In this document: one piece after another, positions 1 to 61,845 of the stretch
How positions within the stretch are numbered: position 1 is the stretch's first letter
Layout of the letters: the number at the start of each line of letters is the position of its first letter
Source of the DNA: a virus
Reading direction: 5' to 3' (one strand)
Length of the DNA stretch: 61,845 nt
IMG/VR virus record: IMGVR_UViG_3300028372_000243
Coordinates: 1 to 61,845 of that record
Position numbers and translations under genes: made by a program
The notes under the pieces: model-generated
Seen by the model: only the letters and a program-made list of their open reading frames with translations
Told to the model about the DNA's origin: nothing
The model's database searches: none

Positions 1-1
1 T

Positions 2-100
2 AAAGAGATTCGCCTGACAGTGGTGGATCTCAAAGAAGCCGACTACGCACAAAAAAGCCTATTGCAGGGAGCCTACGATGACTCTGGAGAAAATCTCTGA
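2..100 (+). CDS. C-terminal end of an upstream protein (partial)
   Basis: The frame beginning at base 2 is open from the window edge to a TGA at 98-100. It gives 32 residues with a balanced, ordinary protein composition (begins KEIRLTVVDLKEADYAQ), and the other two forward frames close or lack such a composition. It would overlap the ligase start by 23 bases, which fits the tight packing of this genome. Nothing can be said about function. The start lies outside the window. Confidence 0.5.
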   Translation, partial: KEIRLTVVDLKEADYAQKSLLQGAYDDSGENL

Positions 101-2003
101 GCTGGAAGCACGTCTGAAGGAATGCCGCGAAGCCTACTACAACGACAATCCGCTCGTTGAAGATGATGTGTACGATGCTCTGGAAGATGAGCTTCGGCGG
201 TTGGATCCCGACAATGACCTCCTTACGTCCGTAGGGGCGGCCCCTTCTGGTAAAACCAAATGGTCCAAGATGCGCCACCAGATGGCGATGACCAGCCTCA
301 ACAAAGTCAACAGCATCACGGCTTTGCGTGATTGGTTTGCCTCGGTGTCAACGACCCTTCAGCCCACGAAAGTACCCGCCAGCGGCCTTCTTAGCTGGTC
401 GGAGAAGCTGGACGGTATCAGCATCTCTTTGAACTACGAAAATGGCAACCTCGTTAGCGCTATCACCCGTGGTGATGGTTTCGTGGGCGAAGATATCCTC
501 GCCAATGTCGTGATGATGCGCGGCGTCAAGCGCAAGCTGCCGCACGCCCTTACCGGTTCGATCCGGGGCGAAATCGTACTCACCCATGACATGTGGAGGA
601 CCCATTTCCCGGACTACGCCAACCCACGCAATGCCGCCGCTGGTATCGCCAAGCGGGAAAGTCGGGACAAGGCGCAAGGGTGCCAGCACCTGACGGTCAT
701 GTGCTACGACGTCGCCAGCCGGGGACTGGAATTCGAAGATGACGAGGAAAAGTTCTTTTTCATCAAGACGGAGTTGGGATTGAAGGTTCCCAACCACGGT
801 TTCGGTCGTGCGGGTCTGGAAACCATCTATCAGGAGTACGAAAACACGCTCCGTGACGAGTTGAACTACGACATCGACGGGCTTGTGATTCGCCTCCAGA
901 AGTCCACACACTTCAAGAGGGCCGGGGAGCGTAGTGGCAACCCTTATGGGGCCGTGGCTTTGAAGTTCGCCGCTGAGGGTGCTATTACGACGCTTCGAAA
1001 CGTCGTGTGGCAGACGGGTAACACGGGCCGCATCACTCCGGTCGCTGAATTCGATCCGGTGGATCTGGCCGGTGCGGAAGTCCGCAGGGCCAGCCTGTAC
1101 AACAGCAGCTACATCCGGGAAATGAATCTCAACATCGACGACCAGATTATGGTCAAGCGGGCCAACGATGTTATCCCCCGCGTCGAGAAATTGATTTCCA
1201 AGAAAAGCGTGGGCTACCTTACGGCACCGACGCAGTGCCCCTCTTGTGGTAGCAAAACCAAGTCGGAAGGCGAATACGTCGTTTGCACGGGCGGAACGGT
1301 TTGCCCGGCATCGGCAGCGGGACGTATCAAGCAGTGGATCGAATCCATTTCGATTCTGGAATGGGGCGATTTCATCATCGAGGAAGTCGTCAAACAGGGT
1401 CTGGTCGAAGATGTCGACGACCTTTATCGCCTGTCCGTTTCCGACTTGAAAGACCTTCAGAAGTCCAATGGGGCGGTCGTGGGGCGTAGCACAGCTACCA
1501 GCCTTATCGAGCAGCTTGTGAAGAATTCGGAGGTCACTCTGGACGCCCTTATCGGCGGCCTTGGTATCGAAGGAATCCGTAATCGCACGGTGCAAAAGTT
1601 CATGCAGGCCGGATACGATACGGTGGACAAGCTCACGACGGCTTATGCTACCGAACTCACTTACATCGACGGTATCGGTGAGGCCACGGCGCTTGCATTC
1701 ACGAAAGGTATCAAGGACCGTGAACCGGTTCTGAGGCAGTTGCTCGATCGGAATTACGTGACCATCAAGAAGCGTGAAGGCAACCTCAAGGGCAAGCGCA
1801 TCACCCTGACTGGAGCCCTGTCCAAGCCCCGCGCTCACATTAAGCGTGACATTCAGGACGCAGGTGGTACAGTGAAGGGGATGGCGCAGTCGACTGACTA
1901 TCTGGTCGCCGCCGATCCTAATACGTCGTCAAGCAAAGCTGCGAAGGCTCGGAAGTATGGTGTTCCCATCATTTCCGAGAACGAACTCTACAACATGATG
2001 TAA
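78..2003 (+). CDS. ligA: NAD-dependent DNA ligase
   Basis: Seals 3'-OH/5'-phosphate nicks using NAD+, most likely for lagging-strand and repair synthesis of the phage. Visible domains are the N-terminal Ia region with the YYN..P.V.DD.YD pattern (residues 20-33), the adenylation motif EKLDG with catalytic Lys110, an OB region, a zinc finger starting CPSC at about residue 387 with a later C-x5-C pair, a helix-hairpin-helix region, and a C-terminal BRCT domain (roughly 573-641). The 641-residue length is near the usual 650-680, so it looks complete. AGGGAG lies 5 bases before the ATG. Many tailed phages carry an ATP-dependent ligase instead, so a full bacterial-type LigA is notable. The RecD-like helicase follows after 15 bases. 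Confidence 0.96.
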   Translation: MTLEKISELEARLKECREAYYNDNPLVEDDVYDALEDELRRLDPDNDLLTSVGAAPSGKTKWSKMRHQMAMTSLNKVNSITALRDWFASVSTTLQPTKVPASGLLSWSEKLDGISISLNYENGNLVSAITRGDGFVGEDILANVVMMRGVKRKLPHALTGSIRGEIVLTHDMWRTHFPDYANPRNAAAGIAKRESRDKAQGCQHLTVMCYDVASRGLEFEDDEEKFFFIKTELGLKVPNHGFGRAGLETIYQEYENTLRDELNYDIDGLVIRLQKSTHFKRAGERSGNPYGAVALKFAAEGAITTLRNVVWQTGNTGRITPVAEFDPVDLAGAEVRRASLYNSSYIREMNLNIDDQIMVKRANDVIPRVEKLISKKSVGYLTAPTQCPSCGSKTKSEGEYVVCTGGTVCPASAAGRIKQWIESISILEWGDFIIEEVVKQGLVEDVDDLYRLSVSDLKDLQKSNGAVVGRSTATSLIEQLVKNSEVTLDALIGGLGIEGIRNRTVQKFMQAGYDTVDKLTTAYATELTYIDGIGEATALAFTKGIKDREPVLRQLLDRNYVTIKKREGNLKGKRITLTGALSKPRAHIKRDIQDAGGTVKGMAQSTDYLVAADPNTSSSKAAKARKYGVPIISENELYNMM

Positions 2004-2018
2004 GGCATAGGCATACGA

Positions 2019-4220
2019 ATGGAATTACGAGGCACTGTAAAGCGGGTTATTTTCACCAACGAAGAATCGAATTTCTACGTATTCGTGGTGGAAGACTCGA
2101 CCGACAATCGACGCCCGAAAAAGGCCAAAGGCAATTTCCTTTTCGAAAAGCCTTACCCCGGCCAAGAGGTGGTGCTCGAAGGTGAGTGGGAACAGACGAA
2201 ATATGGCCACACCTTCGACGCCGCTGCTTTCGTGCCCGGAGATCTCGACAGTAACGACGGGATTCAGAAGTATCTGGAAAACTACGTCCACGGTGTTGGA
2301 CCCGTAACCGCCAAACGGCTGGTGAATCATTTCGGGACCGATACCCTTGACGTCTTGTCCAACCATCCCGAACGGCTCGAAGAGGTGTCCAACCTCAACA
2401 AGGTCCAGCGTGACAACCTTGCTAAAGAATGGGCCAAGTACAACGAGTACCGTGAAATTGCTATCCACCTGTTGGATCTCGACCTGCCTAATGGTGTGGT
2501 CAAGCGCATTTACGACGAGTGGGGAACGGACGCCGTTAATAATGTGGAAGAGAATCCGTACCGCTTGATGGAAATCAGAGGCGTTGGTTTCGTCATAGCG
2601 GACCGCGTGGCCCTTGCCCTTGGTGTAGAGCCTGATTCGACCTTCCGCATCGGAGCGTGCATTGAGTACGCCCTACACAACGCATCCAACGGTACGGGGC
2701 ACCTCTATTTGGAAGCCAGCGAGCTTATCAATCAGGTGTACTACCTCATCCGGCGAAACGAGGTGACAGATTTTGGGCGCAAGCTCACCACCGAAGATGT
2801 ACGCACGGCCCTTCAGGATCTCAAGAGCCGTGACCGTATCGTTACGGACAAGGGTAAGATTTACCTAGCGCCCCTGCATACCTACGAACAACGCAGCGCG
2901 GAGTTGCTATCGACCTTTGTGGGGGAACACGACCATTTCCGAATGGACCTCGAAGATTTCATTTCGATGTACGAAGAAAGCCACAAGATTCAGTTTTCCA
3001 CCGAACAGCGTCAAGCCATTGAATCGCTCAAGGACCACAAGGTCATCCTTTTGACTGGCCTTCCGGGCACAGGTAAGACGACGGTCACGAAAGCGATTAT
3101 GGACCTGTTCAAGAAGCAAAACCTCGCGGTCCAGTTGATGTCGCCTACCGGTATTGCCGCCAAGCGTCTATCGAACGTGGTTGGTGAGGCTGCAGCGACG
3201 ATCCACCGGGCCTTGGGCTATCGTGGTGAGGGCAGCGAATGGCTTTACAACCGGAACAACATGCTCCCGGTAGACGCCGTGATCGTCGACGAATTTTCAA
3301 TGGTCGACCAGCAAGTGATGTTTCGGATGCTATCGGCCTTGAAGAAAGAGACGATCCTCGTATTTGTCGGCGACCATGCGCAGTTGCCTTCGGTTGGTGC
3401 GGGTAACGTGTTGCACGAACTGATTCGATCTGGCCAGATTGCTCGTACCCAACTGACGCAGATTTTCCGTCAAGAGGAAGCCAGCGATATCATCCTCAAC
3501 GCCCACAGTATTAACCGTGGCGAGGATCCCCGTGTAGGCGACCCCACAGACCCCAAGACCGATTTCAGGTTCATCCCCCGTGACAGTGACGAAGAAATCG
3601 TAGATGGCATTCTACGTGTCATTCAGGGGCTTCAGGCGAAGGTCGATAAAGACGCCACGTTCCAAGTGCTGTCCCCACGATGGAAGAGCGACCTCGGCGT
3701 GAACAACCTCAACCAGCGTATCCGGGAAGTTTTGAACCCGTTGGAAAACCAGCGGGAGACGACGTTGCGCGGAGGCTTACGTTTGCGTGAAGGCGACCGA
3801 ATCATCGTGACGGCCAATGACTATGAAAAAGGGGTCTACAACGGGGAAATCGGTACGATTACGGAAATCGACTCGAAAAATTCCCAAATCAAAATCCGTA
3901 TCCGGGACTTTGGTAAGACCAAGCTCATCCCGATCGAGTTCAAGGAGGCCCCGGACATGCTTAATCTGGCCTTCTGTATCACGATCCACAAGTCACAGGG
4001 CATGGAGTACGATTACGTGGTCATGCCATTTGTCAAGGGCTTTTCGATCCAGCTTCAAAGAAACCTTTTGTATACCGCTGTGACTAGAGCAAAGCGCAAG
4101 GTGTTCATTTTCGGTGATTGGGAAGCCATCCAAAAGGCGGTCCGCAACGATGAAGTCGCCAAACGCAATACTCTACTAGCAGAGCGGTTGGCCGAGAGTA
4201 TGGATGAACTGGATAGCTAA
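2019..4220 (+). CDS. recD2: RecD2-type superfamily 1B DNA helicase
   Basis: A 733-residue ATP-dependent 5'-3' helicase of the RecD2/TraA type. The N-terminal half (residues 1-210) has OB-like and helix-hairpin-helix-like regions (GVGPVTAKRLVNHFG and RGVGFVIADRVA). Walker A is GLPGTGKTT near residue 347 and Walker B is VDEFSMVDQ near 424. A sensor/Q-rich segment LTQIFRQEE follows. The C-terminal motifs are ITIHKSQGMEYD near 650 and LLYTAVTRAKR near 683. Length and domain order match stand-alone RecD2 proteins, which do not need RecBC. It probably serves recombination or fork restart with RecA, RuvC and SbcCD downstream. The next gene starts inside its 3' end (17-base overlap). Confidence 0.93.
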   Translation: MELRGTVKRVIFTNEESNFYVFVVEDSTDNRRPKKAKGNFLFEKPYPGQEVVLEGEWEQTKYGHTFDAAAFVPGDLDSNDGIQKYLENYVHGVGPVTAKRLVNHFGTDTLDVLSNHPERLEEVSNLNKVQRDNLAKEWAKYNEYREIAIHLLDLDLPNGVVKRIYDEWGTDAVNNVEENPYRLMEIRGVGFVIADRVALALGVEPDSTFRIGACIEYALHNASNGTGHLYLEASELINQVYYLIRRNEVTDFGRKLTTEDVRTALQDLKSRDRIVTDKGKIYLAPLHTYEQRSAELLSTFVGEHDHFRMDLEDFISMYEESHKIQFSTEQRQAIESLKDHKVILLTGLPGTGKTTVTKAIMDLFKKQNLAVQLMSPTGIAAKRLSNVVGEAAATIHRALGYRGEGSEWLYNRNNMLPVDAVIVDEFSMVDQQVMFRMLSALKKETILVFVGDHAQLPSVGAGNVLHELIRSGQIARTQLTQIFRQEEASDIILNAHSINRGEDPRVGDPTDPKTDFRFIPRDSDEEIVDGILRVIQGLQAKVDKDATFQVLSPRWKSDLGVNNLNQRIREVLNPLENQRETTLRGGLRLREGDRIIVTANDYEKGVYNGEIGTITEIDSKNSQIKIRIRDFGKTKLIPIEFKEAPDMLNLAFCITIHKSQGMEYDYVVMPFVKGFSIQLQRNLLYTAVTRAKRKVFIFGDWEAIQKAVRNDEVAKRNTLLAERLAESMDELDS

Positions 4221-4878
4221 ATACCCCACCACAGAGGCCCCTGATTTAGACGCAGGGGCTTTGGTAGCTTTTGTAAGCCCCATCGCTCGGGTAGATTGCG
4301 CGGGCTTCTCACTAAGGCGCTTAGGCTTTGAGATCCGGGATGCTATCAGTTACCAGACCGATGACATTCCGGTCGTGGTTCTGGTAGGCCGCGTCCCTGT
4401 AGATAGCACATACGTCGATCAGGTCATACGCAAGGGGGTCGGGACGTTGGATGTGAATACGTGCCGGATACCTGTTGATAAATGGGACCAAGAAGCTATG
4501 GAACGGTGTAACACCCCTAAGTCTGGTAGGATGTATGCCAGCAAAGGGCAGTTAGGGACGTTCGAACGTAGCTCAGGTAGCGGCGCACTTGATACTTCCA
4601 AGGGACGTTACCCCGCCAACTTGATGTTGACGGGAGCCACGGCGGAGATCATGGATGCTCAGAGCGGGGCTTGTCCTTCGAGTAACAAGGGGATAGGTGA
4701 TGATTATGTTGGTCGGGTAAAAGTATACGGCAATGATGGGGGCATTGGTAAAACGAAAAGTCCCGGCTATGCTGATACCGGAGGGGCTTCCCGTTTCTAT
4801 CATCATTTTGAAACCATCGAAGACGTAGTAGATCATTTCGCAAAACTATTTGTTGGACCCACGAAGATCACCTATTGA
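4204..4878 (+). CDS. DNA methyltransferase-related fragment lacking catalytic motifs
   Basis: A 224-residue protein. GALVAFVSPIARVDCAGF, GFEIRDAISY, GVGTLDVNTCRIP, GRYPANLML and TGGASRFYHHFE line up in order with the middle of phage N6-adenine/N4-cytosine methyltransferases. In complete members this part is preceded by the DPPY motif (IV) and followed by the AdoMet-binding motif (I, usually DPFxGSGTT). Neither is present here. The protein may therefore be a relic, a target-recognition remnant, or a partner for a catalytic part encoded elsewhere. It starts inside the helicase gene. The family resemblance is recalled by eye, not by a search. Confidence 0.6.
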   Translation: MNWIAKYPTTEAPDLDAGALVAFVSPIARVDCAGFSLRRLGFEIRDAISYQTDDIPVVVLVGRVPVDSTYVDQVIRKGVGTLDVNTCRIPVDKWDQEAMERCNTPKSGRMYASKGQLGTFERSSGSGALDTSKGRYPANLMLTGATAEIMDAQSGACPSSNKGIGDDYVGRVKVYGNDGGIGKTKSPGYADTGGASRFYHHFETIEDVVDHFAKLFVGPTKITY

Positions 4879-4885
4879 CTAGGTG
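4869..4885 (+). other. Short hairpin at the end of the methyltransferase-fragment gene
   Basis: CACCTA and TAGGTG form a perfect 6-base stem around a TTGAC loop. The structure spans the TGA stop at 4876-4878. No T run follows, so this is not a standard intrinsic terminator. It could slow 3' decay, or be chance. Confidence 0.3.
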
Positions 4886-4946
4886 GTTCGATCTGGTAAG
4901 GTAAGGGTTACGATCCGTTCGTGATTACTAACGAGGAAGCACTACT

Positions 4947-5339
4947 ATGAGCAAACGAACAGAGCAGGAACTCCGAGATTCGATCCGAATCGAACGGGTG
5001 ACGTCTTCCTATTCACTGGAAGGGCGAAGCCCAGCCGGGATTAAGACCTCATCCTTTTTGTCGTACACCGCCAAGTGTGAAGACGACGAGGGGTGGACGA
5101 TGGAAGAGGCCCGGTATACAGAGTCGTGTTTGGCCCAGAAAGTGGTCGAGGACCTCTACACCGACGCATTCATCCGCCAGCAGATCACAAAGAACAATAG
5201 ACAAGCGCAGGTGCAAAAGCTCACGCCGATGTACGAGGCTTTGCAGCGTGCGCGTATTAAAGCGGTCGAGGAATCGGATACCGACAGTCAATCGTCGGCT
5301 AATGATGAGGCCATTCGTAATCCGGTCGCACAATCATGA
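4947..5339 (+). CDS. Hypothetical protein, 130 residues
   Basis: Not recognised. The ATG is preceded by GAGGAAGC and the protein is hydrophilic. A central stretch, GWTMEEARYTESCLAQKVVE, looks helical, followed by a charged helix and a polar, acidic C-terminal tail rich in S, D and N. Codon use resembles that of its neighbours. It sits between the methyltransferase fragment and the coiled-coil protein, in the replication region. Confidence 0.7.
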   Translation: MSKRTEQELRDSIRIERVTSSYSLEGRSPAGIKTSSFLSYTAKCEDDEGWTMEEARYTESCLAQKVVEDLYTDAFIRQQITKNNRQAQVQKLTPMYEALQRARIKAVEESDTDSQSSANDEAIRNPVAQS

Positions 5340-5357
5340 TCGGAATAGGAGGGTAAT

Positions 5358-6167
5358 ATGGACGACGAAAGAGTAGACGTAATTTTTGAGCGCATTTCGG
5401 AAATGGACCTTGAGTTGGATTACGATCCAATCGAACGAGGCCCAAAGTTCCTGAACAACATGGTCGCTAAGTGCCGTAACTTCACCAATGAAGTGCAGCG
5501 TTTCGCCCGTGAATGCCAGATGTATATGCGCCAGATCGAACGGCGGCTCCGCATGGTGGAAGCTGATTTCGAGCTACAGTACAACGACCTCATGGCAAAC
5601 GACCCTGAGATCGTTCAGATGCGTGGCCTATCGAAAGCCGATCGTGAGGCACTGGCCCGTACCAAGTTGCAAGAGGAGATCGGCCAGATCAATGATTTGC
5701 AGCTTTCCCTTACGGACGCCGGTCACGTTGATACTGTGATCGAATCGAAGCTCCGTGAGCTTAGGGACGTGAACCGGGACATTCGCTTGCAAAAGCAACT
5801 GATTCAGGCGGAGATCGAAACCGGTGCCATGTGGGGCAACGATATGGGGGACTTTGATTCACCCCAGATCGAAGCCGAAGATATCGAAGTTGACTCCGAT
5901 AACATGTTTGAAAACCCGGACGAAGATCCCGAAACCAAAGGGAAAGCCGAGCCGGACTATGAGAACCTGTTCGTTATCGGCGAAGATCAAGAAAAGAGTG
6001 ATCAAGGGGTTGACAGCGCAGATCAAGATGTTAAAGTAGAGTCTAGCGATACGGATCAGTCCGTATCGGACAAGCCGGATGTGGGGGAGGCTGACAAGAC
6101 AGCGGTTTTCGAAGAGGAATCCGAAATGGACCTCGATTTCGAAGCGGCACTGGAAAGCCTCGCCTGA
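5358..6167 (+). CDS. Hypothetical coiled-coil protein with acidic tail
   Basis: A 269-residue protein with a strong ribosome site (AGGAGGG) before its ATG. Residues 30-160 are nearly all charged, heptad-like helix (for example RFARECQMYMRQIERRLRMV). Residues 165-269 form a very acidic, low-complexity tail ending DLDFEAALESLA. An acidic tail ending in alternating D/E and aromatic or leucine residues is typical of proteins that contact ssDNA-binding or replication factors, but no family was recognised. The next gene is 60 bases downstream, across an 18-base palindrome. Confidence 0.75.
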   Translation: MDDERVDVIFERISEMDLELDYDPIERGPKFLNNMVAKCRNFTNEVQRFARECQMYMRQIERRLRMVEADFELQYNDLMANDPEIVQMRGLSKADREALARTKLQEEIGQINDLQLSLTDAGHVDTVIESKLRELRDVNRDIRLQKQLIQAEIETGAMWGNDMGDFDSPQIEAEDIEVDSDNMFENPDEDPETKGKAEPDYENLFVIGEDQEKSDQGVDSADQDVKVESSDTDQSVSDKPDVGEADKTAVFEEESEMDLDFEAALESLA

Positions 6168-6190
6168 GATTCGGTATTCTTTTGATAATT

Positions 6191-6208
6191 CCTTCTCTAT
6201 AGAGAAGG
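6191..6208. promoter_or_regulatory. Perfect 18-base palindrome, possible operator
   Basis: CCTTCTCTA/TAGAGAAGG is a perfect inverted repeat with no spacer, 20 bases before the ATG of the histone-like gene and 23 bases after the previous stop. A spacerless even palindrome suits a dimeric repressor site better than an RNA hairpin. No identical copy was noticed elsewhere in the window. Confidence 0.45.
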
Positions 6209-6227
6209 CAAGGTAACGGAGTTAATT

Positions 6228-6464
6228 ATGGCTAGCGCCTACGAAGATCTCGTAAAAGCCCTCCGGGCTTCCGAGGAAGACGTTGTGAAAGGTTACGGTG
6301 GAAACCGTGCCGCAGCAACCCGAGCAAGAAAGACCCTGATGAATGCCCGTGAGGCACTCAACGATTGCCGTAAAGAGCTTTTGGCTTGTGGCAAGGGTCC
6401 AGACAAGGGAGGCACTGAGCCTCGCGATGTGACGGCTCAGTTCAACGTCGAAGACGCCGAATAA
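6228..6464 (+). CDS. Histone H1-like (Hc1-type) DNA-binding protein
   Basis: A 78-residue protein. The segment YEDLVKALRASEEDVVKGY, followed by GNRAAATRARKTLMNAREAL, fits the pattern of small Hc1-type bacterial and phage histone H1-like proteins (long helix, GNKAAGTRVRK-type turn, second helix). Members bind and condense DNA. The C-terminal tail here (GKGPDKGGTEPRDV...) is not the lysine/alanine-rich tail of chlamydial Hc1, so DNA affinity may be modest. A clear GGAG ribosome site precedes the ATG, and an 18-base palindrome lies just upstream. Confidence 0.65.
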   Translation: MASAYEDLVKALRASEEDVVKGYGGNRAAATRARKTLMNAREALNDCRKELLACGKGPDKGGTEPRDVTAQFNVEDAE

Positions 6465-6686
6465 GGCGTTTTTAACAGCTAGATCACAGGCAGTGATCAC
6501 ATAACCTACCTTTTACACACTGCCTGATATCTTCCCACCTAACTTCTCTAGGCCCTCACCAAATGGGTTGGTGATCGGCCACTTAATAACAACTGACGGT
6601 GCTAAAGCGCAGCGACCATCGCACCTTATTGGATGCCAAAGTAGTCCACGCGCTGGTAGGCCGTCTAAAACGATGAGGACATACCT
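6465..6686 (+). other. Intergenic region with two hairpins
   Basis: At 222 bases this is the longest gap without a gene. No reading frame with a ribosome site was found. It holds a hairpin at 6482-6498 (GATCAC/GTGATC, 5-base loop) just after the histone-like gene. A longer one at 6551-6580 has GGCC, a 1/2-base internal loop, then TCACCAA/TTGGTGA around an ATGGG loop. Neither is followed by a T run. The region may be a 5' leader with RNA structure, a small RNA, or a protein-binding region. It does not fold as a tRNA. Confidence 0.4.
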
Positions 6687-7379
6687 ATGTCTGATGCAGA
6701 ACAGTTGATTGGTTTTGGGCAAGACGACAAGAAAGTTATGACCGGAGGCCGCGTTGAGCGGTACAAAGGTAAGAAGAACCACACCGATCGTCTCGCGATC
6801 GTATGGTTTTTCAAGGACGAGGAGGGTAACCGTCGCATGGCGGAGACTGACACCCCCAAGTTCAAGATGGCTAATTACCACTACGCCCCCGGCCTTGGAT
6901 ACATCAATGCCAAAGGGGAGTACACGACGCAAAAATTCGGACCCCCGAAGCGTCGTATCGGTACTTTCGTCCTGAAGTACAAGACCGACCGCAACGGATC
7001 ACTGCCGAAAGGCGCAGACGGAAAGCCGCAACTGGACTTCGAAGTCTTGGAGTGGCAATTCGGTGAAGACAAGTACCGTCTTCTTGCTACGATCCACGAG
7101 GAATTCCCCCTCACCGCTCATGATATCAAAGTCACTTGCACCGACGATCAGTACCAAAAACTGTCGTTCACCGCGTGCAACGGTCAGGCTTTGTGGCAGC
7201 GCAACGACCAGATCCGTGAAAAGATTCTGGAGCGTGTTGCCGAACAGGAGCACACCCTTTCTCTTTGCCGTGATCTCTCTGTTGATGAGATCAAGCAGCA
7301 CTTCGGCGAGGATACGGACGTCGTACCCGACGTTTCCTCAGACATCGACTATGATGATCTGATGGAAGACATCGACTAA
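6687..7379 (+). CDS. Putative single-stranded DNA-binding protein
   Basis: A 230-residue protein with no recognised catalytic motif. Three features suggest an ssDNA-binding protein. It sits directly before RuvC and RecA. It has a beta-rich body with basic and aromatic residues (KFKMANYHYAPGLGYI, FGPPKRRIGTFVLKY). Its tail is strongly acidic and ends SSDIDYDDLMEDID, like the acidic tips of SSB and gp32-type proteins that recruit partners. The fold itself is not recognised, so the call rests on context and tail. GAGGACAT precedes the start. Confidence 0.45.
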   Translation: MSDAEQLIGFGQDDKKVMTGGRVERYKGKKNHTDRLAIVWFFKDEEGNRRMAETDTPKFKMANYHYAPGLGYINAKGEYTTQKFGPPKRRIGTFVLKYKTDRNGSLPKGADGKPQLDFEVLEWQFGEDKYRLLATIHEEFPLTAHDIKVTCTDDQYQKLSFTACNGQALWQRNDQIREKILERVAEQEHTLSLCRDLSVDEIKQHFGEDTDVVPDVSSDIDYDDLMEDID

Positions 7380-7391
7380 TCGAAGTCTATC

Positions 7392-7417
7392 GGGGTGGGG
7401 CTTTCGGGTCCCGCCCC
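7392..7417 (+). terminator. GC-rich hairpin between ssb-like gene and ruvC-like gene
   Basis: GGGGTGGG pairs with CCCGCCCC over 8 bases (one G-U) around a 10-base loop. It is followed only by TTT, so termination would be weak. It could partly separate the two genes. Confidence 0.45.
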
Positions 7418-7436
7418 TTTGCCCCCTATATAGCCT

Positions 7437-8099
7437 ATGATTGTACTTGGACTGGACCCGTCTATAACGGGTTACGGGTGGACTCTGATTGACACTGATA
7501 AGGATGGGATGGATTCCGTTCTTGACTATGGTGTCATGAAGACGACCGCCAAAACCTTTATGCCACGTCGCTACCGCATGTTAGCTGATGGTCTTGATGA
7601 GATCATTAAAGACTGCGGACACGACATTGATTTCGTTGGGATCGAGCATCCGCCTTACCGGGCGAGCTATGCTATGGGGCTTTATGCCCTCTATATGTAT
7701 ACGATCGAGATCTTGATGAATCACCGGCTCCCTTTCGTATATTTCATGCCGACGCAACTGAAGGCTTTTGTCCGAGACGTTTTGGACGATAAAGGCAAGA
7801 TGTTCAAGAGCGACATGAAAGATGCGATGAAGGATCTACTCGATGGTGAGTGGGAAGGTCGCCTCAATAACAACGTGGCTGACGCCTATTTGATCGGGTA
7901 CTTTGCTGCCCGATTCAAGTCGCTCCTCGACGGTGATATCACCGAAGATGATCTATCCTCGAAAGAGGCACAGGCGTTCACCAAGACAGTCAAAAAGCGT
8001 AAAACGGGGAAGATCGAGTACAAAGGCTTGATCTATCAAGAGGATGAAAAATACTATTTGTTGAAAGACGAAAAGTACGACTACCTCTACGAAGAATAA
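7437..8099 (+). CDS. RuvC-like Holliday junction resolvase
   Basis: A 220-residue RNase H-fold nuclease that cuts four-way DNA junctions. GLDPSITGYGW with Asp7 is the first catalytic strand. FVGIEHPPY near residue 69 gives the catalytic Glu, and NNVADAYLIGYF near 148 gives the last acidic residue. The C-terminal 50 residues are lysine-rich and longer than in bacterial RuvC (about 173 residues). No good ribosome site precedes the ATG, so translation may depend on upstream reading. It lies just before recA, consistent with resolution of recombination or packaging intermediates. Confidence 0.88.
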   Translation: MIVLGLDPSITGYGWTLIDTDKDGMDSVLDYGVMKTTAKTFMPRRYRMLADGLDEIIKDCGHDIDFVGIEHPPYRASYAMGLYALYMYTIEILMNHRLPFVYFMPTQLKAFVRDVLDDKGKMFKSDMKDAMKDLLDGEWEGRLNNNVADAYLIGYFAARFKSLLDGDITEDDLSSKEAQAFTKTVKKRKTGKIEYKGLIYQEDEKYYLLKDEKYDYLYEE

Positions 8100-8148
8100 T
8101 GGAAGTTAAGTCGAATGAAACGATTACGACGACAAGGGGACAACCCAC

Positions 8149-9483
8149 ATGTCCAATCTAGCAAAGGCCCGAGCGGCCTTAAAGAAGAACAAGAAGATCG
8201 ACTTCAAGAACCGAGTCGAACTCGACCCCAATAACACGACGCCGGTTGATGCAATTTCGACCGGTTCGCTTGTTATTGATTTCTTGATCGGGGGCAACAA
8301 GCTCCCTAACGGTCAACGACAATGCCCCGGACTTCCCCGTGGGCGCATGACAGAAATCTACGGTCCCGAAGGGTCCGGTAAGACGACGCTTGCGCTTGAA
8401 GCGGCTGTGAAGTGCCAGAGCGAAGGAGGCAGTGTTTGCTTCCTTGATTATGAGAACGCCATTGCTCCCGCCTATGCCCAAGCCTTGGGTGTGGATTTTA
8501 GCGACGACAAATGGGACCTGTATTCCCCGATCACATGGGAAGAGGGTGCCGAGATCATCAAGATCATGGTCAACGCTAAAGTCGACCTGATCATCATTGA
8601 CTCAGTGTCGGCTATGGTACCGCAGGCGACTTTCGAAAAGGATGTGTCTGAAACGGGACAGATCGGTTTGCTTGCTCGACTTCAATCGAGCTTTTTGCCG
8701 AACCTTGTTCACGACCTCCGCCATTCGGGAACGTCGCTTATTTACTTGAACCAGCTTCGCTGCCGGATCAAGACGAGCAAGTACGATACGGGACCGGACG
8801 AGGATACGTCGGGTGGCCGCGCTTTGAAGTATTACGCTTCGCTCCGTTTGAAGATCAAGCGGGTGAAAACCGAATACTCCAAGATCGAAAACGATCTCAC
8901 TGGCGATAGCGAAAAGCAGCCGATTTGCAACATCGTTCGCGCCCAATGCACCAAGAACAAAGTGTCGATGCACCAAGGCCACAGCACTGATTTTGTGCTA
9001 CGCTACGGCGAAGGAATCGACAACGTGCGTTCTATCATGGACATTGCTGAGAATCGCAATCTGATTCAACGTGCGGGCGCGTGGTACAAGTTCGTGGACC
9101 AGCAAGGTGAAGAGCAGAGCTTGCAGGGCAAGGAGAACCTTCGGGATTACTTGCTTGAAAACACCTCGCAGTTCATGCACCTCGTCAATCAGATTTCGTC
9201 TTTCTCAGCGTTGGGCGGCGTCACTAAGATCGGCGAGAACGAGGATGATACCTCCGAAGCTACGGGTGAAACTACGTCTGAAAAGGTCGTGGACCCTGCT
9301 ATCGAAGCGCTAGTTGATCTAGCTCTTGAAGAGGGATTGATCGACCAAGCCGGTCCGTGGTATAAATTCACCGATGAAGATGGTGAAGAGCAATCAGTAC
9401 GGGGCAGAGATGCCGCTATTGATTACCTCGACGAAAACCCGGCCACAGCCGTATTCCTCGAAAACGAGATGGATGATACGTGA
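8149..9483 (+). CDS. recA: RecA recombinase with duplicated C-terminal domain
   Basis: Forms ATP-dependent filaments on ssDNA and drives strand exchange. Walker A is GPEGSGKTT near residue 73, and the Walker B region is LIIIDSVSAMVP near 149. Core motifs GQIGLLARLQSSFLPNL and SLIYLNQLRCRI follow. At 444 residues it is about 90 longer than E. coli RecA. The reason is visible: the small C-terminal domain (motif AGAWYKF...GEEQSLQGKENL) occurs near 305-345 and again (AGPWYKF...GEEQSVRGRDAA) near 395-440, joined by an acidic linker. The SbcC-like gene begins on its stop (GTGA overlap). Confidence 0.96.
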   Translation: MSNLAKARAALKKNKKIDFKNRVELDPNNTTPVDAISTGSLVIDFLIGGNKLPNGQRQCPGLPRGRMTEIYGPEGSGKTTLALEAAVKCQSEGGSVCFLDYENAIAPAYAQALGVDFSDDKWDLYSPITWEEGAEIIKIMVNAKVDLIIIDSVSAMVPQATFEKDVSETGQIGLLARLQSSFLPNLVHDLRHSGTSLIYLNQLRCRIKTSKYDTGPDEDTSGGRALKYYASLRLKIKRVKTEYSKIENDLTGDSEKQPICNIVRAQCTKNKVSMHQGHSTDFVLRYGEGIDNVRSIMDIAENRNLIQRAGAWYKFVDQQGEEQSLQGKENLRDYLLENTSQFMHLVNQISSFSALGGVTKIGENEDDTSEATGETTSEKVVDPAIEALVDLALEEGLIDQAGPWYKFTDEDGEEQSVRGRDAAIDYLDENPATAVFLENEMDDT

Positions 9484-10652
9484 AAGTTCGAATCCAGAAC
9501 TTCCAGTCCGTTGAGGACGCTGAGATCGAAATCGACGGCTTTACCGTAGTAGTTGGTAAGTCCAACATCGGTAAGTCGGCGATGGTCCGGGCAATTCAAG
9601 GAGCCCTCGTTAACCGAGAGGGCGATGATTTCGTAACGAAAGGCGGAACCGCTGATCACGCCGAGGTCGAATTGGATTGCCCGGAGTTCAATCTCATTTG
9701 GAAAAAGGGCGGCGGTCACAATGGTTACGTGATCAACGGAGAGGTTCTTGAAAGCGTGGGGAGGGGCAGCCTTCCCCACGTGGCCGAGGCCGGATTCGGT
9801 GAGATGAAGGTGGGACGTGATTCCATCAACGTTCAGATCTCCGATCAGTTCCACCCCCTATTCCTTTTGAATGAGGTTGGCAGCCTTGCAGCCGAAGCCA
9901 TTTCCGATGTGGGCCGCCTTACTGACGTCCAGACCGCACTTAGAAATTGCGATAAGGAACGTCGGGAAGTGCGGAGCACGCGGAAGGTCCGACGCACGGA
10001 CCTCGATGCTGTAAAAGAAGAACTAAATCGCTACGAGAATTACGACGACGATATGGCACAGGTAGAGGAAGTACGGACCTACTACCGAGGCATTACGGCT
10101 CTTAACAAGGAGATCGAAGTCCTCGATGGGTTCGAAAAGAAGCGTTCCACTTTGGGCACTACACTCCAACATTTGGATGGGGTCGAAGCTCTTTCCGTTC
10201 CCTCATGGGATGGCGACGATGCTGTTAAAGAGGTTGAAACGCTGGCGCGGTATGCCCGGCGTTTCGATCGTGGTCGCACCGAACTCAAGAAGTTCGCGGG
10301 TGTAGAAAAGGTCGATATTCCTGAATGGGATGACGATGGGTTGCTTGGTGAGATCAGGGAGCTAGAATCCCTAGCCGCCAAGACCCGCCGCATCGGAAGT
10401 GTGGTAAGGCGTTTCAAGGATCTTGGCAGTTTGGAATTGCCGACGCAAGGCGACCTTGAAGATGCCTATATCGAATGTAAAGACCTTGACAAAATAGCAA
10501 CCCGTCTGGACAGTATCCTTTCGCTTATCCCCGCCACTAAGGCTGAGATCGGCGACCTTGACAAGCAGATCGAGGCCAATAAGGATGAGTTGCATGTAAC
10601 CCTGCACGAGGCAGGTACCTGTCCTACTTGTGAACGGGATGTGTCCCCATGA
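9480..10652 (+). CDS. N-terminal half of a split Rad50/SbcC-type ATPase
   Basis: A 390-residue protein carrying only the first half of an SMC-type ATPase. It opens with MKVRIQNFQSVEDAEIEI and Walker A GKSNIGKSA (residues 26-34), then a coiled coil to about 375, and ends with CPTC (Cys381 and Cys384), the zinc-hook motif, six residues before the stop. The signature motif and Walker B are missing. They occur in the gene at 14306-14935. GTG start, overlapping the recA stop. The Mre11-like nuclease follows with an ATGA overlap, so both subunits of a Rad50-Mre11 complex are encoded together. Confidence 0.85.
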   Translation: MKVRIQNFQSVEDAEIEIDGFTVVVGKSNIGKSAMVRAIQGALVNREGDDFVTKGGTADHAEVELDCPEFNLIWKKGGGHNGYVINGEVLESVGRGSLPHVAEAGFGEMKVGRDSINVQISDQFHPLFLLNEVGSLAAEAISDVGRLTDVQTALRNCDKERREVRSTRKVRRTDLDAVKEELNRYENYDDDMAQVEEVRTYYRGITALNKEIEVLDGFEKKRSTLGTTLQHLDGVEALSVPSWDGDDAVKEVETLARYARRFDRGRTELKKFAGVEKVDIPEWDDDGLLGEIRELESLAAKTRRIGSVVRRFKDLGSLELPTQGDLEDAYIECKDLDKIATRLDSILSLIPATKAEIGDLDKQIEANKDELHVTLHEAGTCPTCERDVSP

Positions 10653-11617
10653 TTTCATTTTTGGTTAGAACCGACGTCCATATTAACGATCGTCCACCGG
10701 AGTCTAGGTGCGACGATTACATGGAAACGCTACTTGGTAAGCTCCGACAGATCGGCGACATGGCCCGTGAAAAGAAAGTGAATGCCGTGTTGGATAACGG
10801 CGACTTTTTTCACAACAAGGCGGCGTCACGAAACAGCCATTTGTTGGTACGTAAGGTAGCTGATCTGCACCGGTCCTATCCCTGTCCGGTTTATGAAAAC
10901 CCCGGCAATCATGACTTTCCGTATGCCAACGTCGATTACGTAGAAAAGCAACCCCTTGGCGTTTTATTCGCAACCGGGGTTTTTGAACGTATGGGAGACG
11001 TCCGGTTCGAAGACGACGATGGTCTTGTGGTCCGCGTCGTGGGTTTGCCTTACAAGATCGATTTCGATGTGTTTGACTTTGAAATTGAGCGCGGGGACGA
11101 AGACGTATTGATCGTGGCCGCCCATACGTATGCTTCACCTACCGGGACGGAAAGTTTCGGGCGTGAGCAATTTTTGTCATACCAGCAACTAGCTGAATGC
11201 TCCCCGGACGTTTTCATTTTCGGGCACTACCACATTGATCAAGGCATTCAAGATGTGTTGGGGAAGCCCTTTATCAACTTGGGTTCCCTCAGCAGGGGGT
11301 CGCTTACCAATGACAATCTGAAGCGCATCCCCCGGATCGGTTATATCCGCGTGGAAAAAGTGGAGGGTGAGGTAAAAATCCACACCGAACCGATTGAAAT
11401 CGAAGTAAAACCGGCTTCCGAAGTGTTTGATCTAGAGAAGCATGAGCGTATCAAACAGGAACGGAAAGATATCGACCATTTCATTAAAACGCTATCAGAG
11501 TCTGCGTCCGTGAACGAAGAAGATAACATCCGCCAAGCTATCGAAGGCTTGGAGGATTTCGATCACGAGGTACGAAACCGGGCGCTCCGCTACTTAGAAG
11601 CAGCAGCGTCAGGATAA
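10649..11617 (+). CDS. sbcD: Mre11/SbcD-like DNA repair nuclease
   Basis: A 322-residue calcineurin-type metallophosphoesterase. The metal-binding motifs occur in order: DVHIND (residues 9-14), DNGDFFHNK near 51, ENPGNHDFP near 85, AAHTYAS near 154, and FGHYHID near 190. As the nuclease subunit of the Mre11-Rad50 complex it would process DNA ends and hairpins. Its C-terminal helical part (about 250-322) is where the ATPase normally docks. It sits directly after the N-terminal Rad50-like half, with translational coupling. Confidence 0.92.
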   Translation: MISFLVRTDVHINDRPPESRCDDYMETLLGKLRQIGDMAREKKVNAVLDNGDFFHNKAASRNSHLLVRKVADLHRSYPCPVYENPGNHDFPYANVDYVEKQPLGVLFATGVFERMGDVRFEDDDGLVVRVVGLPYKIDFDVFDFEIERGDEDVLIVAAHTYASPTGTESFGREQFLSYQQLAECSPDVFIFGHYHIDQGIQDVLGKPFINLGSLSRGSLTNDNLKRIPRIGYIRVEKVEGEVKIHTEPIEIEVKPASEVFDLEKHERIKQERKDIDHFIKTLSESASVNEEDNIRQAIEGLEDFDHEVRNRALRYLEAAASG

Positions 11618-11620
11618 AGT

Positions 11621-12541
11621 ATGGGAAAGCAATACTGGTTATCGTACTCAGGGTACAAGACGTACCGCGAGTGTCCTAAGAGGTACCGCCTCACACGTGT
11701 AGATAAAGAGGAACCACCCGAACCGGATTCGAAGCATAATGCGGTTGTTGGTAGTGTGGTCCAGCGTGTTTACGAAGATTTCTACAACGATGAGTTGTGG
11801 CGATCCGGCAAAGGGACTTCGCAAAAGCTACTTGATTTGGTGCCGAAGTATTTTTACGAGTTCCTCGACGAGGAGCACGTTGACTTCAACGATATCAAGT
11901 GCCGGTACGAGCCGCTAGAATTGCTTGAGACGTGTTTGGAGATCGTACCCAAGGTGCTGGAAGGTATTAAGCGTGAAAAGCTCTTAGGGCCGTATGCGCG
12001 AAGCGAGGTGGTTCTTCGCACGCAGCTACAGTCGAGCTATTTTTTGTACGGGATCGCCGACTTCTTGATCCGCAAGAAAAACGACGAAGTGCTGTTGATT
12101 GACGGCAAGTCGTCTAAGCACCGTGAAAAGTACGTAGACGAAGAGCAGCTCTTGTTCTATGCCTTGGCATTCAAGCTATTGCACAATCGTTTGCCAGACC
12201 GTCTGGGCTTTTATTACTACCGTTTCGCCGATGACCCCGAGAAAGCGTTTGACTGGATCAAGCCTGACCCGGAAAGTATTGCGAAATTGCGCAACGATCT
12301 GGTAGCTGCGTTTACCAACATCCAGAAGAAACGTTTCAAGGCAAACCCGGAACCGTCCCACTGTAAGTGGTGCCCGTGGGAAGCGGTATGCGTTGAGCGA
12401 CAACAACAGAAAGCGACCCGCCGTGAAAAGCGTCGATGGAACCGCGCCGAGCGTGGTGAAGAAACGCTCCCAAGCCTCTCGCAAAGTAACGAGGGATCTG
12501 TTATGATAGGCTTTGGCGGTAAGATCGAAGATTCGGATTAA
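11621..12541 (+). CDS. Cas4/RecB-like PD-(D/E)XK nuclease
   Basis: A 306-residue protein opening with WLSYSGYKTYRECPKRYRL, the usual first helix and cysteine of the Cas4/RecB nuclease group. The catalytic strand VLLIDGKSSKH supplies D and K, followed by QLLFYALAFKL with the conserved Q and Y. A C-terminal cluster CKWCPWEAVC resembles the iron-sulfur cysteines of this group (one upstream, three downstream). Expected activity is ssDNA or end-specific nuclease acting with the recombination genes around it. The last 40 residues are basic and then acidic. Confidence 0.85.
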   Translation: MGKQYWLSYSGYKTYRECPKRYRLTRVDKEEPPEPDSKHNAVVGSVVQRVYEDFYNDELWRSGKGTSQKLLDLVPKYFYEFLDEEHVDFNDIKCRYEPLELLETCLEIVPKVLEGIKREKLLGPYARSEVVLRTQLQSSYFLYGIADFLIRKKNDEVLLIDGKSSKHREKYVDEEQLLFYALAFKLLHNRLPDRLGFYYYRFADDPEKAFDWIKPDPESIAKLRNDLVAAFTNIQKKRFKANPEPSHCKWCPWEAVCVERQQQKATRREKRRWNRAERGEETLPSLSQSNEGSVMIGFGGKIEDSD

Positions 12542-12558
12542 TACGAAGGAGTATCACT

Positions 12559-12831
12559 ATGAGCGACATGACCGATCTTGAAGCTCGCATCAAGAAGATC
12601 AAATCACAGCGTGAGCAGTTAGTGAGTCAAAAGGCGGAAAAGGTGGCCCGCCTTAAAAATGCGCAAGAAGAATTGCGCAACCTCAAGGAGGAGGCCGCCG
12701 AAAAGGGTTACGATCTTAAAGAGATCCCGGACCTTCTTCCCCAGAAGCGTAAAGAGCTAAACGGCAAGGTTGCCTTGGCTGAGTCCGCTTTGGAAGAGGT
12801 GGAAGAGAAACTCGCCAAGTATGACGATTGA
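12559..12831 (+). CDS. Small coiled-coil protein
   Basis: A 90-residue protein with AAGGAG before the ATG. Apart from a short central loop with prolines (KEIPDLLPQKRK), it is one long charged helix pair, an antiparallel coiled-coil pattern. It lies between the Cas4-like nuclease and the sliding clamp. No family was recognised. Confidence 0.75.
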   Translation: MSDMTDLEARIKKIKSQREQLVSQKAEKVARLKNAQEELRNLKEEAAEKGYDLKEIPDLLPQKRKELNGKVALAESALEEVEEKLAKYDD

Positions 12832-12850
12832 AATTATTAGGAGTTACGGT

Positions 12851-14035
12851 ATGAGATTTAGTATTCAAAAGGACGCTTTGAAGGCGGCCCTCGATGTAGC
12901 AAGCCTCGCTGTTACCAACGATGCGGGTGTGATCACTTCTTCGATTCTTTTCAAGGTCGAGGAGGATAGTCTCGTCTTGTGGGCTACCGACCGCCGAATC
13001 ATGGTCAAGGTACCTACTACAATCGTGGAAGATTCCCTTCATGGTGAGGGTAGTTTCACCGTAGAGGCCGCACGGCTTTCTCAGTGGGTCGGTAGCGTGT
13101 TTGACGATGTGGTTGACGTGGAAGCCGACGCTAACGGCGTGGTTATGGAATGCGGCGAAGCTAAGGGCCATTTTGCATCGCTCGATGCAGCCTCTTTCCC
13201 GGACTTTTCCAAGCGCCTCGAAGACAAAACCAAGCTCTTCGATATCAACCCCAACGCATTCGTGGATTCCCTGAAATTCGTGCGCCCTTTCATTGGGGAA
13301 GCTACGACGAACAACGAGCTTGCGAACAATTTGCAAGTGACGGAGTTGCGGGGCCGGGATATGCTGGCGACCGATACCTGTTCACTGGCCATGTTCAAGT
13401 TGGCTGAGGCCGATGAAGACGATGCGCTGGCTGAGTATGTGGATAGCGAAGAGCGGTTTAAGATCACAAAGGATGAAATCAAAAAGCTGATTTCGTTCCT
13501 CAGCAAGACGTGTGACCTTTCCTGCACCGTGTCGAAGTCCGACCTTTTCGTGGTCGAATCCGACGACGGATCCCTTTTCGGTTATCCCGATACGCATCTG
13601 GCGCTCCCGAACATTCCCGGTATCCCGGTTGACCTTTCCGAGCCGGAAGTGTGGTCGGTAGATAAGACGAAGCTCCAGAGTGCCGTTAAGGCGCTGGGAG
13701 CTACGGCAGACCCGGACGACGTGGTGCTTGAAATCGGTGTCGCTGGCCCCGAGGGTGCTGAGGGCGTATTGACCTTGAAGATGAAAGACGCCTTAGAAAA
13801 GCATGATTCGGTGGTTAAGATCCCGGTCGTTCGTGTGAAGTCTTCGGGCGAGTCGGTATCACTCAAAGTCAACCGGCACTTCTTGACGAACCCTCTGTCG
13901 TTGTATGACGATGATGAGGTGACGATCGGTGTTAGCGCCCATGACGGTGCTCAGACCAAATACGTCAAGCTCTACGAAAAGACCGAAGACGACAATATTC
14001 GCATTTGCCTCGTGACCTTACGAGTCGATCTATGA
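12851..14035 (+). CDS. dnaN: DNA polymerase III beta sliding clamp
   Basis: A 394-residue clamp that encircles DNA and tethers the polymerase. The start MRFSIQKDALKAALDVASLAV is the typical first helix of DnaN. It is followed by ITSSILFKVEEDSLVLWATD, three clamp-domain repeats, and a C-terminal hydrophobic end (NIRICLVTLRVDL). The ATG at 12851 is chosen because AGGAG lies 6 bases upstream and the homologous start is there. The longer frame upstream overlaps the previous gene. A bacterial-type clamp together with DnaX (17.7 kb) suggests a polymerase of the bacterial replisome type or a host polymerase partner. Confidence 0.92.
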   Translation: MRFSIQKDALKAALDVASLAVTNDAGVITSSILFKVEEDSLVLWATDRRIMVKVPTTIVEDSLHGEGSFTVEAARLSQWVGSVFDDVVDVEADANGVVMECGEAKGHFASLDAASFPDFSKRLEDKTKLFDINPNAFVDSLKFVRPFIGEATTNNELANNLQVTELRGRDMLATDTCSLAMFKLAEADEDDALAEYVDSEERFKITKDEIKKLISFLSKTCDLSCTVSKSDLFVVESDDGSLFGYPDTHLALPNIPGIPVDLSEPEVWSVDKTKLQSAVKALGATADPDDVVLEIGVAGPEGAEGVLTLKMKDALEKHDSVVKIPVVRVKSSGESVSLKVNRHFLTNPLSLYDDDEVTIGVSAHDGAQTKYVKLYEKTEDDNIRICLVTLRVDL

Positions 14036-14316
14036 TGAAGGATAGAGTAGCGGAATTTTTATCCGATCTTCAAGATCTCACGGATAAGCACGGTTTTGTG
14101 GTAGGGGGTTGTGGGTGTTGTGGTAGTCCTTACCTTGTGAAAAAGGGTAAAAAGGTAGCTCAGGACATTGAGTTTGGGGATGGGCGTTACGTGATCCAAA
14201 CTTTTTGTAGTACCTGTGAAGGCTATGGTGAGCTTGAAGTTGATGGGAATTTCGTACCGTGTGAATCTTGTGAAGATTGGGGTTACACGACCGTGGAGGT
14301 TTCTGATGACGCCTGA
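14032..14316 (+). CDS. Small zinc-binding protein with DnaJ-type cysteine pairs
   Basis: A 94-residue protein with GCGCCGSPY, CSTCEGYGE and CESCEDWGY. The last two resemble the CxxCxGxG repeats of the DnaJ zinc domain. ATG at 14032 overlaps the clamp stop (ATGATGA), and a second ATG follows at once. Likely a structural zinc protein. No partner is evident beyond the flanking clamp and ATPase genes. Confidence 0.75.
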   Translation: MMKDRVAEFLSDLQDLTDKHGFVVGGCGCCGSPYLVKKGKKVAQDIEFGDGRYVIQTFCSTCEGYGELEVDGNFVPCESCEDWGYTTVEVSDDA

Positions 14317-14935
14317 TTTTGAAGCGAGATACGAATCCGTGATGGATCAAGCGCGTAAAGTGGAGACGTCTTACGCCATGCTCCAAGAGCGGCAAACGGA
14401 ACTTACGGGACAGATCGAGCATCTTAACCAAGAGGACGTTCTTTTGGAAAAGGTGGGCGAGCTATTCAAGCACCTCCTGAACAAGTACGTGTACGAATAC
14501 GCTGAGTCCTTTAGCCGGATCGTTACGGAAGGTTTGCAGTCGATTTATTTCGACCAAGACGTCAAGTTCGATATCGAGGTTGAGCAAAAGCGTGGGAAGG
14601 TCTACGCCAATTTTGTGACCGAGCAGAACGGTGTCCGGGCTAACCCCCTTGAATCTTTCGGCGGCGGCGTAGCGTCTGTTGTAAGCCTTCTGTTGCGTAT
14701 TCTAGTCCTCTTGAAGGCGGACCTAGCTAGGTACCTGGTTTTGGACGAGGCGTTGGGCGCTCTGTCCACGGAGTACGTAGAGACTTGCGGCGATTTTTTG
14801 CGCAAGCTGTGTGACGAACTGGACGTGAACATTTTGTTGGTGACGCATAACGCCGACTTTGTAGATCAAAGTGATAACGCATACATGGGATCCTCTGACG
14901 CCAATGAGCGTCTACAACTAAAGAAAATACGATGA
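14306..14935 (+). CDS. C-terminal half of a split Rad50/SbcC-type ATPase
   Basis: A 209-residue protein with a coiled-coil N-terminal part and then the second half of an SMC-type ATPase head. The signature-type motif is ESFGGGVASVVSLLLRI near residue 117, Walker B is YLVLDEALGALS near 142, and the switch region is VNILLVTHNADFVDQ. It lacks Walker A and the zinc hook, both present in the gene at 9480-10652. ATG at 14306 has GGAGG just upstream and overlaps the preceding gene. The two genes together would rebuild one Rad50/gp46-like subunit. Confidence 0.85.
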   Translation: MTPDFEARYESVMDQARKVETSYAMLQERQTELTGQIEHLNQEDVLLEKVGELFKHLLNKYVYEYAESFSRIVTEGLQSIYFDQDVKFDIEVEQKRGKVYANFVTEQNGVRANPLESFGGGVASVVSLLLRILVLLKADLARYLVLDEALGALSTEYVETCGDFLRKLCDELDVNILLVTHNADFVDQSDNAYMGSSDANERLQLKKIR

Positions 14936-15204
14936 CAGACATAGAACACAATAACTGGAAGATATTGGTGGGGGATTGTCGTGAACGTTTAGAGGGGCTT
15001 CCTGATGAATCGGTTCACATGATCTGGACGAGTCCTCCTTATTTCGGACTTCGTGATTATGGTGAAAAGGATCAAATAGGGCTTGAGCTCACCCCTGAGT
15101 ATTCACGTAATACGAAAGCTCCTTGGGAAGATGGGTATATACCTAAAGAGATTGAAGAGGATTCTGTGATAGAAGAAATGAGCTTTGACGATCTTTTAGG
15201 ATAA
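14932..15204 (+). CDS. N-terminal fragment of a DNA methyltransferase
   Basis: A 90-residue protein. WKILVGDCRERLEGLPDESV is followed by TSPPYFGLRDYGEKDQIGLE, which is the start of a beta-type N6-adenine/N4-cytosine methyltransferase with motif IV (SPPY). After about 60 residues the similarity stops and an acidic tail follows. The target-recognition part and the AdoMet-binding motif I are absent. It may be a decayed gene or a protein that only binds. ATG overlaps the stop of the ATPase half. Confidence 0.65.
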   Translation: MTDIEHNNWKILVGDCRERLEGLPDESVHMIWTSPPYFGLRDYGEKDQIGLELTPEYSRNTKAPWEDGYIPKEIEEDSVIEEMSFDDLLG

Positions 15205-15208
15205 GCTT

Positions 15209-15625
15209 ATGAAAGATGCGTCAGAGATTAATAAGAAGCTTCGTGATCTCAGGTACCGCTATTTAGCGCGTTACCTTGATGATCGATTGAGCGTTAGGCC
15301 GTGTAACTGTGTTCATAACCATGAGCATGTAAAGGAAGACGGCCCCCTCCGGCTATGTATGCTTGGTGCGGAAGACCCGGAAAATTGGCCGGGCAATATT
15401 TGTGACACCGATGAGAACGCTCAGACGTGCCCGTTTTTTGATAACCAGCACGACAAGGCGACGCTCAAAAAGGAATTCGACGGGCAACTTCAGGACCCGG
15501 AGATACTTTTCACTGAGTATCGCGATGTGGCGATGCTTCAGTGGACTTTAGGTGAGGCCCCTGAAGAGGTCACTACGAACTTGTCGTGGTGGCAAAGGAT
15601 TAAGCTATGGTTTACGCGGGGTTGA
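15209..15625 (+). CDS. Hypothetical cysteine/histidine-containing protein
   Basis: A 138-residue protein. Residues 30-75 carry CNCVHNHEH, then LCML, ICDT and TCPFF, enough ligands for a small metal site. The C-terminus is aromatic and basic (SWWQRIKLWFTRG). Family not recognised. It starts 4 bases after the previous stop. Confidence 0.65.
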   Translation: MKDASEINKKLRDLRYRYLARYLDDRLSVRPCNCVHNHEHVKEDGPLRLCMLGAEDPENWPGNICDTDENAQTCPFFDNQHDKATLKKEFDGQLQDPEILFTEYRDVAMLQWTLGEAPEEVTTNLSWWQRIKLWFTRG

Positions 15626-15626
15626 T

Positions 15627-16364
15627 ATGTCCTCTTTGACTAAATTGCTATTTGTGGACCGCCACCGGCGTGATATGGCTGATCAAGGCGGCCTTAAAAC
15701 GCCCATGATTATGTCTTATCCTGTGTCGGGAGACTTTGAAGAGGCGTGTATCAGTCTTCGGTCCGGTGACTTTCACATGGTGCGTGTGGCCCCACAGCGT
15801 GAAACCCGCACCGGATTTTTCGATTTGGATTTCGATGATGAGGAGGCACAGCACGCTGACCTCATTGATTTCCTTTACGACCACGGGTCCAAACGGCAGT
15901 GGGGTGGTGTGGCTGAAATAGCACTCCCTGACGAAACTTTGCTGGACACGGTAGCAACCTATTTGAAGTCGTATGATCTGGAACCCCAGCACGGCTTTGT
16001 AGGCTTGGTAGGTTTTGCGGCTCTTGTAACCGCCGATCTTATTGATTTGCCGGAAAAGGTCGATAGCATTAGCGACATAACCAGTGACCTTCTTAACGAG
16101 TGGATGGCCGAGCATTTACACGTGGGTAAAGTGGGCGAGGTTCCCGTCTATTTCAATCCCCACATGTCAGAGCATATCGTATTTTCGGGCGAACCAAAGT
16201 CGGTAGGCTTGATGACTAGAGTGGGGGATTTTGCTAGCATTTTGGTCCACAATGCGGAGCGAAGCATGATCATACTACGAGTAGGATTAAACGACCATGA
16301 CGATGTTCCTGAACCGGATCTTGACAGCAGCACAGAAACACGTGCGGAAGAGCCCAGCGATTGA
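15627..16364 (+). CDS. Hypothetical protein upstream of primase
   Basis: A 245-residue protein. ATG at 15627 was chosen over an earlier in-frame ATG because it follows the previous stop by one base. The sequence alternates beta-like and acidic segments (FFDLDFDDEEAQHADLIDFL) and has no recognised motif. Its position immediately before, and overlapping, the primase gene recalls small primase-polymerase or accessory proteins, but the catalytic DxD of archaeo-eukaryotic primases could not be assigned with confidence. Its 3' 68 bases overlap the primase gene. Confidence 0.65.
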   Translation: MSSLTKLLFVDRHRRDMADQGGLKTPMIMSYPVSGDFEEACISLRSGDFHMVRVAPQRETRTGFFDLDFDDEEAQHADLIDFLYDHGSKRQWGGVAEIALPDETLLDTVATYLKSYDLEPQHGFVGLVGFAALVTADLIDLPEKVDSISDITSDLLNEWMAEHLHVGKVGEVPVYFNPHMSEHIVFSGEPKSVGLMTRVGDFASILVHNAERSMIILRVGLNDHDDVPEPDLDSSTETRAEEPSD

Positions 16365-17001
16365 TTACCTTCGAGCGAGGGGCGTTTCAGACGCACAGAT
16401 CGAACAGATTGGCATTGGGTATTTTCCAGAGGATGTGTGGCCCCCGTACTTTTCCGGCGACGACGAGGATATCCAGAGCTATCTGGAATGGTCGTCTAAG
16501 GGTTACCGCCTCCGGGGCAAGTTGGTTTTCCCTATGCGGAACCCGCTAGGTGTTTTGCGGGGTCTTCAGTTGCGGTCCCCGATCCAAACAAAAAAGGACT
16601 ATTCGAAATTTTACTTGAATCGTTCTCGCGTGGATGCGATCTTTTTCGGGGCGGAGCTTGCGATGCCCCGGATTTGGGATACCCGCGAAGTGTATATATG
16701 CGAAGGGTTGTTTGACTATTTCCCGTTGCAACGTATCTTTCCTAATACGATATGTACTGGTACGGCGAATGTGAGTAAGCGCCAGATTGCATTTCTCACC
16801 CGGTTTGTAGATCACGTTAACGTGGTTTTCGACATGGATTGGGGCGGCAACCATTTCTGGCAACGCTTTGAAGGTGAGTATAAAGACTCCTTCAAATCCC
16901 TACGCCGCATCGAACTCCGAGGTAAGGATGTGTCGGAGGTGTGGGAATCTATCGGTGACGATGGACTCAATGAACTGTTAACACGGCGACTTCTTTTCTG
17001 A
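16297..17001 (+). CDS. Core-only DnaG-type primase (TOPRIM)
   Basis: A 234-residue protein that resembles only the RNA-polymerase core of DnaG. AIDYLRARGVSDAQIEQIGI followed by GYFPE is the usual start of the core. GKLVFPMRNPLGVLRGLQLR is the middle strand pair, and VYICEGLFDYFPL and VVFDMDWGG supply the TOPRIM Glu and DxD. The N-terminal zinc-binding domain and the C-terminal helicase-binding domain are missing, so template recognition must come from elsewhere. The start overlaps the preceding gene by 68 bases. A second ATG lies two codons in. Confidence 0.8.
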   Translation: MTMFLNRILTAAQKHVRKSPAIDYLRARGVSDAQIEQIGIGYFPEDVWPPYFSGDDEDIQSYLEWSSKGYRLRGKLVFPMRNPLGVLRGLQLRSPIQTKKDYSKFYLNRSRVDAIFFGAELAMPRIWDTREVYICEGLFDYFPLQRIFPNTICTGTANVSKRQIAFLTRFVDHVNVVFDMDWGGNHFWQRFEGEYKDSFKSLRRIELRGKDVSEVWESIGDDGLNELLTRRLLF

Positions 17002-17016
17002 GGTTGCTTTACGTAT

Positions 17017-17036
17017 CGGATTGTGGTATCAATCCG
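17017..17036 (+). other. Hairpin in the leader of the metallopeptidase-like gene
   Basis: CGGATTG and CAATCCG form a perfect 7-base stem around TGGTAT, 50 bases before the next ATG. There is no T run directly after it (a CCCCTTTTT stretch follows 20 bases later). Possible mRNA-stability element. Confidence 0.35.
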
Positions 17037-17086
17037 TAGGGTGTGATCAAAGCCCCTTTTTACTACGAAACACTAAGGAGACCGTA

Positions 17087-17620
17087 ATGGCTCAGATGTA
17101 TTGGAAAGCAGCAGAAGCCGAAGATATCGCAAACGACTATCTCAGGTACCACCCGGACCTCGTGGGCGCTAATATCGCTTTCGTTTTCAAAGAGAAAGCG
17201 ACCAAGAGCGATGGACGCCCGATCGTAGGGAAGTCTTTCAAGGTGCCCGCCAAATATCAGCCGTTGATGGAAGAGAATGACGACGGCACACGCGGTTACG
17301 ATTTCATGATTGTGCTCGGGGCCGATATTTGGACCGAACTGAACAACGACAACAAGGAAGCATGGGTCGATTTCCTGCTTGAGCAATGTTACGGTGAAGA
17401 GGACAAGCAAGGGAACATGAAGTGGAAGACCCGCAAGCCGGAAGTTCAAGCCTTCCCGGTTATCCTTGCCCGTCACGGAACCAATTGGGATCAAGGGGTC
17501 AACAAGCTGTCTGTGATCGACATTGGCCGCAAGCAGACGAAGGTGCAAGAACCTACGGTCCGGTCGCAAGATACGGATGCTGACACGGACACCGAAAGCG
17601 ACGTTTCGGTCAATTCGTAA
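17087..17620 (+). CDS. Phage metallopeptidase-like protein without the zinc motif
   Basis: A 177-residue protein. The segment GYDFMIVLGADIWTELNNDN, followed by KEAWVDFLLEQCYGE, resembles the phage putative metallopeptidase family, in which this helix normally carries HELxH zinc ligands. Here the helix reads LLEQC, so the zinc site is absent and peptidase activity is unlikely. The C-terminal tail is polar and acidic. Good ribosome site (AAGGAG). It lies between primase and clamp loader, so a replication-linked binding role is possible. The family match is by eye. Confidence 0.6.
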   Translation: MAQMYWKAAEAEDIANDYLRYHPDLVGANIAFVFKEKATKSDGRPIVGKSFKVPAKYQPLMEENDDGTRGYDFMIVLGADIWTELNNDNKEAWVDFLLEQCYGEEDKQGNMKWKTRKPEVQAFPVILARHGTNWDQGVNKLSVIDIGRKQTKVQEPTVRSQDTDADTDTESDVSVNS

Positions 17621-17630
17621 TAGAATCACC

Positions 17631-17650
17631 GGAGGGGCTTTTGCCCCTCC
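17631..17650 (+). terminator. Perfect hairpin between two replication genes
   Basis: GGAGGGGC, TTTT, GCCCCTCC is a perfect 8-base stem with a tetraloop, 11 bases after the previous stop and 22 bases before dnaX. The stem is strong but only ACCTT follows, so it may act as a partial terminator or as an mRNA 3' end protector. Confidence 0.5.
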
Positions 17651-17672
17651 ACCTTGAGGATCACACTGCCAC

Positions 17673-19094
17673 ATGTCTTTCGATACGAAATACCGACCAG
17701 ACCTTTTCGAAGATGTAATCGGCCAGCAGAGCACGATTCATGTGCTCCAAGAGCTACTTCGAAGGGGTGACATTTTTCAAAAATCGTATGTCTTTTCTGG
17801 GCCTTCGGGCACAGGTAAGACGACGACCGCCCGTATTCTAGCACGGGCAATGCTGTGTGATAATTTCGATCCTGATGTGGCGGAACCTTGTAACGAATGC
17901 AACTCCTGCAGGGAAATCCTTGATCGTGGGGATAGTCCCTCATTCAAGGAGATGGACGCGGCCAATCATACGGGTGCGGACAACATTCGCAAGATCGTCG
18001 AAGGGTTGAACTATTACACATTGGACGGTGGCGACCGTAAGATTTATCTTATTGATGAATGCCACCGGCTATCATCGCAGGCGATGGACGCCCTCCTGAA
18101 GCCTATGGAGGATAATGTCCCCGGCACCAAAGACAAGCGCCTCGTGTGTTTGTTCTGTACTACCGAGCCGCAAAAGCTACGGGGTACGATCAAAGGCCGT
18201 TGTATGGTCTTTGGTATTAAAGAGCCATCGAGGGATGAAGTTGTCCGTCGCCTGCGTTACATAGCTGAACAGGAAGAGATCGCTGTCGAAGACGACGACG
18301 CGCTTGATCTCATCTTCGGTTATGGCAAAGGGCATATCCGAGACATGGTGAACGCCCTTGAACGAGTAAGCCGGGTTGGTCCCGTTACAGAGGATACCGT
18401 TCGGCAGCAATTAGGATTGGATGTAATTTCGAAGGAGTATGAAATGCTCTTACATCTTCGGGATGATCCAGACAAAAGCATGGCCGCTCTAATGGAAGCC
18501 TTGACCCAGACAGATCCTGACTCGATCTACGAGGGTATTGCCGACGCGGCTATGGCATCATATAGGTTGGCAAAAGGCATAACTATTGGTCTGAGTTACG
18601 TGGAGAAATCGCTTGCAGAACAGATTTCTTCATGCTATGAAGAACAAACACTACTTACTCTAGCGCATCGCATCTTGAATGCGAACCGGAAGATGGATCG
18701 GAATGCGTTGGTCTGCGAGCTTTTAATGCTACAGAACCAGCTTGAAAACGGTACCGTACAGATGGCTTCCCAGCCACAAACGATCACCGTCCCGGTCCCC
18801 TCGGAACCTTCGCAAGAAGTTACCGAAGATAAAGCACCCACAGGGTCCAAGCCCAAGTCGAAACGCGACGTAGAACGTGAAAACAGGGAAATGGCTGAGA
18901 AAGCTATGCCCTACGGTGGTAAAGCCGCACGTGGAACACCGTCAGCGACGGCAGATGCTGTTGAAGATCCTATGGACGCTTACCGGAAGAAACGTAGCTC
19001 AGTCAAAGCTGCGCCGCGCCCTATTACCCCCAAAGCACCCACCGGAACAGATTACTCGGAGCAAAAGAAGCTATTCGAATCGCCTGATGAGTGA
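17673..19094 (+). CDS. dnaX: DNA polymerase III gamma/tau-type clamp loader
   Basis: A 473-residue AAA+ ATPase that loads the sliding clamp. Motifs: TKYRPDLFEDVIGQ (residues 5-18), Walker A GPSGTGKTT (43-51), the zinc module CNECNSC, Walker B with YLIDECHRLS, sensor 1 FCTTEPQKL, and the arginine-finger region GTIKGRC. Residues from about 360 on are a polar linker rich in S, P and K. A separate delta subunit was not found in the window. It pairs naturally with the DnaN clamp at 12.85 kb. The stop overlaps the NusG-like gene. Confidence 0.93.
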   Translation: MSFDTKYRPDLFEDVIGQQSTIHVLQELLRRGDIFQKSYVFSGPSGTGKTTTARILARAMLCDNFDPDVAEPCNECNSCREILDRGDSPSFKEMDAANHTGADNIRKIVEGLNYYTLDGGDRKIYLIDECHRLSSQAMDALLKPMEDNVPGTKDKRLVCLFCTTEPQKLRGTIKGRCMVFGIKEPSRDEVVRRLRYIAEQEEIAVEDDDALDLIFGYGKGHIRDMVNALERVSRVGPVTEDTVRQQLGLDVISKEYEMLLHLRDDPDKSMAALMEALTQTDPDSIYEGIADAAMASYRLAKGITIGLSYVEKSLAEQISSCYEEQTLLTLAHRILNANRKMDRNALVCELLMLQNQLENGTVQMASQPQTITVPVPSEPSQEVTEDKAPTGSKPKSKRDVERENREMAEKAMPYGGKAARGTPSATADAVEDPMDAYRKKRSSVKAAPRPITPKAPTGTDYSEQKKLFESPDE

Positions 19095-19638
19095 TCAAAA
19101 AAGAAAGTGGGTCATCTTGGAGCTTAGTCACCAAGGGGAAAAGAAAACCCCGCCTGAGCTTCAAAGCCTTTTACAACCCGAGATCGGGGAGGGGGTCGAG
19201 ATTTTCGTCCCTTCTATCACCTTTTCAAGACGGGAAAGTAATGTTACCATCTGTTTGATGGAGGGTTATTTTTTCGTCGAAGCGGTGATACCCCCATCGA
19301 CGTTCTTCACGCTTGAAGAGCTTCCTTATGTGCGTCGTGTCTTAACCCACGATGAACCGAATGGACGGTTCATTTGCTATGTGGAACAGGACACCGTAGA
19401 CGAACTAAAGGAAAAGCTCCACCGTCAAGCGGCCCGTGATATTTGTGTAGGAGACTATGTGAAGGTTTGCGAAGGGGCGTACTCGTCACTTAGGGGTAAG
19501 ATCCTTAACGTGTTCGCCGACAAGGAACGGGCTTCAGTCCATATCGTGGATCTGAAGAGCATGGAAGTGATTGTGGAATTACCTTTCCAATTTTTCGAAC
19601 GAATACCAGCTAACTCCGATGAGGACTACGAACTATGA
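19087..19638 (+). CDS. NusG-like transcription factor with KOW domain
   Basis: A 183-residue protein. The N-terminal part, KRKWVILELSHQGEKK through MEGYFFVEA to PYVRRVLT, has the pattern of the NusG NGN domain. The C-terminal part, VGDYVKVCEGAYSSLRGKIL followed by VELPFQFFERI, is a clear KOW domain. Such proteins bind the RNA polymerase clamp and promote processivity or antitermination. A phage copy could support long late operons. The annotated ATG overlaps the dnaX stop by 8 bases. Confidence 0.78.
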   Translation: MSDQKRKWVILELSHQGEKKTPPELQSLLQPEIGEGVEIFVPSITFSRRESNVTICLMEGYFFVEAVIPPSTFFTLEELPYVRRVLTHDEPNGRFICYVEQDTVDELKEKLHRQAARDICVGDYVKVCEGAYSSLRGKILNVFADKERASVHIVDLKSMEVIVELPFQFFERIPANSDEDYEL

Positions 19639-20597
19639 AAACCAACGTGATCGTGGACGGGATGAACATCGCCTTTCGCTGCTCTTACATTTACGACAAG
19701 AAGCAGGGGCTACAGAACTCCGAAGGGTTGCCTACTGGAACTATCTATGGCTTTGCCCGTCACATGGTCAAGTTGCGTGATCGTTTCCCCGGTGCTGATA
19801 TCTGGGTAGCGTGGGAAGGCGCTGGAAGCCGCGAGGAACGTCGAGCTATCTATGCCGACTACAAAGGCAACCGGAAAGATGAAACGTCGGAGGGGCCGTC
19901 TGAGACACGTCAGTTGGTATTTGACCAAGTGTCTGTGCTGCAGGATTTGCTTGAAGCCACGGGTATCCACCAAGTGAGCGCTGCAGGCTACGAAGCCGAC
20001 GATATGATTGCGACACTTGTGCGTGACCGTTTCAGTGACGACGAATACAAGAACGTCATTATAAGCAGCGACCGTGACCTACTTCAGTTGGTGGGCGACG
20101 GGACTGTGCAAATGACGCCGCACCCGGAAAAGTTTTTTGACGCCCTTAAAGTCGAAGAGGAATACGGTGTGCCGCCCCGTCTCCTTTTGTCTTACCGGGT
20201 GTTCGATGGGGACAAGAGCGATAACATGCCGGGCATGTATCGTTTCCCCCGCAAAAAGATTGCCACCATCGTCCAAGAACACGACGGCGATCTGGAATCT
20301 ATTTATAATGACTGTGAAGTGAAGCTAACCGAGTTCCAAGAAAACACCCTCACCGATTTTGAGGACCAAGCCTACGTCAACCGGGACATCATGTACCTCC
20401 GGTCGATCGAGGATTACGACGAACGCGAAGGACGTCATGACGAAGAAGTCATTGAGCGTTTTTGTGATCAGCTAGATATCGAATCCATCCGCGCCGACTT
20501 GCTTTCTTTTACGGCCAAGACAGGGTTCGTCAAGACAGGAGATACAAATGTCAGTACATTACATCCAACCGCTGGATCCGCAGGAACTGGCGAGTAG
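19635..20597 (+). CDS. 5'-3' exonuclease / flap endonuclease
   Basis: A 320-residue FEN-type nuclease. VIVDGMNIAFR is the first catalytic Asp strand, and FPGADIWVAWEGAGSREERR with IYADYKGNRK form the helical arch entry. GYEADDMIATL and VIISSDRDLLQLV carry the metal-binding acids, and VFDGDKSDNMPGM is the helix-3-turn-helix with the last Asp residues. It removes RNA primers and flaps, comparable to T4 RNase H or the Pol I 5' nuclease domain. ATG overlaps the NusG-like stop. Confidence 0.92.
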   Translation: MKTNVIVDGMNIAFRCSYIYDKKQGLQNSEGLPTGTIYGFARHMVKLRDRFPGADIWVAWEGAGSREERRAIYADYKGNRKDETSEGPSETRQLVFDQVSVLQDLLEATGIHQVSAAGYEADDMIATLVRDRFSDDEYKNVIISSDRDLLQLVGDGTVQMTPHPEKFFDALKVEEEYGVPPRLLLSYRVFDGDKSDNMPGMYRFPRKKIATIVQEHDGDLESIYNDCEVKLTEFQENTLTDFEDQAYVNRDIMYLRSIEDYDEREGRHDEEVIERFCDQLDIESIRADLLSFTAKTGFVKTGDTNVSTLHPTAGSAGTGE

Positions 20598-21339
20598 ATT
20601 TTCGACCGATGATACGCTTGAGCCCCTTCCCCGGCAAGACGAACAATGGAAGGAGCTGCACCTAGATAAGATCAAGGCCGTTTTAGATAGGTTGCCAGAC
20701 CGTGAGGAGGACTTGATCCGTCTTTACTTTTTCTTGAACAAGCGCCAAACGGACATTGCGGAGATTTTCAACATCACTCAAGCCGCCGTGTCCTACCGGC
20801 TAAAGCGTGCCCTTGATAGGATTCGATTTTTGATCGAAATCCCCGAGGTGACAAAAGACGAAATTTACGACGACCTCCTTCCCGTCATGCCTACCAAGCT
20901 AGACGCTCGCATCTTTGCCGAGATGTTTGAGTCCACTTGCCAAAGTGAAGTTGCTGACATTCTCGATATCAGTCAAGGGCGTGTGCGCCACCGATTCATT
21001 GCGAACCTTGCCCGGATGGGTCAAGTGCTTGTGGACCGCGTGTATGCGTGGGTGCGCCGTAATGATGAGGACCTCCAAGAGGTGGCTGTCGTCAAAGGCA
21101 AACTCGACACCTTAATGGAAGCGCAACGTCAGAAAGAGTTGGAAATCGAAGAATTCGAAGACGGCTTAAAGGAGATTGTTGACCTCCTCGTTGACCTCCC
21201 CGACGATCTTGAAGATGAGGACCTAACCCTCTTCGCTCGTTACTATAAAACGTTCGTCAAGATCCGCTACAATTTCAACATCCTCCGCGAAATCAAGCTA
21301 CCGAAATGGTCCAACCGTAGCAAGAAGACGATCACCTAA
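20548..21339 (+). CDS. Putative transcription factor with two sigma-region-4-like HTH units
   Basis: A 263-residue protein. Residues 40-95 (LPDREEDLIRLYFFLNKRQT, then DIAEIFNITQAAVSYRLKRA) fit sigma-70 region 4. A second unit at about 120-157 (FESTCQSEVADILDISQGRV) repeats the pattern. The rest is helical. No region 2 for -10 melting was seen. It could bind the -35 position or the polymerase flap and redirect transcription. GGAGAT precedes the ATG, which lies inside the exonuclease gene. It is the last gene before the head-gene region, a natural place for a late regulator. Confidence 0.72.
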   Translation: MSVHYIQPLDPQELASRFSTDDTLEPLPRQDEQWKELHLDKIKAVLDRLPDREEDLIRLYFFLNKRQTDIAEIFNITQAAVSYRLKRALDRIRFLIEIPEVTKDEIYDDLLPVMPTKLDARIFAEMFESTCQSEVADILDISQGRVRHRFIANLARMGQVLVDRVYAWVRRNDEDLQEVAVVKGKLDTLMEAQRQKELEIEEFEDGLKEIVDLLVDLPDDLEDEDLTLFARYYKTFVKIRYNFNILREIKLPKWSNRSKKTIT

Positions 21340-21348
21340 CCAATCAGT

Positions 21349-21360
21349 AATCTGTTTATA
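21349..21360 (+). promoter_or_regulatory. Candidate phage late promoter element (AATC-TG-TTTATA)
   Basis: A member of the recurring AATCNNYTTATA element, 9 bases after the sigma-4-like gene and 76-87 bases ahead of the next likely start codons. A small hairpin, TTCTA/TAGAA, follows directly. Confidence 0.5.
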
Positions 21361-21435
21361 TGTTTTCTAGGTTAGAACTGGTACGTCTATTGCCCCTGCG
21401 TGTATGCGATGAAAAGTAGCCTTCGAAAAGTCATT

Positions 21436-21681
21436 ATGTCGAAGAAGGTTGCCGCAGCTTATCTGGATGAGGTTTCCAAGGTCGCTTCGACCGTTACGGT
21501 TTACTTCCTAGATGAGCAGGGGCTTACCGGATTCATGAGCACCGCCAAGTCTAGCTTCGGCAAAAAGCTCTCATGTAGTCGTGGTTTTGATTACGTGACC
21601 TTTCTGTCGACGGACCATGAAGTGGTCCAGAAGATTCAAGAGCGGGCCAGAAAGAAGGGACTCGACTTTTCGGGCTTTTAA
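21436..21681 (+). CDS. Small protein with V-type N-terminal module
   Basis: An 81-residue protein if started at ATG 21436 (MSKKVAAAYLDEVSKVAS), which puts the recurring V module (K-V-A-x-x-Y-L) at the N-terminus. Earlier in-frame starts at 21400 (GTG) and 21409 (ATG) are possible, and none has a strong ribosome site. The remainder is a small alpha/beta body ending in a basic, aromatic tail. Function unknown. Confidence 0.6.
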   Translation: MSKKVAAAYLDEVSKVASTVTVYFLDEQGLTGFMSTAKSSFGKKLSCSRGFDYVTFLSTDHEVVQKIQERARKKGLDFSGF

Positions 21682-21691
21682 GGGGCACACA

Positions 21692-21988
21692 ATGGACTAT
21701 AAAGATTTTGATCTCGGCGAAGTAATGATGCAATCCTCGGGGATGGATGCATACCTTGGGGACGATGCTGAAGCCGTTGACATTCGTGAATTGGTGGGGG
21801 CGGAGATTGAAGAGCCTAAGCGAATTCGCATTGCCAACGTAGAGCAACTTCAGGGCTTCAGTCGGGTCGCAAGTGATACGCTGATCCGTAAATCGGAGCG
21901 TGATCTCTGGTCGCTCAAGCAGAGCGAAGAGGGCGATTGGGTAATCGAGCGCCTTTTCGACGATGAAGGCAATCCCCTCAAGGTCTGA
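21692..21988 (+). CDS. Hypothetical protein, 98 residues
   Basis: An acidic N-terminal half, then IRIANVEQLQGFSRVASDTL and KSERDLWSLKQSEEGDWVIE ending ERLFDDEGNPLKV. I recall the same C-terminal pattern in hypothetical proteins of other large environmental phages that also carry V and L modules, but no function is known to me. AAGGGGCAC serves as ribosome site. Confidence 0.72.
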   Translation: MDYKDFDLGEVMMQSSGMDAYLGDDAEAVDIRELVGAEIEEPKRIRIANVEQLQGFSRVASDTLIRKSERDLWSLKQSEEGDWVIERLFDDEGNPLKV

Positions 21989-21989
21989 T

Positions 21990-22553
21990 ATGAGCAACAA
22001 GCCATACAGCAATAGGGAAAAGCGGATTGCGGAGCGTGTGGCTTCTCAGTATCTCTTTGAGAAGACCGGCATGGTTCGCACTGCGGGCGAAGTCCGATTC
22101 ATCAAGGACACAGGTCCTGATGGTCGTGCTATGCCGAGGAACTACGACTTTGATCCAAAGGCTAAGAAGCCTCTGGCAAAAGTCTTGTGGTCCATTTCGT
22201 GTGCTCTGGGGCACATGGTTTCGGCGTACAGCAGTTTCACAAAGATCAAAGCCGTGTCGATCAGCCCGGATGGTAAGTTGGGTGGAAAGGGCTACATCCA
22301 AGATATCAAAGATATGCGGTCCGACCTCAACACTTCGCTTGAAACCCTTTCCGGTATTCAAGATACGATCAATGACGAACTTCGCGGCCCTCACTGGCAG
22401 CCAGATGCTGTCGATGTAGACGAGGATGATGAGGCCGAAGTCGAAGAGATGCTTTCTGACTCCCAAGAGATTACTGACGACCCGGAAGGGTTTTTCGAAG
22501 AGGAGTACGAAGAGCATGTTGAAGACGACGTTGCTGAAAAGCAAGGGAAATGA
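21990..22553 (+). CDS. Hypothetical protein with V-type module and acidic tail
   Basis: A 187-residue protein. Residues 8-20 (KRIAERVASQYLF) match the V module. The middle (KPLAKVLWSISCALGHMVSA) is helical, and the last 50 residues are strongly acidic. It is encoded one base after the preceding stop. Virion or head-assembly role inferred only from module and location. Confidence 0.7.
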   Translation: MSNKPYSNREKRIAERVASQYLFEKTGMVRTAGEVRFIKDTGPDGRAMPRNYDFDPKAKKPLAKVLWSISCALGHMVSAYSSFTKIKAVSISPDGKLGGKGYIQDIKDMRSDLNTSLETLSGIQDTINDELRGPHWQPDAVDVDEDDEAEVEEMLSDSQEITDDPEGFFEEEYEEHVEDDVAEKQGK

Positions 22554-22613
22554 GGTTAGGAAACGAACGTCGTACCGGGTGATCCTCGCATATTTTCGGA
22601 GTTCAGAAGGTTG

Positions 22614-22697
22614 ATGTTCGAGCGTGCGTTAAAGAATCTGGACTTTGTAGATAAGGGAATGGCTTTGCTGGTTTGTCTGGTCGACGCCGAATCCTAA
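22614..22697 (+). CDS. Possible 27-residue peptide
   Basis: An ATG frame of 28 codons, including the stop, preceded by AGAAGG at 22605-22610, fills the gap between two larger genes. The product (MFERALKNLDFVDKGMALLV...) would be an amphipathic helix with a hydrophobic end. Size makes it uncertain. Confidence 0.3.
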   Translation: MFERALKNLDFVDKGMALLVCLVDAES

Positions 22698-22709
22698 AGG
22701 AGATCACAC

Positions 22710-25679
22710 ATGGCAGATTTAGGAGACATCGGAGCTATCCTTGAGGATGAGCCGGTATCGGATCTTGATTGGCTTGATGTTGATGAAGATGAGTACCGCG
22801 CTACTGAGGCGCTACCGAAGCAAAACTTGGATGCTGTTCCTGAGCTTGAGGCACAGTGGAAAGATTTGACGGAGGCCGATAAGTATCGGCTGTCGCCAGA
22901 AAACCGCGAACCCGCAAACGCTCGTACCCCTTTCTGGAGTGAGCGGAGCATTCCCGGTGAAATCTCTGGTGATGATGCGGTTGCTATCGTCGAAAAATTC
23001 GCCAAGCGCCACGTTCAGGCGGGCGTCTCCGGTCCCGATGTAATTCAGATCCTCAAGAGTAATTTCGATGCGGAAGTCCTTTCCATGTCGAAAAAAGCCG
23101 TCCGTGGCGTCCTCAGTGAAAGGGGCCTCCTCGGTTCGGTTTATATTGATTCCGAGCTTTTCGAAGACTGTTACAAGGGCGGCCCTCAGAAGGGTCTGAC
23201 GGCGAACACACGGAACGCCAAGTACGTTCTGGCAAAGAGCCAGTGTGGTGATTGCATCCACAACCGTAAAGGTCGCTGTTCGGTATTCCAAAAGGAAATC
23301 GTCCTTGAAGTCGATTACACCAAAGACCTGTGGGAAGAGTACCTCGATGGTATCCACATGGAGCGCAAGGATCTTGATGGTATCCAGAACCTCCCGGTCA
23401 AGGCCCGGTTGCAAAAAGCACTTCTAGCTTCGCCCATCCCGGAGTCCGACGCACTCGATGGTAAGCCCATCGTACCGGACCCCACGGCTGGCGTAACCTA
23501 CGAAGATGCGATGGATCAGTTGCGGTCCGCTGATATCAAGCGTGAGATCGTAGCTAATACTGTCAACCGAAAGAAGGTGCTTCGCCTCGCTGTGGACATG
23601 ATGCGCGGCAACCACGGACCCGCTGTTCGTGATCTTCTTGCCTCGGACCCCGCAGTTGCTTCGTTGAAGGATGAGCTATATGTCCTCGGGCAACTGTACC
23701 TCGACCTATCGTATTTCCCGACGTACAAGGTGGCTTCGCAATTCATCGACCTTTTCGAAAAGCAAGGGGCCGCAGATAATCTGCCTCCACTGATCGTGGG
23801 AATCCCTTTCGAAGAGTCCGAGTTGGATAAGCGTTATGCACATGCACCGTCTCTGGACATTCGTTCGGACAAGGCGCTTTTGCATACGATCAGTCGGTTT
23901 TTCCTTACGAAGCAAGGCCGCAAGCTAGACAATACGAAAAAGGCCCTGTTCAAGAAGCTGTTCGCTCGCCTCAAGAAATCCGACGAAGCGGATGTTCGTG
24001 CCTTCGCTCAGAAGGTCTACAAGAAGCCGGTGCCGAAGGAAGTAAGCAAGTATCAGGCAACGGTTATTTACGACCCGACACACGGTATCTCTTCCGAACA
24101 GGCTGATAGCCAGCTTCGGAAAGCAGATCGTAAGCGGGTGGTCGTCGAAAACCCGACGAAAATTTCCAACACTAAAGATCTCGTTGGGCGGATGCTTCGT
24201 GGTGATCACGGAAACAAGGTCGCGACCCTTATTAAGCAGGACGACCGGCTTTCCAAGCTAAGTAAGCACTTGCACTTGCTGGGCCGCCTGTACGTCGACA
24301 CGTCTCTTGCTACCCCTCGGGAAGTAGAGGCGGCTGCAGCGGCGAATCCGGCAGTCAAAGAACTGCCACTCCTCACCCCGAACAACCGGAAGGGCTTTTT
24401 CAAGAAGCCCGAGGTCCACGCTTTGATTGCGAAGCGTGTTGCGAAAATTAAAGGGATTGATACCGACCCAGCATACACTCAGACGCTACGAAACGTCGTC
24501 TCCCGGCTTTCGCAAACTTCCGAAGGCAAGGTAATGGCCTTCGCCCGGAAAGCGTTCTCAATGCCTGTGAAGGGCAAAGCTGCGGTCCACAATACACCGT
24601 ACCAGATTAATCCACAGGTTGAAGTCAGCGACGAGCAAGTCAACGACTTTATGGATTCGCTCAAGAGCAAGAAACAGGCGCGGGCGTTCGAAACCCTTGA
24701 GGATTACCTCAAAGAGGAAGGCGGCGCGCACCTGTTGGCTTCCCTGCAAAAGCGTATTGGCCTTGATCGTATCAAGCGTCTGTATATGCAAAACGACGGT
24801 AAGGTTGCATCCAACCTCGATACATCCAAGACGGCGAAATCCGATGCTTTGGAAATTCTATCGGCGGTTCTGGACGACAACTACAAACCGAACGGACTCA
24901 AGCCTCCGTCTCGTCGCATGGCCCGCACTAAGATGGGCAAGTGGCTTCGGGATCAAATGATGAAGGGCAAGTACGGTTCGGCATTGGCCGATGCCCTGAA
25001 GTTGGCTTTCCCGTATACGGACCTCCTTGAAGATGCGCCGGTCATTATTGCTTTCCGCGAAGAGGAAGGGCTTTACGGTCGTGCCTACAGCACGGCGGAC
25101 AGCTACGACTCTTGCAACGAAGGTACGCAAGATATCAGCGCTTCGGTGCAGCAGATCGTAAAAGGGTCCAAGTGCCAAGGGTGTATTTACAACAAAATTG
25201 GCCGATGCTTGCTTTACAGCAAGAAGCTCGTAGACGATCCGGTCTATACGGATGAAACGGTAAACGCGGCCCTCCAATATCGGGTCAGCAATGGCCAGCT
25301 TACGGAGCGGGACGCCAAGCGTATCCGTATGATGGATGTAGATCCCCGGACCAAGACCCGGATTGCTTATACGTCCGAACCCGCTAACGAGGTTCAGATG
25401 CACGAGACGGGTCTACAGGCATTTTATGGTGATCAAAGCGAAAAGCAGGTTAACCATGCCGCTGTCCGCGAAATCGTCGAAAAGAAAAAGGCCGCCGAGA
25501 AAAAGGCCCTCGAACAGATTGATACGCCATCCGAAGGCGGCATCGACGGTAAAGACCAAATGTCCGAGTTCGAACTTGGAGGCGTTGCTTCCGATGGTTC
25601 GATCAACGAGATTGAGTTTCACGGAGGCCCATCACCGACACTTGATGTGGAATTCGGTGACGGTTTCAATATCGAATAA
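22710..25679 (+). CDS. Large protein with duplicated helical domain and two cysteine clusters
   Basis: A 989-residue protein, family not recognised. Two Cys clusters share one pattern: CGDCIHNRKGRCSVFQKEIV near residues 180-200 and CQGCIYNKIGRCLLYSKKLV near 825-845, each preceded about 27 residues earlier by a lone Cys. The pattern C-x27-C-x2-C-x6-C could hold zinc or an iron-sulfur cluster. Between them two copies of a helical domain can be aligned: GVTYEDAMDQLRSADIKREI onward and GISSEQADSQLRKADRKRVV onward, each with LRLxxxMxRGxHG and LYVLGQLYLD-like strings. It lies just ahead of the terminase genes, with a good ribosome site (AAAGGAGATCAC). Virion or packaging role is plausible but unproven. 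Confidence 0.75.
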   Translation: MADLGDIGAILEDEPVSDLDWLDVDEDEYRATEALPKQNLDAVPELEAQWKDLTEADKYRLSPENREPANARTPFWSERSIPGEISGDDAVAIVEKFAKRHVQAGVSGPDVIQILKSNFDAEVLSMSKKAVRGVLSERGLLGSVYIDSELFEDCYKGGPQKGLTANTRNAKYVLAKSQCGDCIHNRKGRCSVFQKEIVLEVDYTKDLWEEYLDGIHMERKDLDGIQNLPVKARLQKALLASPIPESDALDGKPIVPDPTAGVTYEDAMDQLRSADIKREIVANTVNRKKVLRLAVDMMRGNHGPAVRDLLASDPAVASLKDELYVLGQLYLDLSYFPTYKVASQFIDLFEKQGAADNLPPLIVGIPFEESELDKRYAHAPSLDIRSDKALLHTISRFFLTKQGRKLDNTKKALFKKLFARLKKSDEADVRAFAQKVYKKPVPKEVSKYQATVIYDPTHGISSEQADSQLRKADRKRVVVENPTKISNTKDLVGRMLRGDHGNKVATLIKQDDRLSKLSKHLHLLGRLYVDTSLATPREVEAAAAANPAVKELPLLTPNNRKGFFKKPEVHALIAKRVAKIKGIDTDPAYTQTLRNVVSRLSQTSEGKVMAFARKAFSMPVKGKAAVHNTPYQINPQVEVSDEQVNDFMDSLKSKKQARAFETLEDYLKEEGGAHLLASLQKRIGLDRIKRLYMQNDGKVASNLDTSKTAKSDALEILSAVLDDNYKPNGLKPPSRRMARTKMGKWLRDQMMKGKYGSALADALKLAFPYTDLLEDAPVIIAFREEEGLYGRAYSTADSYDSCNEGTQDISASVQQIVKGSKCQGCIYNKIGRCLLYSKKLVDDPVYTDETVNAALQYRVSNGQLTERDAKRIRMMDVDPRTKTRIAYTSEPANEVQMHETGLQAFYGDQSEKQVNHAAVREIVEKKKAAEKKALEQIDTPSEGGIDGKDQMSEFELGGVASDGSINEIEFHGGPSPTLDVEFGDGFNIE

Positions 25680-25691
25680 AGGGAGTTACGT

Positions 25692-26252
25692 ATGAGCGAC
25701 GATCGGACCAAAGAGCTACAGGTGCAAGTCGTTACGCTCGAAAAGAAAGAGAAGAAGCGAGGGCGGGGGCGTCCACCTAAGATTCCTATCAAGCCGACGA
25801 CGCCTGAAGTTGCCCAACTCATGAAGAACAAGCAAAAGCACCGGGAAAGCGACCCGCTTATCCAGCAGATTACTCAAGATGCGGATAGCTTGGACGTTCT
25901 CGATGTGGCGATGCTTGAACTTGCTAAAGAGGCTTCGAGTCTTGATTTTGAGCGTGGTGAAGCGGAGCGCAAAGGTAACGACACTACCGGGATCTCTTCG
26001 AAGAAAATCAACGCCACGAAAGCTATCATTGACACGTACCTGCGAAAGCGGGATTCGGTAGTCAAAGACACGTTCGATTTCAAGAGCAAGAAGTTCCAGA
26101 AGCTCTTTGAATTTTGGGCGATGAAATTCAGAAGGTGTTGTGAAGGGGCGGGCATGTCAGAGGAGCAAATTCAGCGCCTCTTTCAGGTCGCCGGTGAAGA
26201 ATTCGAAGATTGGGAAGACGAAGCACTCCGCTATATCAAATCTGAGGTTTGA
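25692..26252 (+). CDS. Putative small terminase subunit
   Basis: A 186-residue protein directly ahead of the large terminase. The N-terminus carries an AT-hook-like basic motif, KKRGRGRPPKIP, suited to minor-groove DNA binding. The remainder is helical and charged and ends FEDWEDEALRYIKSEV. Position, size and DNA-binding motif fit a small terminase, though no HTH could be assigned with certainty. GGGAGTTACGT precedes the ATG. Confidence 0.55.
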   Translation: MSDDRTKELQVQVVTLEKKEKKRGRGRPPKIPIKPTTPEVAQLMKNKQKHRESDPLIQQITQDADSLDVLDVAMLELAKEASSLDFERGEAERKGNDTTGISSKKINATKAIIDTYLRKRDSVVKDTFDFKSKKFQKLFEFWAMKFRRCCEGAGMSEEQIQRLFQVAGEEFEDWEDEALRYIKSEV

Positions 26253-26308
26253 GCTAGCGACTACTATTACTACCTACGATTGAGGCTCTATGGAAAAGGT
26301 GATCACTC

Positions 26309-28318
26309 ATGTCGATGGCAGATCTCTTTCGTCAAGTCGGACGCAAATCCTCTGAAGGGGATTACGACACCCAAAAAGTACTCAATATTATTGAGTTCGT
26401 TGAATCGCCGTTTGGTCTGGGGTTTTCCCAAGAGATCTGCGGCATGTCGCTATTCCCTGTCCAGAAGTTTCTCCTAAAAGCGTTCTACAACCTCCCGCTC
26501 GACGACTCAACCCGCAACATCAAGGTACCTAAGACGTGGCGTCAAGCACAGAGCGCCAAGCCCGACGACTATTACAGGTTCACCGAAGTCGAATACATGC
26601 GGTACCTCTATAATGAGGGCCGGTGTAACATCAAAGAACAAGACCACGACCGACACGAACTTGTCCTACCCATCGGTCGTCGTAGTGGTAAGTCCACAAT
26701 TTCTTCGATGATCGCGGCATACGAGGTGTACCGCCTCCTACGTAAAGCCAACCCCCAACGCTATTACGGGATTCAAGATGGTGCCGAGATCACAATCTCC
26801 ACCATTGCTACCACCAAAGATCAGTCACAGATCCTTTACAACGGTGTACGTAACCACTTCCAGAGTTGCGAATTCTACGCCCCGTACCTGAGCCACGACA
26901 CGCAAAGCTACGTCCGTTTCCAGACTCCCTATGACATCGATCAGACGGGTGAAGCTGACGATGGTGGTCGTGCCAGCGTACAGATTAAGTTCTTTTCGTC
27001 TGTTTCCAGCGGTATTCGTGGTCTGGCCAACATCGTTATCATCCTTGATGAGGTCGCTTTCTTCAAGGAGAAGGGCAACTCTTCGGCCAATGCTGTGTAC
27101 CAAGCTGCCTCGCCTTCCGTTGCGACTTTCGCTCCCGCAGATCCGAATGGTCAGCAGGAGACCTTGAATCGTGATTCGGAAGGACGTATCATTATGATCT
27201 CGTCCCCTTTCAATAAGGACGGATTGTTCTATAATAAGTATGAGCAGTCTAAAGTGGGAGGGTCCGCATCGCGTGATATCTTGATGGTGCAGGCTCCCAC
27301 ATGGGAAGTTAACCCTCAAGTACCTGTTGGTTTCCTCGAGAATGCTCACGGTAAAGATCCGGTAGCGTTTGCTACGGAGTTCGGGGCCGAATTCACCGAC
27401 CGCGTTATGGCGTGGATCGAACGTGAAAAGGACCTCATGGTTTGCCTCGACCGTGACCTTCGACCTTCCCCTCGTGGGAAACCGCGTACACCCCACAGCC
27501 TCGGACTTGACCTTGCTGTTAAAGGCGACCGTACTTCCGTTGCTCTGACACGCCCGGACGGAGACAAGATCCGCCTTGTGTACCACGAGGAGTGGCAGGC
27601 GGGGAAAAGCTGGTACGATCTTAACCCGCACCTTGAAGAGCCGATTGTCCCTTACGCTAAGGAACTGCACACGGTTGATATTCTCGATTTCGATGCACTG
27701 GCTGAATGGATCAAAGAGCTTTCGCGGCGGTTCTATATCGTCGACGGTGTTTTTGACCAATGGCAGGGCATTAGTTTCAAGCAGACCCTCGACAAGATGG
27801 GTATGAAACAGCTTGAATCGAAACAGTTCACACGGGACGAGTCCTCCCAGATGTTCGATGCGTTCAAGACCTTGATGTATCACGGGCGTCTCATGCTTTA
27901 CGATTATATGCTCCGTGATGTGGATGAGGACGAGGATGAGGATTTCGGTGTCGTCAATTCCGCACTCGATGAGGGTACGGGCCACGTTAAACACGCACCC
28001 TATATCAAGCAACTGTTGGAGCTACGCGCCGAGCGGAAGTCTAAGAAGGTCGTACTTGTTGAAGCACCCAACGGTCCTAACAAACACGATGACTTCGCGG
28101 ATGCGCTTGTAAGATCGGTATGGTTGACACTCCACCGGGTCGGGAACCCCAAATACATTTCTGGTTCAAAGAGTCGTATGCGTGAGATCGCCGAAGAGAT
28201 GGGCGCAGATCACTACAAGTCCATGTCCTCACAACAGTACCAGCGCAGGCGTCAGCGGCGTCACAACTATTCTAACAAGCGGGGCGACCGTATGCCTCCG
28301 GGGTGGAAAAAGCGATGA
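26309..28318 (+). CDS. terL: Large terminase subunit (packaging ATPase-nuclease)
   Basis: A 669-residue motor that cuts and pumps DNA into the prohead. Walker A is PIGRRSGKST near residue 121, Walker B is IVIILDEVAFF near 245, and coupling motif C lies in IMISSPFNKDGLFY. The RNase H-fold nuclease begins LGLDLAVKGDRTSVALTR near 401, followed by VDGVFDQWQGIS and NKHDDFADALVRSVW with the later acidic residues. A basic tail rich in R and H ends the protein. The first ATG is used, and a second lies two codons later. ATGA overlap with the next gene. Confidence 0.95.
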   Translation: MSMADLFRQVGRKSSEGDYDTQKVLNIIEFVESPFGLGFSQEICGMSLFPVQKFLLKAFYNLPLDDSTRNIKVPKTWRQAQSAKPDDYYRFTEVEYMRYLYNEGRCNIKEQDHDRHELVLPIGRRSGKSTISSMIAAYEVYRLLRKANPQRYYGIQDGAEITISTIATTKDQSQILYNGVRNHFQSCEFYAPYLSHDTQSYVRFQTPYDIDQTGEADDGGRASVQIKFFSSVSSGIRGLANIVIILDEVAFFKEKGNSSANAVYQAASPSVATFAPADPNGQQETLNRDSEGRIIMISSPFNKDGLFYNKYEQSKVGGSASRDILMVQAPTWEVNPQVPVGFLENAHGKDPVAFATEFGAEFTDRVMAWIEREKDLMVCLDRDLRPSPRGKPRTPHSLGLDLAVKGDRTSVALTRPDGDKIRLVYHEEWQAGKSWYDLNPHLEEPIVPYAKELHTVDILDFDALAEWIKELSRRFYIVDGVFDQWQGISFKQTLDKMGMKQLESKQFTRDESSQMFDAFKTLMYHGRLMLYDYMLRDVDEDEDEDFGVVNSALDEGTGHVKHAPYIKQLLELRAERKSKKVVLVEAPNGPNKHDDFADALVRSVWLTLHRVGNPKYISGSKSRMREIAEEMGADHYKSMSSQQYQRRRQRRHNYSNKRGDRMPPGWKKR

Positions 28319-28557
28319 GTGACGACACACCAGATCGGTTCTGGGAAACCTGTGTGGTGCAGGTGCTTGGGAAGCTGGGGGATAAAAATCCCAAGCAAAA
28401 AGACCTCAATACCATTGGCTGGCTGTTCGAACATGCAGGTGGTTTATGGGAGGGGCTAGCCGCTGGCGATACCGACCAGTGGGATCTCCTCCGAAGAGCG
28501 TGCAAAGTCTATTTGAAACGGAAGTTAAAAAAGAAGGACGAAGATGAAAAGCAGTGA
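28315..28557 (+). CDS. Hypothetical protein, 80 residues
   Basis: Starts on the terL stop (ATGA). The protein has a tryptophan-containing helical body (NTIGWLFEHAGGLWEGLAAG) and a lysine-rich end. It is translationally coupled to the terminase on one side and overlaps the coiled-coil gene on the other. Function unknown. Confidence 0.7.
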   Translation: MSDDTPDRFWETCVVQVLGKLGDKNPKQKDLNTIGWLFEHAGGLWEGLAAGDTDQWDLLRRACKVYLKRKLKKKDEDEKQ

Positions 28558-28903
28558 CATACCAAAGGTCCAAGATCACTTGGGCGAATTAGATGAAGCC
28601 TTACGACAGATACGCTCCGAGGTGAATAGCCTTGGCGAGATCCTGCAGCGGATAGCGAAAACTTGCGAGGACGAGCCTGAACTCCTTGAGGTGATGAACC
28701 GGGAGCGGCGGTATTTTCGTGCCTTGCGAGGAATGATCGACGATTTTCCGATTATCCGCCAGATGCGTAGACGCCTCCCTGTTGTGGAGGCCCGATTACG
28801 TAGGAACGAGGGACAGCAGCGGGAAGAGGACCAGTCAGTGCAGCGTCAGGCTGAAGACGTCCGTAATTCCCTTGAAGATGTTCTTCGGCGTTTCCTTCGG
28901 TAA
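28544..28903 (+). CDS. Small coiled-coil protein before the portal gene
   Basis: A 119-residue protein, almost wholly charged helix with heptad spacing (VQDHLGELDEALRQIRSEVN, LRRNEGQQREEDQSVQRQAE). It could be an accessory factor of the packaging motor or a scaffold fragment, but only its position between terL and portal supports this. Confidence 0.7.
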   Translation: MKSSDIPKVQDHLGELDEALRQIRSEVNSLGEILQRIAKTCEDEPELLEVMNRERRYFRALRGMIDDFPIIRQMRRRLPVVEARLRRNEGQQREEDQSVQRQAEDVRNSLEDVLRRFLR

Positions 28904-28920
28904 AGGCGACGAGGTGATCT

Positions 28921-30705
28921 ATGCCTAGAGGAAGTAAAATGAGAGATCAAAATAAAGATTCAGTAGTTGTGTCGAGTGTCTCACAAGTCCAGTCCCTTTT
29001 GGGTAGCCAAAAGAAGGCCGAGGTGAACGAGATCCAACCACGAACCAAGAAGATCTCATCGAATGCGGTGGGTATGTTTGGTGGTGGTGGTATCGGGAGC
29101 GGTGGGGGTGCCTTCGGGAGCGGTGGGGGTGCCTTCGGTAACGGTGGCATGGCAATGGGTACGGCGACGAATATCTATTCGCCGCACCTGTCAACCGACT
29201 TCTTGGAGTTGCCTCAGAACCTTGTAGAGATGCGGTCCTATTACCGTTTTTTCTACAACAACGATCCGTATGTGGGGCAGGCGATTGATCTCCATACGGA
29301 ATTGCCGCTTTCCAAGTTGCGCCTTACGTTGCCGAAAGGCCGGGACCCGGACAAAAACAGGGAAATCCTCAAGTTTTTTGAGGACATGGTTGCACGCACG
29401 GACCTTCTTAACGCCCTGATTGATGCTACCCGTGAGTATTACGTCGTAGGCGAGGCATTCCTTTTCGCCGAAGACACCGATATCGAGGTACCGGAATACG
29501 TGTATCTTGAACGGGTTAACCGCCTTGACCCCGAGACCGGGGAAATCTCGACGTCGCTTGAACGCCGGGACAACGCTGAAAAGTTGATCGAGACTTACAA
29601 GCAACAGAATTACAAAGGGTGGGATCGCGTCATTCTATTGCCGCCTGATCAGGTGGAAATCGAGACGTTCCAGTATTCAAGCAAGGTACGAATCGAACTG
29701 GTCCCGGACGCTAAGACCAAGAACATGGTCAAGTCGGCACTCAATGGTGATCCCGCAGCAGCGGAAGCCCTAGAGGATGTGCCTGAAGAGATCATCGATT
29801 ACATTTCGAATGAAGAGAACCTTCCCTTGGGTTCCGACCCTTATGAGGGTTCGTTCGTATTCCATTTGGCCCGTAAAAAGCCGCCCGGTGACGATCACGG
29901 CGTCAGCATCTTGCAGAGGTGTTTGCGCACCTTGGTTTACCGGGACAAGTTGCGACAGACACAGACGTCTATTGCATCCCGTGCAATGACTCCTAAGCGC
30001 CTTATCTGGGCCGAGGACATGGATGAGTGGGATGTGGAAGACCTACGCGAACAGGTAGACTTGGCGTTGCTTGACCCGGACTACAGCATCATCACGAACT
30101 TCCAAGTCAATTGGGAAGAGATCAGCGCCCGTGACCGTCTGTTGGATCTCAACAGCGAATACGACATTACAGATCGGCAGCTATTTGCTGGTCTTGGCGT
30201 AACTGAATCTATGTTGACCGGTGAAAGTTCGTACAGCGGCGAGCGAATCAACATCGAGGTGATCAACACTCGGTATATGCTTTATAGGGAACGTATTCAG
30301 ACCTATGTGGAAGAGTCCATCTTCAAACCGGTCGCTGAGAAGAAAGGTTTTTGGGAGTACGACGAGTTCGATAACAAAGTTCTATTGTACCCTCAGTTGA
30401 GCTTCACACGATTGGCGCTTCGGGACAACCGAGACACTTTCGATGCGATGTTCAATCTGTATCAGAAGGGATCGCTATCGGTCGGGTACATTTTGGAGTT
30501 GTTCAACTTGGATCCGCAATCCGTCGAAGAGCGCTTGATGGACGATTTGATGACCGTCAACGACGCCATGTTCAATGAGATTGTCCGAAGCGCATATTCC
30601 GAAGTGGGCCGTGCGCTACCCGAGCAGTCAGACTTGGTAGAGCGTCTGATTGATTACCTTAATCTGGAGTATCGTCCGCCCGAGGACGAAAATGATAGAT
30701 GGTAA
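28921..30705 (+). CDS. Portal protein
   Basis: A 594-residue protein expected to form the dodecameric DNA gate at one capsid vertex. The N-terminus has a glycine-rich repeat (GGGIGSGGGAFGSGGGAFG). The body has typical portal features: VEMRSYYRFFYNNDPYVGQA, DLHTELPLSKLRL, YYVVGEAFLFAED, then a stem region and SEYDITDRQLFAGLGVTESM near 415-430. Its position right after terminase, and its size, agree. No similarity-based subfamily is claimed. Confidence 0.88.
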   Translation: MPRGSKMRDQNKDSVVVSSVSQVQSLLGSQKKAEVNEIQPRTKKISSNAVGMFGGGGIGSGGGAFGSGGGAFGNGGMAMGTATNIYSPHLSTDFLELPQNLVEMRSYYRFFYNNDPYVGQAIDLHTELPLSKLRLTLPKGRDPDKNREILKFFEDMVARTDLLNALIDATREYYVVGEAFLFAEDTDIEVPEYVYLERVNRLDPETGEISTSLERRDNAEKLIETYKQQNYKGWDRVILLPPDQVEIETFQYSSKVRIELVPDAKTKNMVKSALNGDPAAAEALEDVPEEIIDYISNEENLPLGSDPYEGSFVFHLARKKPPGDDHGVSILQRCLRTLVYRDKLRQTQTSIASRAMTPKRLIWAEDMDEWDVEDLREQVDLALLDPDYSIITNFQVNWEEISARDRLLDLNSEYDITDRQLFAGLGVTESMLTGESSYSGERINIEVINTRYMLYRERIQTYVEESIFKPVAEKKGFWEYDEFDNKVLLYPQLSFTRLALRDNRDTFDAMFNLYQKGSLSVGYILELFNLDPQSVEERLMDDLMTVNDAMFNEIVRSAYSEVGRALPEQSDLVERLIDYLNLEYRPPEDENDRW

Positions 30706-32807
30706 AACACGCTACAAAAGATGAGGCTGAAAAGGAGGAGGAAGAGGCAGAGCGCCTCGTCCGTAAGTCACCTAAGAAAAAGCCTCCACGCCGGGATAAG
30801 GAGCGGGGTCGTATTAAAAAAGACGACCCTGATCTGGACAAGAAGGATAAGGACCTTTCGATGAACTATAAGGACATCGGAGGGTCCGTCATTCTTGCCC
30901 GGTGGGTTGCGTCTGAACATGCGTCGCGTGTGGCAACAGCTTCCGAAGAGGAGTTCCTGAACACAGAGGTCAAGAACCCTAATTCGGAGGGCAAAGACAA
31001 CGTTAAGCTCAAGTCACTCCAGAAAAAACCGGAGGGATCTCCGGGCCGCAAGAAATACGAACAGGAACGCAAGAAGTGGGAGAAGGCTAAAAAAGACGAC
31101 GAGGGTAAGTCCAAGAAGAAAAAGAAGAAGACCAAGCCCAAGTCTAAGCCTAAGAGGCCACCACAGGACGATAGCGGCGTTTCTGAAGATCGTATGGATG
31201 AGTTGCAAGAGGCGGGTACAGATGAACTGTACGACCTTGCTGAAAGCTCTGACCCCTCCGAACAAGAGGCGGCCTTGAAGGTTATCAAGGAGCGCAAAAA
31301 GCCACTTCCCACAGGTTTCCCCGAACCTAGTAGTTTCAAGGGCACCCTATCGGGCCAGCAAGTATCACAGTTGAAGGAGCAGATCAAGAACTGGGACTTG
31401 ATGGATTACAACACGAACATGAAGTCCCTGAAAGAGAATTGGTTGGAAGCCAACATGTCCGGGAACGACCGGGAGATGGATTACTTTCAAGAGGTGATGG
31501 ACACTTACGAAAACTCTGCGGGAGCTATCCGAAGCAAAACGCTTCGGGATGCGGAAAGTCCCGAAGACCTTATGGAAGGTGAAGAGGATCTGAATGAGCC
31601 TTTCACGGATGCGGACAAAAAGGGCCTGCAGCGTAAGCGTAATGCTTGGTACCAGTCGGCGATGTTTTCGCCGCTGAACTCCGTGCAGGATATGCTTGAG
31701 AAGGTAGAGGCCCAGCTAAATGGGGAAGCGCAGGAAGAGGGTGGGGGCGGTAAAAACCTTGAAGTCCAGATAGACAACGACGGCAATAAAAAGGTGATCG
31801 ACCACAGCGAACCGGACACGGTGGAAGAGGGGTCGAAGAAAGAGGTCTATCTCAAGGAGATGCAAGGGCTCCTTCAAGAAGTCCGTGACCGCAAGATGTT
31901 CGATAAGAACTCAAGCGCGGATCGCTTTTTGATGACGGTCCGGGATGAAAGTGAAAGTGAGGCTATCAAGGATTTGGATCCCGGTTCTTACGATTTCACA
32001 GATGATGAAGACATTAACAATTTTTTGGGCAAGGTCCGCAATCTGGGGTCGGCAGATATAGCTAGATTGGTCAAGGATGAGCCTATTTACCGGATGTATT
32101 TCAGTTTTGATGAGTCGGAAGATCCCGAGAATGTATCTATAACTGATAGAGAGAAGAGCGAGTTCATGGATAGTTTGCACGAGGATCTGAAGGTGCGCGG
32201 CTTTTACGAGCAGCTTCGGTTCCATAATGACGAGGATAACAACGTCTTTAATAAAGGCTCACTCCTCGCATACCGTGATCAGGCTATAAAAGACTTGCAG
32301 AATTCGGGGCACAGCCTCGAAGAAAGTAAGGGCAACAAGAAGACGAAGCACCGCAGTTTCTGGGGCATGTTCTTAGATTGGATGGACGACATGGTAAAAG
32401 ACACCAATAAGAAATCAGCCGTGGAAGGGCGGTCCGTGCAGGCGGGTATCGCATCCGCATTCAAGAAGGCCGGGCTAAAGACCGCTCAGTATCGCGGATT
32501 GCCCGGTCCACTTGCGGAAGATGATCCGTACAAGCCGCAGGCACCTAAGTGGCGTTTGCCTAAATCCAGACGGGATTTAGACCTCGACGATTACATGGAG
32601 ATCGTCAAAGAGGCCCGTGTCTGGCTCAAGGATTCGTACCTAACGCACGAACTTGTAGAAAAAGACTTTCGAATGGCGTGCAGCTTGGCTCTCGACTATT
32701 CCATCTATACAGCGTCTGATTACAAGTATAACGGTGCGGTAGGGGCACCTGAGTACGATCGCTTGCTCGATATCCTGCTTAGGATCGAAGGCAAAGGCGA
32801 TCACTAA
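30699..32807 (+). CDS. Large charged protein downstream of portal
   Basis: A 702-residue protein overlapping the portal stop. Residues 1-55 and 105-160 are lysine-rich low-complexity tracts (SKKKKKKTKPKSKPKRPPQD), with acidic helical stretches between. Near residue 62 VILARWVASEHASRVATAS resembles the V module, here internal. The C-terminal 90 residues look folded (YRGLPGPLAEDDPYKPQAPK onward, ending LLDILLRIEGKGDH). Possibly an internal head or DNA-binding virion protein. No enzymatic motif seen. Confidence 0.78.
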   Translation: MVKHATKDEAEKEEEEAERLVRKSPKKKPPRRDKERGRIKKDDPDLDKKDKDLSMNYKDIGGSVILARWVASEHASRVATASEEEFLNTEVKNPNSEGKDNVKLKSLQKKPEGSPGRKKYEQERKKWEKAKKDDEGKSKKKKKKTKPKSKPKRPPQDDSGVSEDRMDELQEAGTDELYDLAESSDPSEQEAALKVIKERKKPLPTGFPEPSSFKGTLSGQQVSQLKEQIKNWDLMDYNTNMKSLKENWLEANMSGNDREMDYFQEVMDTYENSAGAIRSKTLRDAESPEDLMEGEEDLNEPFTDADKKGLQRKRNAWYQSAMFSPLNSVQDMLEKVEAQLNGEAQEEGGGGKNLEVQIDNDGNKKVIDHSEPDTVEEGSKKEVYLKEMQGLLQEVRDRKMFDKNSSADRFLMTVRDESESEAIKDLDPGSYDFTDDEDINNFLGKVRNLGSADIARLVKDEPIYRMYFSFDESEDPENVSITDREKSEFMDSLHEDLKVRGFYEQLRFHNDEDNNVFNKGSLLAYRDQAIKDLQNSGHSLEESKGNKKTKHRSFWGMFLDWMDDMVKDTNKKSAVEGRSVQAGIASAFKKAGLKTAQYRGLPGPLAEDDPYKPQAPKWRLPKSRRDLDLDDYMEIVKEARVWLKDSYLTHELVEKDFRMACSLALDYSIYTASDYKYNGAVGAPEYDRLLDILLRIEGKGDH

Positions 32808-32817
32808 TCCTTTTATA
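32806..32817 (+). promoter_or_regulatory. Candidate phage late promoter element (AATC-CT-TTTATA)
   Basis: A member of the recurring AATCNNYTTATA element. It overlaps the stop codon of the 702-residue protein and ends 64 bases before the next ATG. Confidence 0.5.
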
Positions 32818-32881
32818 CCTACGGATTGATAGCGTGGATCAACTGTACCATAAGTAACCCCCCGATCAAGGGAGATTTGAT

Positions 32882-33298
32882 ATGCTGACTAAGAAAGAGG
32901 CAATTGCCCTCACAAAGCGTCTTGACAAGATCGCGAATCATGTCCAAGGCAATTTCGACCAGATGGGCCTTTCCAAAAAGGCTGCATACGACTTTTGTCT
33001 GTATCTGGATCAAACGGCTGACGGTCTTGAAAAGGCTGCTGGTGTTGAGCGTAGTGCCAAGACGCTTCAGCGTGCGCCGGATGAAGAGTACATGGACTCG
33101 TTCAACTCGCCGAAAGGGCCGGTCAAAATCGACCCGGACGAGCAGTACATGAACGAGTATGAGAATGACGACGATTCTCAAGTCGTGGAAGACGACCAGA
33201 TCGCTCCGATGAATGACGGAGATTGGGAAGTCGACGCCGGTGACGAAGACGATTGGTACACCGAAGCGGGCGAAGACGACTGGCACCTCGACCTGTAA
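32882..33298 (+). CDS. Hypothetical virion-associated protein, 138 residues
   Basis: A helical first half (KRLDKIANHVQGNFDQMGLS, then AAYDFCLYLDQTADGLEKAA) and a very acidic second half with DEExYM repeats. I recall the 'xxLDxIAxxxQxxxxxxGL...DFxxxxDxxxDxxEK' pattern from uncharacterised proteins of other large phages. GGGAGATTTGAT precedes the ATG. Role unknown. Confidence 0.72.
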   Translation: MLTKKEAIALTKRLDKIANHVQGNFDQMGLSKKAAYDFCLYLDQTADGLEKAAGVERSAKTLQRAPDEEYMDSFNSPKGPVKIDPDEQYMNEYENDDDSQVVEDDQIAPMNDGDWEVDAGDEDDWYTEAGEDDWHLDL

Positions 33299-33323
33299 TT
33301 CCGTTTTGTTTCAGGTGGCCAGC

Positions 33324-33986
33324 ATGAACCTTCGTGACCGACTTATTCGCCTTGGATCGGCGAACCCTAATTTGCGCCCGCATTTGCGCCTGCTTCTTCG
33401 GAAGCTGGCCATTAAGGCGCTGGGGTCCGTTGCTACACAAGAGGCGAAAATGGTCGGTACGCTCATCAATGAGCGTATGGAGGTTGATTGGGTTACGGAT
33501 ACTCGTGATCCACGGTGGAAAGATGCGATCGGGACGGAAAGGTACGATGAGGCTTTTGCCGAATTCGTATCCCTGAACGAACGTATCTTGACGCATGTGC
33601 GAAAAGCGGCACGTGAGTTCTATGTTTTCCTCGAAGGAGGCGGCAAAGAGCTTGGGTCGTATGGCCTAACGGTCAAGGTCGGGAAGCCAGAATACTTTTC
33701 GACCGACCCGGAAGAATGGGTAGCGTCCGAATTCGCTGTTGATGTGATGGTTAAAGATCATGTGGGCAGTTCGTCTTCGAAAATGCGTTACCGAGTGGAT
33801 GTTCGAAACCCTCTATCTGTGACGGATACGGTCAACGATATCAACTTTATGGCTTCCGGGGGAAGGGATTCGACATTATCGGCTGCTGACATGTTCATCC
33901 AGTCGATGTCCCCTTTCCGTCACCTGAAGGATAAGGATTTTGGTCGATGGCGTCAACGACGACAGGGACTTCTCAATGACCGGTAA
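33324..33986 (+). CDS. Hypothetical protein with L-type N-terminal module
   Basis: A 220-residue protein. Residues 2-24 (LRDRLIRLGSANPNLRPHLR) are a clear L module. The body contains helical and beta segments (ILTHVRKAAREFYVFLEGG, YGLTVKVGKPEYFSTDPEEW), a layout that recurs in the two proteins at 34765 and 35187. ATG at 33324 is chosen because it starts at the module and has CAGGTGG upstream. Function unknown. Confidence 0.72.
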   Translation: MNLRDRLIRLGSANPNLRPHLRLLLRKLAIKALGSVATQEAKMVGTLINERMEVDWVTDTRDPRWKDAIGTERYDEAFAEFVSLNERILTHVRKAAREFYVFLEGGGKELGSYGLTVKVGKPEYFSTDPEEWVASEFAVDVMVKDHVGSSSSKMRYRVDVRNPLSVTDTVNDINFMASGGRDSTLSAADMFIQSMSPFRHLKDKDFGRWRQRRQGLLNDR

Positions 33987-34746
33987 GCGATCTTTCATAG
34001 ACCACCAGCAACTGGCTACCCGATTCGAAGTTGGGGACCGGGTGTATTATGTGGATCCGCACCGGATGCGGAGATCCCCCCATGTTGGCGTAGTGACGAA
34101 AGTCCACCGAGGCATTGGGTTTGTCGATGTAGATTTCGGGTGGGGTAACGAACGTATCACCCCCGAAGAGTTGGCACCGGCTGAAACACCGGGTGCTGAA
34201 GACGGTCCCGATGACCCGGTAGAATTCATGGATGATCAAGATCAAAGAACCGCCATGTGTTCACACGACTTAGCTAAAAGCCTAGCCCGCCATTACCGCC
34301 AGCGCGTATCCCACCTTTATCTCACTGCCAATCACTTTTGTGAGCAAGGCATTGAGCAGATGGATACGTACCACACGATTTACAAGCGGTATATGGGCGA
34401 GTTTTCGGATTTCGAGATCAAACATGCCGTGAAGACGGCTTTCGAAGCTCCTGAACAAATTCGTAAAGCAATGTACTGGAAAGAGAAAGGACGCCAGTAC
34501 GTGCCTACGCAACAGGAGTTGGATACCGGATGTTTTCATTGTCCCCGGTGCAAGAGCGTTGAGCTAGAGCAAACGATCTACAAAAAGTGGACGAAGCTCT
34601 ATGCGTGCCGGGAATGCCTGTTCTTGATTAAGCCAGCGGACATCCTCGACTCGCTCGATGATGCAGCCCGTGAAGAGGCGGAGGAACAGCTTGGATGGAG
34701 TCCTAGTGTATCGGACCCGGCGAAAGCATTTAACGAGTGGCTATAA
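33976..34746 (+). CDS. Hypothetical protein with SH3-like start and zinc finger
   Basis: A 256-residue protein. Residues 17-60 (FEVGDRVYYVDPHRMRRSPH through VDVDFGWG) have a small beta-barrel (SH3/KOW-like) pattern. Near 185-215, CFHCPRCKS and CRECLFLI give two CxxC pairs for zinc. ATG 33976 overlaps the preceding stop. An earlier TTG is less likely. No family recognised. Confidence 0.68.
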   Translation: MTGKRSFIDHQQLATRFEVGDRVYYVDPHRMRRSPHVGVVTKVHRGIGFVDVDFGWGNERITPEELAPAETPGAEDGPDDPVEFMDDQDQRTAMCSHDLAKSLARHYRQRVSHLYLTANHFCEQGIEQMDTYHTIYKRYMGEFSDFEIKHAVKTAFEAPEQIRKAMYWKEKGRQYVPTQQELDTGCFHCPRCKSVELEQTIYKKWTKLYACRECLFLIKPADILDSLDDAAREEAEEQLGWSPSVSDPAKAFNEWL

Positions 34747-34764
34747 TGATTGCGAGGCAGACGG

Positions 34765-35181
34765 ATGAGTTTACGCGACAGTATCATCCGACTGGCCTAT
34801 AGAAGCCCTTCCAGACGATCACGCCTACTACCACTAGTTAAACTAGCTACCAACCTTAGCACGCTCGATGTGCGGATTTTCGATTTCGTCAGGAACCAAT
34901 TCCTGCAGGAATTGACCGATAATTTCGTCGAGAGCTTTGACTATAAAACTACGATTACGAAAAAGGATCTAGGGTACATCGAAGGCAGTCGGAGCCATTT
35001 CACGTGGCGGCTAAAATTTGACATTGTTCATCGAGGCAGTGCTTACGAGATCGAAACGACGCTTCATGCAGGGACGTCTTTTCAGGACGCACAGTTTATT
35101 AAGTTCGAAACCGGTCAACACGAGTCGCTCGAAGACCTTTTCGACAAGATCAACGATTCGCTTTCCAATTTCATGACGTGA
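34765..35181 (+). CDS. Hypothetical protein with L-type N-terminal module
   Basis: A 138-residue protein. Residues 2-25 (LRDSIIRLAYRSPSRRSRLL) are a diverged L module. The rest is an alpha/beta body: helix FVRNQFLQELTDNFVESFDY, then beta strands FTWRLKFDIVHRG and AYEIETTLHAG. This resembles the bodies at 33324 and 35187, suggesting a small local gene family. Function unknown. Confidence 0.7.
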   Translation: MSLRDSIIRLAYRSPSRRSRLLPLVKLATNLSTLDVRIFDFVRNQFLQELTDNFVESFDYKTTITKKDLGYIEGSRSHFTWRLKFDIVHRGSAYEIETTLHAGTSFQDAQFIKFETGQHESLEDLFDKINDSLSNFMT

Positions 35182-35186
35182 CCACT

Positions 35187-35540
35187 ATGGACCTGAAAGA
35201 TCAACTGGTCAAGTTGGGCAAATCTAAGCCGAAATTGCGTAAGCACCTCCGGTACCTGCTCGCCGCTGTTGATCATTCGACGTATAAAAAACTTGCCTCC
35301 GATTTGAAAAGGGACGGCTGGTACATTCAAAGCGTTGGTTGGGATCACGTTCGTGTTTCGCACGAAGATCTTAATGCAAAATGGGTAGAGGTCCGGTTGG
35401 AGGAAGATGTAGATCCCCCCGATGCGCTAACCATGTCTATCCATTTTGATAATCTACGTGGCGGTGAGGAATTGGCGGGGATCCGCAAGAATGCCTTAAA
35501 AGGCGCTTTTTACGATCTTCTTGATAAGACAGGCCGCTAA
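35187..35540 (+). CDS. Hypothetical protein with L-type N-terminal module
   Basis: A 117-residue protein. Residues 2-24 (LKDQLVKLGKSKPKLRKHLR) are an L module. The body continues YKKLASDLKRDGWYIQSVGW and WVEVRLEEDVDPPDALTMSI, a small alpha/beta fold. ATG 35187 is preferred over a GTG three codons earlier, which overlaps the upstream stop. Function unknown. Confidence 0.7.
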   Translation: MDLKDQLVKLGKSKPKLRKHLRYLLAAVDHSTYKKLASDLKRDGWYIQSVGWDHVRVSHEDLNAKWVEVRLEEDVDPPDALTMSIHFDNLRGGEELAGIRKNALKGAFYDLLDKTGR

Positions 35541-35570
35541 TAGACAGGCTTAAACCAAATTGGTGATCCA

Positions 35571-37091
35571 ATGGCTTTTGTAAAATACGCTAACGCAGTT
35601 GTTCAGTCGCCCCGTGTAGGACTTGAGGGGTGGAACACGTATCGGCAAAGCAAGCTCCTTGCGGGGGTTGACTTTGGTAGCCGTACATCTGCCATTTCGA
35701 TCGAGAACTACAGCCCGGATAAGTACCTCCTTACCCACTGCACTATTATCGCCTCTGTGGACGTTGACGAGGCCCCTAACAGCAAGACGGGTGAGGTTAC
35801 GACCGATGATGGGCATACGATCAATAGACCGTATACGGACTATCTGATCAAGCCCGGCTGCTCCAAGTACATCAACCAGAACGGCGATGCTTGGGAGCGC
35901 AAACTACTCTTGTCTACATACAAGACGTTTGTGGGAGCCGAGAACTATGTAGAGCATATCCAGATCCCGGAACTAAGCAAGGGCAAAATTATCGACGCCG
36001 TTGCCCGTGATCTCGGGGACAGCGTGTACGTCGACATTCTCGTCGCTACGGACCGCAAGCACAAGGATCTGGTAGCTAAGATCGAATCGGGGGAGCTTAA
36101 CACCCTTTCGATGGGATGCACGATTGCTTTTTCGGCTTGCACCAAGTGCGGCAACGTAGCCATTGACGAGCCACAGCTTTGCCACCACGTCAAGTATGAG
36201 AAGGGTAACAAGTTCATCGGCCCGGAAGGTAAGATCCGCGTTGTCGCTGAACTGTGCGGCCACCACACGGACCCTGAGTCTGTTAAGTTCATCGAGGCAT
36301 CTTGGGTAGGCAACCCCGCATTCAAAGGGGCGGTCATGCGCAACATCCTTGATCTGAACAAGCCGTCGACCAAAGAGCCGACGCCGTATGAAGAAGATAA
36401 GCTACAGAGCTTGATCCAAGAGGCACACACTAAATCCACGGTCAATCCCACTGAGGATTGGACCAAGTATTTCCTAAAGACCGCAAGCGCTCAGATCAGG
36501 ACCGAAGTGAACGAGGCCGTATCGTCGGCATTCAATAGCTTTGCTCAGCGTCAAGCGTTTGACGACTTCGAAGAGGAAGAGGTCGAAGAGGAGGTCGAGG
36601 AAGAAGTGGGTTTGATCGACGATGTGTCGGACAAGCTGAAAGAAAAGATCAAAAAGCGTATTGAAAAAGAGTTGAAAGAAGAGCTTCGCGAGCAAGAAGA
36701 ACCCAATGCAATGCCCGAAGCTGAACGCGCACCCAACGATTCGGTACACCATTCATATATGATTTTTGCGGAAAGGTACGCTAATGAGTTGGGTGGCCGT
36801 ACCAAAAATGCGTTCCGCATTCTTTACATGCTTCAAGATCCAAACACCTTTTTCAAACACAAGCACCGGTTCGCGAATACAGACATTGTAACAGCAATGT
36901 ACCTGCACGACCGAGACGGTAAACGAGAATCCCTACCCCCAGAGTTTTATCTGAGTCTTCAAAAGGTCGGAAGCGCCAGCAATTATGGTGATCTTCGACA
37001 GTTTTTGAAGGCATGTATACGGTCGCTTGGCCGTAAGATAAACCGCCGAGAAGCAGGAATTTTGCTCGAAAGGGCTAAATTTCTTAACTAA
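35571..37091 (+). CDS. Putative prohead protease-like structural protein
   Basis: A 506-residue protein. The region VDILVATDRKHKDLVAKIES, followed by GELNTLSMGCTIAF, resembles the 'GxLxxxSxGxxx' segment that carries the catalytic Ser of HK97-type prohead proteases. Directly after it, CTKCGN and LCHH form a probable zinc-binding insert. From about residue 330 there is a long acidic/basic coiled coil (EEEVEEEVEEEVG), then a helical C-terminus. Location just before the scaffold-like and capsid genes supports a head-maturation role. The catalytic triad could not be assigned fully, so a non-proteolytic core protein is an alternative. Confidence 0.58.
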   Translation: MAFVKYANAVVQSPRVGLEGWNTYRQSKLLAGVDFGSRTSAISIENYSPDKYLLTHCTIIASVDVDEAPNSKTGEVTTDDGHTINRPYTDYLIKPGCSKYINQNGDAWERKLLLSTYKTFVGAENYVEHIQIPELSKGKIIDAVARDLGDSVYVDILVATDRKHKDLVAKIESGELNTLSMGCTIAFSACTKCGNVAIDEPQLCHHVKYEKGNKFIGPEGKIRVVAELCGHHTDPESVKFIEASWVGNPAFKGAVMRNILDLNKPSTKEPTPYEEDKLQSLIQEAHTKSTVNPTEDWTKYFLKTASAQIRTEVNEAVSSAFNSFAQRQAFDDFEEEEVEEEVEEEVGLIDDVSDKLKEKIKKRIEKELKEELREQEEPNAMPEAERAPNDSVHHSYMIFAERYANELGGRTKNAFRILYMLQDPNTFFKHKHRFANTDIVTAMYLHDRDGKRESLPPEFYLSLQKVGSASNYGDLRQFLKACIRSLGRKINRREAGILLERAKFLN

Positions 37092-37252
37092 TACGAGTTT
37101 TTTCCGGTTATTCATTTGTACGAAGCGTCTTTAGTATACCCATCTCTAGGTGGGGTGCGCAGTGCTTCGTAATTCAAGTTAAGGCTCCGGCTTCGTACTT
37201 CGCATTATTCGTAAGCACGGTACCGTGATATCAGTTTTCTGGAGGTTACCCA

Positions 37253-38809
37253 ATGAGTAGAGATCGACTCTCGTGGAAAGCCCGCCGCCGTCAAGCGGAA
37301 CGTCGTAAGAACGCCGATCCGTACACAATGAACCAAGATCGTACTCATGTACCCACAGAGGACTACATGATTGGCGATCCGGCAGTATGGGCAGAGGAAC
37401 CCGTTGATGATCTTGAGGATCTCGACGGAACAGAACGTAATGAACTTGGTATGCCTGACATGCTAGACACCACACACGACCATAAGGACGTGGATGCGTG
37501 GAATAGCGGTGATGCATACGACAACGGCGACACGTTTGGTCCCGGCGATAAGCTGGACGGACGTGAGGCCGCCAAGGTTCGTCTCGCCAAGATGCAGCGT
37601 TACTTCGATAAGAAAGCCCTTCAGTGCGTTCGTATCGCACAGGCTATTCTTCCGCAAGCTGGTGACGATGTGATCGCCGAGCAGGCCCTTGACCTTATGC
37701 CTCTTCCCGACGACGCAGTGGTTGCAACTTCCCTTCGGCTTTCTGAGCTACTGGAACGCATCGCTGAAGAAGACGCCGAGGAAGGCGACGACGAAGGTGG
37801 CGAGGATAAAGAAGCTTCCCTGAGTCCCGATGAAATGCTTCGCGTCATGATGGCCGAAGAAGAAGGGGACGATGAGGATGCTGACGAAGATGAGGCTAAA
37901 GACGCCTCGGATGATGACGACGACGATGAAGACGACGAAGGCGAAGGAAAAGAAGCCAGCGTTCGTCAGATGGTCGCCGAAGAACTCGCCAAACTTTTCG
38001 GACAGCCCAAAGTTGCCGAAGAAGATGAGGACGAGGAAGAAGACGAAGCGGAGGATGCTTCGGATGATGATGAAGAAGACGAAGCGAAGGACGCTTCGGA
38101 TGATGAGGACGATGAGGACGAAGAAGAGTCCAAAGAGTCCAGCGTTCGCGAAGCGATCGCCCAAGAACTTGCTCGTATGTTCGGACAGCAGCCCAAGGTT
38201 GCCGAAGACGACGAGGAAGATGAGGACGACGCCGAAGAAGACGAAGCGAAGGATGCTTCGGACGACGAGGACGCCGATGAGGATGATGAGGACGCCGACA
38301 AGGAGTCCATGCTCGCCGATCTAATGGCGGAAGCAGGCATCGATCTTCAAGCCAACCCGGTTCTACAGCAAACACTCCGTGACATGCAGCGTCGGTCCGA
38401 AGAGGACGAAGACGATGAGGACATGGATGCTGATGCTTGTGGCGACATGGGTATGGACATGGGCGATGATATCGCCGCCGACGAGATGCTTGATGAAGAT
38501 CTCGACGCCATGCTTAACGACATGGACCACGGAGCAGGTGCAAGCGAAGCTTCTGAGATCGGTATTGATCTTGAGCCTTCCCTTGACAATCTGGATGCAG
38601 AAGCTCTCCTCGAAGAGGACGATGCTACGCTTCAGGCCCTTATGAACCGTCACTATTCGGTAGACGGACAGCAGGGCAAAAAGGCTTCAAAAGGTAGTAA
38701 AGGAGTATCACAACTCGGGCGGGTGAAAGAGGCTTCTTCCACGGGCGACGATGGTTTGTCGAAGCTGTGGGATAGTGCTCCCGACGTATCCAAGGTCTTC
38801 GGAAACTAA
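37253..38809 (+). CDS. Very acidic scaffold-like head protein
   Basis: A 518-residue protein rich in D and E. A folded-looking part at about 100-170 (KVRLAKMQRYFDKKALQCVR, then AQAILPQAGDDVIAEQALDL) is followed by repeated modules: a helix of type SVRxxxAxELAxxFGQxxK (near 236 and 297) alternating with acidic linkers containing DEAKDASDD. Acidic, repetitive, helical proteins encoded just before the capsid gene are usually internal scaffolds. GGAGGTTACC precedes the ATG. Prohead-protease sites could lie in the linkers. This is inference from composition and position. Confidence 0.68.
   Translation: MSRDRLSWKARRRQAERRKNADPYTMNQDRTHVPTEDYMIGDPAVWAEEPVDDLEDLDGTERNELGMPDMLDTTHDHKDVDAWNSGDAYDNGDTFGPGDKLDGREAAKVRLAKMQRYFDKKALQCVRIAQAILPQAGDDVIAEQALDLMPLPDDAVVATSLRLSELLERIAEEDAEEGDDEGGEDKEASLSPDEMLRVMMAEEEGDDEDADEDEAKDASDDDDDDEDDEGEGKEASVRQMVAEELAKLFGQPKVAEEDEDEEEDEAEDASDDDEEDEAKDASDDEDDEDEEESKESSVREAIAQELARMFGQQPKVAEDDEEDEDDAEEDEAKDASDDEDADEDDEDADKESMLADLMAEAGIDLQANPVLQQTLRDMQRRSEEDEDDEDMDADACGDMGMDMGDDIAADEMLDEDLDAMLNDMDHGAGASEASEIGIDLEPSLDNLDAEALLEEDDATLQALMNRHYSVDGQQGKKASKGSKGVSQLGRVKEASSTGDDGLSKLWDSAPDVSKVFGN
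37891..38300 (+). repeat. In-frame repeats of acidic linker and FGQ helix
   Basis: Two copies of the SVR...FGQ helix module lie 183 bases (61 codons) apart, starting near 37958 and 38141. Four copies of DEA(K/E)DASDD lie near 37891, 38044, 38080 and 38239. The DNA copies differ by scattered synonymous changes, so the duplication is not recent. Confidence 0.7.
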
Positions 38810-38885
38810 GAAGATCACGGACACGACGTCCGCTTTCACTGATATAAAGTTCGTAGCAATCAACTAACGTTAGGAGAGGTCTAAA

Positions 38886-39518
38886 ATGGCACTTCCCGGA
38901 CAAGCGAGCGGTGATTTCACCGAAAGCAGCAGCGCCCTACGTATCCTGTATGTAGGAAACCGCAATTCGTTCGCAGCACAGCTTACCACTGACGGGTTCA
39001 CACAGACGAACCCTCCCGTCGATTCTGGTACGGCTGGCGCGACTAAATCTGACACACTACCGACTGCACCCAAGCGCGGTGTACTTGGTGGTTCCGTATG
39101 TTTCACTCGACCCGATGCTGGTAACGGCATGGTCGGTGGACCCGTATCCGCAGCACCTGCTGATGGTTCGGTAACCCCCCTCGGTCTGTTTATTAACGAC
39201 GCGGCGGGCAACGCATACGAAAACACCCCGGCAGCGGCATCCGGTCAGGCTCCGTACCTGTCCGGCCAAGGCACCTACGGTCTTCGTCTCTATGAGACGT
39301 ATGATCTGGCTACCGCCAACGGCAATGTACCCCTTGATTGGCGGTCTGGAGACAAGGTTTACGCCTCTGTCAACGGTTACCTGACCAATCTCACCGATGC
39401 TGCAAATGCCTTTGAGGCAAGCACGCCCGGTGGCGGTGGTACACCCCTTGCTATGGGTGTCGTGAAGATAGTACCGGATTCGGTACATGCAGAAATCGTC
39501 ATTGACCAGCGTATCTAA
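38886..39518 (+). CDS. Putative capsid decoration protein
   Basis: A 210-residue protein rich in G, A, T and S with beta character and no charged coil (GQAPYLSGQGTYGLRLYETY, GDKVYASVNGYLTN, ending MGVVKIVPDSVHAEIVIDQR). Its position immediately before the major capsid gene and its composition fit a head decoration or stabilising protein. GGAGAGG lies before the ATG. The exact family was not identified. Confidence 0.65.
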   Translation: MALPGQASGDFTESSSALRILYVGNRNSFAAQLTTDGFTQTNPPVDSGTAGATKSDTLPTAPKRGVLGGSVCFTRPDAGNGMVGGPVSAAPADGSVTPLGLFINDAAGNAYENTPAAASGQAPYLSGQGTYGLRLYETYDLATANGNVPLDWRSGDKVYASVNGYLTNLTDAANAFEASTPGGGGTPLAMGVVKIVPDSVHAEIVIDQRI

Positions 39519-39535
39519 GCTAAGGAGCCAGACTT

Positions 39536-40423
39536 ATGTCTGACAACACCACGCAATTGGATAACGCGGCCAAGCAAGAGATCATTAGTCGGCACATCAA
39601 GACCGCCGCAGGGCGAGCTAGACTTGCTGCTTCGATGATCCAACCGCTTCGCAGCCGCCGAGATTATTCGGCAGTTGGACGCCGCACATTCTTAGTCGAG
39701 CAACTTCCTGACGGAGCGTTGCCGATCTACGATAAAGACCCCGACGTGACCGCTTATGTGGTCGGTGAAGAAGGCGAGAACATTCTCGCTATCACCAAGC
39801 CTCGTCGTGTGATCTTCCCCTTGTTCGAGATTGCTTCGAACCCGGAGATTCCGATCACGCAGATCAAGGAACGTCGCTTCGACCTCATCGAGCGTTCACA
39901 GCAGCTTGCAAAAGCTCAGATTCAGGCAGCGGAAGACGAGCGTGTCTTCGCCGTTCTGGATTCGATTGCTACGAACGGATTCGATTCGATCCCCGGACAG
40001 GTCAACCCTGACCTTCAGGTTATTGCCCCGATCAGTTCCGCTGTTCTGGCCGATGCCTTCGCCGAGATCGAAAAGCACGACCTTCGTGTTGCTCGAATCT
40101 ACATGCACGCCAAGGACTATGCGGACATCCGTAAGTTCGGTCGTGAGATCCTCGACATCGAGACGCAGGCTACCCTGCTCAAGACCGGTCTTCAGGCTAC
40201 CCTTTGGGGAGCCCAGATCATCCTGAGCCGCCTCGTCCCCGCAGGTTTCGTATACGTATGTTGCGAGCCTGAGATGTTCGGACGTATCCCCGTCCGTACT
40301 GAGCTTACCGTGCTCTCCGCAGACAACCCTCGTGCCCGCACGATCGGTTTCTCTGTATTCGAGAACCTCGGTATCGGAGCATTCAACCCACGCGGCCTCG
40401 TCCGCTTGGTTGTCCAGCGATAA
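39536..40423 (+). CDS. Major capsid protein
   Basis: A 295-residue protein of HK97-type character. A helical N-terminal arm (TQLDNAAKQEIISRHIKTAA) is followed by the E-loop/P-domain region (DYSAVGRRTFLVEQLPDGAL, KPRRVIFPLFEIASNPEIPI). Next comes a long spine helix (FDLIERSQQLAKAQIQAAED) and the A-domain, ending NPRGLVRLVVQR. It is encoded after the protease, scaffold and decoration genes and directly before a strong terminator, as expected for the most abundant late product. Good ribosome site (AAGGAGCC). Confidence 0.88.
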   Translation: MSDNTTQLDNAAKQEIISRHIKTAAGRARLAASMIQPLRSRRDYSAVGRRTFLVEQLPDGALPIYDKDPDVTAYVVGEEGENILAITKPRRVIFPLFEIASNPEIPITQIKERRFDLIERSQQLAKAQIQAAEDERVFAVLDSIATNGFDSIPGQVNPDLQVIAPISSAVLADAFAEIEKHDLRVARIYMHAKDYADIRKFGREILDIETQATLLKTGLQATLWGAQIILSRLVPAGFVYVCCEPEMFGRIPVRTELTVLSADNPRARTIGFSVFENLGIGAFNPRGLVRLVVQR

Positions 40424-40465
40424 GCTGATGTTCCCTGTATGAGGCCCGTCTAGGGCCACTACCGA

Positions 40466-40498
40466 CCCCGGCTGGTTAATTCCAGCCGGGGATTTTTT
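40466..40498 (+). terminator. Strong intrinsic terminator after the major capsid gene
   Basis: CCCCGGCTGG, loop TTAATT, CCAGCCGGGG: a perfect 10-base stem followed by ATTTTTTA. It ends the head operon 43 bases after the capsid stop. Confidence 0.92.
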
Positions 40499-40546
40499 AT
40501 GTCTGGGTGTATTCTCAGATCCTAGATCTCCAAACCTTTACCCCTC

Positions 40547-40575
40547 TTGATGTATCCCTCCAGATCTCGTACAGT
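40547..40575 (+). promoter_or_regulatory. Possible sigma-70-type promoter after the terminator
   Basis: TTGATG, a 17-base spacer, then TACAGT, 33 bases before the ATG of the next gene and directly after the capsid terminator. Both hexamers match the consensus at four of six positions, so this is moderate evidence helped by the location. Confidence 0.45.
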
Positions 40576-40607
40576 GTGGTCTACCTAATTTAGCTATAGG
40601 AGTACGT

Positions 40608-41180
40608 ATGGAAATCAAAGACCGGGAAACAATCGTCGAGCTAGCTGTAGACCCCGCGATTAGAGGTGAAGCCCGTGACAAAACCATCAAACAGTTTAAC
40701 AAGCTGTCCAGTGCCGATCTAATGGAGATCATCGAAGAAAATGGCCTCATGGAACAGTGCTTGGAATCGGGCGTCATAGGTATGACGACGCATGAACGTT
40801 TGGAAGCCCTTACCGATCTCGAATGGTACGAGGAGTACGGTAAATACATGACCTATTTCGATGCGGGTATGGAGTGCGTGGAAATTCGTGAGGTAAAGGG
40901 CAACTGGAAAGCGACCTATTGGTGGAACATAGATCATATAGATGGTGGTGAGTCCGCGAAGCCCGAGGTGGCTTCTACACTGGAGGGCGCTCTTCGCGGT
41001 GTATTTCGTAAAGTGGGGGAACCCCTTTCCGATAAGGTATGCGAATTGGCTGGTATCGAACGCCCCGCTCTGAAAGCCGCCAAGCGTAAAGCCTATGTGG
41101 CGATTGCCGAACTAGTAGGTAAAGACCCGGATCAACCCGAAGATGTGATCTCCGCTGTGGAAGTCTTAGTAAGCCAATAA
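40608..41180 (+). CDS. Hypothetical protein, 190 residues
   Basis: First gene after the capsid terminator, with TAGGAGTACGT before its ATG. The protein is mostly helical (FNKLSSADLMEIIEENGLME; TTHERLEALTDLEWYEEYGK) with a central strand pair (CVEIREVKGNWKATYWWNID) and a C-terminal helical region. No family recognised and no leader module. Confidence 0.72.
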   Translation: MEIKDRETIVELAVDPAIRGEARDKTIKQFNKLSSADLMEIIEENGLMEQCLESGVIGMTTHERLEALTDLEWYEEYGKYMTYFDAGMECVEIREVKGNWKATYWWNIDHIDGGESAKPEVASTLEGALRGVFRKVGEPLSDKVCELAGIERPALKAAKRKAYVAIAELVGKDPDQPEDVISAVEVLVSQ

Positions 41181-41229
41181 TTTACTTGTAGCCTTCGTCC
41201 TATGGAAGACTATACCGTAGGAGATCCTA

Positions 41230-41760
41230 ATGTCCGAAGCATTTGAGTCGGCAAAATTGCGATGTTTGCTGGATACCCGTCGTAACAAACGTGACGATTG
41301 TCCTCAGTACGAGGAGCATCCAGAATACGCGGAGCCGCGTTACGAGAACAAGGAGGCGTCCGTGTCCCTAAAAGACCAATTAATCAAGCTGGGGGCCTCT
41401 CACGAAGACCTACGACCCCACCTGAAGTCCATCATCCATGCACTGGAGCGTACAGGTTCTGGAATGGATGCACGGCGCATCGAAGGTATCCTTAAAGAGG
41501 TGTGGACAGCCCTTGATCGTATCGGCTTTTTCGTTAACCGACATGAGGATCATTTACTGGTCCACACGATTAGTGGTTCTGGCCCCGAAACCTTTACGGT
41601 CCATCTTTTCCTCGATCGTAAAGGGGACCTCATGGCCGAATACAGAGATGATCGGGATCGGTATATGAAGGACGAGAGTTGGGGTGATTACTATTTGGAT
41701 ACGCACCGGGATGCCCACGTGGTGCAAGGCATTGTCAAAACCGTAAAGAAATTAGGATAA
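41230..41760 (+). CDS. Hypothetical protein with L module behind an extension (two possible starts)
   Basis: A 176-residue protein from ATG 41230 (AGGAG upstream). A second start, GTG at 41362, has an excellent AAGGAGG 5 bases upstream. It would yield a 132-residue protein that begins exactly with the L module (SLKDQLIKLGASHEDLRPHL). The 44-residue extension is polar with two cysteines. Both forms may be made. The body has an alpha/beta pattern (HLLVHTISGSGPETFTVHLF). Confidence 0.68.
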   Translation: MSEAFESAKLRCLLDTRRNKRDDCPQYEEHPEYAEPRYENKEASVSLKDQLIKLGASHEDLRPHLKSIIHALERTGSGMDARRIEGILKEVWTALDRIGFFVNRHEDHLLVHTISGSGPETFTVHLFLDRKGDLMAEYRDDRDRYMKDESWGDYYLDTHRDAHVVQGIVKTVKKLG

Positions 41761-41763
41761 CCT

Positions 41764-42453
41764 ATGGCTGATCTGTATACCAAGTTGATTCGTTTGGGGG
41801 CATCTAACAAAGCCCTACGCCCGCATATCCGACAGTTGCTGGCCGCCAAAAGAGTAAACGGCCTTCCGTATTGGGAAGGTCCAAGTCGTTCTTGGCGTGG
41901 TGGTTGGGCAGAAGCGGAGATCACCCGAGGTACTTGGATGTCGGCATGGGTACCTCCCGCTGATCTGTGGGGTATGCACGGGGTTGATTCCCTGAACAGC
42001 GGCAAGGTTCCCGTACAGTTCGATGCGGATAGCCCCTATCGCATCGTGCGTGAAGATTCTGTACGCCCTCTTGCAAAGCAACGAAACGCTTCGGTCAAGA
42101 CAGCCATGCCCGGAGGACCGGCTTCGCTGATCGCGGAGTACCTACACGACGTACTGTATGTCGCAGCCAAAGAGGTCGTGAAAAAGGTTTCGCAGGATGC
42201 GAACGTACAGGACGATGGTGTAGACACCTCCAGACGCCGTGACGGCTACCACGAGGCGTCCGTAGTCTTTTACGAAGAAGACCCTAGTACGGGCAACGGT
42301 TTCCGCGCAGGGTTCTTTACGCTGTACTACGACGGCGCACGGTTGATTTTACAAAGCGACACGAAAGTGGTGGGTAAGCTCAAAGATAATCAAGGGACGC
42401 AAGCCCTCGCCAAGAAGGTTGCATCCATCATGATTAGCGAGATGGGCTACTAA
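41764..42453 (+). CDS. Hypothetical protein with L-type N-terminal module
   Basis: A 229-residue protein. Residues 6-27 (TKLIRLGASNKALRPHIRQL) are the L module. A Trp/Gly-rich stretch (YWEGPSRSWRGGWAEAEITR) and an alpha/beta domain (GFRAGFFTLYYDGARLILQS) follow. The stop overlaps the stop of the convergent minus-strand gene by 4 bases, with no terminator between them. Function unknown. Confidence 0.7.
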   Translation: MADLYTKLIRLGASNKALRPHIRQLLAAKRVNGLPYWEGPSRSWRGGWAEAEITRGTWMSAWVPPADLWGMHGVDSLNSGKVPVQFDADSPYRIVREDSVRPLAKQRNASVKTAMPGGPASLIAEYLHDVLYVAAKEVVKKVSQDANVQDDGVDTSRRRDGYHEASVVFYEEDPSTGNGFRAGFFTLYYDGARLILQSDTKVVGKLKDNQGTQALAKKVASIMISEMGY

Positions 42454-43064
42454 AGCAGGTCTCTAAGCTCTGGAGGCAAGTCGTCACGGGTAATTTGCTT
42501 TACCATCCTGTGACGTTCGCTGGAGTTGAGTATTTTTTCGGACAAGATCCGAGGGCTTTCATCTTTGGTGTACTTGCGGTAAGGGGCCGCCCAACCCAAC
42601 GGAAAGTCTTGGTCGGGAGCATCCCCCACACAAACCATGAGGGGATGCTTTTCGCCGTTCTTTGGTAGTTCGAAAACCAGCCGGATGTTTCTACCGGTAC
42701 CCGAGCGCATGTATTTGTTGATATCCCTGAACCACCGCACCATCATATCTTTCCCGGTGTAGAGGGATGTGCGTATGTCGTCGGGAAGTCGGCTACTTTT
42801 GTTGGCTACTTTCCCGGACCCGCCACATTGTTTGCAGGGGTCTTCGAGTACACGCAAACCTGCGTAGCGGCCTTTCCCGTCGCAACCGGGGCACTTTTTA
42901 GATGCCTTGGGTTCGTCCCATTCCGGTTTCAGTTCCAGCCGCACTTTATTACTCGGGTTGTAGCATCCTACACCGAAGTTCACGCGGTTGGGAAGTTTGC
43001 GTTTTTTGGCCATCTTACGCTTGTATTTTTTGGGCATGTTCAATAGCGGGTCAGGTGTGGACAT
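42450..43064 (-). CDS. Protein with DnaJ-type zinc motifs (minus strand)
   Basis: A 204-residue protein. A basic N-terminus (PKKYKRKMAKKRKLPNRV) is followed by two zinc motifs, CPGCDGKGRY and CKQCGGSGKV, as in the DnaJ cysteine-rich domain but without the J domain. The remainder is alpha/beta. Third gene of the minus operon. ATG at 43064 lies inside the previous gene, and an alternative ATG at 43037 starts 2 bases after that gene's stop. Neither has a clear ribosome site. No client or partner evident. Confidence 0.72.
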   Translation of the reverse strand: MSTPDPLLNMPKKYKRKMAKKRKLPNRVNFGVGCYNPSNKVRLELKPEWDEPKASKKCPGCDGKGRYAGLRVLEDPCKQCGGSGKVANKSSRLPDDIRTSLYTGKDMMVRWFRDINKYMRSGTGRNIRLVFELPKNGEKHPLMVCVGDAPDQDFPLGWAAPYRKYTKDESPRILSEKILNSSERHRMVKQITRDDLPPELRDLL

Positions 43065-43357
43065 TTAGCACTACGGCACGCCATAGCTACCAGTTCCACG
43101 TCCATATCGAAAGAATGTGACCCTTCGATAATTACGTGCAGCCCATAGTCGCTCGTGAAATGCGTAAATGCAACCAGTTCGTCGTCGAGTTGTTCATTTT
43201 CATAGGTGCGATAAAACGAAAAACCCGATGAACTCGTGTGCTTTATCTGCATGTTATCGCTACAAAGCGATTCGAGGGTACTACGAACTTGCTGGACTTT
43301 CTCTTTGGTAGTATTGGACCACGTATCCTCTATACCAAAGGGTACGTGGTCCGTCAA
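43040..43357 (-). CDS. Hypothetical protein with probable TTG start (minus strand)
   Basis: No ATG fits. A TTG at 43357, one base after the stop of the preceding gene and with AAGG upstream, gives a 105-residue protein beginning TDHVPFGIEDTW. The longer open frame upstream overlaps a better gene and looks spurious. The body appears alpha/beta (SSSGFSFYRTYENEQLDDEL; GLHVIIEGSHSFDMDVELVA). Function unknown. Confidence 0.55.
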   Translation of the reverse strand: MTDHVPFGIEDTWSNTTKEKVQQVRSTLESLCSDNMQIKHTSSSGFSFYRTYENEQLDDELVAFTHFTSDYGLHVIIEGSHSFDMDVELVAMACRSAKCPHLTRY

Positions 43358-43358
43358 A

Positions 43359-43667
43359 TTAACCTTGCTGTCGGCGTTCCCACTGAGCCGTCTCTTGAAA
43401 CTTCTCTTCGGTTGAACGGGTATCACGCTTACCCACTTCCCAATGTGGGGACTTTTCCACGTGGTCCCGATCCAGATCGGCGGTTTCCACATCTTCCAAA
43501 AAATCTTCGGCGACCTCTTCACAATCGAAATCGTGTTCGTGAATGAACTCGACCGTATCATCCTCGAGATCGTAACCGACTACTTTGAAGATGCGTACCA
43601 TACGATCTCGACCTTCCGGGTTAGGGATGCGATCAAAGGTCTTGCCAACGAAAAACTCGATAGCCAT
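43359..43667 (-). CDS. Small acidic protein, first gene of the minus operon
   Basis: A 102-residue protein. AAGGAGACACAAC precedes its ATG. Sequence: IEFFVGKTFDRIPNPEGRDR, then a beta-like stretch (RIFKVVGYDLEDDTVEFIHE) and an acidic helix. A near-consensus sigma-70 promoter lies 41 bases upstream. An independent promoter and opposite orientation suggest early or constitutive expression in a late region. Function unknown. Confidence 0.75.
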   Translation of the reverse strand: MAIEFFVGKTFDRIPNPEGRDRMVRIFKVVGYDLEDDTVEFIHEHDFDCEEVAEDFLEDVETADLDRDHVEKSPHWEVGKRDTRSTEEKFQETAQWERRQQG

Positions 43668-43708
43668 GTTGTGTCTCCTTGGTTCGTGTTGTTTCCCTCT
43701 TCCACTAG

Positions 43709-43737
43709 ACTATACCCTAGAGATCCCGCGCTGTCAA
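43709..43737 (-). promoter_or_regulatory. Near-consensus sigma-70 promoter for the minus-strand operon
   Basis: On the minus strand: TTGACA (perfect -35), a 17-base spacer, TATAGT (-10, five of six). It points to the three minus-strand genes. It is the best host-type promoter seen in the window. Confidence 0.85.
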
Positions 43738-43738
43738 A

Positions 43739-43750
43739 AATCCGATAATG
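43739..43750 (+). promoter_or_regulatory. Candidate phage late promoter element (AATC-CG-ATAATG)
   Basis: A diverged member of the AATCNNYTTATA element, 53 bases before the ATG of the Dps-like gene. It nearly abuts the divergent sigma-70 promoter. Confidence 0.4.
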
Positions 43751-43803
43751 TTTTTGTCCTCTGGCTTGAGTGGTAACGTTGCACCATCCGTTGGAGTGCT
43801 GAA

Positions 43804-44364
43804 ATGTCGGAACACCCTTTGCGTGAGCGAATCATTCGGTTCGCTTACGAAAATCCCAAGCTACAAGAGGATCTCCTGAAGGTCCTCAAGCTCGATTTCC
43901 GCTCTGAGACTCAGCCGGAACCTAGCCACGAATCCTTGGAAGCCTTATTGGATACCTTGGCGATGCTCCGTGCCCTTCAGGTGGTGCATCAAAACGGACA
44001 TTGGAACGCGCATGGTGATCCTTACTACGGTGATCATCTGTTGCTGCAGCGTCTGTACGAAGCCGTGGATGATGAGATGGATACTCTGGCTGAAAAGATT
44101 ACGTCTATGTATGGGGCCGGGTCGATTGACCCTGCAAGCCAACTAGCCCACATGTCTTTTTATATCAACGATTGGGAAAAGCGAAGTGACCATTACCTTA
44201 CCCGATCATTGGCCGCCGAAGAGGACTTCCAGATCATGCTCAAGGACCTGTACACTTTCTTAGATGAAATGGGTACGCTTTCCCTTGGGATGGACGATTT
44301 TATTATGGCCCTAGCCAGCGACCATGAAACCGCTGTTTACCTTCTGAGACAAAGAACCCAATAA
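43804..44364 (+). CDS. Dps-like ferritin with L-type N-terminal module
   Basis: A 186-residue protein. Residues 6-28 (LRERIIRFAYENPKLQEDLL) form an L module. Residues 45-186 look like a Dps/ferritin four-helix bundle, with VHQNGHWNAHGDPYYGDHLL and DDEMDTLAEKI. The Dps ferroxidase ligands appear as His66, His78, Asp93 and Glu97, while the position of the remaining Dps acid seems to be Gln82. Dps proteins bind DNA, store iron and protect DNA from oxidation. Joined to the module, it may be carried in the virion. GGAG lies before the ATG. Confidence 0.8.
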   Translation: MSEHPLRERIIRFAYENPKLQEDLLKVLKLDFRSETQPEPSHESLEALLDTLAMLRALQVVHQNGHWNAHGDPYYGDHLLLQRLYEAVDDEMDTLAEKITSMYGAGSIDPASQLAHMSFYINDWEKRSDHYLTRSLAAEEDFQIMLKDLYTFLDEMGTLSLGMDDFIMALASDHETAVYLLRQRTQ

Positions 44365-44375
44365 AGGAGATCACG

Positions 44376-45254
44376 ATGTCGCTTTACCTGCCTAACATGT
44401 ATGACGGTCTGTTGAAATTCGCTTCTAAGAACCCGGATCTCCGTGAAGATTGGGGTCCTGTTCTGGATTCCATCTATGCGGAGATGCGCCAAACCCGTGT
44501 AGCTTCCCGGAACAAGATTGCATATTCGGAAGATACGGTGCGTTTCATCAACTGGGTTACGCTGACCCAGAAACGTAGTCCAGTGTCGGAAAAGGATGCA
44601 CAGGATATGCTGGAGCGTACTTTCAATCTGGAAACTCGGGCTCCTGCGTCGCAATCGCGTGGCGGCCCCCGTTTTCAGGTGGGCGATATGGTCAAGATCA
44701 AAGCGAAGAAGCACAAGATCGGCCATACGATGGATATCTACAAGAAGTTTGACCAGAAGGTTGGTACCGTCGTAAAGACGCCCCGTGAAGATTCGTCTCT
44801 GAGCGATGATAGTGATCACGGAGATGCGCTTGTTCAATTCGGGAGCGGAGCACCTGTGCGCATTCCAGATGCGATGAAAGCCCGAGGCGTGGGTATTTAC
44901 AAGGATGATTCCAGCTACGACATGAAAAGCAGTGGCCGGATGTTGGAGATGATTTATTTCAGTTCCAAGGAGCGTCCGCCCACACAAGAAGCGATGCAAG
45001 AGGTAGAGAACTACATCGAGCGCGGTGATCAGGTTGGTGAAGACCGAGTACCTTATTACTACTCCGGTGTTCCCCAGATGGCTGCCTACAGCAAGCAAGG
45101 CAACTTCTACTTCAAGATCAACCCGCAACAGCGGACTTCGAAGTGGCGTGCTTACAGCCCGAAAAAGGGTACCCTCCTTTATCTCGGCGTGATGGGTAGC
45201 CGCCCGTCCGGTTGGGAGCGTGAGTACGAGAAACTAATGCACGAGACCGCTTAA
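44376..45254 (+). CDS. Hypothetical protein with L-like N-terminus
   Basis: A 292-residue protein. The N-terminus (MYDGLLKFASKNPDLREDWG) is a diverged L module. Near residues 95-160, FQVGDMVKIKAKKHKIGHTM followed by a GTVV strand suggests a small beta-barrel of SH3/KOW type. The C-terminal part is beta-rich and basic. AAAGGAGATCACG precedes the ATG. The stop overlaps the next ATG. Confidence 0.72.
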   Translation: MSLYLPNMYDGLLKFASKNPDLREDWGPVLDSIYAEMRQTRVASRNKIAYSEDTVRFINWVTLTQKRSPVSEKDAQDMLERTFNLETRAPASQSRGGPRFQVGDMVKIKAKKHKIGHTMDIYKKFDQKVGTVVKTPREDSSLSDDSDHGDALVQFGSGAPVRIPDAMKARGVGIYKDDSSYDMKSSGRMLEMIYFSSKERPPTQEAMQEVENYIERGDQVGEDRVPYYYSGVPQMAAYSKQGNFYFKINPQQRTSKWRAYSPKKGTLLYLGVMGSRPSGWEREYEKLMHETA

Positions 45255-46264
45255 TGAGTGATCTTGACCAGCTAGCACAACAGGCGTATTCGCACCCCCA
45301 ACTTCGCAAGGAGCTTGAGGGGTGTGTGCGCCGTGCTATGTCTAATTGCAACCTGCAGGGTGATAGCCGTAGACGCATGAACGCCTTGCAAAAACAGGCG
45401 GAGCGTCTGAGCAAAAAGATCAGAGGGTTTCGTCGTGAATACGAAATGTACCTCTATCAAGCAATTGGACGGAAGGTCGATTTCGAAGTGTCGGCGTTGG
45501 AACGTGGGGATGGGGTCCAGTACAATGTGGTTTCTAAATACATTGTCCAGAAAGACACCACGGAACCCCTTGCCCCGCGTTTCTATATGGACGTGCGCGT
45601 AGCCCCAAGTGACGATGAATTCGAAAGTGATATCACACTCACTCTGAATGCCGGTTTCGTGAATGCGATCGGAATGCGGCACGCCAAATTTACCCAAGAG
45701 GGTTTCGCCGAGGAAAAGCTCAAGAACCCTACCAACGTGTTTGGTTGGATCGAATACCTAGACGGTGACTTTTTGAAGGCCCGTCGTTTGGTTCGGCCAT
45801 TTGGTAACGGTGATCTGGATATGGGCACCATGCACTCTTCGGTGACGGCTGCCGTAAAGGACATGGACCTCGCTGAAGACGCCCGCACCCTTCTATACAC
45901 GATCTCCGATACCATGCCGGATTCGGAGGACGTGCGGTGGGCGCTGTTCACTTTTGGAACCCACACACTAGCAACTTTCCTAGATCATGCTGGACTCCAC
46001 GACGTAGCTTCCTTGGTGCGTCAAAAATTGCTTTTACTGGTCAACGGTGTTCCCCAAAAAACGATCAAGTGGGTTGAAGCGATGGTGGACGCCCGCGAAC
46101 TCATCAATGCGTGTGAAGTCTTTAGGGCCGCCTTTGATGAAAACCCCCAAGATCTCGTCCCGACAGCGGCTAATTCTATAGGTTGGCTTGGACACACAGT
46201 TAAGGCATTAGGCTATGATTCTGTAGCCGATGGTCTTTACAACTGCGCTCACATGATCTCCTGA
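45254..46264 (+). CDS. Hypothetical protein, 336 residues
   Basis: Begins with DQLAQQAYSHPQLRKELEGC, a diverged L module. A beta-rich middle (FYMDVRVAPSDDEFESDITL, TLNAGFVNAIGMRHAKF) is followed by a helical C-terminal half (ATFLDHAGLHDVASLVRQKL, AMVDARELINACEVFRAAFD). No enzyme motif seen. ATG overlaps the preceding stop (TAATG). Probably a virion-associated protein, by position and module only. Confidence 0.72.
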   Translation: MSDLDQLAQQAYSHPQLRKELEGCVRRAMSNCNLQGDSRRRMNALQKQAERLSKKIRGFRREYEMYLYQAIGRKVDFEVSALERGDGVQYNVVSKYIVQKDTTEPLAPRFYMDVRVAPSDDEFESDITLTLNAGFVNAIGMRHAKFTQEGFAEEKLKNPTNVFGWIEYLDGDFLKARRLVRPFGNGDLDMGTMHSSVTAAVKDMDLAEDARTLLYTISDTMPDSEDVRWALFTFGTHTLATFLDHAGLHDVASLVRQKLLLLVNGVPQKTIKWVEAMVDARELINACEVFRAAFDENPQDLVPTAANSIGWLGHTVKALGYDSVADGLYNCAHMIS

Positions 46265-46289
46265 CGGCTCGGTACCCTCCAAAAGCGGT

Positions 46290-46301
46290 AATCGTTTTAT
46301 A
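46290..46301 (+). promoter_or_regulatory. Candidate phage late promoter element (AATC-GT-TTTATA)
   Basis: A member of the recurring AATCNNYTTATA element, 56 bases before the ATG at 46358 and 25 bases after the previous stop. Confidence 0.55.
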
Positions 46302-46357
46302 GAAAATGTAAGTGCGATTTCCGCAACGGAACTACTTTCGAGTTGAAGGAGTACATC

Positions 46358-47341
46358 ATGGCTGAGTTCGAAGAGTACATTGCTGCAACGAAGTTCAACA
46401 TCGGGCAGGACAAGGAAAACAACATCGTCGTCGCTAAAGGCACCGTCGTAGAATACGATGGAAGTATCGCCAAGATCGAGGGTCGAGAGTATAATTTCCC
46501 ACGTCTTGTATCCGCTATCGAAGCCAAGTGGTTGATCTCGGCTGAGGAGTTGGGTATTGGTGGTGGATCTGATTTCAAGCCCGTAGCAGCCAATATCAAC
46601 ATGCGTGCCGCAACCCCTCAAGGCGAAGATGTAGTAGCCAGCACGGCGACTATGGCCGATGAGGAGCGTGAGGTTAGCACGATTGAGAATTTCCGCGAAG
46701 GCAACCACCGTCAAGGTAGCGGTGTGGTGAGCGCGCAGGGTGGCGAAGAAGTTGGTGGCGTTGCTTTCAAGACGAAAGCAGGTGAAGCCTCGAAGTCGGA
46801 ATCAACCCGGATCGATAAGCTGAGTCACAACGCTATTCGTCAGATGGAAGAAGGCCCCCAGCGCAACGACAAGGCAGCCCATTTCAAGGAGCTTGAGCGC
46901 CGTAAGATGGCGCGTGAGATTGCCGACTTGAAGAAGCAGGTTGCTGCCAAGCAACAGCAAAAGCAAATTCGTGAAGGCATTCAGTTCAGCACGGACGGCG
47001 TTTCTCAGACCGCCGCTGATACCACGAATTCTTCAACCCAAGACAGCCTTCCCGAAGGTGTCTGGGACGGTAACGATGCTCCGGTCGTAGCCAACACTTC
47101 GCAAGAGGTTGAGGCGACGGAAGAGGATTTCAACGTTACCAACAAGGATTCCCGTCTGGCCTTTGCACGTCAGATGATGCCGAACTTTGGTTGGGATTTC
47201 GGTCAGCACTGGAAAACCAAGCTCAAGAACCTTGACGAGAACGGTAACCCGCTTTTCGTTTGCACGGTATATGCGGTTGAGTCGAGCGCGATGAAAAAGC
47301 ATATTGCCAAGCAGTTCCCGAATCTGAACCTTGGTGACTAA
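46358..47341 (+). CDS. Hypothetical protein, 327 residues
   Basis: ATG 46358 with AAGGAG upstream, preferred over an in-frame TTG. The N-terminal 40 residues (EYIAATKFNIGQDKENNIVV; GTVVEYDGSIAKIEGREYNF) form a small beta region. The middle is polar, with a charged helix (LERRKMAREIADLKKQVAAK). The C-terminus (FARQMMPNFGWDFGQHWKTK) looks folded. The elongated, partly disordered layout would suit a head or internal protein. Function unknown. Confidence 0.74.
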   Translation: MAEFEEYIAATKFNIGQDKENNIVVAKGTVVEYDGSIAKIEGREYNFPRLVSAIEAKWLISAEELGIGGGSDFKPVAANINMRAATPQGEDVVASTATMADEEREVSTIENFREGNHRQGSGVVSAQGGEEVGGVAFKTKAGEASKSESTRIDKLSHNAIRQMEEGPQRNDKAAHFKELERRKMAREIADLKKQVAAKQQQKQIREGIQFSTDGVSQTAADTTNSSTQDSLPEGVWDGNDAPVVANTSQEVEATEEDFNVTNKDSRLAFARQMMPNFGWDFGQHWKTKLKNLDENGNPLFVCTVYAVESSAMKKHIAKQFPNLNLGD

Positions 47342-47347
47342 TTAAAC

Positions 47348-47375
47348 ATGGGGGGCTCCTTCGGGGGTCCCCCAT
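47348..47375 (+). terminator. G/C-rich hairpin without a clear T run
   Basis: ATGGGGG pairs with CCCCCAT over 7 bases around a 14-base loop that can form an alternative inner stem. It lies between a stop at 47341 and the ATG at 47389. Only a short TTTT occurs, 10 bases later, so any termination is probably partial. Confidence 0.45.
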
Positions 47376-47388
47376 CAAGGATGTTTTA

Positions 47389-48465
47389 ATGCACCGTAAG
47401 GTCGCCAAAAAATACCTGTCCCGTGTCCTTTGCGATCATTTGCAAAAGGCCGTCTCCGAAGCCCGCATTGATCTCTCCAAACTAGGAGATCTCACTGAGC
47501 GGGCTATTTCGCTAGTGGATGAGTCCGAGAAAAAGGACCACATCTACAAGGAAGCCGGGGACATGATTTTCCTCTATCAGGCGGCTCTAGAGGACATGCA
47601 GGATCAGATGGCGGTGATATCATACATCGTAGAGAAGCTCGGGCTTACGAGCGCCGCTGACGACCTTAACCCGGCTGTTCGCAAAGAATTGGATAAGGCC
47701 CTCAAGGGTGAAAAGGTTGCACGTCGTGTGGCTTTGGAGCACATGAGTCGCTTGGCGGAACTTACGGTTGACGTCCAAGAGATGCAGGGCCTCCCTACCT
47801 ATATCGACGACAATGATAAAGTGGTGGACGACGAGGGGCTTGACTCCGAAGTACCTCCACCCGCTGAGACAGACTTCTCGGACCTATCTGTGGACGTGAC
47901 TAAGCCTGAAATCACGCAAGATATGTTGCCGGAAGTTGAGGTCAGCACCCCACTAATGGATAAGTCTTTGATCCACGAGGTGATTGCGGGGTACCTGTTA
48001 AAGTACCGTCCCGTGCGCGTTTCGTTTTCGAGGCTTAAACAGGCCAAGAAGATTACTGAAATCATCCAAGGGTTGGATGGTGACATTGAACGGCGCGCTA
48101 ACGACGTTAGCCTTCTTCAAAGCGATCACAACCAGATAACGAACACCCTTACGTACAAGGCGACCAGCGGGAACAAGACCTACACGGTTAAGATTCGGGC
48201 GGTCCCTCCAGAGGACGAGGATCAGCGACACTATTGGGAAGCGGACGTGAAGCTGTCTTGTTCATGTCCACATTGGCGATACGGGGGTAGTGAATACCAC
48301 GCATACAAGGGTGACTACCTTTATTCGCCGAAGAACCCACGGGGCACCTTGGACACCCCGCAGATCCGAGATCCTGAAAACAACAACTTTGTATGTAAGC
48401 ACATGTACAAGGCGCTGTTAGAGTCGAAGCGGATTTATTTCGATCGCAAGCCACAGGTGATATAG
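47389..48465 (+). CDS. V-module protein with SWIM-type zinc finger
   Basis: A 358-residue protein. It starts HRKVAKKYLSRVLC, a V module. The middle is helical with acidic linkers. Near residues 285-345, LSCSCPHWRYGGSE and later NNFVCKHMYKALL give the C-x-C...C-x-H arrangement of a SWIM zinc finger, used for DNA or protein binding. I recall similar SWIM-containing proteins from other large phages of this kind, without a known role. ATG after AAGGATGTTTTA. Confidence 0.75.
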   Translation: MHRKVAKKYLSRVLCDHLQKAVSEARIDLSKLGDLTERAISLVDESEKKDHIYKEAGDMIFLYQAALEDMQDQMAVISYIVEKLGLTSAADDLNPAVRKELDKALKGEKVARRVALEHMSRLAELTVDVQEMQGLPTYIDDNDKVVDDEGLDSEVPPPAETDFSDLSVDVTKPEITQDMLPEVEVSTPLMDKSLIHEVIAGYLLKYRPVRVSFSRLKQAKKITEIIQGLDGDIERRANDVSLLQSDHNQITNTLTYKATSGNKTYTVKIRAVPPEDEDQRHYWEADVKLSCSCPHWRYGGSEYHAYKGDYLYSPKNPRGTLDTPQIRDPENNNFVCKHMYKALLESKRIYFDRKPQVI

Positions 48466-48893
48466 TGGACAAGAAAGGAGGCATAAGCCCCTTTGCCAAC
48501 AAGGTTTACGAGTTGGCAAGGAACATCCGCTTGACGGCGGAGCATCTGGATTCGGTCCAGCACGTGGTGGCCTCCTTGCTCAGTCGTACAGAGGACTTGC
48601 CTTTCCTTTTGCAAGAGTTGGATTGTACCGAAGAGGAACTTTTCGATGCTGCCATGCGCTTTTATAAATTCAAGGCGGAGGCGGAGGCGATTGCACAACA
48701 AGCGATCGAATGTAAGAATAGGGCAGAAGCGCTTGCTAAAGAGATTTTAGGTGATCGCTATTTCGGGCCGTTTCTGGGCCGGGATGTGGTGAACCCACAC
48801 AAAGGGGTCTTTTCCCCGGAGATGCTCTTGACCGCAGGCAAAGTTACCGCACGATATATTCAGAAGTTACGGCAAAAGAAGGGAGTCAAATGA
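48465..48893 (+). CDS. Hypothetical helical protein, GTG start
   Basis: A 142-residue protein. GTG overlaps the stop of the SWIM gene (TAGTG), so it is translationally coupled. The sequence is nearly all helix (VYELARNIRLTAEHLDSVQH; YKFKAEAEAIAQQAIECKNR) with a basic end (YIQKLRQKKGVK). No family recognised. Confidence 0.7.
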   Translation: MDKKGGISPFANKVYELARNIRLTAEHLDSVQHVVASLLSRTEDLPFLLQELDCTEEELFDAAMRFYKFKAEAEAIAQQAIECKNRAEALAKEILGDRYFGPFLGRDVVNPHKGVFSPEMLLTAGKVTARYIQKLRQKKGVK

Positions 48894-49291
48894 GAAAGTA
48901 CGATTTCAAGTGCAACGAATGTGATCACGTCCAGACAGTGAAACTTTCGGTCGACGATTTTGACGACACGAAAGAGGCGGGCATTGATTGCACCGAATGT
49001 GACGGAACAGCCGATTTCGTATTCGATGCGGAAGGCATGATGTTCAGTTTCAAAGGCGATGCGTGGGCCGATAAGAACTACGCGGAGAAGAAGTACCGCA
49101 AGCGACGGTCGAAGTATATGGCCCGGCGTCAAGAGAAAAACCATATCCGCCCAACCCTCAAGCCCAACTACAAAGGCGAAGAAGCCCAGAGTTGGGAAGA
49201 GGCTCAAGATGCGGCAAGGGCCGATGGCAAGAGCACCTTGTCTTATGAGCCGTTGATCCATCGTGAACGGGCAAAACAGCGAGGTAACTGA
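48890..49291 (+). CDS. Zinc-ribbon protein of FmdB type
   Basis: A 133-residue protein. YDFKCNECDHVQTVKLSVDD and IDCTECDGTADFVFDAE form a two-CxxC zinc ribbon like the FmdB/regulatory type. The rest is a basic helix with R/K tracts and an acidic end. ATGA overlap with the previous gene. Found in several tailed phages near head or tail genes. The role is not known to me. Confidence 0.75.
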   Translation: MRKYDFKCNECDHVQTVKLSVDDFDDTKEAGIDCTECDGTADFVFDAEGMMFSFKGDAWADKNYAEKKYRKRRSKYMARRQEKNHIRPTLKPNYKGEEAQSWEEAQDAARADGKSTLSYEPLIHRERAKQRGN

Positions 49292-49293
49292 TC

Positions 49294-50247
49294 ATGTATA
49301 TCTATCGGCGAGAAGACCACCTCGTAGACGCTCTGATCGAAGACCATTTTTGGTTGAAGCTCACAGTCAACGACGGCACAACTGGCACGGGCACCTACAC
49401 CGTTTCTATCTTTGATGGCCTTTTCGGCTCCGAGGATACGACTGCAGGTGCGGACGATTCGGCAACGATTGTCGCTGATTTCAAAGCGCAGATCAATGCT
49501 TCGTCACAAGCAGTAACAGCTTTCGACGGTCCCACAGCAAGCGAGCTATACATCCGGTTCGATAAGTTTGGCCAGACGCCGGTGGATACTTACAATCAGA
49601 TTTACAATTACGCAGCGTCGACTACAGACGACGGTGGCACCATTACATTGGTTCCCGTTAGACCTGAATCCTATGCGGTCAAGAACGCCGCCAATTGGGA
49701 CGGGGCATTTGCTGCAATGGAAACAGTTTCTTTTGTGAGCGGGGCGCGGTCGGACAAATACCAGTCGTCAAACGCTATGATGGCGAATCAGGTTTACGCC
49801 AACCAGCTACAGAACCGAACCCGGTTCCTTTTTGATCCGGCAGACTATTCGTTGGACGATAAAGACGTTTTGTTTTTCCAGACGTCGCCGGTGTTTGGCG
49901 GTGTGGAAGTACATACGAAACCGATCGAAATAGTCATGTCCACGCAACAGTATAGGGATCAAAGGACTCCGTTGCTTCTTACGGGGACGGCCCCCGCAGG
50001 TGCTTCGCAAGATGATGCTTTGACCTTTGAGTTGCCGCGCAAAGCTATTGACTTTTCAATCCGAAATGTGTCGGCTGGTGATAACGTGTTTGTTTCCTTT
50101 GGCACTGGATCTTCGGAGATCTCGGTCGGATCGAACGAAAAGTTTAGTGATAACCGACCGGGTTTCGAGCGCCTTAGCGTTCGGGGCGATGGGATTGATG
50201 TTGATGTTGAAATTTACTTGGTACTTTCTCACAGCCCCAGCTTGTAA
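49294..50247 (+). CDS. Putative beta-rich virion protein
   Basis: A 317-residue protein with few charges, rich in T, G, S, D and aromatics (GTGTYTVSIFDGLFGSEDTT; RFLFDPADYSLDDKDVLFFQ), typical of phage structural beta-sandwich proteins. Its last part (VSAGDNVFVSFGTGSSEISV) looks like a second beta domain. It starts 2 bases after the zinc-ribbon stop. Specific role (capsid fibre, neck or tail) cannot be fixed. Confidence 0.68.
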   Translation: MYIYRREDHLVDALIEDHFWLKLTVNDGTTGTGTYTVSIFDGLFGSEDTTAGADDSATIVADFKAQINASSQAVTAFDGPTASELYIRFDKFGQTPVDTYNQIYNYAASTTDDGGTITLVPVRPESYAVKNAANWDGAFAAMETVSFVSGARSDKYQSSNAMMANQVYANQLQNRTRFLFDPADYSLDDKDVLFFQTSPVFGGVEVHTKPIEIVMSTQQYRDQRTPLLLTGTAPAGASQDDALTFELPRKAIDFSIRNVSAGDNVFVSFGTGSSEISVGSNEKFSDNRPGFERLSVRGDGIDVDVEIYLVLSHSPSL

Positions 50248-50312
50248 ACGGGGCGTCGATAAAGTTTTGATATAGTAGGTCAAAGGATCTACTTAACGCT
50301 TCGGAGGCTTCC

Positions 50313-50918
50313 ATGCTCATTCGACTTGTACATACCCAGAGCACCGATGGTGCGCTTCTGGTGACAGATATTGATTCCGGGCTTCCCAATGAGGAGTTCG
50401 GCTTTTACCGCAAGCAGCCTGTTTACGTGCCGTATCACCGCACGTATTTCGGCAGCGACAATCTAGTCAAGGTTGACCAGACCAAGGCTGGCTTTGTTGA
50501 TCTCGTCCCTAGCGATAAGGCTCGTCTATCTGCGGATAGCGGCGTTATCAAAGGTCTGTCGGATAACGGTTTTCTTACGGTCACTGAGATTCCGACCGGT
50601 GCTCTTGCAGCTCCGACGATTTCTGCAGTCACGATGGACGATGCGACGGGTGGGGATGATAGTATTGGTACTGTGGATGATGGATCGCTCACCATCGACG
50701 GTACTAATTTCACGTCTTACGCTCCCGATGTAACTTCCATTTCAGTGACGGATGGGGCTACTTCGGTTGAGCTTACCGATGCTGATACTGGAGTATCTGT
50801 TTCGGATACGCAGATCACCATCACGGGTAACGCTCATGGCTTTGCTGCGACGGTTACGGAAGTAACGGTTACGGCTAACAGTCAGGATGTGACCAGCACT
50901 GTAACGGCAACTGTCTAA
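50313..50918 (+). CDS. Virion protein with Ig-like (IPT/TIG-like) C-terminus
   Basis: A 201-residue protein. The first 95 residues end in VPSDKARLSADSGVIKGLSD, followed by a low-charge, T/V-rich domain (LTIDGTNFTSYAPDVTSISV; VTEVTVTANSQDVTSTVTAT) with the pattern of an IPT/TIG-type immunoglobulin fold. Such domains decorate phage surfaces and can bind sugars. GGAGGCTTCC precedes the ATG. The N-terminal part is related to the protein at 51302. Confidence 0.68.
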   Translation: MLIRLVHTQSTDGALLVTDIDSGLPNEEFGFYRKQPVYVPYHRTYFGSDNLVKVDQTKAGFVDLVPSDKARLSADSGVIKGLSDNGFLTVTEIPTGALAAPTISAVTMDDATGGDDSIGTVDDGSLTIDGTNFTSYAPDVTSISVTDGATSVELTDADTGVSVSDTQITITGNAHGFAATVTEVTVTANSQDVTSTVTATV

Positions 50919-50925
50919 TCATTAA

Positions 50926-51300
50926 ATGGATGAGACACAGGCTAAACAGATCCGGGAAGCACTTTCCCGGCATAGGGCGGACTTTCGAGGCGTCCTATGG
51001 CAGCCGCGTCGTCTAGCACAGACGAACACGGTAGCCTTGATCATGGAAGTCGTAAAAGGTCTTGTTTCAGAAGTTAAAGGTTTACCCCTCGATGACCTTC
51101 CCACGTCGAGTAAATTGCGGCGCTATCAGCACGATGTGACGATTGCGTATGAGAAGGTCAAGAGGGATCGTTTGTATAATCAGGCCGAGTTCTTTGCGCA
51201 GGTTGGAGTAGTGTTCAATCTGGCGAGCAAGGTTTTTGAGGAGTTGGCACGGCTAGAACGCATGGGTTATTTCGACCCCAACATTGCACAGGAGAATTGA
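50926..51300 (+). CDS. Hypothetical helical protein, 124 residues
   Basis: Begins DETQAKQIREALSRHRADFR and continues through helices (ALIMEVVKGLVSEVKGLPLD, QAEFFAQVGVVFNLASKVFE). No recognised motif. It starts 7 bases after the preceding stop and ends just before a related pair member at 51302. Confidence 0.7.
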   Translation: MDETQAKQIREALSRHRADFRGVLWQPRRLAQTNTVALIMEVVKGLVSEVKGLPLDDLPTSSKLRRYQHDVTIAYEKVKRDRLYNQAEFFAQVGVVFNLASKVFEELARLERMGYFDPNIAQEN

Positions 51301-51301
51301 C

Positions 51302-51721
51302 ATGGCAAGAATTAGCGTAGTGGGTACGCCCTTCGATAAGGTCCTCTTGCAGGATCTGGACAAGAAGCAGAGCCTTCGTGAGCACACAATTAACCCTCCC
51401 GGACAGGAGCGTTACATTCATCCCGTGGACGTAGAGGCACTGGACGCATTGCTTGATAGCCTTGGGGTTACCGAAGATGCGGCTGCAGTGATCGCAGGTA
51501 CGGTTGATGCGGGTGACATTTCGTTGGCCAACATCGACACTGTAACTACTGAAGGTCTTACGGCTGATGAGCAGCAGGATGTACAGGATCTGTTGTCTTA
51601 TTCGTTCGTAGAGACGGGACATTTCCTTCTGTCTTTCGACGGTGGTGTCCTGAAGGGCCTCGTCGACAAGGGATGGATCAAAGTATTCACCGATGCAGGT
51701 GACGCACTTTTCACCCTGTAA
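51302..51721 (+). CDS. Virion protein related to the 50313 protein
   Basis: A 139-residue protein. Its C-terminus (FDGGVLKGLVDKGWIKVF) matches SADSGVIKGLSDNGFLTV in the protein at 50313, so the two share a short domain. The N-terminal part (VVGTPFDKVLLQDLDKKQSL) differs. AGGAGA precedes the ATG at 51302. Probably a small structural protein. Confidence 0.7.
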   Translation: MARISVVGTPFDKVLLQDLDKKQSLREHTINPPGQERYIHPVDVEALDALLDSLGVTEDAAAVIAGTVDAGDISLANIDTVTTEGLTADEQQDVQDLLSYSFVETGHFLLSFDGGVLKGLVDKGWIKVFTDAGDALFTL

Positions 51722-51735
51722 GATGGGTGTAGTCT

Positions 51736-52188
51736 ATGCGTAATTACGATCCAACCCAACCCTTGCGGACTCGTTCCGATTATGGGGAGTGTCACGGGCC
51801 AGTGGAAGATCAACCTTCTTACTGCCCGGCACTCCCTCGGGGTGCTGAATCTGAGGACGATACCATGAGCGATAAGAATTCCTTTCGGGATGACTTAATC
51901 AAACTAGGGACGGACCGCCCGGACCTTCGGGATCATATCCGACCGGTCTTGGCACAGCTTCAAAAGGAAGCAGCCATTTCCCGTAAAATGGATCGCCTCC
52001 TATCCAAGATGGATCGGGCATCACAGGAACTGGACGGTACGTTTGATGATGCTGTTCAGGGGCTTATCCGTGAGGACGACGGACCCAGCAAAGACTTAGC
52101 AGCGGAAACCCTCCGTGATCAGTTGGAACTGGTCCTGAAGGATACCAAAGAGTCTTTGCGGTACCTGAAAAACAATTACGGGGTCTAA
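51736..52188 (+). CDS. Hypothetical protein with L module behind an extension (two possible starts)
   Basis: A 150-residue protein from 51736. ATG at 51865 gives a 107-residue form beginning SDKNSFRDDLIKLGTDRPDL, an L module at its expected place, with GAGG upstream. The 43-residue extension is polar with two cysteines, like the extension of the gene at 41230. The body is helical (RKMDRLLSKMDRASQELDGT). Start uncertain. Confidence 0.62.
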   Translation: MRNYDPTQPLRTRSDYGECHGPVEDQPSYCPALPRGAESEDDTMSDKNSFRDDLIKLGTDRPDLRDHIRPVLAQLQKEAAISRKMDRLLSKMDRASQELDGTFDDAVQGLIREDDGPSKDLAAETLRDQLELVLKDTKESLRYLKNNYGV

Positions 52189-52191
52189 TTC

Positions 52192-52470
52192 ATGTCTGAT
52201 CTAAAAGACGCACTTATTGGATTGAACGTGTACCGTGAAGAATCACGTCCCCACCTCCGTCCTATCCTAGCTGAATTGGATAGGGAAGCGGTAACTCCGG
52301 GCCGGGTCAAGAAGTTGATCAAGACCCTTCAGGACGTGGATGCTGAAATCAGAGGCGTGGTCGGTGAGATTAACACCGAAGGCGACCTCCAAAACGCCCG
52401 GCGTCTGAAAGACGAGCTTAAAGATCACATCCGAAACCTCAAGCGACACGTTAGTGACTTGGGGGGCTAA
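52192..52470 (+). CDS. Small L-module helical protein
   Basis: A 92-residue protein. Residues 2-31 (SDLKDALIGLNVYREESRPH, then LRPILAELDREA) are an L module, followed by a helical body (VKKLIKTLQDVDAEIRGVVG) similar in style to the preceding gene. The two are likely duplicates that diverged. Function unknown. Confidence 0.7.
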   Translation: MSDLKDALIGLNVYREESRPHLRPILAELDREAVTPGRVKKLIKTLQDVDAEIRGVVGEINTEGDLQNARRLKDELKDHIRNLKRHVSDLGG

Positions 52471-52496
52471 TCGGAACCCTAAGTTGATGAAGTTAT

Positions 52497-52733
52497 ATGA
52501 GTGTTAAAAAGGATTTTCGAACATGCGATCTGTATTTCGCCGCTTTCCTAAAGGCGGCGGGCATCGTGTTCACGGGTTCATCGAAAGTGGGTCGCAAGAC
52601 CTATTTCATTTTTGAAAATGACGATGAGATGCGGGGGATGCGTGACGGGTATTTTGCGGGAACGGCACAAGTGTCCGCCCTTCGACATGCCAATGAGATC
52701 CGCAACCTCAAGCGATTATGCCACATGCCTTGA
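52497..52733 (+). CDS. DUF5659-like small protein
   Basis: A 78-residue protein. FRTCDLYFAAFLKAAGIVFT, VGRKTYFIFEND and a final HANEIRNLKRLCH follow the pattern I know as DUF5659, a short domain common in phages, of unknown role. ATG lies in GTTATATGAG without a strong ribosome site. Confidence 0.65.
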   Translation: MSVKKDFRTCDLYFAAFLKAAGIVFTGSSKVGRKTYFIFENDDEMRGMRDGYFAGTAQVSALRHANEIRNLKRLCHMP

Positions 52734-52748
52734 TCGGAGATACAAGTT

Positions 52749-53639
52749 ATGCCCTTGGAATTGACACGCGGTTCGATTACGGAACCCGATGATCTTGATA
52801 TTCAGGTAGTTGATTCCGGCAACTCCCCGATCGACCCTCATACAATCAGTTACGCCCTTTACGATGTGACGACAGGCGTCGAAGTCCTTATAGGGCCGTC
52901 TGATCGCCTCCCTGTGCGTATCGAGTTGGGCCATTATTACGCCCACTTCCAGATCCCAGAGAATGCCGCCTACGGTCTTTACAGGATCCGCTGGACCCTA
53001 CAAGAGACGACCACCTCACCACAGTACACGGTGATGCAAGAGTTCGAGGTCGTACAGGAGTCCAAAATCCAAGCCCAGCTATGGACGCCCGTACAGGCGG
53101 ACCTGATTAGACGGTTGCGTACTTTGCTCCGGGATAATAATCCCGATAAGCATTATCATTTCAGGCCGCCCACTTCCTCGGGTACGGTCAACGAATACAA
53201 CAGGGTCTTCGCTTATATTTGGGAAGACAACGAATTGATCGAATACATGGAACAGGCCATGTTCGCGATCAACGCTTCGCCTCCCGAAACACATTTCCGG
53301 GACTTGACTCAGTTGGTCAACACTAAACGTGATTGGATCCCGTGGGTTATGACCGGTGCGACTGTTCATGCTTGCATCGCTCTAGCCCTCAACTGGATCG
53401 CCGACGAATTCGATTACAGTATCGGCGGCATTTCCTTGTCCATCGAGAAGTCTTCTAAATACGAGTCTATCAAGCAAAACGCCGAAGGCCGTTTCGATAA
53501 GATGATGGAAAACAAGAGCCGCACGGTGAAAATCATGCGTGGTTTGCGTCAGAGTCGTTACGGACTTGGTGTACGCTCCAGCTTCGGCCCTGTTACGGGT
53601 AAAGGCGTTATGACTCCCCGCAAATTCATGGGCCTCTAA
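52749..53639 (+). CDS. Putative neck/head-completion protein
   Basis: A 296-residue protein. The first 100 residues are an Ig-like beta-sandwich (DLDIQVVDSGNSPIDPHTIS; GHYYAHFQIPENAAYGLYRI). The rest is helical, ending in a Gly/Arg-rich tail (LRQSRYGLGVRSSFGPVTGK). This beta-then-helix layout, with the gp10-like and zinc-containing genes nearby, suggests a connector or virion neck role. GGAGATACAAGTT precedes the ATG. Confidence 0.6.
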   Translation: MPLELTRGSITEPDDLDIQVVDSGNSPIDPHTISYALYDVTTGVEVLIGPSDRLPVRIELGHYYAHFQIPENAAYGLYRIRWTLQETTTSPQYTVMQEFEVVQESKIQAQLWTPVQADLIRRLRTLLRDNNPDKHYHFRPPTSSGTVNEYNRVFAYIWEDNELIEYMEQAMFAINASPPETHFRDLTQLVNTKRDWIPWVMTGATVHACIALALNWIADEFDYSIGGISLSIEKSSKYESIKQNAEGRFDKMMENKSRTVKIMRGLRQSRYGLGVRSSFGPVTGKGVMTPRKFMGL

Positions 53640-54106
53640 TGTCAGAACGAATTGCCAACCACGTCGCACGGGTTTTCTTGGCGGAAAAGTTAAAGGACAC
53701 CGGCGAAGAATCCTTTTACGGTGGCCCCATTTACCGGATGAATGTACGGGACGATGAGTTCGTGCATTTCACCTATGCAGACCGGGCGCAAGAGATACTT
53801 GATTCGGGTAAGCTCTTGGCTGATCCTCCGTACAAAAAGTTTGGACTTGCGGGCGTACAGGCGGTATCTACCGTGTGGGGTCACTATAGCTCCGGCGTAC
53901 AGGTCACGCACCTCAAAGGTGGGGACAAGGTTGCAATCGTGTTTCAAACCCCGGATGTGCCTGATATCGGATACCCGGAAGAGGTAATCTGGAAATCCGA
54001 TGTACGCCTTGTCAGGCCCAAAGTCCTGCACATATTCAAAGGGGTGAAGATGTTACTTCGGACCCCAGAAAAGGTGCCGGAAGGTTCGGTCGTTCAGTAC
54101 AAGTAA
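53639..54106 (+). CDS. V-module protein with possible ADP-ribosyltransferase-like fold
   Basis: A 155-residue protein. Residues 4-17 (RIANHVARVFLAEKL) are the V module. The body then shows FVHFTYADRAQEILDSGKLL and, near the end, GYPEEVIWKSDVRLV. H-F-T followed by 'AxxILxSGxL' is the opening of many ADP-ribosyltransferase and RNA 2'-phosphotransferase folds, and the late 'EEV' sits where their catalytic Glu lies. Fold assignment is inference. A virion-borne ART would parallel T4 Alt. ATG overlaps the previous stop. Confidence 0.6.
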   Translation: MSERIANHVARVFLAEKLKDTGEESFYGGPIYRMNVRDDEFVHFTYADRAQEILDSGKLLADPPYKKFGLAGVQAVSTVWGHYSSGVQVTHLKGGDKVAIVFQTPDVPDIGYPEEVIWKSDVRLVRPKVLHIFKGVKMLLRTPEKVPEGSVVQYK

Positions 54107-54116
54107 GGAGACCCTG

Positions 54117-54560
54117 ATGTCGCATAATTCAAAACTAGCTCGACGGGTGGCCCGCCTCTATATGGCGGCTTCATGGCCTCCAGAACGCAAAAAGACGTAT
54201 TACGATTTCAAGAGGGGCATGTCGATTAAGGACGTCCTTGATCGGTGGTCTGAGGACGGACAGAAACTTTACGACCCGGACAAAATAACGTTCCGGGCCG
54301 GGGGTAAGTCAAACAGCATGTACGCCCACGGCACTATCCCTATTCGGGAACTCCTAAAGTACCGTGAGTACAAACGCCCCGTGGTTGATGAGCTTGTTGA
54401 TTCCATCCAGAGCGAAGGCTTCAACACGGCCATTCAGGTGATTGTGGGTAAGGACGGCAAGGCTAAGATCGGGGAGGGAAACCACCGCGTCGTTGCCGCT
54501 GAAAAGGCAGGGCTTAAAGAGTTGCCCGTCTATTTCCACTTTTACCAGAGTGGTGCTTGA
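54117..54560 (+). CDS. V-module protein with ParB-like domain
   Basis: A 147-residue protein. Residues 5-18 (KLARRVARLYMAAS) are the V module. The C-terminal two-thirds match the ParB/sulfiredoxin fold: IPIRELLKYREYKRPVVDEL, then GFNTAIQVIVGKDGKAKIGE and GNHRVVAAEKAGLKELPV with the characteristic G-x-HR box. Such domains bind or cut DNA, or hydrolyse nucleotides. AAGGAGACC precedes the ATG. Confidence 0.76.
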   Translation: MSHNSKLARRVARLYMAASWPPERKKTYYDFKRGMSIKDVLDRWSEDGQKLYDPDKITFRAGGKSNSMYAHGTIPIRELLKYREYKRPVVDELVDSIQSEGFNTAIQVIVGKDGKAKIGEGNHRVVAAEKAGLKELPVYFHFYQSGA

Positions 54561-54584
54561 CACGCGGTCCGACTTTCCATTGAA

Positions 54585-54596
54585 AATCCACTTATG
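54585..54596 (+). promoter_or_regulatory. Candidate phage late promoter element (AATC-CA-CTTATG)
   Basis: A member of the recurring AATCNNYTTATA element, 56 bases before the ATG at 54653. A hairpin AGTGTT/AACACT lies between them. Confidence 0.5.
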
Positions 54597-54652
54597 TTCT
54601 GTGTTTGGTGGAGTTGAGTGTTTCATTTCCAACACTTCGCCGAGAGGGGCTT

Positions 54653-55030
54653 ATGTGGGCCAAGACTAATGCGTTGTATCAGTATCGTTCACCCTCCTAT
54701 CCAGAGTTTGCTTTCTTTTACCTGCCGCTTCCCAAATATGAACAGAAGAGGTTTCGTCAGCGGTACAATCAGTTTATGAACACCTTCGAGTTCATGGATG
54801 ATCTCGTTCGAAGCCGCCTGATTCTCATGGAAGAGAAATCCGACCACCGGGTCTTTCGATATGAATGGCCCGATGAGGAGGATATGCAAGATCACCTTAT
54901 TGGCCGGTTGCCGAAAGGTCTTGTGATCGAGCTAGGTGCTGTTATCCTCGGTTGGATGCGTGCGGATAATGAAGAAGCCAATGTCTTTATGGAGCGTGTC
55001 GTGGGCGACTTGAAGGAGGCCCTCCTCTAA
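54653..55030 (+). CDS. Hypothetical protein, 125 residues
   Basis: ATG at 54653 with GAGAGGGG upstream, and an in-frame TTG 16 codons earlier is rejected. The protein is aromatic-rich at first (NALYQYRSPSYPEFAFFYLP), then helical (QRYNQFMNTFEFMDDLVRSR) and ends FMERVVGDLKEALL. No module and no family recognised. It is transcribed from the element at 54585. Confidence 0.7.
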   Translation: MWAKTNALYQYRSPSYPEFAFFYLPLPKYEQKRFRQRYNQFMNTFEFMDDLVRSRLILMEEKSDHRVFRYEWPDEEDMQDHLIGRLPKGLVIELGAVILGWMRADNEEANVFMERVVGDLKEALL

Positions 55031-55041
55031 GTTCCATCGGT

Positions 55042-55053
55042 TATTCGCTTATA
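55042..55053 (+). promoter_or_regulatory. Candidate phage late promoter element (TATT-CG-CTTATA)
   Basis: Matches the CTTATA half and the spacing (54 bases to the ATG at 55108) of the recurring element but deviates in the AATC half. It sits immediately ahead of a terminator hairpin. Confidence 0.4.
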
Positions 55054-55055
55054 TA

Positions 55056-55094
55056 CGAGGTACGGTAGACACAATGCCGTACCTCGTTTTATTT
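55056..55094 (+). terminator. Strong intrinsic terminator
   Basis: CGAGGTACGG, an 11-base loop, CCGTACCTCG: a perfect 10-base stem followed by TTTTATTT. It ends the unit containing the gene at 54653. Any transcript started at the element just upstream would begin inside or at the 5' arm. Confidence 0.9.
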
Positions 55095-55107
55095 CTTGGA
55101 GTTCCCG

Positions 55108-55416
55108 ATGGATCTCGAAAGTCGCTTGATAAAATTGGGGGCCTCCCGGAAAGACCTCCGTCCACATATCCGTCCTATCCTTGCTCTAATTAGATTGGCA
55201 AGCTCTACCCTTTATGCGGTTGTTGATCAAAAAGTGGGTGGTGGGATAATCGGTGCTTCTGACAATGTACATGCCAAAAAAGAACGTTTTTGGCGAGGCC
55301 GGTTGCCTGCGGACTGGAAAAAAGCCTACACCGCTACGACCAGAAAAATGGCCGTGACCCCGATTGGGGCAACGCCAATGATCTGGGAAGGGTGCTTGAT
55401 TTGCTCGAACAAGTGA
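55108..55416 (+). CDS. Small L-module protein, 102 residues
   Basis: ATG 55108 (CTTGGAG upstream) begins exactly with an L module (DLESRLIKLGASRKDLRPHI). The following body is short and basic (GRLPADWKKAYTATTRKMAV) and has one CxxC near its end (GCLICSNK). It lies just after the terminator. Function unknown. Confidence 0.68.
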   Translation: MDLESRLIKLGASRKDLRPHIRPILALIRLASSTLYAVVDQKVGGGIIGASDNVHAKKERFWRGRLPADWKKAYTATTRKMAVTPIGATPMIWEGCLICSNK

Positions 55417-55435
55417 ACCGTTTCATGTGATCTTT

Positions 55436-56761
55436 ATGGCTCGCGACCGCAAAACCACAACCAAAGAGCGGCAAAACCCGACGCACCCCTTGCCGCCTCT
55501 GAACGCAAATGCGCAGTGGTCGTTTGCCACGACGCGCAATGCGGTGGATTTGTATTGGGACGACCCGGCCCTAGTGCCGAATAATAGTAGTTTCGATATC
55601 CTCGGTGTGAACGTGTATCGCTCGTTCGATTCGGAGTTTGGTCCTTATCATCGCCTGAACACGAACCCGATCGGTGCGACGTATTACCAAGATATCACTT
55701 CGACGGCTTCGGTTAACCTTGAAGATGTGTCCAGCCGTTTCGTGTCTCGCAATGATGAAGCCGGGCAATGGATTTTCAAGGTCCAGAACTACCCGATCGT
55801 CAAGATCAACGACCCGAAAACGATTGCCAACAGTCTGGAAGATGTGACCATTTTCATCGACGGGCAAGAGGTAAAGGCCGCCCGTGTGTACGGTGAGACC
55901 GGCGAAGTCGTGTTGCAGACGTCTTACCGGTATGACCCTGCAACCAATGAACAGATGGACCCCATCTTACCACACGCGGATTCTGTGGTGTTGTGTTCCT
56001 ACGAGTATAACACGAATTTGCTTGAGTCCGATCTATACAAGCGCACCTTTTACCGGATCACGACTGTTGGTTACGACCAGTGGGATGGGGAGCTTAAAGA
56101 GACCCCATTGGATTGGGCCGAAGCCAAGCATATCCACCAGATGGAAAACCTTGATTACATCTGGCGGGAAGCGATCAGACGTAACCGCTGGATCCTTGAC
56201 CAAGGTGGTGAACGGGTCAAAGCCTTTATCCACAAGTACCGGGGCGTCCAGTGTACGTGTTTCAGGCAGTTTGATGATCCTCAGCCGTACAACCAGTGTA
56301 CGACATGTTTCGGCACGGGAATCAAGGGCGGTTACGAAGGCCCTTATGATATCTTGCTTGCACCTGCGGACGCCGAACGGACGATTCGCCAGAGCGATAA
56401 AGGTCGCGCCTACGAGATGGTCTACGATGCTTGGACGGGACCTCACCCGTTGCTTTCGCAACGTGATTTTATCGTCAAGCTGAACGGCGATCGGTATTCT
56501 CTGGGTCCGGTTCGTATGCCGAACAACCGTGGGAACATTTTACAGCAGCATTTCAATGTGGCGCTTTTCGACAGTCAGGATATCCGAAGTAAGGTGCCCA
56601 TTCTAGGAACTGATTCATTGGCTTTCCCGGAAACCCGTACTGCGGATTGGGATGATGATCCCGATGAATTACGCTACCCTCAGATCACAGATAAAGAGGG
56701 TGCCCCGGACGGGATTGAAGAACGTGGTCGTACCCCGGTATGGGAAAACATCAACTATTGA
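55436..56761 (+). CDS. Neck/tail-associated protein with zinc motif and Fn3-like start
   Basis: A 441-residue protein. The N-terminal domain (SFATTRNAVDLYWDDPALVP; NVYRSFDSEFGPYHRLN) has a fibronectin-III-like pattern. Near residue 275, CTCFRQFDDPQPYNQC and TTCFGTGIKGGYEGPYD form a four-Cys zinc motif. I recall this 'C-x-C...C-x-x-CFGTGxxGGY' motif from uncharacterised virion proteins of several myophages. The C-terminus is acidic. ATG 55436 chosen; a GTG three codons earlier is possible. Confidence 0.72.
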   Translation: MARDRKTTTKERQNPTHPLPPLNANAQWSFATTRNAVDLYWDDPALVPNNSSFDILGVNVYRSFDSEFGPYHRLNTNPIGATYYQDITSTASVNLEDVSSRFVSRNDEAGQWIFKVQNYPIVKINDPKTIANSLEDVTIFIDGQEVKAARVYGETGEVVLQTSYRYDPATNEQMDPILPHADSVVLCSYEYNTNLLESDLYKRTFYRITTVGYDQWDGELKETPLDWAEAKHIHQMENLDYIWREAIRRNRWILDQGGERVKAFIHKYRGVQCTCFRQFDDPQPYNQCTTCFGTGIKGGYEGPYDILLAPADAERTIRQSDKGRAYEMVYDAWTGPHPLLSQRDFIVKLNGDRYSLGPVRMPNNRGNILQQHFNVALFDSQDIRSKVPILGTDSLAFPETRTADWDDDPDELRYPQITDKEGAPDGIEERGRTPVWENINY

Positions 56762-56791
56762 TCGTAGCTTTATGCTGCAACGGAGTAACAG

Positions 56792-57073
56792 ATGACAAAT
56801 TTGAAGCTAGCAAAACTCGTAGCGTTTCGTGCCTTTGGCCGCCGCTTGTCTTACAAGGCGTCCGGTGACGTTGAAAAGATGATGGGTGAAATCCTTGGCG
56901 AAGAACTCGGCATTGACGATGCCCCTAAAGAGTTTTTCACGAAAGCCAAAGAGAATCTCAAAAAGGCCCTTGACGAAGCGGGCCTTGATCTCGACATGGA
57001 TGATACGGACGTGTATCCTTACCTCCGTAGGAATGTTCTGGAAACAGCCGATGATATGGATATGATAAAGTGA
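56792..57073 (+). CDS. Small protein with V-like N-terminus
   Basis: A 93-residue protein. Residues 4-17 (LKLAKLVAFRAFGRRL) resemble the V module with two extra residues. The remainder is an acidic helical domain (KMMGEILGEELGIDDAPKEF; KENLKKALDEAGLDLDMDDT). GGAGTAACAG precedes the ATG. The stop overlaps the next GTG. Confidence 0.7.
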   Translation: MTNLKLAKLVAFRAFGRRLSYKASGDVEKMMGEILGEELGIDDAPKEFFTKAKENLKKALDEAGLDLDMDDTDVYPYLRRNVLETADDMDMIK

Positions 57074-57663
57074 TCATCCAACGAGGATTGGTGGGCCGTG
57101 CCTCTTGGATTCCGGGCACTTACGCCACCGACATAATGATTGCCGCGTATTCGGCATATTTACAGGGTAGCAATATCCATACGGATCAACGAGTCATTTA
57201 CGAATACGAAAATGTACTCCATGTTTCGTTTGGAAGACAGCGCGGGCACACCACTTCAATCGTCAGGTTCCTTCGGGACATACGACCTGATTTGGACCAT
57301 GCCGTAATTGCGGGAAACCGTAGTATGTTGGATGAGTTTCAGCGCAATTACCCTAACGGTGGTGGGACTTATCTCACTGTGTCGTCACTTGGTTTTTTAC
57401 GTGGGCGGCTAGCACCGGATGTGATTTTTTTAGATCTAGGTTTCCGTCAATTTGCGGATAGCATGGGCCAACTGTTACAGACGATTTCACCTTATACCGC
57501 ACATGGCACTAAGATCATTTCGGTTATGAGCGACGGGTTGGATACCGAAAAATGGGTACATCCCGTTGATATAGAGATCGAAGCGAACGCTGAACTACTG
57601 TCGTCACTCAAATGCGTGGACTATGACATTGCGAGATCACAACTCAAAACTTCTGGGCAGTGA
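57070..57663 (+). CDS. P-loop-like protein with altered Walker A
   Basis: A 197-residue protein with a GTG start overlapping the previous stop (GTGA). HVSFGRQRGHTTSIVRFLRD near residue 55 has the position and shape of a Walker A loop, but the essential Lys is replaced by His (GRQRGHTT). LAPDVIFLDLGFRQFADSMG near 118 resembles Walker B. It may be a P-loop ATPase descendant that binds but does not hydrolyse nucleotide. Placed among neck and tail genes. Confidence 0.6.
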   Translation: MIIQRGLVGRASWIPGTYATDIMIAAYSAYLQGSNIHTDQRVIYEYENVLHVSFGRQRGHTTSIVRFLRDIRPDLDHAVIAGNRSMLDEFQRNYPNGGGTYLTVSSLGFLRGRLAPDVIFLDLGFRQFADSMGQLLQTISPYTAHGTKIISVMSDGLDTEKWVHPVDIEIEANAELLSSLKCVDYDIARSQLKTSGQ

Positions 57664-57859
57664 ACGGCTCGAACGTGTTGCTGCCGAAGACGGTGTGCGG
57701 CTAAAGGTTCGGGTGAGTTCCAAAGTTAAGGGACCATTGTATCGCATTTTCATCAACCAGCAGGAGGCCCATGCGAAATGTGTGGGCACGGTTCGGGAGC
57801 GTACCGCTGCCCGTAACCGTTGGGCGTCTAAAGCCATCTTAAAGACCTATGGCCGGTAA
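57623..57859 (+). CDS. Small basic protein, 78 residues
   Basis: Starts inside the preceding gene (41-base overlap). Basic protein: RDHNSKLLGSERLERVAAED, VRLKVRVSSKVKGPLYRIFI, RERTAARNRWASKAILKTYG. No family recognised. The overlaps on both sides are consistent with real neighbouring genes, but the exact start is uncertain. Confidence 0.6.
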   Translation: MTLRDHNSKLLGSERLERVAAEDGVRLKVRVSSKVKGPLYRIFINQQEAHAKCVGTVRERTAARNRWASKAILKTYGR

Positions 57860-58355
57860 ATACAGACTCAGAGGCGTATACGGTAAACCCCTCGTCAAAG
57901 GGACACCCCTCAAAGACGATGAGGACCGTTCCGATTTGCTTGAAGAGACGGGCAAGGAGGCGATCAAAGCGGTCCAGAAAGAGATCCGGCGCACGTCTTT
58001 CAAAGGGCAGCCCAAGGATCTTCTGGATTCGTTCAGTTATCGGGTCGAAGGCAAAAGTACCTTGGTACTGGAGTCCGACCACCCGGCTGCAAAGTATCTC
58101 GACAAAGGGGTCAAAGCGCACCAGATGACTTATTTGTCGAAATCGGATAAGCCGATCCCTATCCTCACGGATGAGGGCGACGTGATTTTCCGTAGTGCCA
58201 CACCGAAATCCATGCAAGAGGGCAAATGGCAGCACCCCGGAATCAAGGGAAAGAATTTCATTGAGCGGGGCGTAGAAAAGGCCCGTGAAAAGGTCAAGGA
58301 ACGTATTGCCCAGAGCATTAAAGATCGCATCAAGAGCCGGTTGCAAGGCAAGTAA
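57849..58355 (+). CDS. HK97 gp10-like tail completion/neck protein
   Basis: A 168-residue protein. DLLDSFSYRVEGKSTLVLES with DHPAAKYLDKGVKAHQM, then WQHPGIKGKNFIERGVEKAR, is the pattern of the HK97-gp10-like neck/tail completion family (PAxYxExG ... HPGxxxxxF). It connects the head to the tail. Length is typical. It sits between P-loop-like and coiled-coil genes, supporting a neck-protein block here. Confidence 0.78.
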   Translation: MAGKYRLRGVYGKPLVKGTPLKDDEDRSDLLEETGKEAIKAVQKEIRRTSFKGQPKDLLDSFSYRVEGKSTLVLESDHPAAKYLDKGVKAHQMTYLSKSDKPIPILTDEGDVIFRSATPKSMQEGKWQHPGIKGKNFIERGVEKAREKVKERIAQSIKDRIKSRLQGK

Positions 58356-58367
58356 CAGAGGTGTTGA

Positions 58368-59066
58368 GTGGAAAAGTTTCTCGTCATAGAAGGGCGCGTC
58401 CTCGGGGGACATACAATCCAAGATTTGGGGTTGGATGTGGCGTACCAGAAGGAAGAGGTCCTCAACTACGAGCGTGCCAACTGGAGCCGTGATCTTAACC
58501 ATGCCCTCCAACAGGGTTTGGTAGTCAAGAAGAAGGTAATCAGCGGGCATGACCTTAATACGGCTTCGCCTGTACCTAAAAAGTCTAAACCTCGGTCGAA
58601 GCCCGTCCAAAAACACACGACACCCGCACCTGCACCTCCGCCTTCCACTACTACCAAGAAGGTTTCCGCCACTGACGATAAAAAGTCCGACTCCAAGTCG
58701 GAAAAGATGCTTGAGCAAACCCTCGAAGAGAACGCAAAGCTGCGGGGCAATCTTGAAAAGCTCATGCAACAGCAACAGCTTATGATGGAAAAGTTTTCCG
58801 AGTACATGGAACGCCCCATCAAGATCGAAGGTGTACCCTCCACAGGCACAGCGCCCGTACCGACTTCGGATAGTGGTGTTGTGGATGACACTCCTACGTT
58901 CATCCCGTCGAAAATTCGGTCGGGAAAAGCCAAAACCTCTTCGGCGGTCGAAATTCAGTCCGAAGCCAAAGAGGGTAGTGACCAATTAACTAAAGCCGCC
59001 GAAGCACTCAAAGCGCTCCGGGGGTCTAAGAAAGGTAAGAAGAAACAGGAGGATAGCGATGATTGA
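58368..59066 (+). CDS. Hypothetical protein with proline linker and coiled coil
   Basis: A 232-residue protein from GTG 58368. An N-terminal folded piece (EGRVLGGHTIQDLGLDVAYQ; LNYERANWSRDLNHALQQGL) is followed by a Pro/Lys/Thr-rich linker and a coiled coil (LRGNLEKLMQQQQLMMEKF). It ends in a basic tail. The layout suggests a virion protein with a flexible arm. Function unknown. The CCA enzyme begins before its stop. Confidence 0.7.
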   Translation: MEKFLVIEGRVLGGHTIQDLGLDVAYQKEEVLNYERANWSRDLNHALQQGLVVKKKVISGHDLNTASPVPKKSKPRSKPVQKHTTPAPAPPPSTTTKKVSATDDKKSDSKSEKMLEQTLEENAKLRGNLEKLMQQQQLMMEKFSEYMERPIKIEGVPSTGTAPVPTSDSGVVDDTPTFIPSKIRSGKAKTSSAVEIQSEAKEGSDQLTKAAEALKALRGSKKGKKKQEDSDD

Positions 59067-60492
59067 TCTATCTAAAAAGGTCGCACGACGCTACCTCCTA
59101 TCTCTAGCCTCGGGACGTAATCGTACCGCATCGAATGTTATGGAACAGGCTTTCAACCAATATGATGATTTGGTAGAAGCTATGACCGATGCACCTGACC
59201 TGATGGGGGATATTATCGAATCCCTCGTTAACATGGGTGATTTAACGTTCCGTGATGGGTCGTTCTTTTACCGGGAACAGACCCGTTTAGCTTCGAGACG
59301 TACCGTGATTTCCGAACAAGCACATGAACAGTCGATCGCCCTGATGCGGTTTCTATCCAAAGTCGCCAAGCGGCTAGGGGTTGGGGAACACGTATATGTA
59401 GTAGGCGGTGCTGTGCGCAATTTCATCATCGACCGGCCCATCAAAGATATCGACGTCGTGATAGATTCGGTAGCGCTTGGGGGAAAGGACTCGGCATGGT
59501 TCGCCAAGAAGTTACAGGGGGCGATTCCGGCTAAGACCAGCCTCCAGACGAATCAGTACGGCGTAGCTATCCTGTCCGTCAATGAATCGTGGGTAGTGGA
59601 CGGCGCGGACCTCCAAGGCGAAGTTATCGAAATCGCCAATGCCCGCAAAGAGTCCTACGGCGGTGACGAGGGGAAAGGATACAAGCCACACATGGTAGAG
59701 CCTTCGACTATCGAAGAGGATATCAAACGGCGTGAGTTCACGTTCAATACGTTGCTGTGGCAGCTCTCAGAGCTTGCTCACGGGCCGGATAAGGCAGAGA
59801 TTATTGACCTCACGGGTTGTGGCGTGGATGACCTTCAAGAAGGCGTTATGAAGTGTCCTAGCGACCCGGACAAGACATTTTCGGATGACCCCACCCGGAT
59901 GTTGCGGGCGGTGAAGTTCTTGGTCAAGTACGGCTTCAAGATTGATCCACCTGTCGCCAAGGCTATTCGTCGAAACGCTGATAAGCTCAAGAAGGCCCCG
60001 CAAAATGCCATTAGCGAGATCCTCGTCAATGACATTTTACAGATGAGCCAGTCGAAGACCACCCTGAAAGTGCTCAAGAATCTGGGCCTGCTCGATGTGG
60101 TCAAAGAGATGCTCGAAAGCAATAAGCCTTTCCGTAAAACCCTTGTGAATTGGGCGGGTCGGGATGCGAAGGTCCTGTTCCTTTTCGACATGATGGATAT
60201 CGGCCTCCCGTTGAACACACGGCTTCGTTTCCTAGACGACGCTCAGATGGCCCGGTTGCGCACGGTTGCCCTAGAGATGGAAGCACGGGAGGCGGACAAG
60301 TTCGTTGACCTCCTGAAACAGCCGGGCCGCCAGATGGATACCCAAGCGTTGATTGGTGAATTTGACCTCCAAGGCCGGGAAATCCGCAACCTCATGGAAG
60401 TGGCTCGCGACGTTTTGCTTCGGCAGCCGGGCCTGCGGAAAAGCCCTCGGAACCTTACCGAAGCAGTCAAGGTTCTGTATCGCAAGCGGTGA
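59059..60492 (+). CDS. CCA-adding tRNA nucleotidyltransferase-like protein with V module
   Basis: A 477-residue protein. Residues 3-14 (DLSKKVARRYLLSLA) are a clear V module. Near residue 115, VVGGAVRNFIIDRPIKDIDV gives the nucleotidyltransferase Gly-Gly box and the DxD pair (Asp130, Asp132). Next come KRREFTFNTLLWQL and DLTGCGVDDLQEGVMKCPSD (motif B-type), DDPTRMLRAVKFLVKYGFKI (motif D-type with DP-R), and a helical tail. This is the class II CCA-adding/poly(A) polymerase layout. AGGAGG precedes the ATG. CCA addition would need tRNAs; none is encoded in this window. Confidence 0.88.
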   Translation: MIDLSKKVARRYLLSLASGRNRTASNVMEQAFNQYDDLVEAMTDAPDLMGDIIESLVNMGDLTFRDGSFFYREQTRLASRRTVISEQAHEQSIALMRFLSKVAKRLGVGEHVYVVGGAVRNFIIDRPIKDIDVVIDSVALGGKDSAWFAKKLQGAIPAKTSLQTNQYGVAILSVNESWVVDGADLQGEVIEIANARKESYGGDEGKGYKPHMVEPSTIEEDIKRREFTFNTLLWQLSELAHGPDKAEIIDLTGCGVDDLQEGVMKCPSDPDKTFSDDPTRMLRAVKFLVKYGFKIDPPVAKAIRRNADKLKKAPQNAISEILVNDILQMSQSKTTLKVLKNLGLLDVVKEMLESNKPFRKTLVNWAGRDAKVLFLFDMMDIGLPLNTRLRFLDDAQMARLRTVALEMEAREADKFVDLLKQPGRQMDTQALIGEFDLQGREIRNLMEVARDVLLRQPGLRKSPRNLTEAVKVLYRKR

Positions 60493-60493
60493 G

Positions 60494-60505
60494 AATCTAC
60501 TTATA
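60494..60505 (+). promoter_or_regulatory. Candidate phage late promoter element (AATC-TA-CTTATA)
   Basis: A member of the recurring AATCNNYTTATA element, directly after the CCA gene and 55 bases before the ATG at 60561. GCTCCGT (60507) and ACGGAGC (60547) can pair across the leader. Confidence 0.55.
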
Positions 60506-60560
60506 TGCTCCGTTTACTGTGACGCCTATCTGTACCTAAATCATATACGGAGCTGCGCCG

Positions 60561-60932
60561 ATGGCAGACCTTAAAGATCAACTCATTCGCCTCGGGTCCA
60601 CCAACCCGGAACTTCGCCCACATATCCGTCCGGTTTTGGCCGAACTACAGCGAACATCCAAACTCAATCTGATGCGGGATATCGTGGATCTCCGGGCTTT
60701 TGGGAAGCTCAGATCACAGGCTCGTAAGGGTGGGGATGAACAGACGGCGGATATGCTCAAAGACATTTTTAAGCATTTTTCCGATCGGCTTCAGTTGGAC
60801 GGTGGCGAAGAGAAAGCGTTCAACAGGCTCAACAATATGCTGGGACGCCCGCCTAGCGATGCGAACATGTTGCGCAATCAGGTAGCTAAGATTGCGGACC
60901 TTCTAGGTATCAAGACCCCGGTCAACTTTTAA
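60561..60932 (+). CDS. Small L-module protein, 123 residues
   Basis: Begins ADLKDQLIRLGSTNPELRPH, the clearest L module in the window. The body is helical (LRDIVDLRAFG-like, MLKDIFKHFSDRLQLDG; NQVAKIADLLGIKTPV). The first gene of a unit that also holds the actin-like protein, which begins 6 bases later. Function unknown. Confidence 0.72.
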   Translation: MADLKDQLIRLGSTNPELRPHIRPVLAELQRTSKLNLMRDIVDLRAFGKLRSQARKGGDEQTADMLKDIFKHFSDRLQLDGGEEKAFNRLNNMLGRPPSDANMLRNQVAKIADLLGIKTPVNF

Positions 60933-60938
60933 CCAATC

Positions 60939-61845
60939 ATGGCAAAGCGCATAGACATACCACGTGACGACCTTCGATATCACCTCGAAGCCGGTTTGTC
61001 GTATGCTGATATTGCCGACAAGTATGGGTGCAGCGCATCCACGATTAGTAAACGGGTAAAGGAGTACGGTTTGGATAAACCTTTGGAGTCAAGTGAAAAT
61101 CGGAGTGACGATATGAGTGAAGATAAAAAGCCAGAGATGGGTATCGGGTTGGACATTGGTACGATGAACCTTGTGTCCGCTCGTAAGATCGGTACGTCGG
61201 TTGAGACGAAACGTGTGCGTGATGCTTTCCTTGACCTCGATATCGACGCCAAGAAGATGCTCAAGCTGTCGGGTGTTAGTTTCATCGAATATGATGATCG
61301 CATTCTGATTTTGGGCGACCCCGCAATCGAAACAGCCAACCTGTTTAAGCGGGAAGCTCGGCGTCCCTTGTCACAGGGTCTGATTTCCTCTTCGGAAATT
61401 GATGCGCTCGAAGTCCTGTCGATTTTGATCGAACAGGTGGTAGGCAAGCCCCAAGAGGAGGGTGAAGTTTGCTACTATTCGATCCCTGCAGCCCCTCTGG
61501 ATATGCCGGGTCAAGACGTCGTGTACCACGAGGCTGTGTTCGCAAAGATCCTCGACGAGCTAGGATACGACCCTATTTCGGGCAACGAGGCGATGGCGAT
61601 CATTTATTCGGAATGCGCTAGCGACAATTTTAGCGGAATCGGCATTAGCTTCGGTTCCGGGATGGTCAACTGCGCCCTTTCGTACATGACCATGCCGATC
61701 ATGGAGTTTTCGTTGGCCCGATGCCTGTCTAAAGATTTCCCGATTGATACGCCTTCTGGTATGAAACCAGTTTCGGGAATCCGACCCGGTGACTTGGTAT
61801 TAGGTCAGGACGGAGCATATACCGAAGTCCTAGAAGTATTTAACA
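60939..61845 (+). CDS. HTH plus actin-like ATPase, interrupted by an intein (partial)
   Basis: Open to the window edge (302 residues visible). Residues 1-48 (YHLEAGLSYADIADKYGCSA, STISKRVKEYGL) form a helix-turn-helix. From residue 68, GIGLDIGTMNL is the actin/MreB-type phosphate-1 loop. CYYSIPAAPLD follows, and near residue 233 GIGISFGSGMVNCALSYM is phosphate-2. After EFSLAR the chain continues with Cys262 as an intein start. The start at 60939 has no ribosome site, whereas ATG 61113 has GGAG upstream, giving a form without the HTH. Likely a filament-forming ATPase, perhaps for positioning or segregating phage DNA. Confidence 0.85.
   Translation, partial: MAKRIDIPRDDLRYHLEAGLSYADIADKYGCSASTISKRVKEYGLDKPLESSENRSDDMSEDKKPEMGIGLDIGTMNLVSARKIGTSVETKRVRDAFLDLDIDAKKMLKLSGVSFIEYDDRILILGDPAIETANLFKREARRPLSQGLISSSEIDALEVLSILIEQVVGKPQEEGEVCYYSIPAAPLDMPGQDVVYHEAVFAKILDELGYDPISGNEAMAIIYSECASDNFSGIGISFGSGMVNCALSYMTMPIMEFSLARCLSKDFPIDTPSGMKPVSGIRPGDLVLGQDGAYTEVLEVFN
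61722..61845 (+). other. N-terminal splicing segment of an intein (partial)
   Basis: From Cys262 the chain reads CLSKDFPIDTPSGMKPVSGI, then RPGDLVLGQDGAYTEVLEVF. This fits intein block A: a catalytic Cys, a short beta segment, 'G-x-x-x-V' and the 'GDxVLxxDG' turn. The insertion follows EFSLAR, where actin-like homologues usually continue with a GGDWID-type motif. The rest of the intein, and any homing endonuclease, lies beyond the window. Confidence 0.8.

Follow-up and report, generated by a model that had tools for sequence, protein, structure and literature searches.

The best-described counterparts of the element reported here are the VMA/PI-SceI, TliVMA and PI-PfuI inteins, with which it shares a Hint fold carrying an inserted LAGLIDADG endonuclease, a Cys1, the TxxH motif, a terminal His-Asn and a +1 Cys, its structural model matching over the whole length. 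However, identity to these inteins amounts to 11-18%, the host protein family and the insertion site are different and, unlike these types, the element has so far been found in virus contigs only. Another comparable case is the haloarchaeal MCM-d intein, for which the +1 residue must convert on invasion, from Pro to Ser (PMC10643990). Both elements occupy a conserved ATPase and require conversion of the +1 residue (here Gly to Cys), but the host of the MCM-d intein is an archaeal replicative helicase, whereas here it is a phage actin (PMC10643990). With regard to the host protein, the volactin of Haloferax volcanii, which forms dynamic filaments, belongs to the same Pfam family (PF25216); it is, however, a cellular cell-shape protein, whereas the phage gene is part of a block of virion genes and in this case carries an intein (PMC10869688). 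The closest solved folds of the intein-free phage protein are MamK and MreB, although these share 14-18% identity with it, occur in other gene contexts and lack an intein. The open-licence literature, searched for inteins in connection with actin, MreB, ParM, archaeal actin or the cytoskeleton, yielded no description of an actin-family protein that contains one. The mechanism is that of an ordinary homing intein; what is new is which protein hosts it and that such inteins recur at a single site in different phages.

The interrupted volactin gene and its neighbourhood

The window, that is, the whole stretch of DNA analysed, is a virus record of 61,845 bases (IMGVR_UViG_3300028372_000243) classed as a linear fragment. 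Its last open reading frame (60939-61844, plus strand) has no stop codon before the contig end, and the window stops 124 nt into the intein. The features of the locus and of its complete counterpart are the following:

60939..61845, plus strand: 5' part of the intein-bearing volactin (actin-like ATPase) gene, truncated by the contig end (open reading frame; Volactin match, 1.6e-46)
60939..61112, plus strand: in-frame HTH segment, residues 1-58 (HTH_23, 1.5e-5; start-site comparison), fusion uncertain
61113..61721, plus strand: actin core of the N-extein, residues 59-261, opening with an internal Met after a conserved GGAG, the likely true translation start
61140..61169, plus strand: phosphate-1 motif GIGLDIGTMN (sequence; family conservation)
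61635..61670, plus strand: phosphate-2 motif GIGISFGSGMVN (sequence; family conservation)
61722..61845, plus strand: first 124 nt of a class 1 LAGLIDADG intein (364 aa), from Cys1 (CLSKDFP...) (comparison with L002; same-site homologues)
L002:10001-12274: complete volactin gene with its intein, 757 aa, full-length counterpart of the window gene
L002:10908-11875: rest of the intein, beyond the window end
window:55427-58355 and L003:12781-19678: virion-gene block around volactin, in the majority of 81 loci the actin has neck genes on one side and tail-sheath genes on the other

The whole gene was recovered by an IMG/VR scan in two near-identical contigs, L002 and L003, which show no differences along 19.7 kb; of 10,907 nt compared between L002 and the window, 7 differ. 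In the 757-aa frame, residues 1-261 constitute the N-extein (ending in EFSLAR) and residues 262-625 the intein (364 aa, from CLSKDF to VVHN), after which the C-extein opens with C626-GDWID and continues to the end (sequence CGDWIDQNASKAVGS). The sequence-only reading of the window, which had proposed an actin-like ATPase interrupted after EFSLAR by an intein beginning at CLSKDF, is thus borne out by the full gene, since past position 61845 the whole intein could be followed, including block B, the LAGLIDADG endonuclease and a terminal His-Asn followed by Cys, and the actin fold resumes, as anticipated, at a GGDWID-type motif. According to Pfam, N-extein residues 67-261 of the window match Volactin (1.6e-46) and residues 262-299 match Hint_2 weakly (1e-3); the full gene matches Volactin across both extein parts (1.2e-70), LAGLIDADG_3 (1.7e-10) and Intein_splicing (3.9e-8, just under the Pfam curated cut-off).

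The Volactin (PF25216) scores of the intein-free L006 protein (269.9 bits) and of L002 (239 bits) lie well above the curated cut-off of 35. Both phosphate-loop motifs are conserved family-wide, and the D, G, T, M and N of phosphate-1 are invariant in 42 aligned volactins. The AlphaFold2 model of the intein-free L006 core (pLDDT 88) matches MamK, MreB and actin, in agreement with the initial assignment of an actin-like ATPase. Judging from sequence and predicted structure, the extein is a Volactin-family actin of a contractile-tailed phage, which would be expected to form filaments. No PHROGs family covering the actin part was found, and relatives on haloarchaeal megaplasmids are ~40% identical to the phage protein. 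A neck/tail-completion gene is located near volactin, mostly upstream, in 68/81 loci, while a ~593-aa gene (72/81), a zinc-ribbon gene (68/81) and the tail sheath gene (61/81) are usually found downstream. The best guess from gene order alone is that the phage volactin may help to assemble or position virions.

The actin had also been described as fused to an HTH. An HTH sequence is indeed present in the same frame, but the fusion is doubtful, as the segment is kept in few close relatives only (L006, L008 and L010) and its start codons lack a Shine-Dalgarno sequence. The Met opening the actin core (61113) is preceded by GGAG in the window, L008 and L010, and by GAGG in L006. Because a conserved ribosome-binding site precedes this internal start codon, the HTH fusion is uncertain, and an obligatory fusion appears less likely than translation starting at 61113, whether or not a minor share of the product also carries the HTH. 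In L004, a free-standing gene for an HTH-NUMOD3-Vsr/DUF559 endonuclease (L004:9025-9936) abuts the start of the intein-bearing volactin, where L002 has the HTH segment. In a single BLASTP comparison, the window HTH and this Vsr-type endonuclease aligned over 31 residues (26% identity, E 0.001), a weak hint that the segment could be the relic of a similar homing endonuclease.

Anatomy of the intein and its insertion site

Cys1 and block B (T64xxH67) are invariant in the six full alleles aligned, as are the catalytic acids D133 and D237 of the two LAGLIDADG helices (LGRFLGMFLGDG and VGVLEGLLDSDG), so that all splicing residues and endonuclease acids are kept in 6/6 of them. The terminal His-Asn is followed by a nucleophile in L002 (VVHN^C) and in all other alleles (HN^C or HN^S). 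The AlphaFold2 model of the intein (pLDDT 81) matched TliVMA (E 1e-18), PI-SceI and PI-PfuI over its length, its endonuclease part adopting an I-DmoI-like fold. On the basis of its residues, its modelled fold and its precise insertion, the insert is recognised as a canonical class 1 intein with an embedded putative LAGLIDADG homing endonuclease.

The site was defined by comparison with empty alleles. The first IMG/VR scan kept 80 relatives, among which 59 distinct intein-free proteins were aligned; all 59 are continuous through the site, with 0-1 inserted residues versus 364 in L003 and L004, placing the insertion in-frame and precisely at R^GGDWID. The +2 Gly and +3 Asp are invariant in the intein-free proteins, and the +1 residue is Gly in 54/59 of them, the remainder having Ala (two), Cys (two, L026 and L074) or Ser (one, L009). 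Every intein-bearing allele, in turn, has Cys or Ser at +1, and therefore the intein brings its own nucleophile, overwriting the conserved Gly. The two intein-free volactins with Cys at this position, L026 and L074, may, as a speculation, carry scars of past precise intein loss. A further volactin gene (L181:3500-3700) misses ~120 nt across the intein site and has a frameshift, possibly due to mis-repair after endonuclease cutting or to an assembly fault.

In the secondary structure of the L006 model, the insertion point falls at the GGD motif, directly behind the final strand of the phosphate-2 hairpin, which agrees with the earlier placement of the intein beside the nucleotide site. By analogy with actin, we take this point to be the nucleotide pocket, and because the insertion lies there, the unspliced precursor would be unlikely to work as an actin. 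Splicing is presumably needed for folding.

Distribution and transfer among phages

The junction pattern HN-x-GGDWID was used to find further intein-bearing volactins. By sequence, seven or more distinct relatives of the element are recognised at the same site in other phages. Inteins with a +1 Cys at the identical position are carried by L087/L105, L088 (=L154), L092/L098/L089/L103, L093, L101 (=L166) and L104, and those with a +1 Ser by L096 and L097 (=L167). The full alleles align over their whole length with 41-77% identity, with the exception of the far more distant L167 intein (22-27%). On the extein tree of 66 rows, 57 of which are intein-free, the intein-bearing alleles are scattered and the intein label needs at least seven changes. 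The intein-free kin of L092 (L177 and L178) have N-exteins 95% identical to its own, and a single metagenome, 3300011189, holds both intein-bearing and intein-free volactins. When the inteins of L087 and L092 were compared, the endonuclease was the best-kept part (83% aa identity, dN 0.12), versus 71-73% and dN 0.24 for the Hint parts, with dS saturated.

Among the genomes of 84,980 cellular species, the same pattern gave 44 junction matches, none of them a volactin; most of the long frames belong to one 'TDHN(S/T)GDWID' protein family and the remainder are short or unrelated frames. Relaxing the pattern to GGDWVD gave just two matches, both unrelated. INPHARED contained no volactin intein and two volactin records only, both unannotated.

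L002 and L004 are different phages, their N-exteins being 74% identical in DNA and their upstream genes different, and L004 clusters with the intein-free L008 on the extein tree. Between the two, the intein shows no difference in any of its 1,092 nt. Exact identity extends from 3 nt before the intein to 101 nt past it, and a mosaic tract of full identity reaches ~250 nt 3' of the intein, beyond which identity falls to 69-78%; the co-conversion tract thus lies on the 3' side only. An identical intein with one-sided co-conversion in diverged hosts is a strong sequence signature of recent homing. L002/L004 is the one case of clear recent transfer, the others being older and known from few contigs.

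Other inteins were observed in these viruses. The virus to which L002 belongs has, around base 115,800 of the contig (L165:1-2196), an RNA ligase gene that is interrupted immediately downstream of its KIHG motif; two intein halves flank a separate ORF for an HTH endonuclease there, an arrangement resembling a 'fractured gene' that contains a split intein. The L088 record (IMGVR_UViG_3300009514_000001, 222 kb) represents an intein-rich virus, in which Intein_splicing was matched ten times, four of these within a single frame of 2,414 aa.

Proposed homing cycle and its implications

The element is very probably a selfish class 1 LAGLIDADG intein specialised on the phage actin gene, a reading drawn from the sequence for its anatomy, empty sites, distribution and one-sided co-conversion, from which we infer splicing and cleavage. 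The precursor would self-splice through an acyl shift at Cys1, transfer to the +1 Cys and cyclisation of Asn364, and the spliced product would be an actin with Cys where Gly is usual. In co-infecting phages whose volactin gene lacks the intein, the freed endonuclease would then cut that gene at the conserved GGDWID codons, and repair from the intein-bearing copy would insert the intein, the +1 Cys codon and some of the 3' flank.

The earlier proposal that splicing controls whether the filament can form did not find support, as 57 of the 66 tree rows do without an intein and nothing pointed to conditional splicing. A co-opted intein acting as a switch, in which conditional splicing (responding to redox, salt, temperature or infection stage) times actin filament assembly, would fit the location of the insertion at the nucleotide site, where a protein that keeps the intein would probably not function as an actin, and conditional splicing has been reported for other inteins (PMC7360933). 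However, most relatives are intein-free, some with a 95% identical N-extein, and the patchiness of its distribution, its recent transfer and the good preservation of its endonuclease are in keeping with a selfish element, which makes such a switch improbable; the same low probability is given to a domesticated intein that keeps the phage actin inactive until a given infection stage, protein splicing thereby timing a viral cytoskeleton. Even less probable is a dead or degenerate intein, or a pseudogene, from which functional actin is not made, given that all 757 codons are open, the splicing and endonuclease residues are all kept and the C-extein is intact. An assembly chimera, with intein and actin joined in silico, could be suspected from the break of the window contig inside the intein, 127 nt past the start of a shared stretch, but is highly implausible: contigs from several samples repeat these junctions within complete ORFs, and other phages have homologous inteins in the identical position.

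The shared stretch is the one common to L002 and L004, from whose start the window end lies exactly 127 nt away; L091, a second contig of the same allele, has the last 22 nt of the intein at its start. The window probably ends at this point because of an assembly-graph branch (k = 127, an assembler setting deduced from these positions) at an intein shared by more than one phage background. A circular contig split, with the remainder of the gene at the other window end, was discarded, since the first ORFs there are, by sequence, a DNA ligase and a RecD-like helicase.

With the selfish homing intein as the preferred reading, the actin family, represented by a cytoskeletal filament protein, is apparently added to the proteins inhabited by inteins, and the locus offers an example of the obligatory +1 Cys of an intein overwriting a conserved active-site glycine. 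The alleles constitute a natural set in which close relatives lack the intein, diverged phages share an identical copy and the co-conversion tract can be read; within one conserved gene, it becomes possible to trace how a homing element moves among uncultured phages. They also highlight a family of phage actins that has hardly been described and is conserved next to tail genes.
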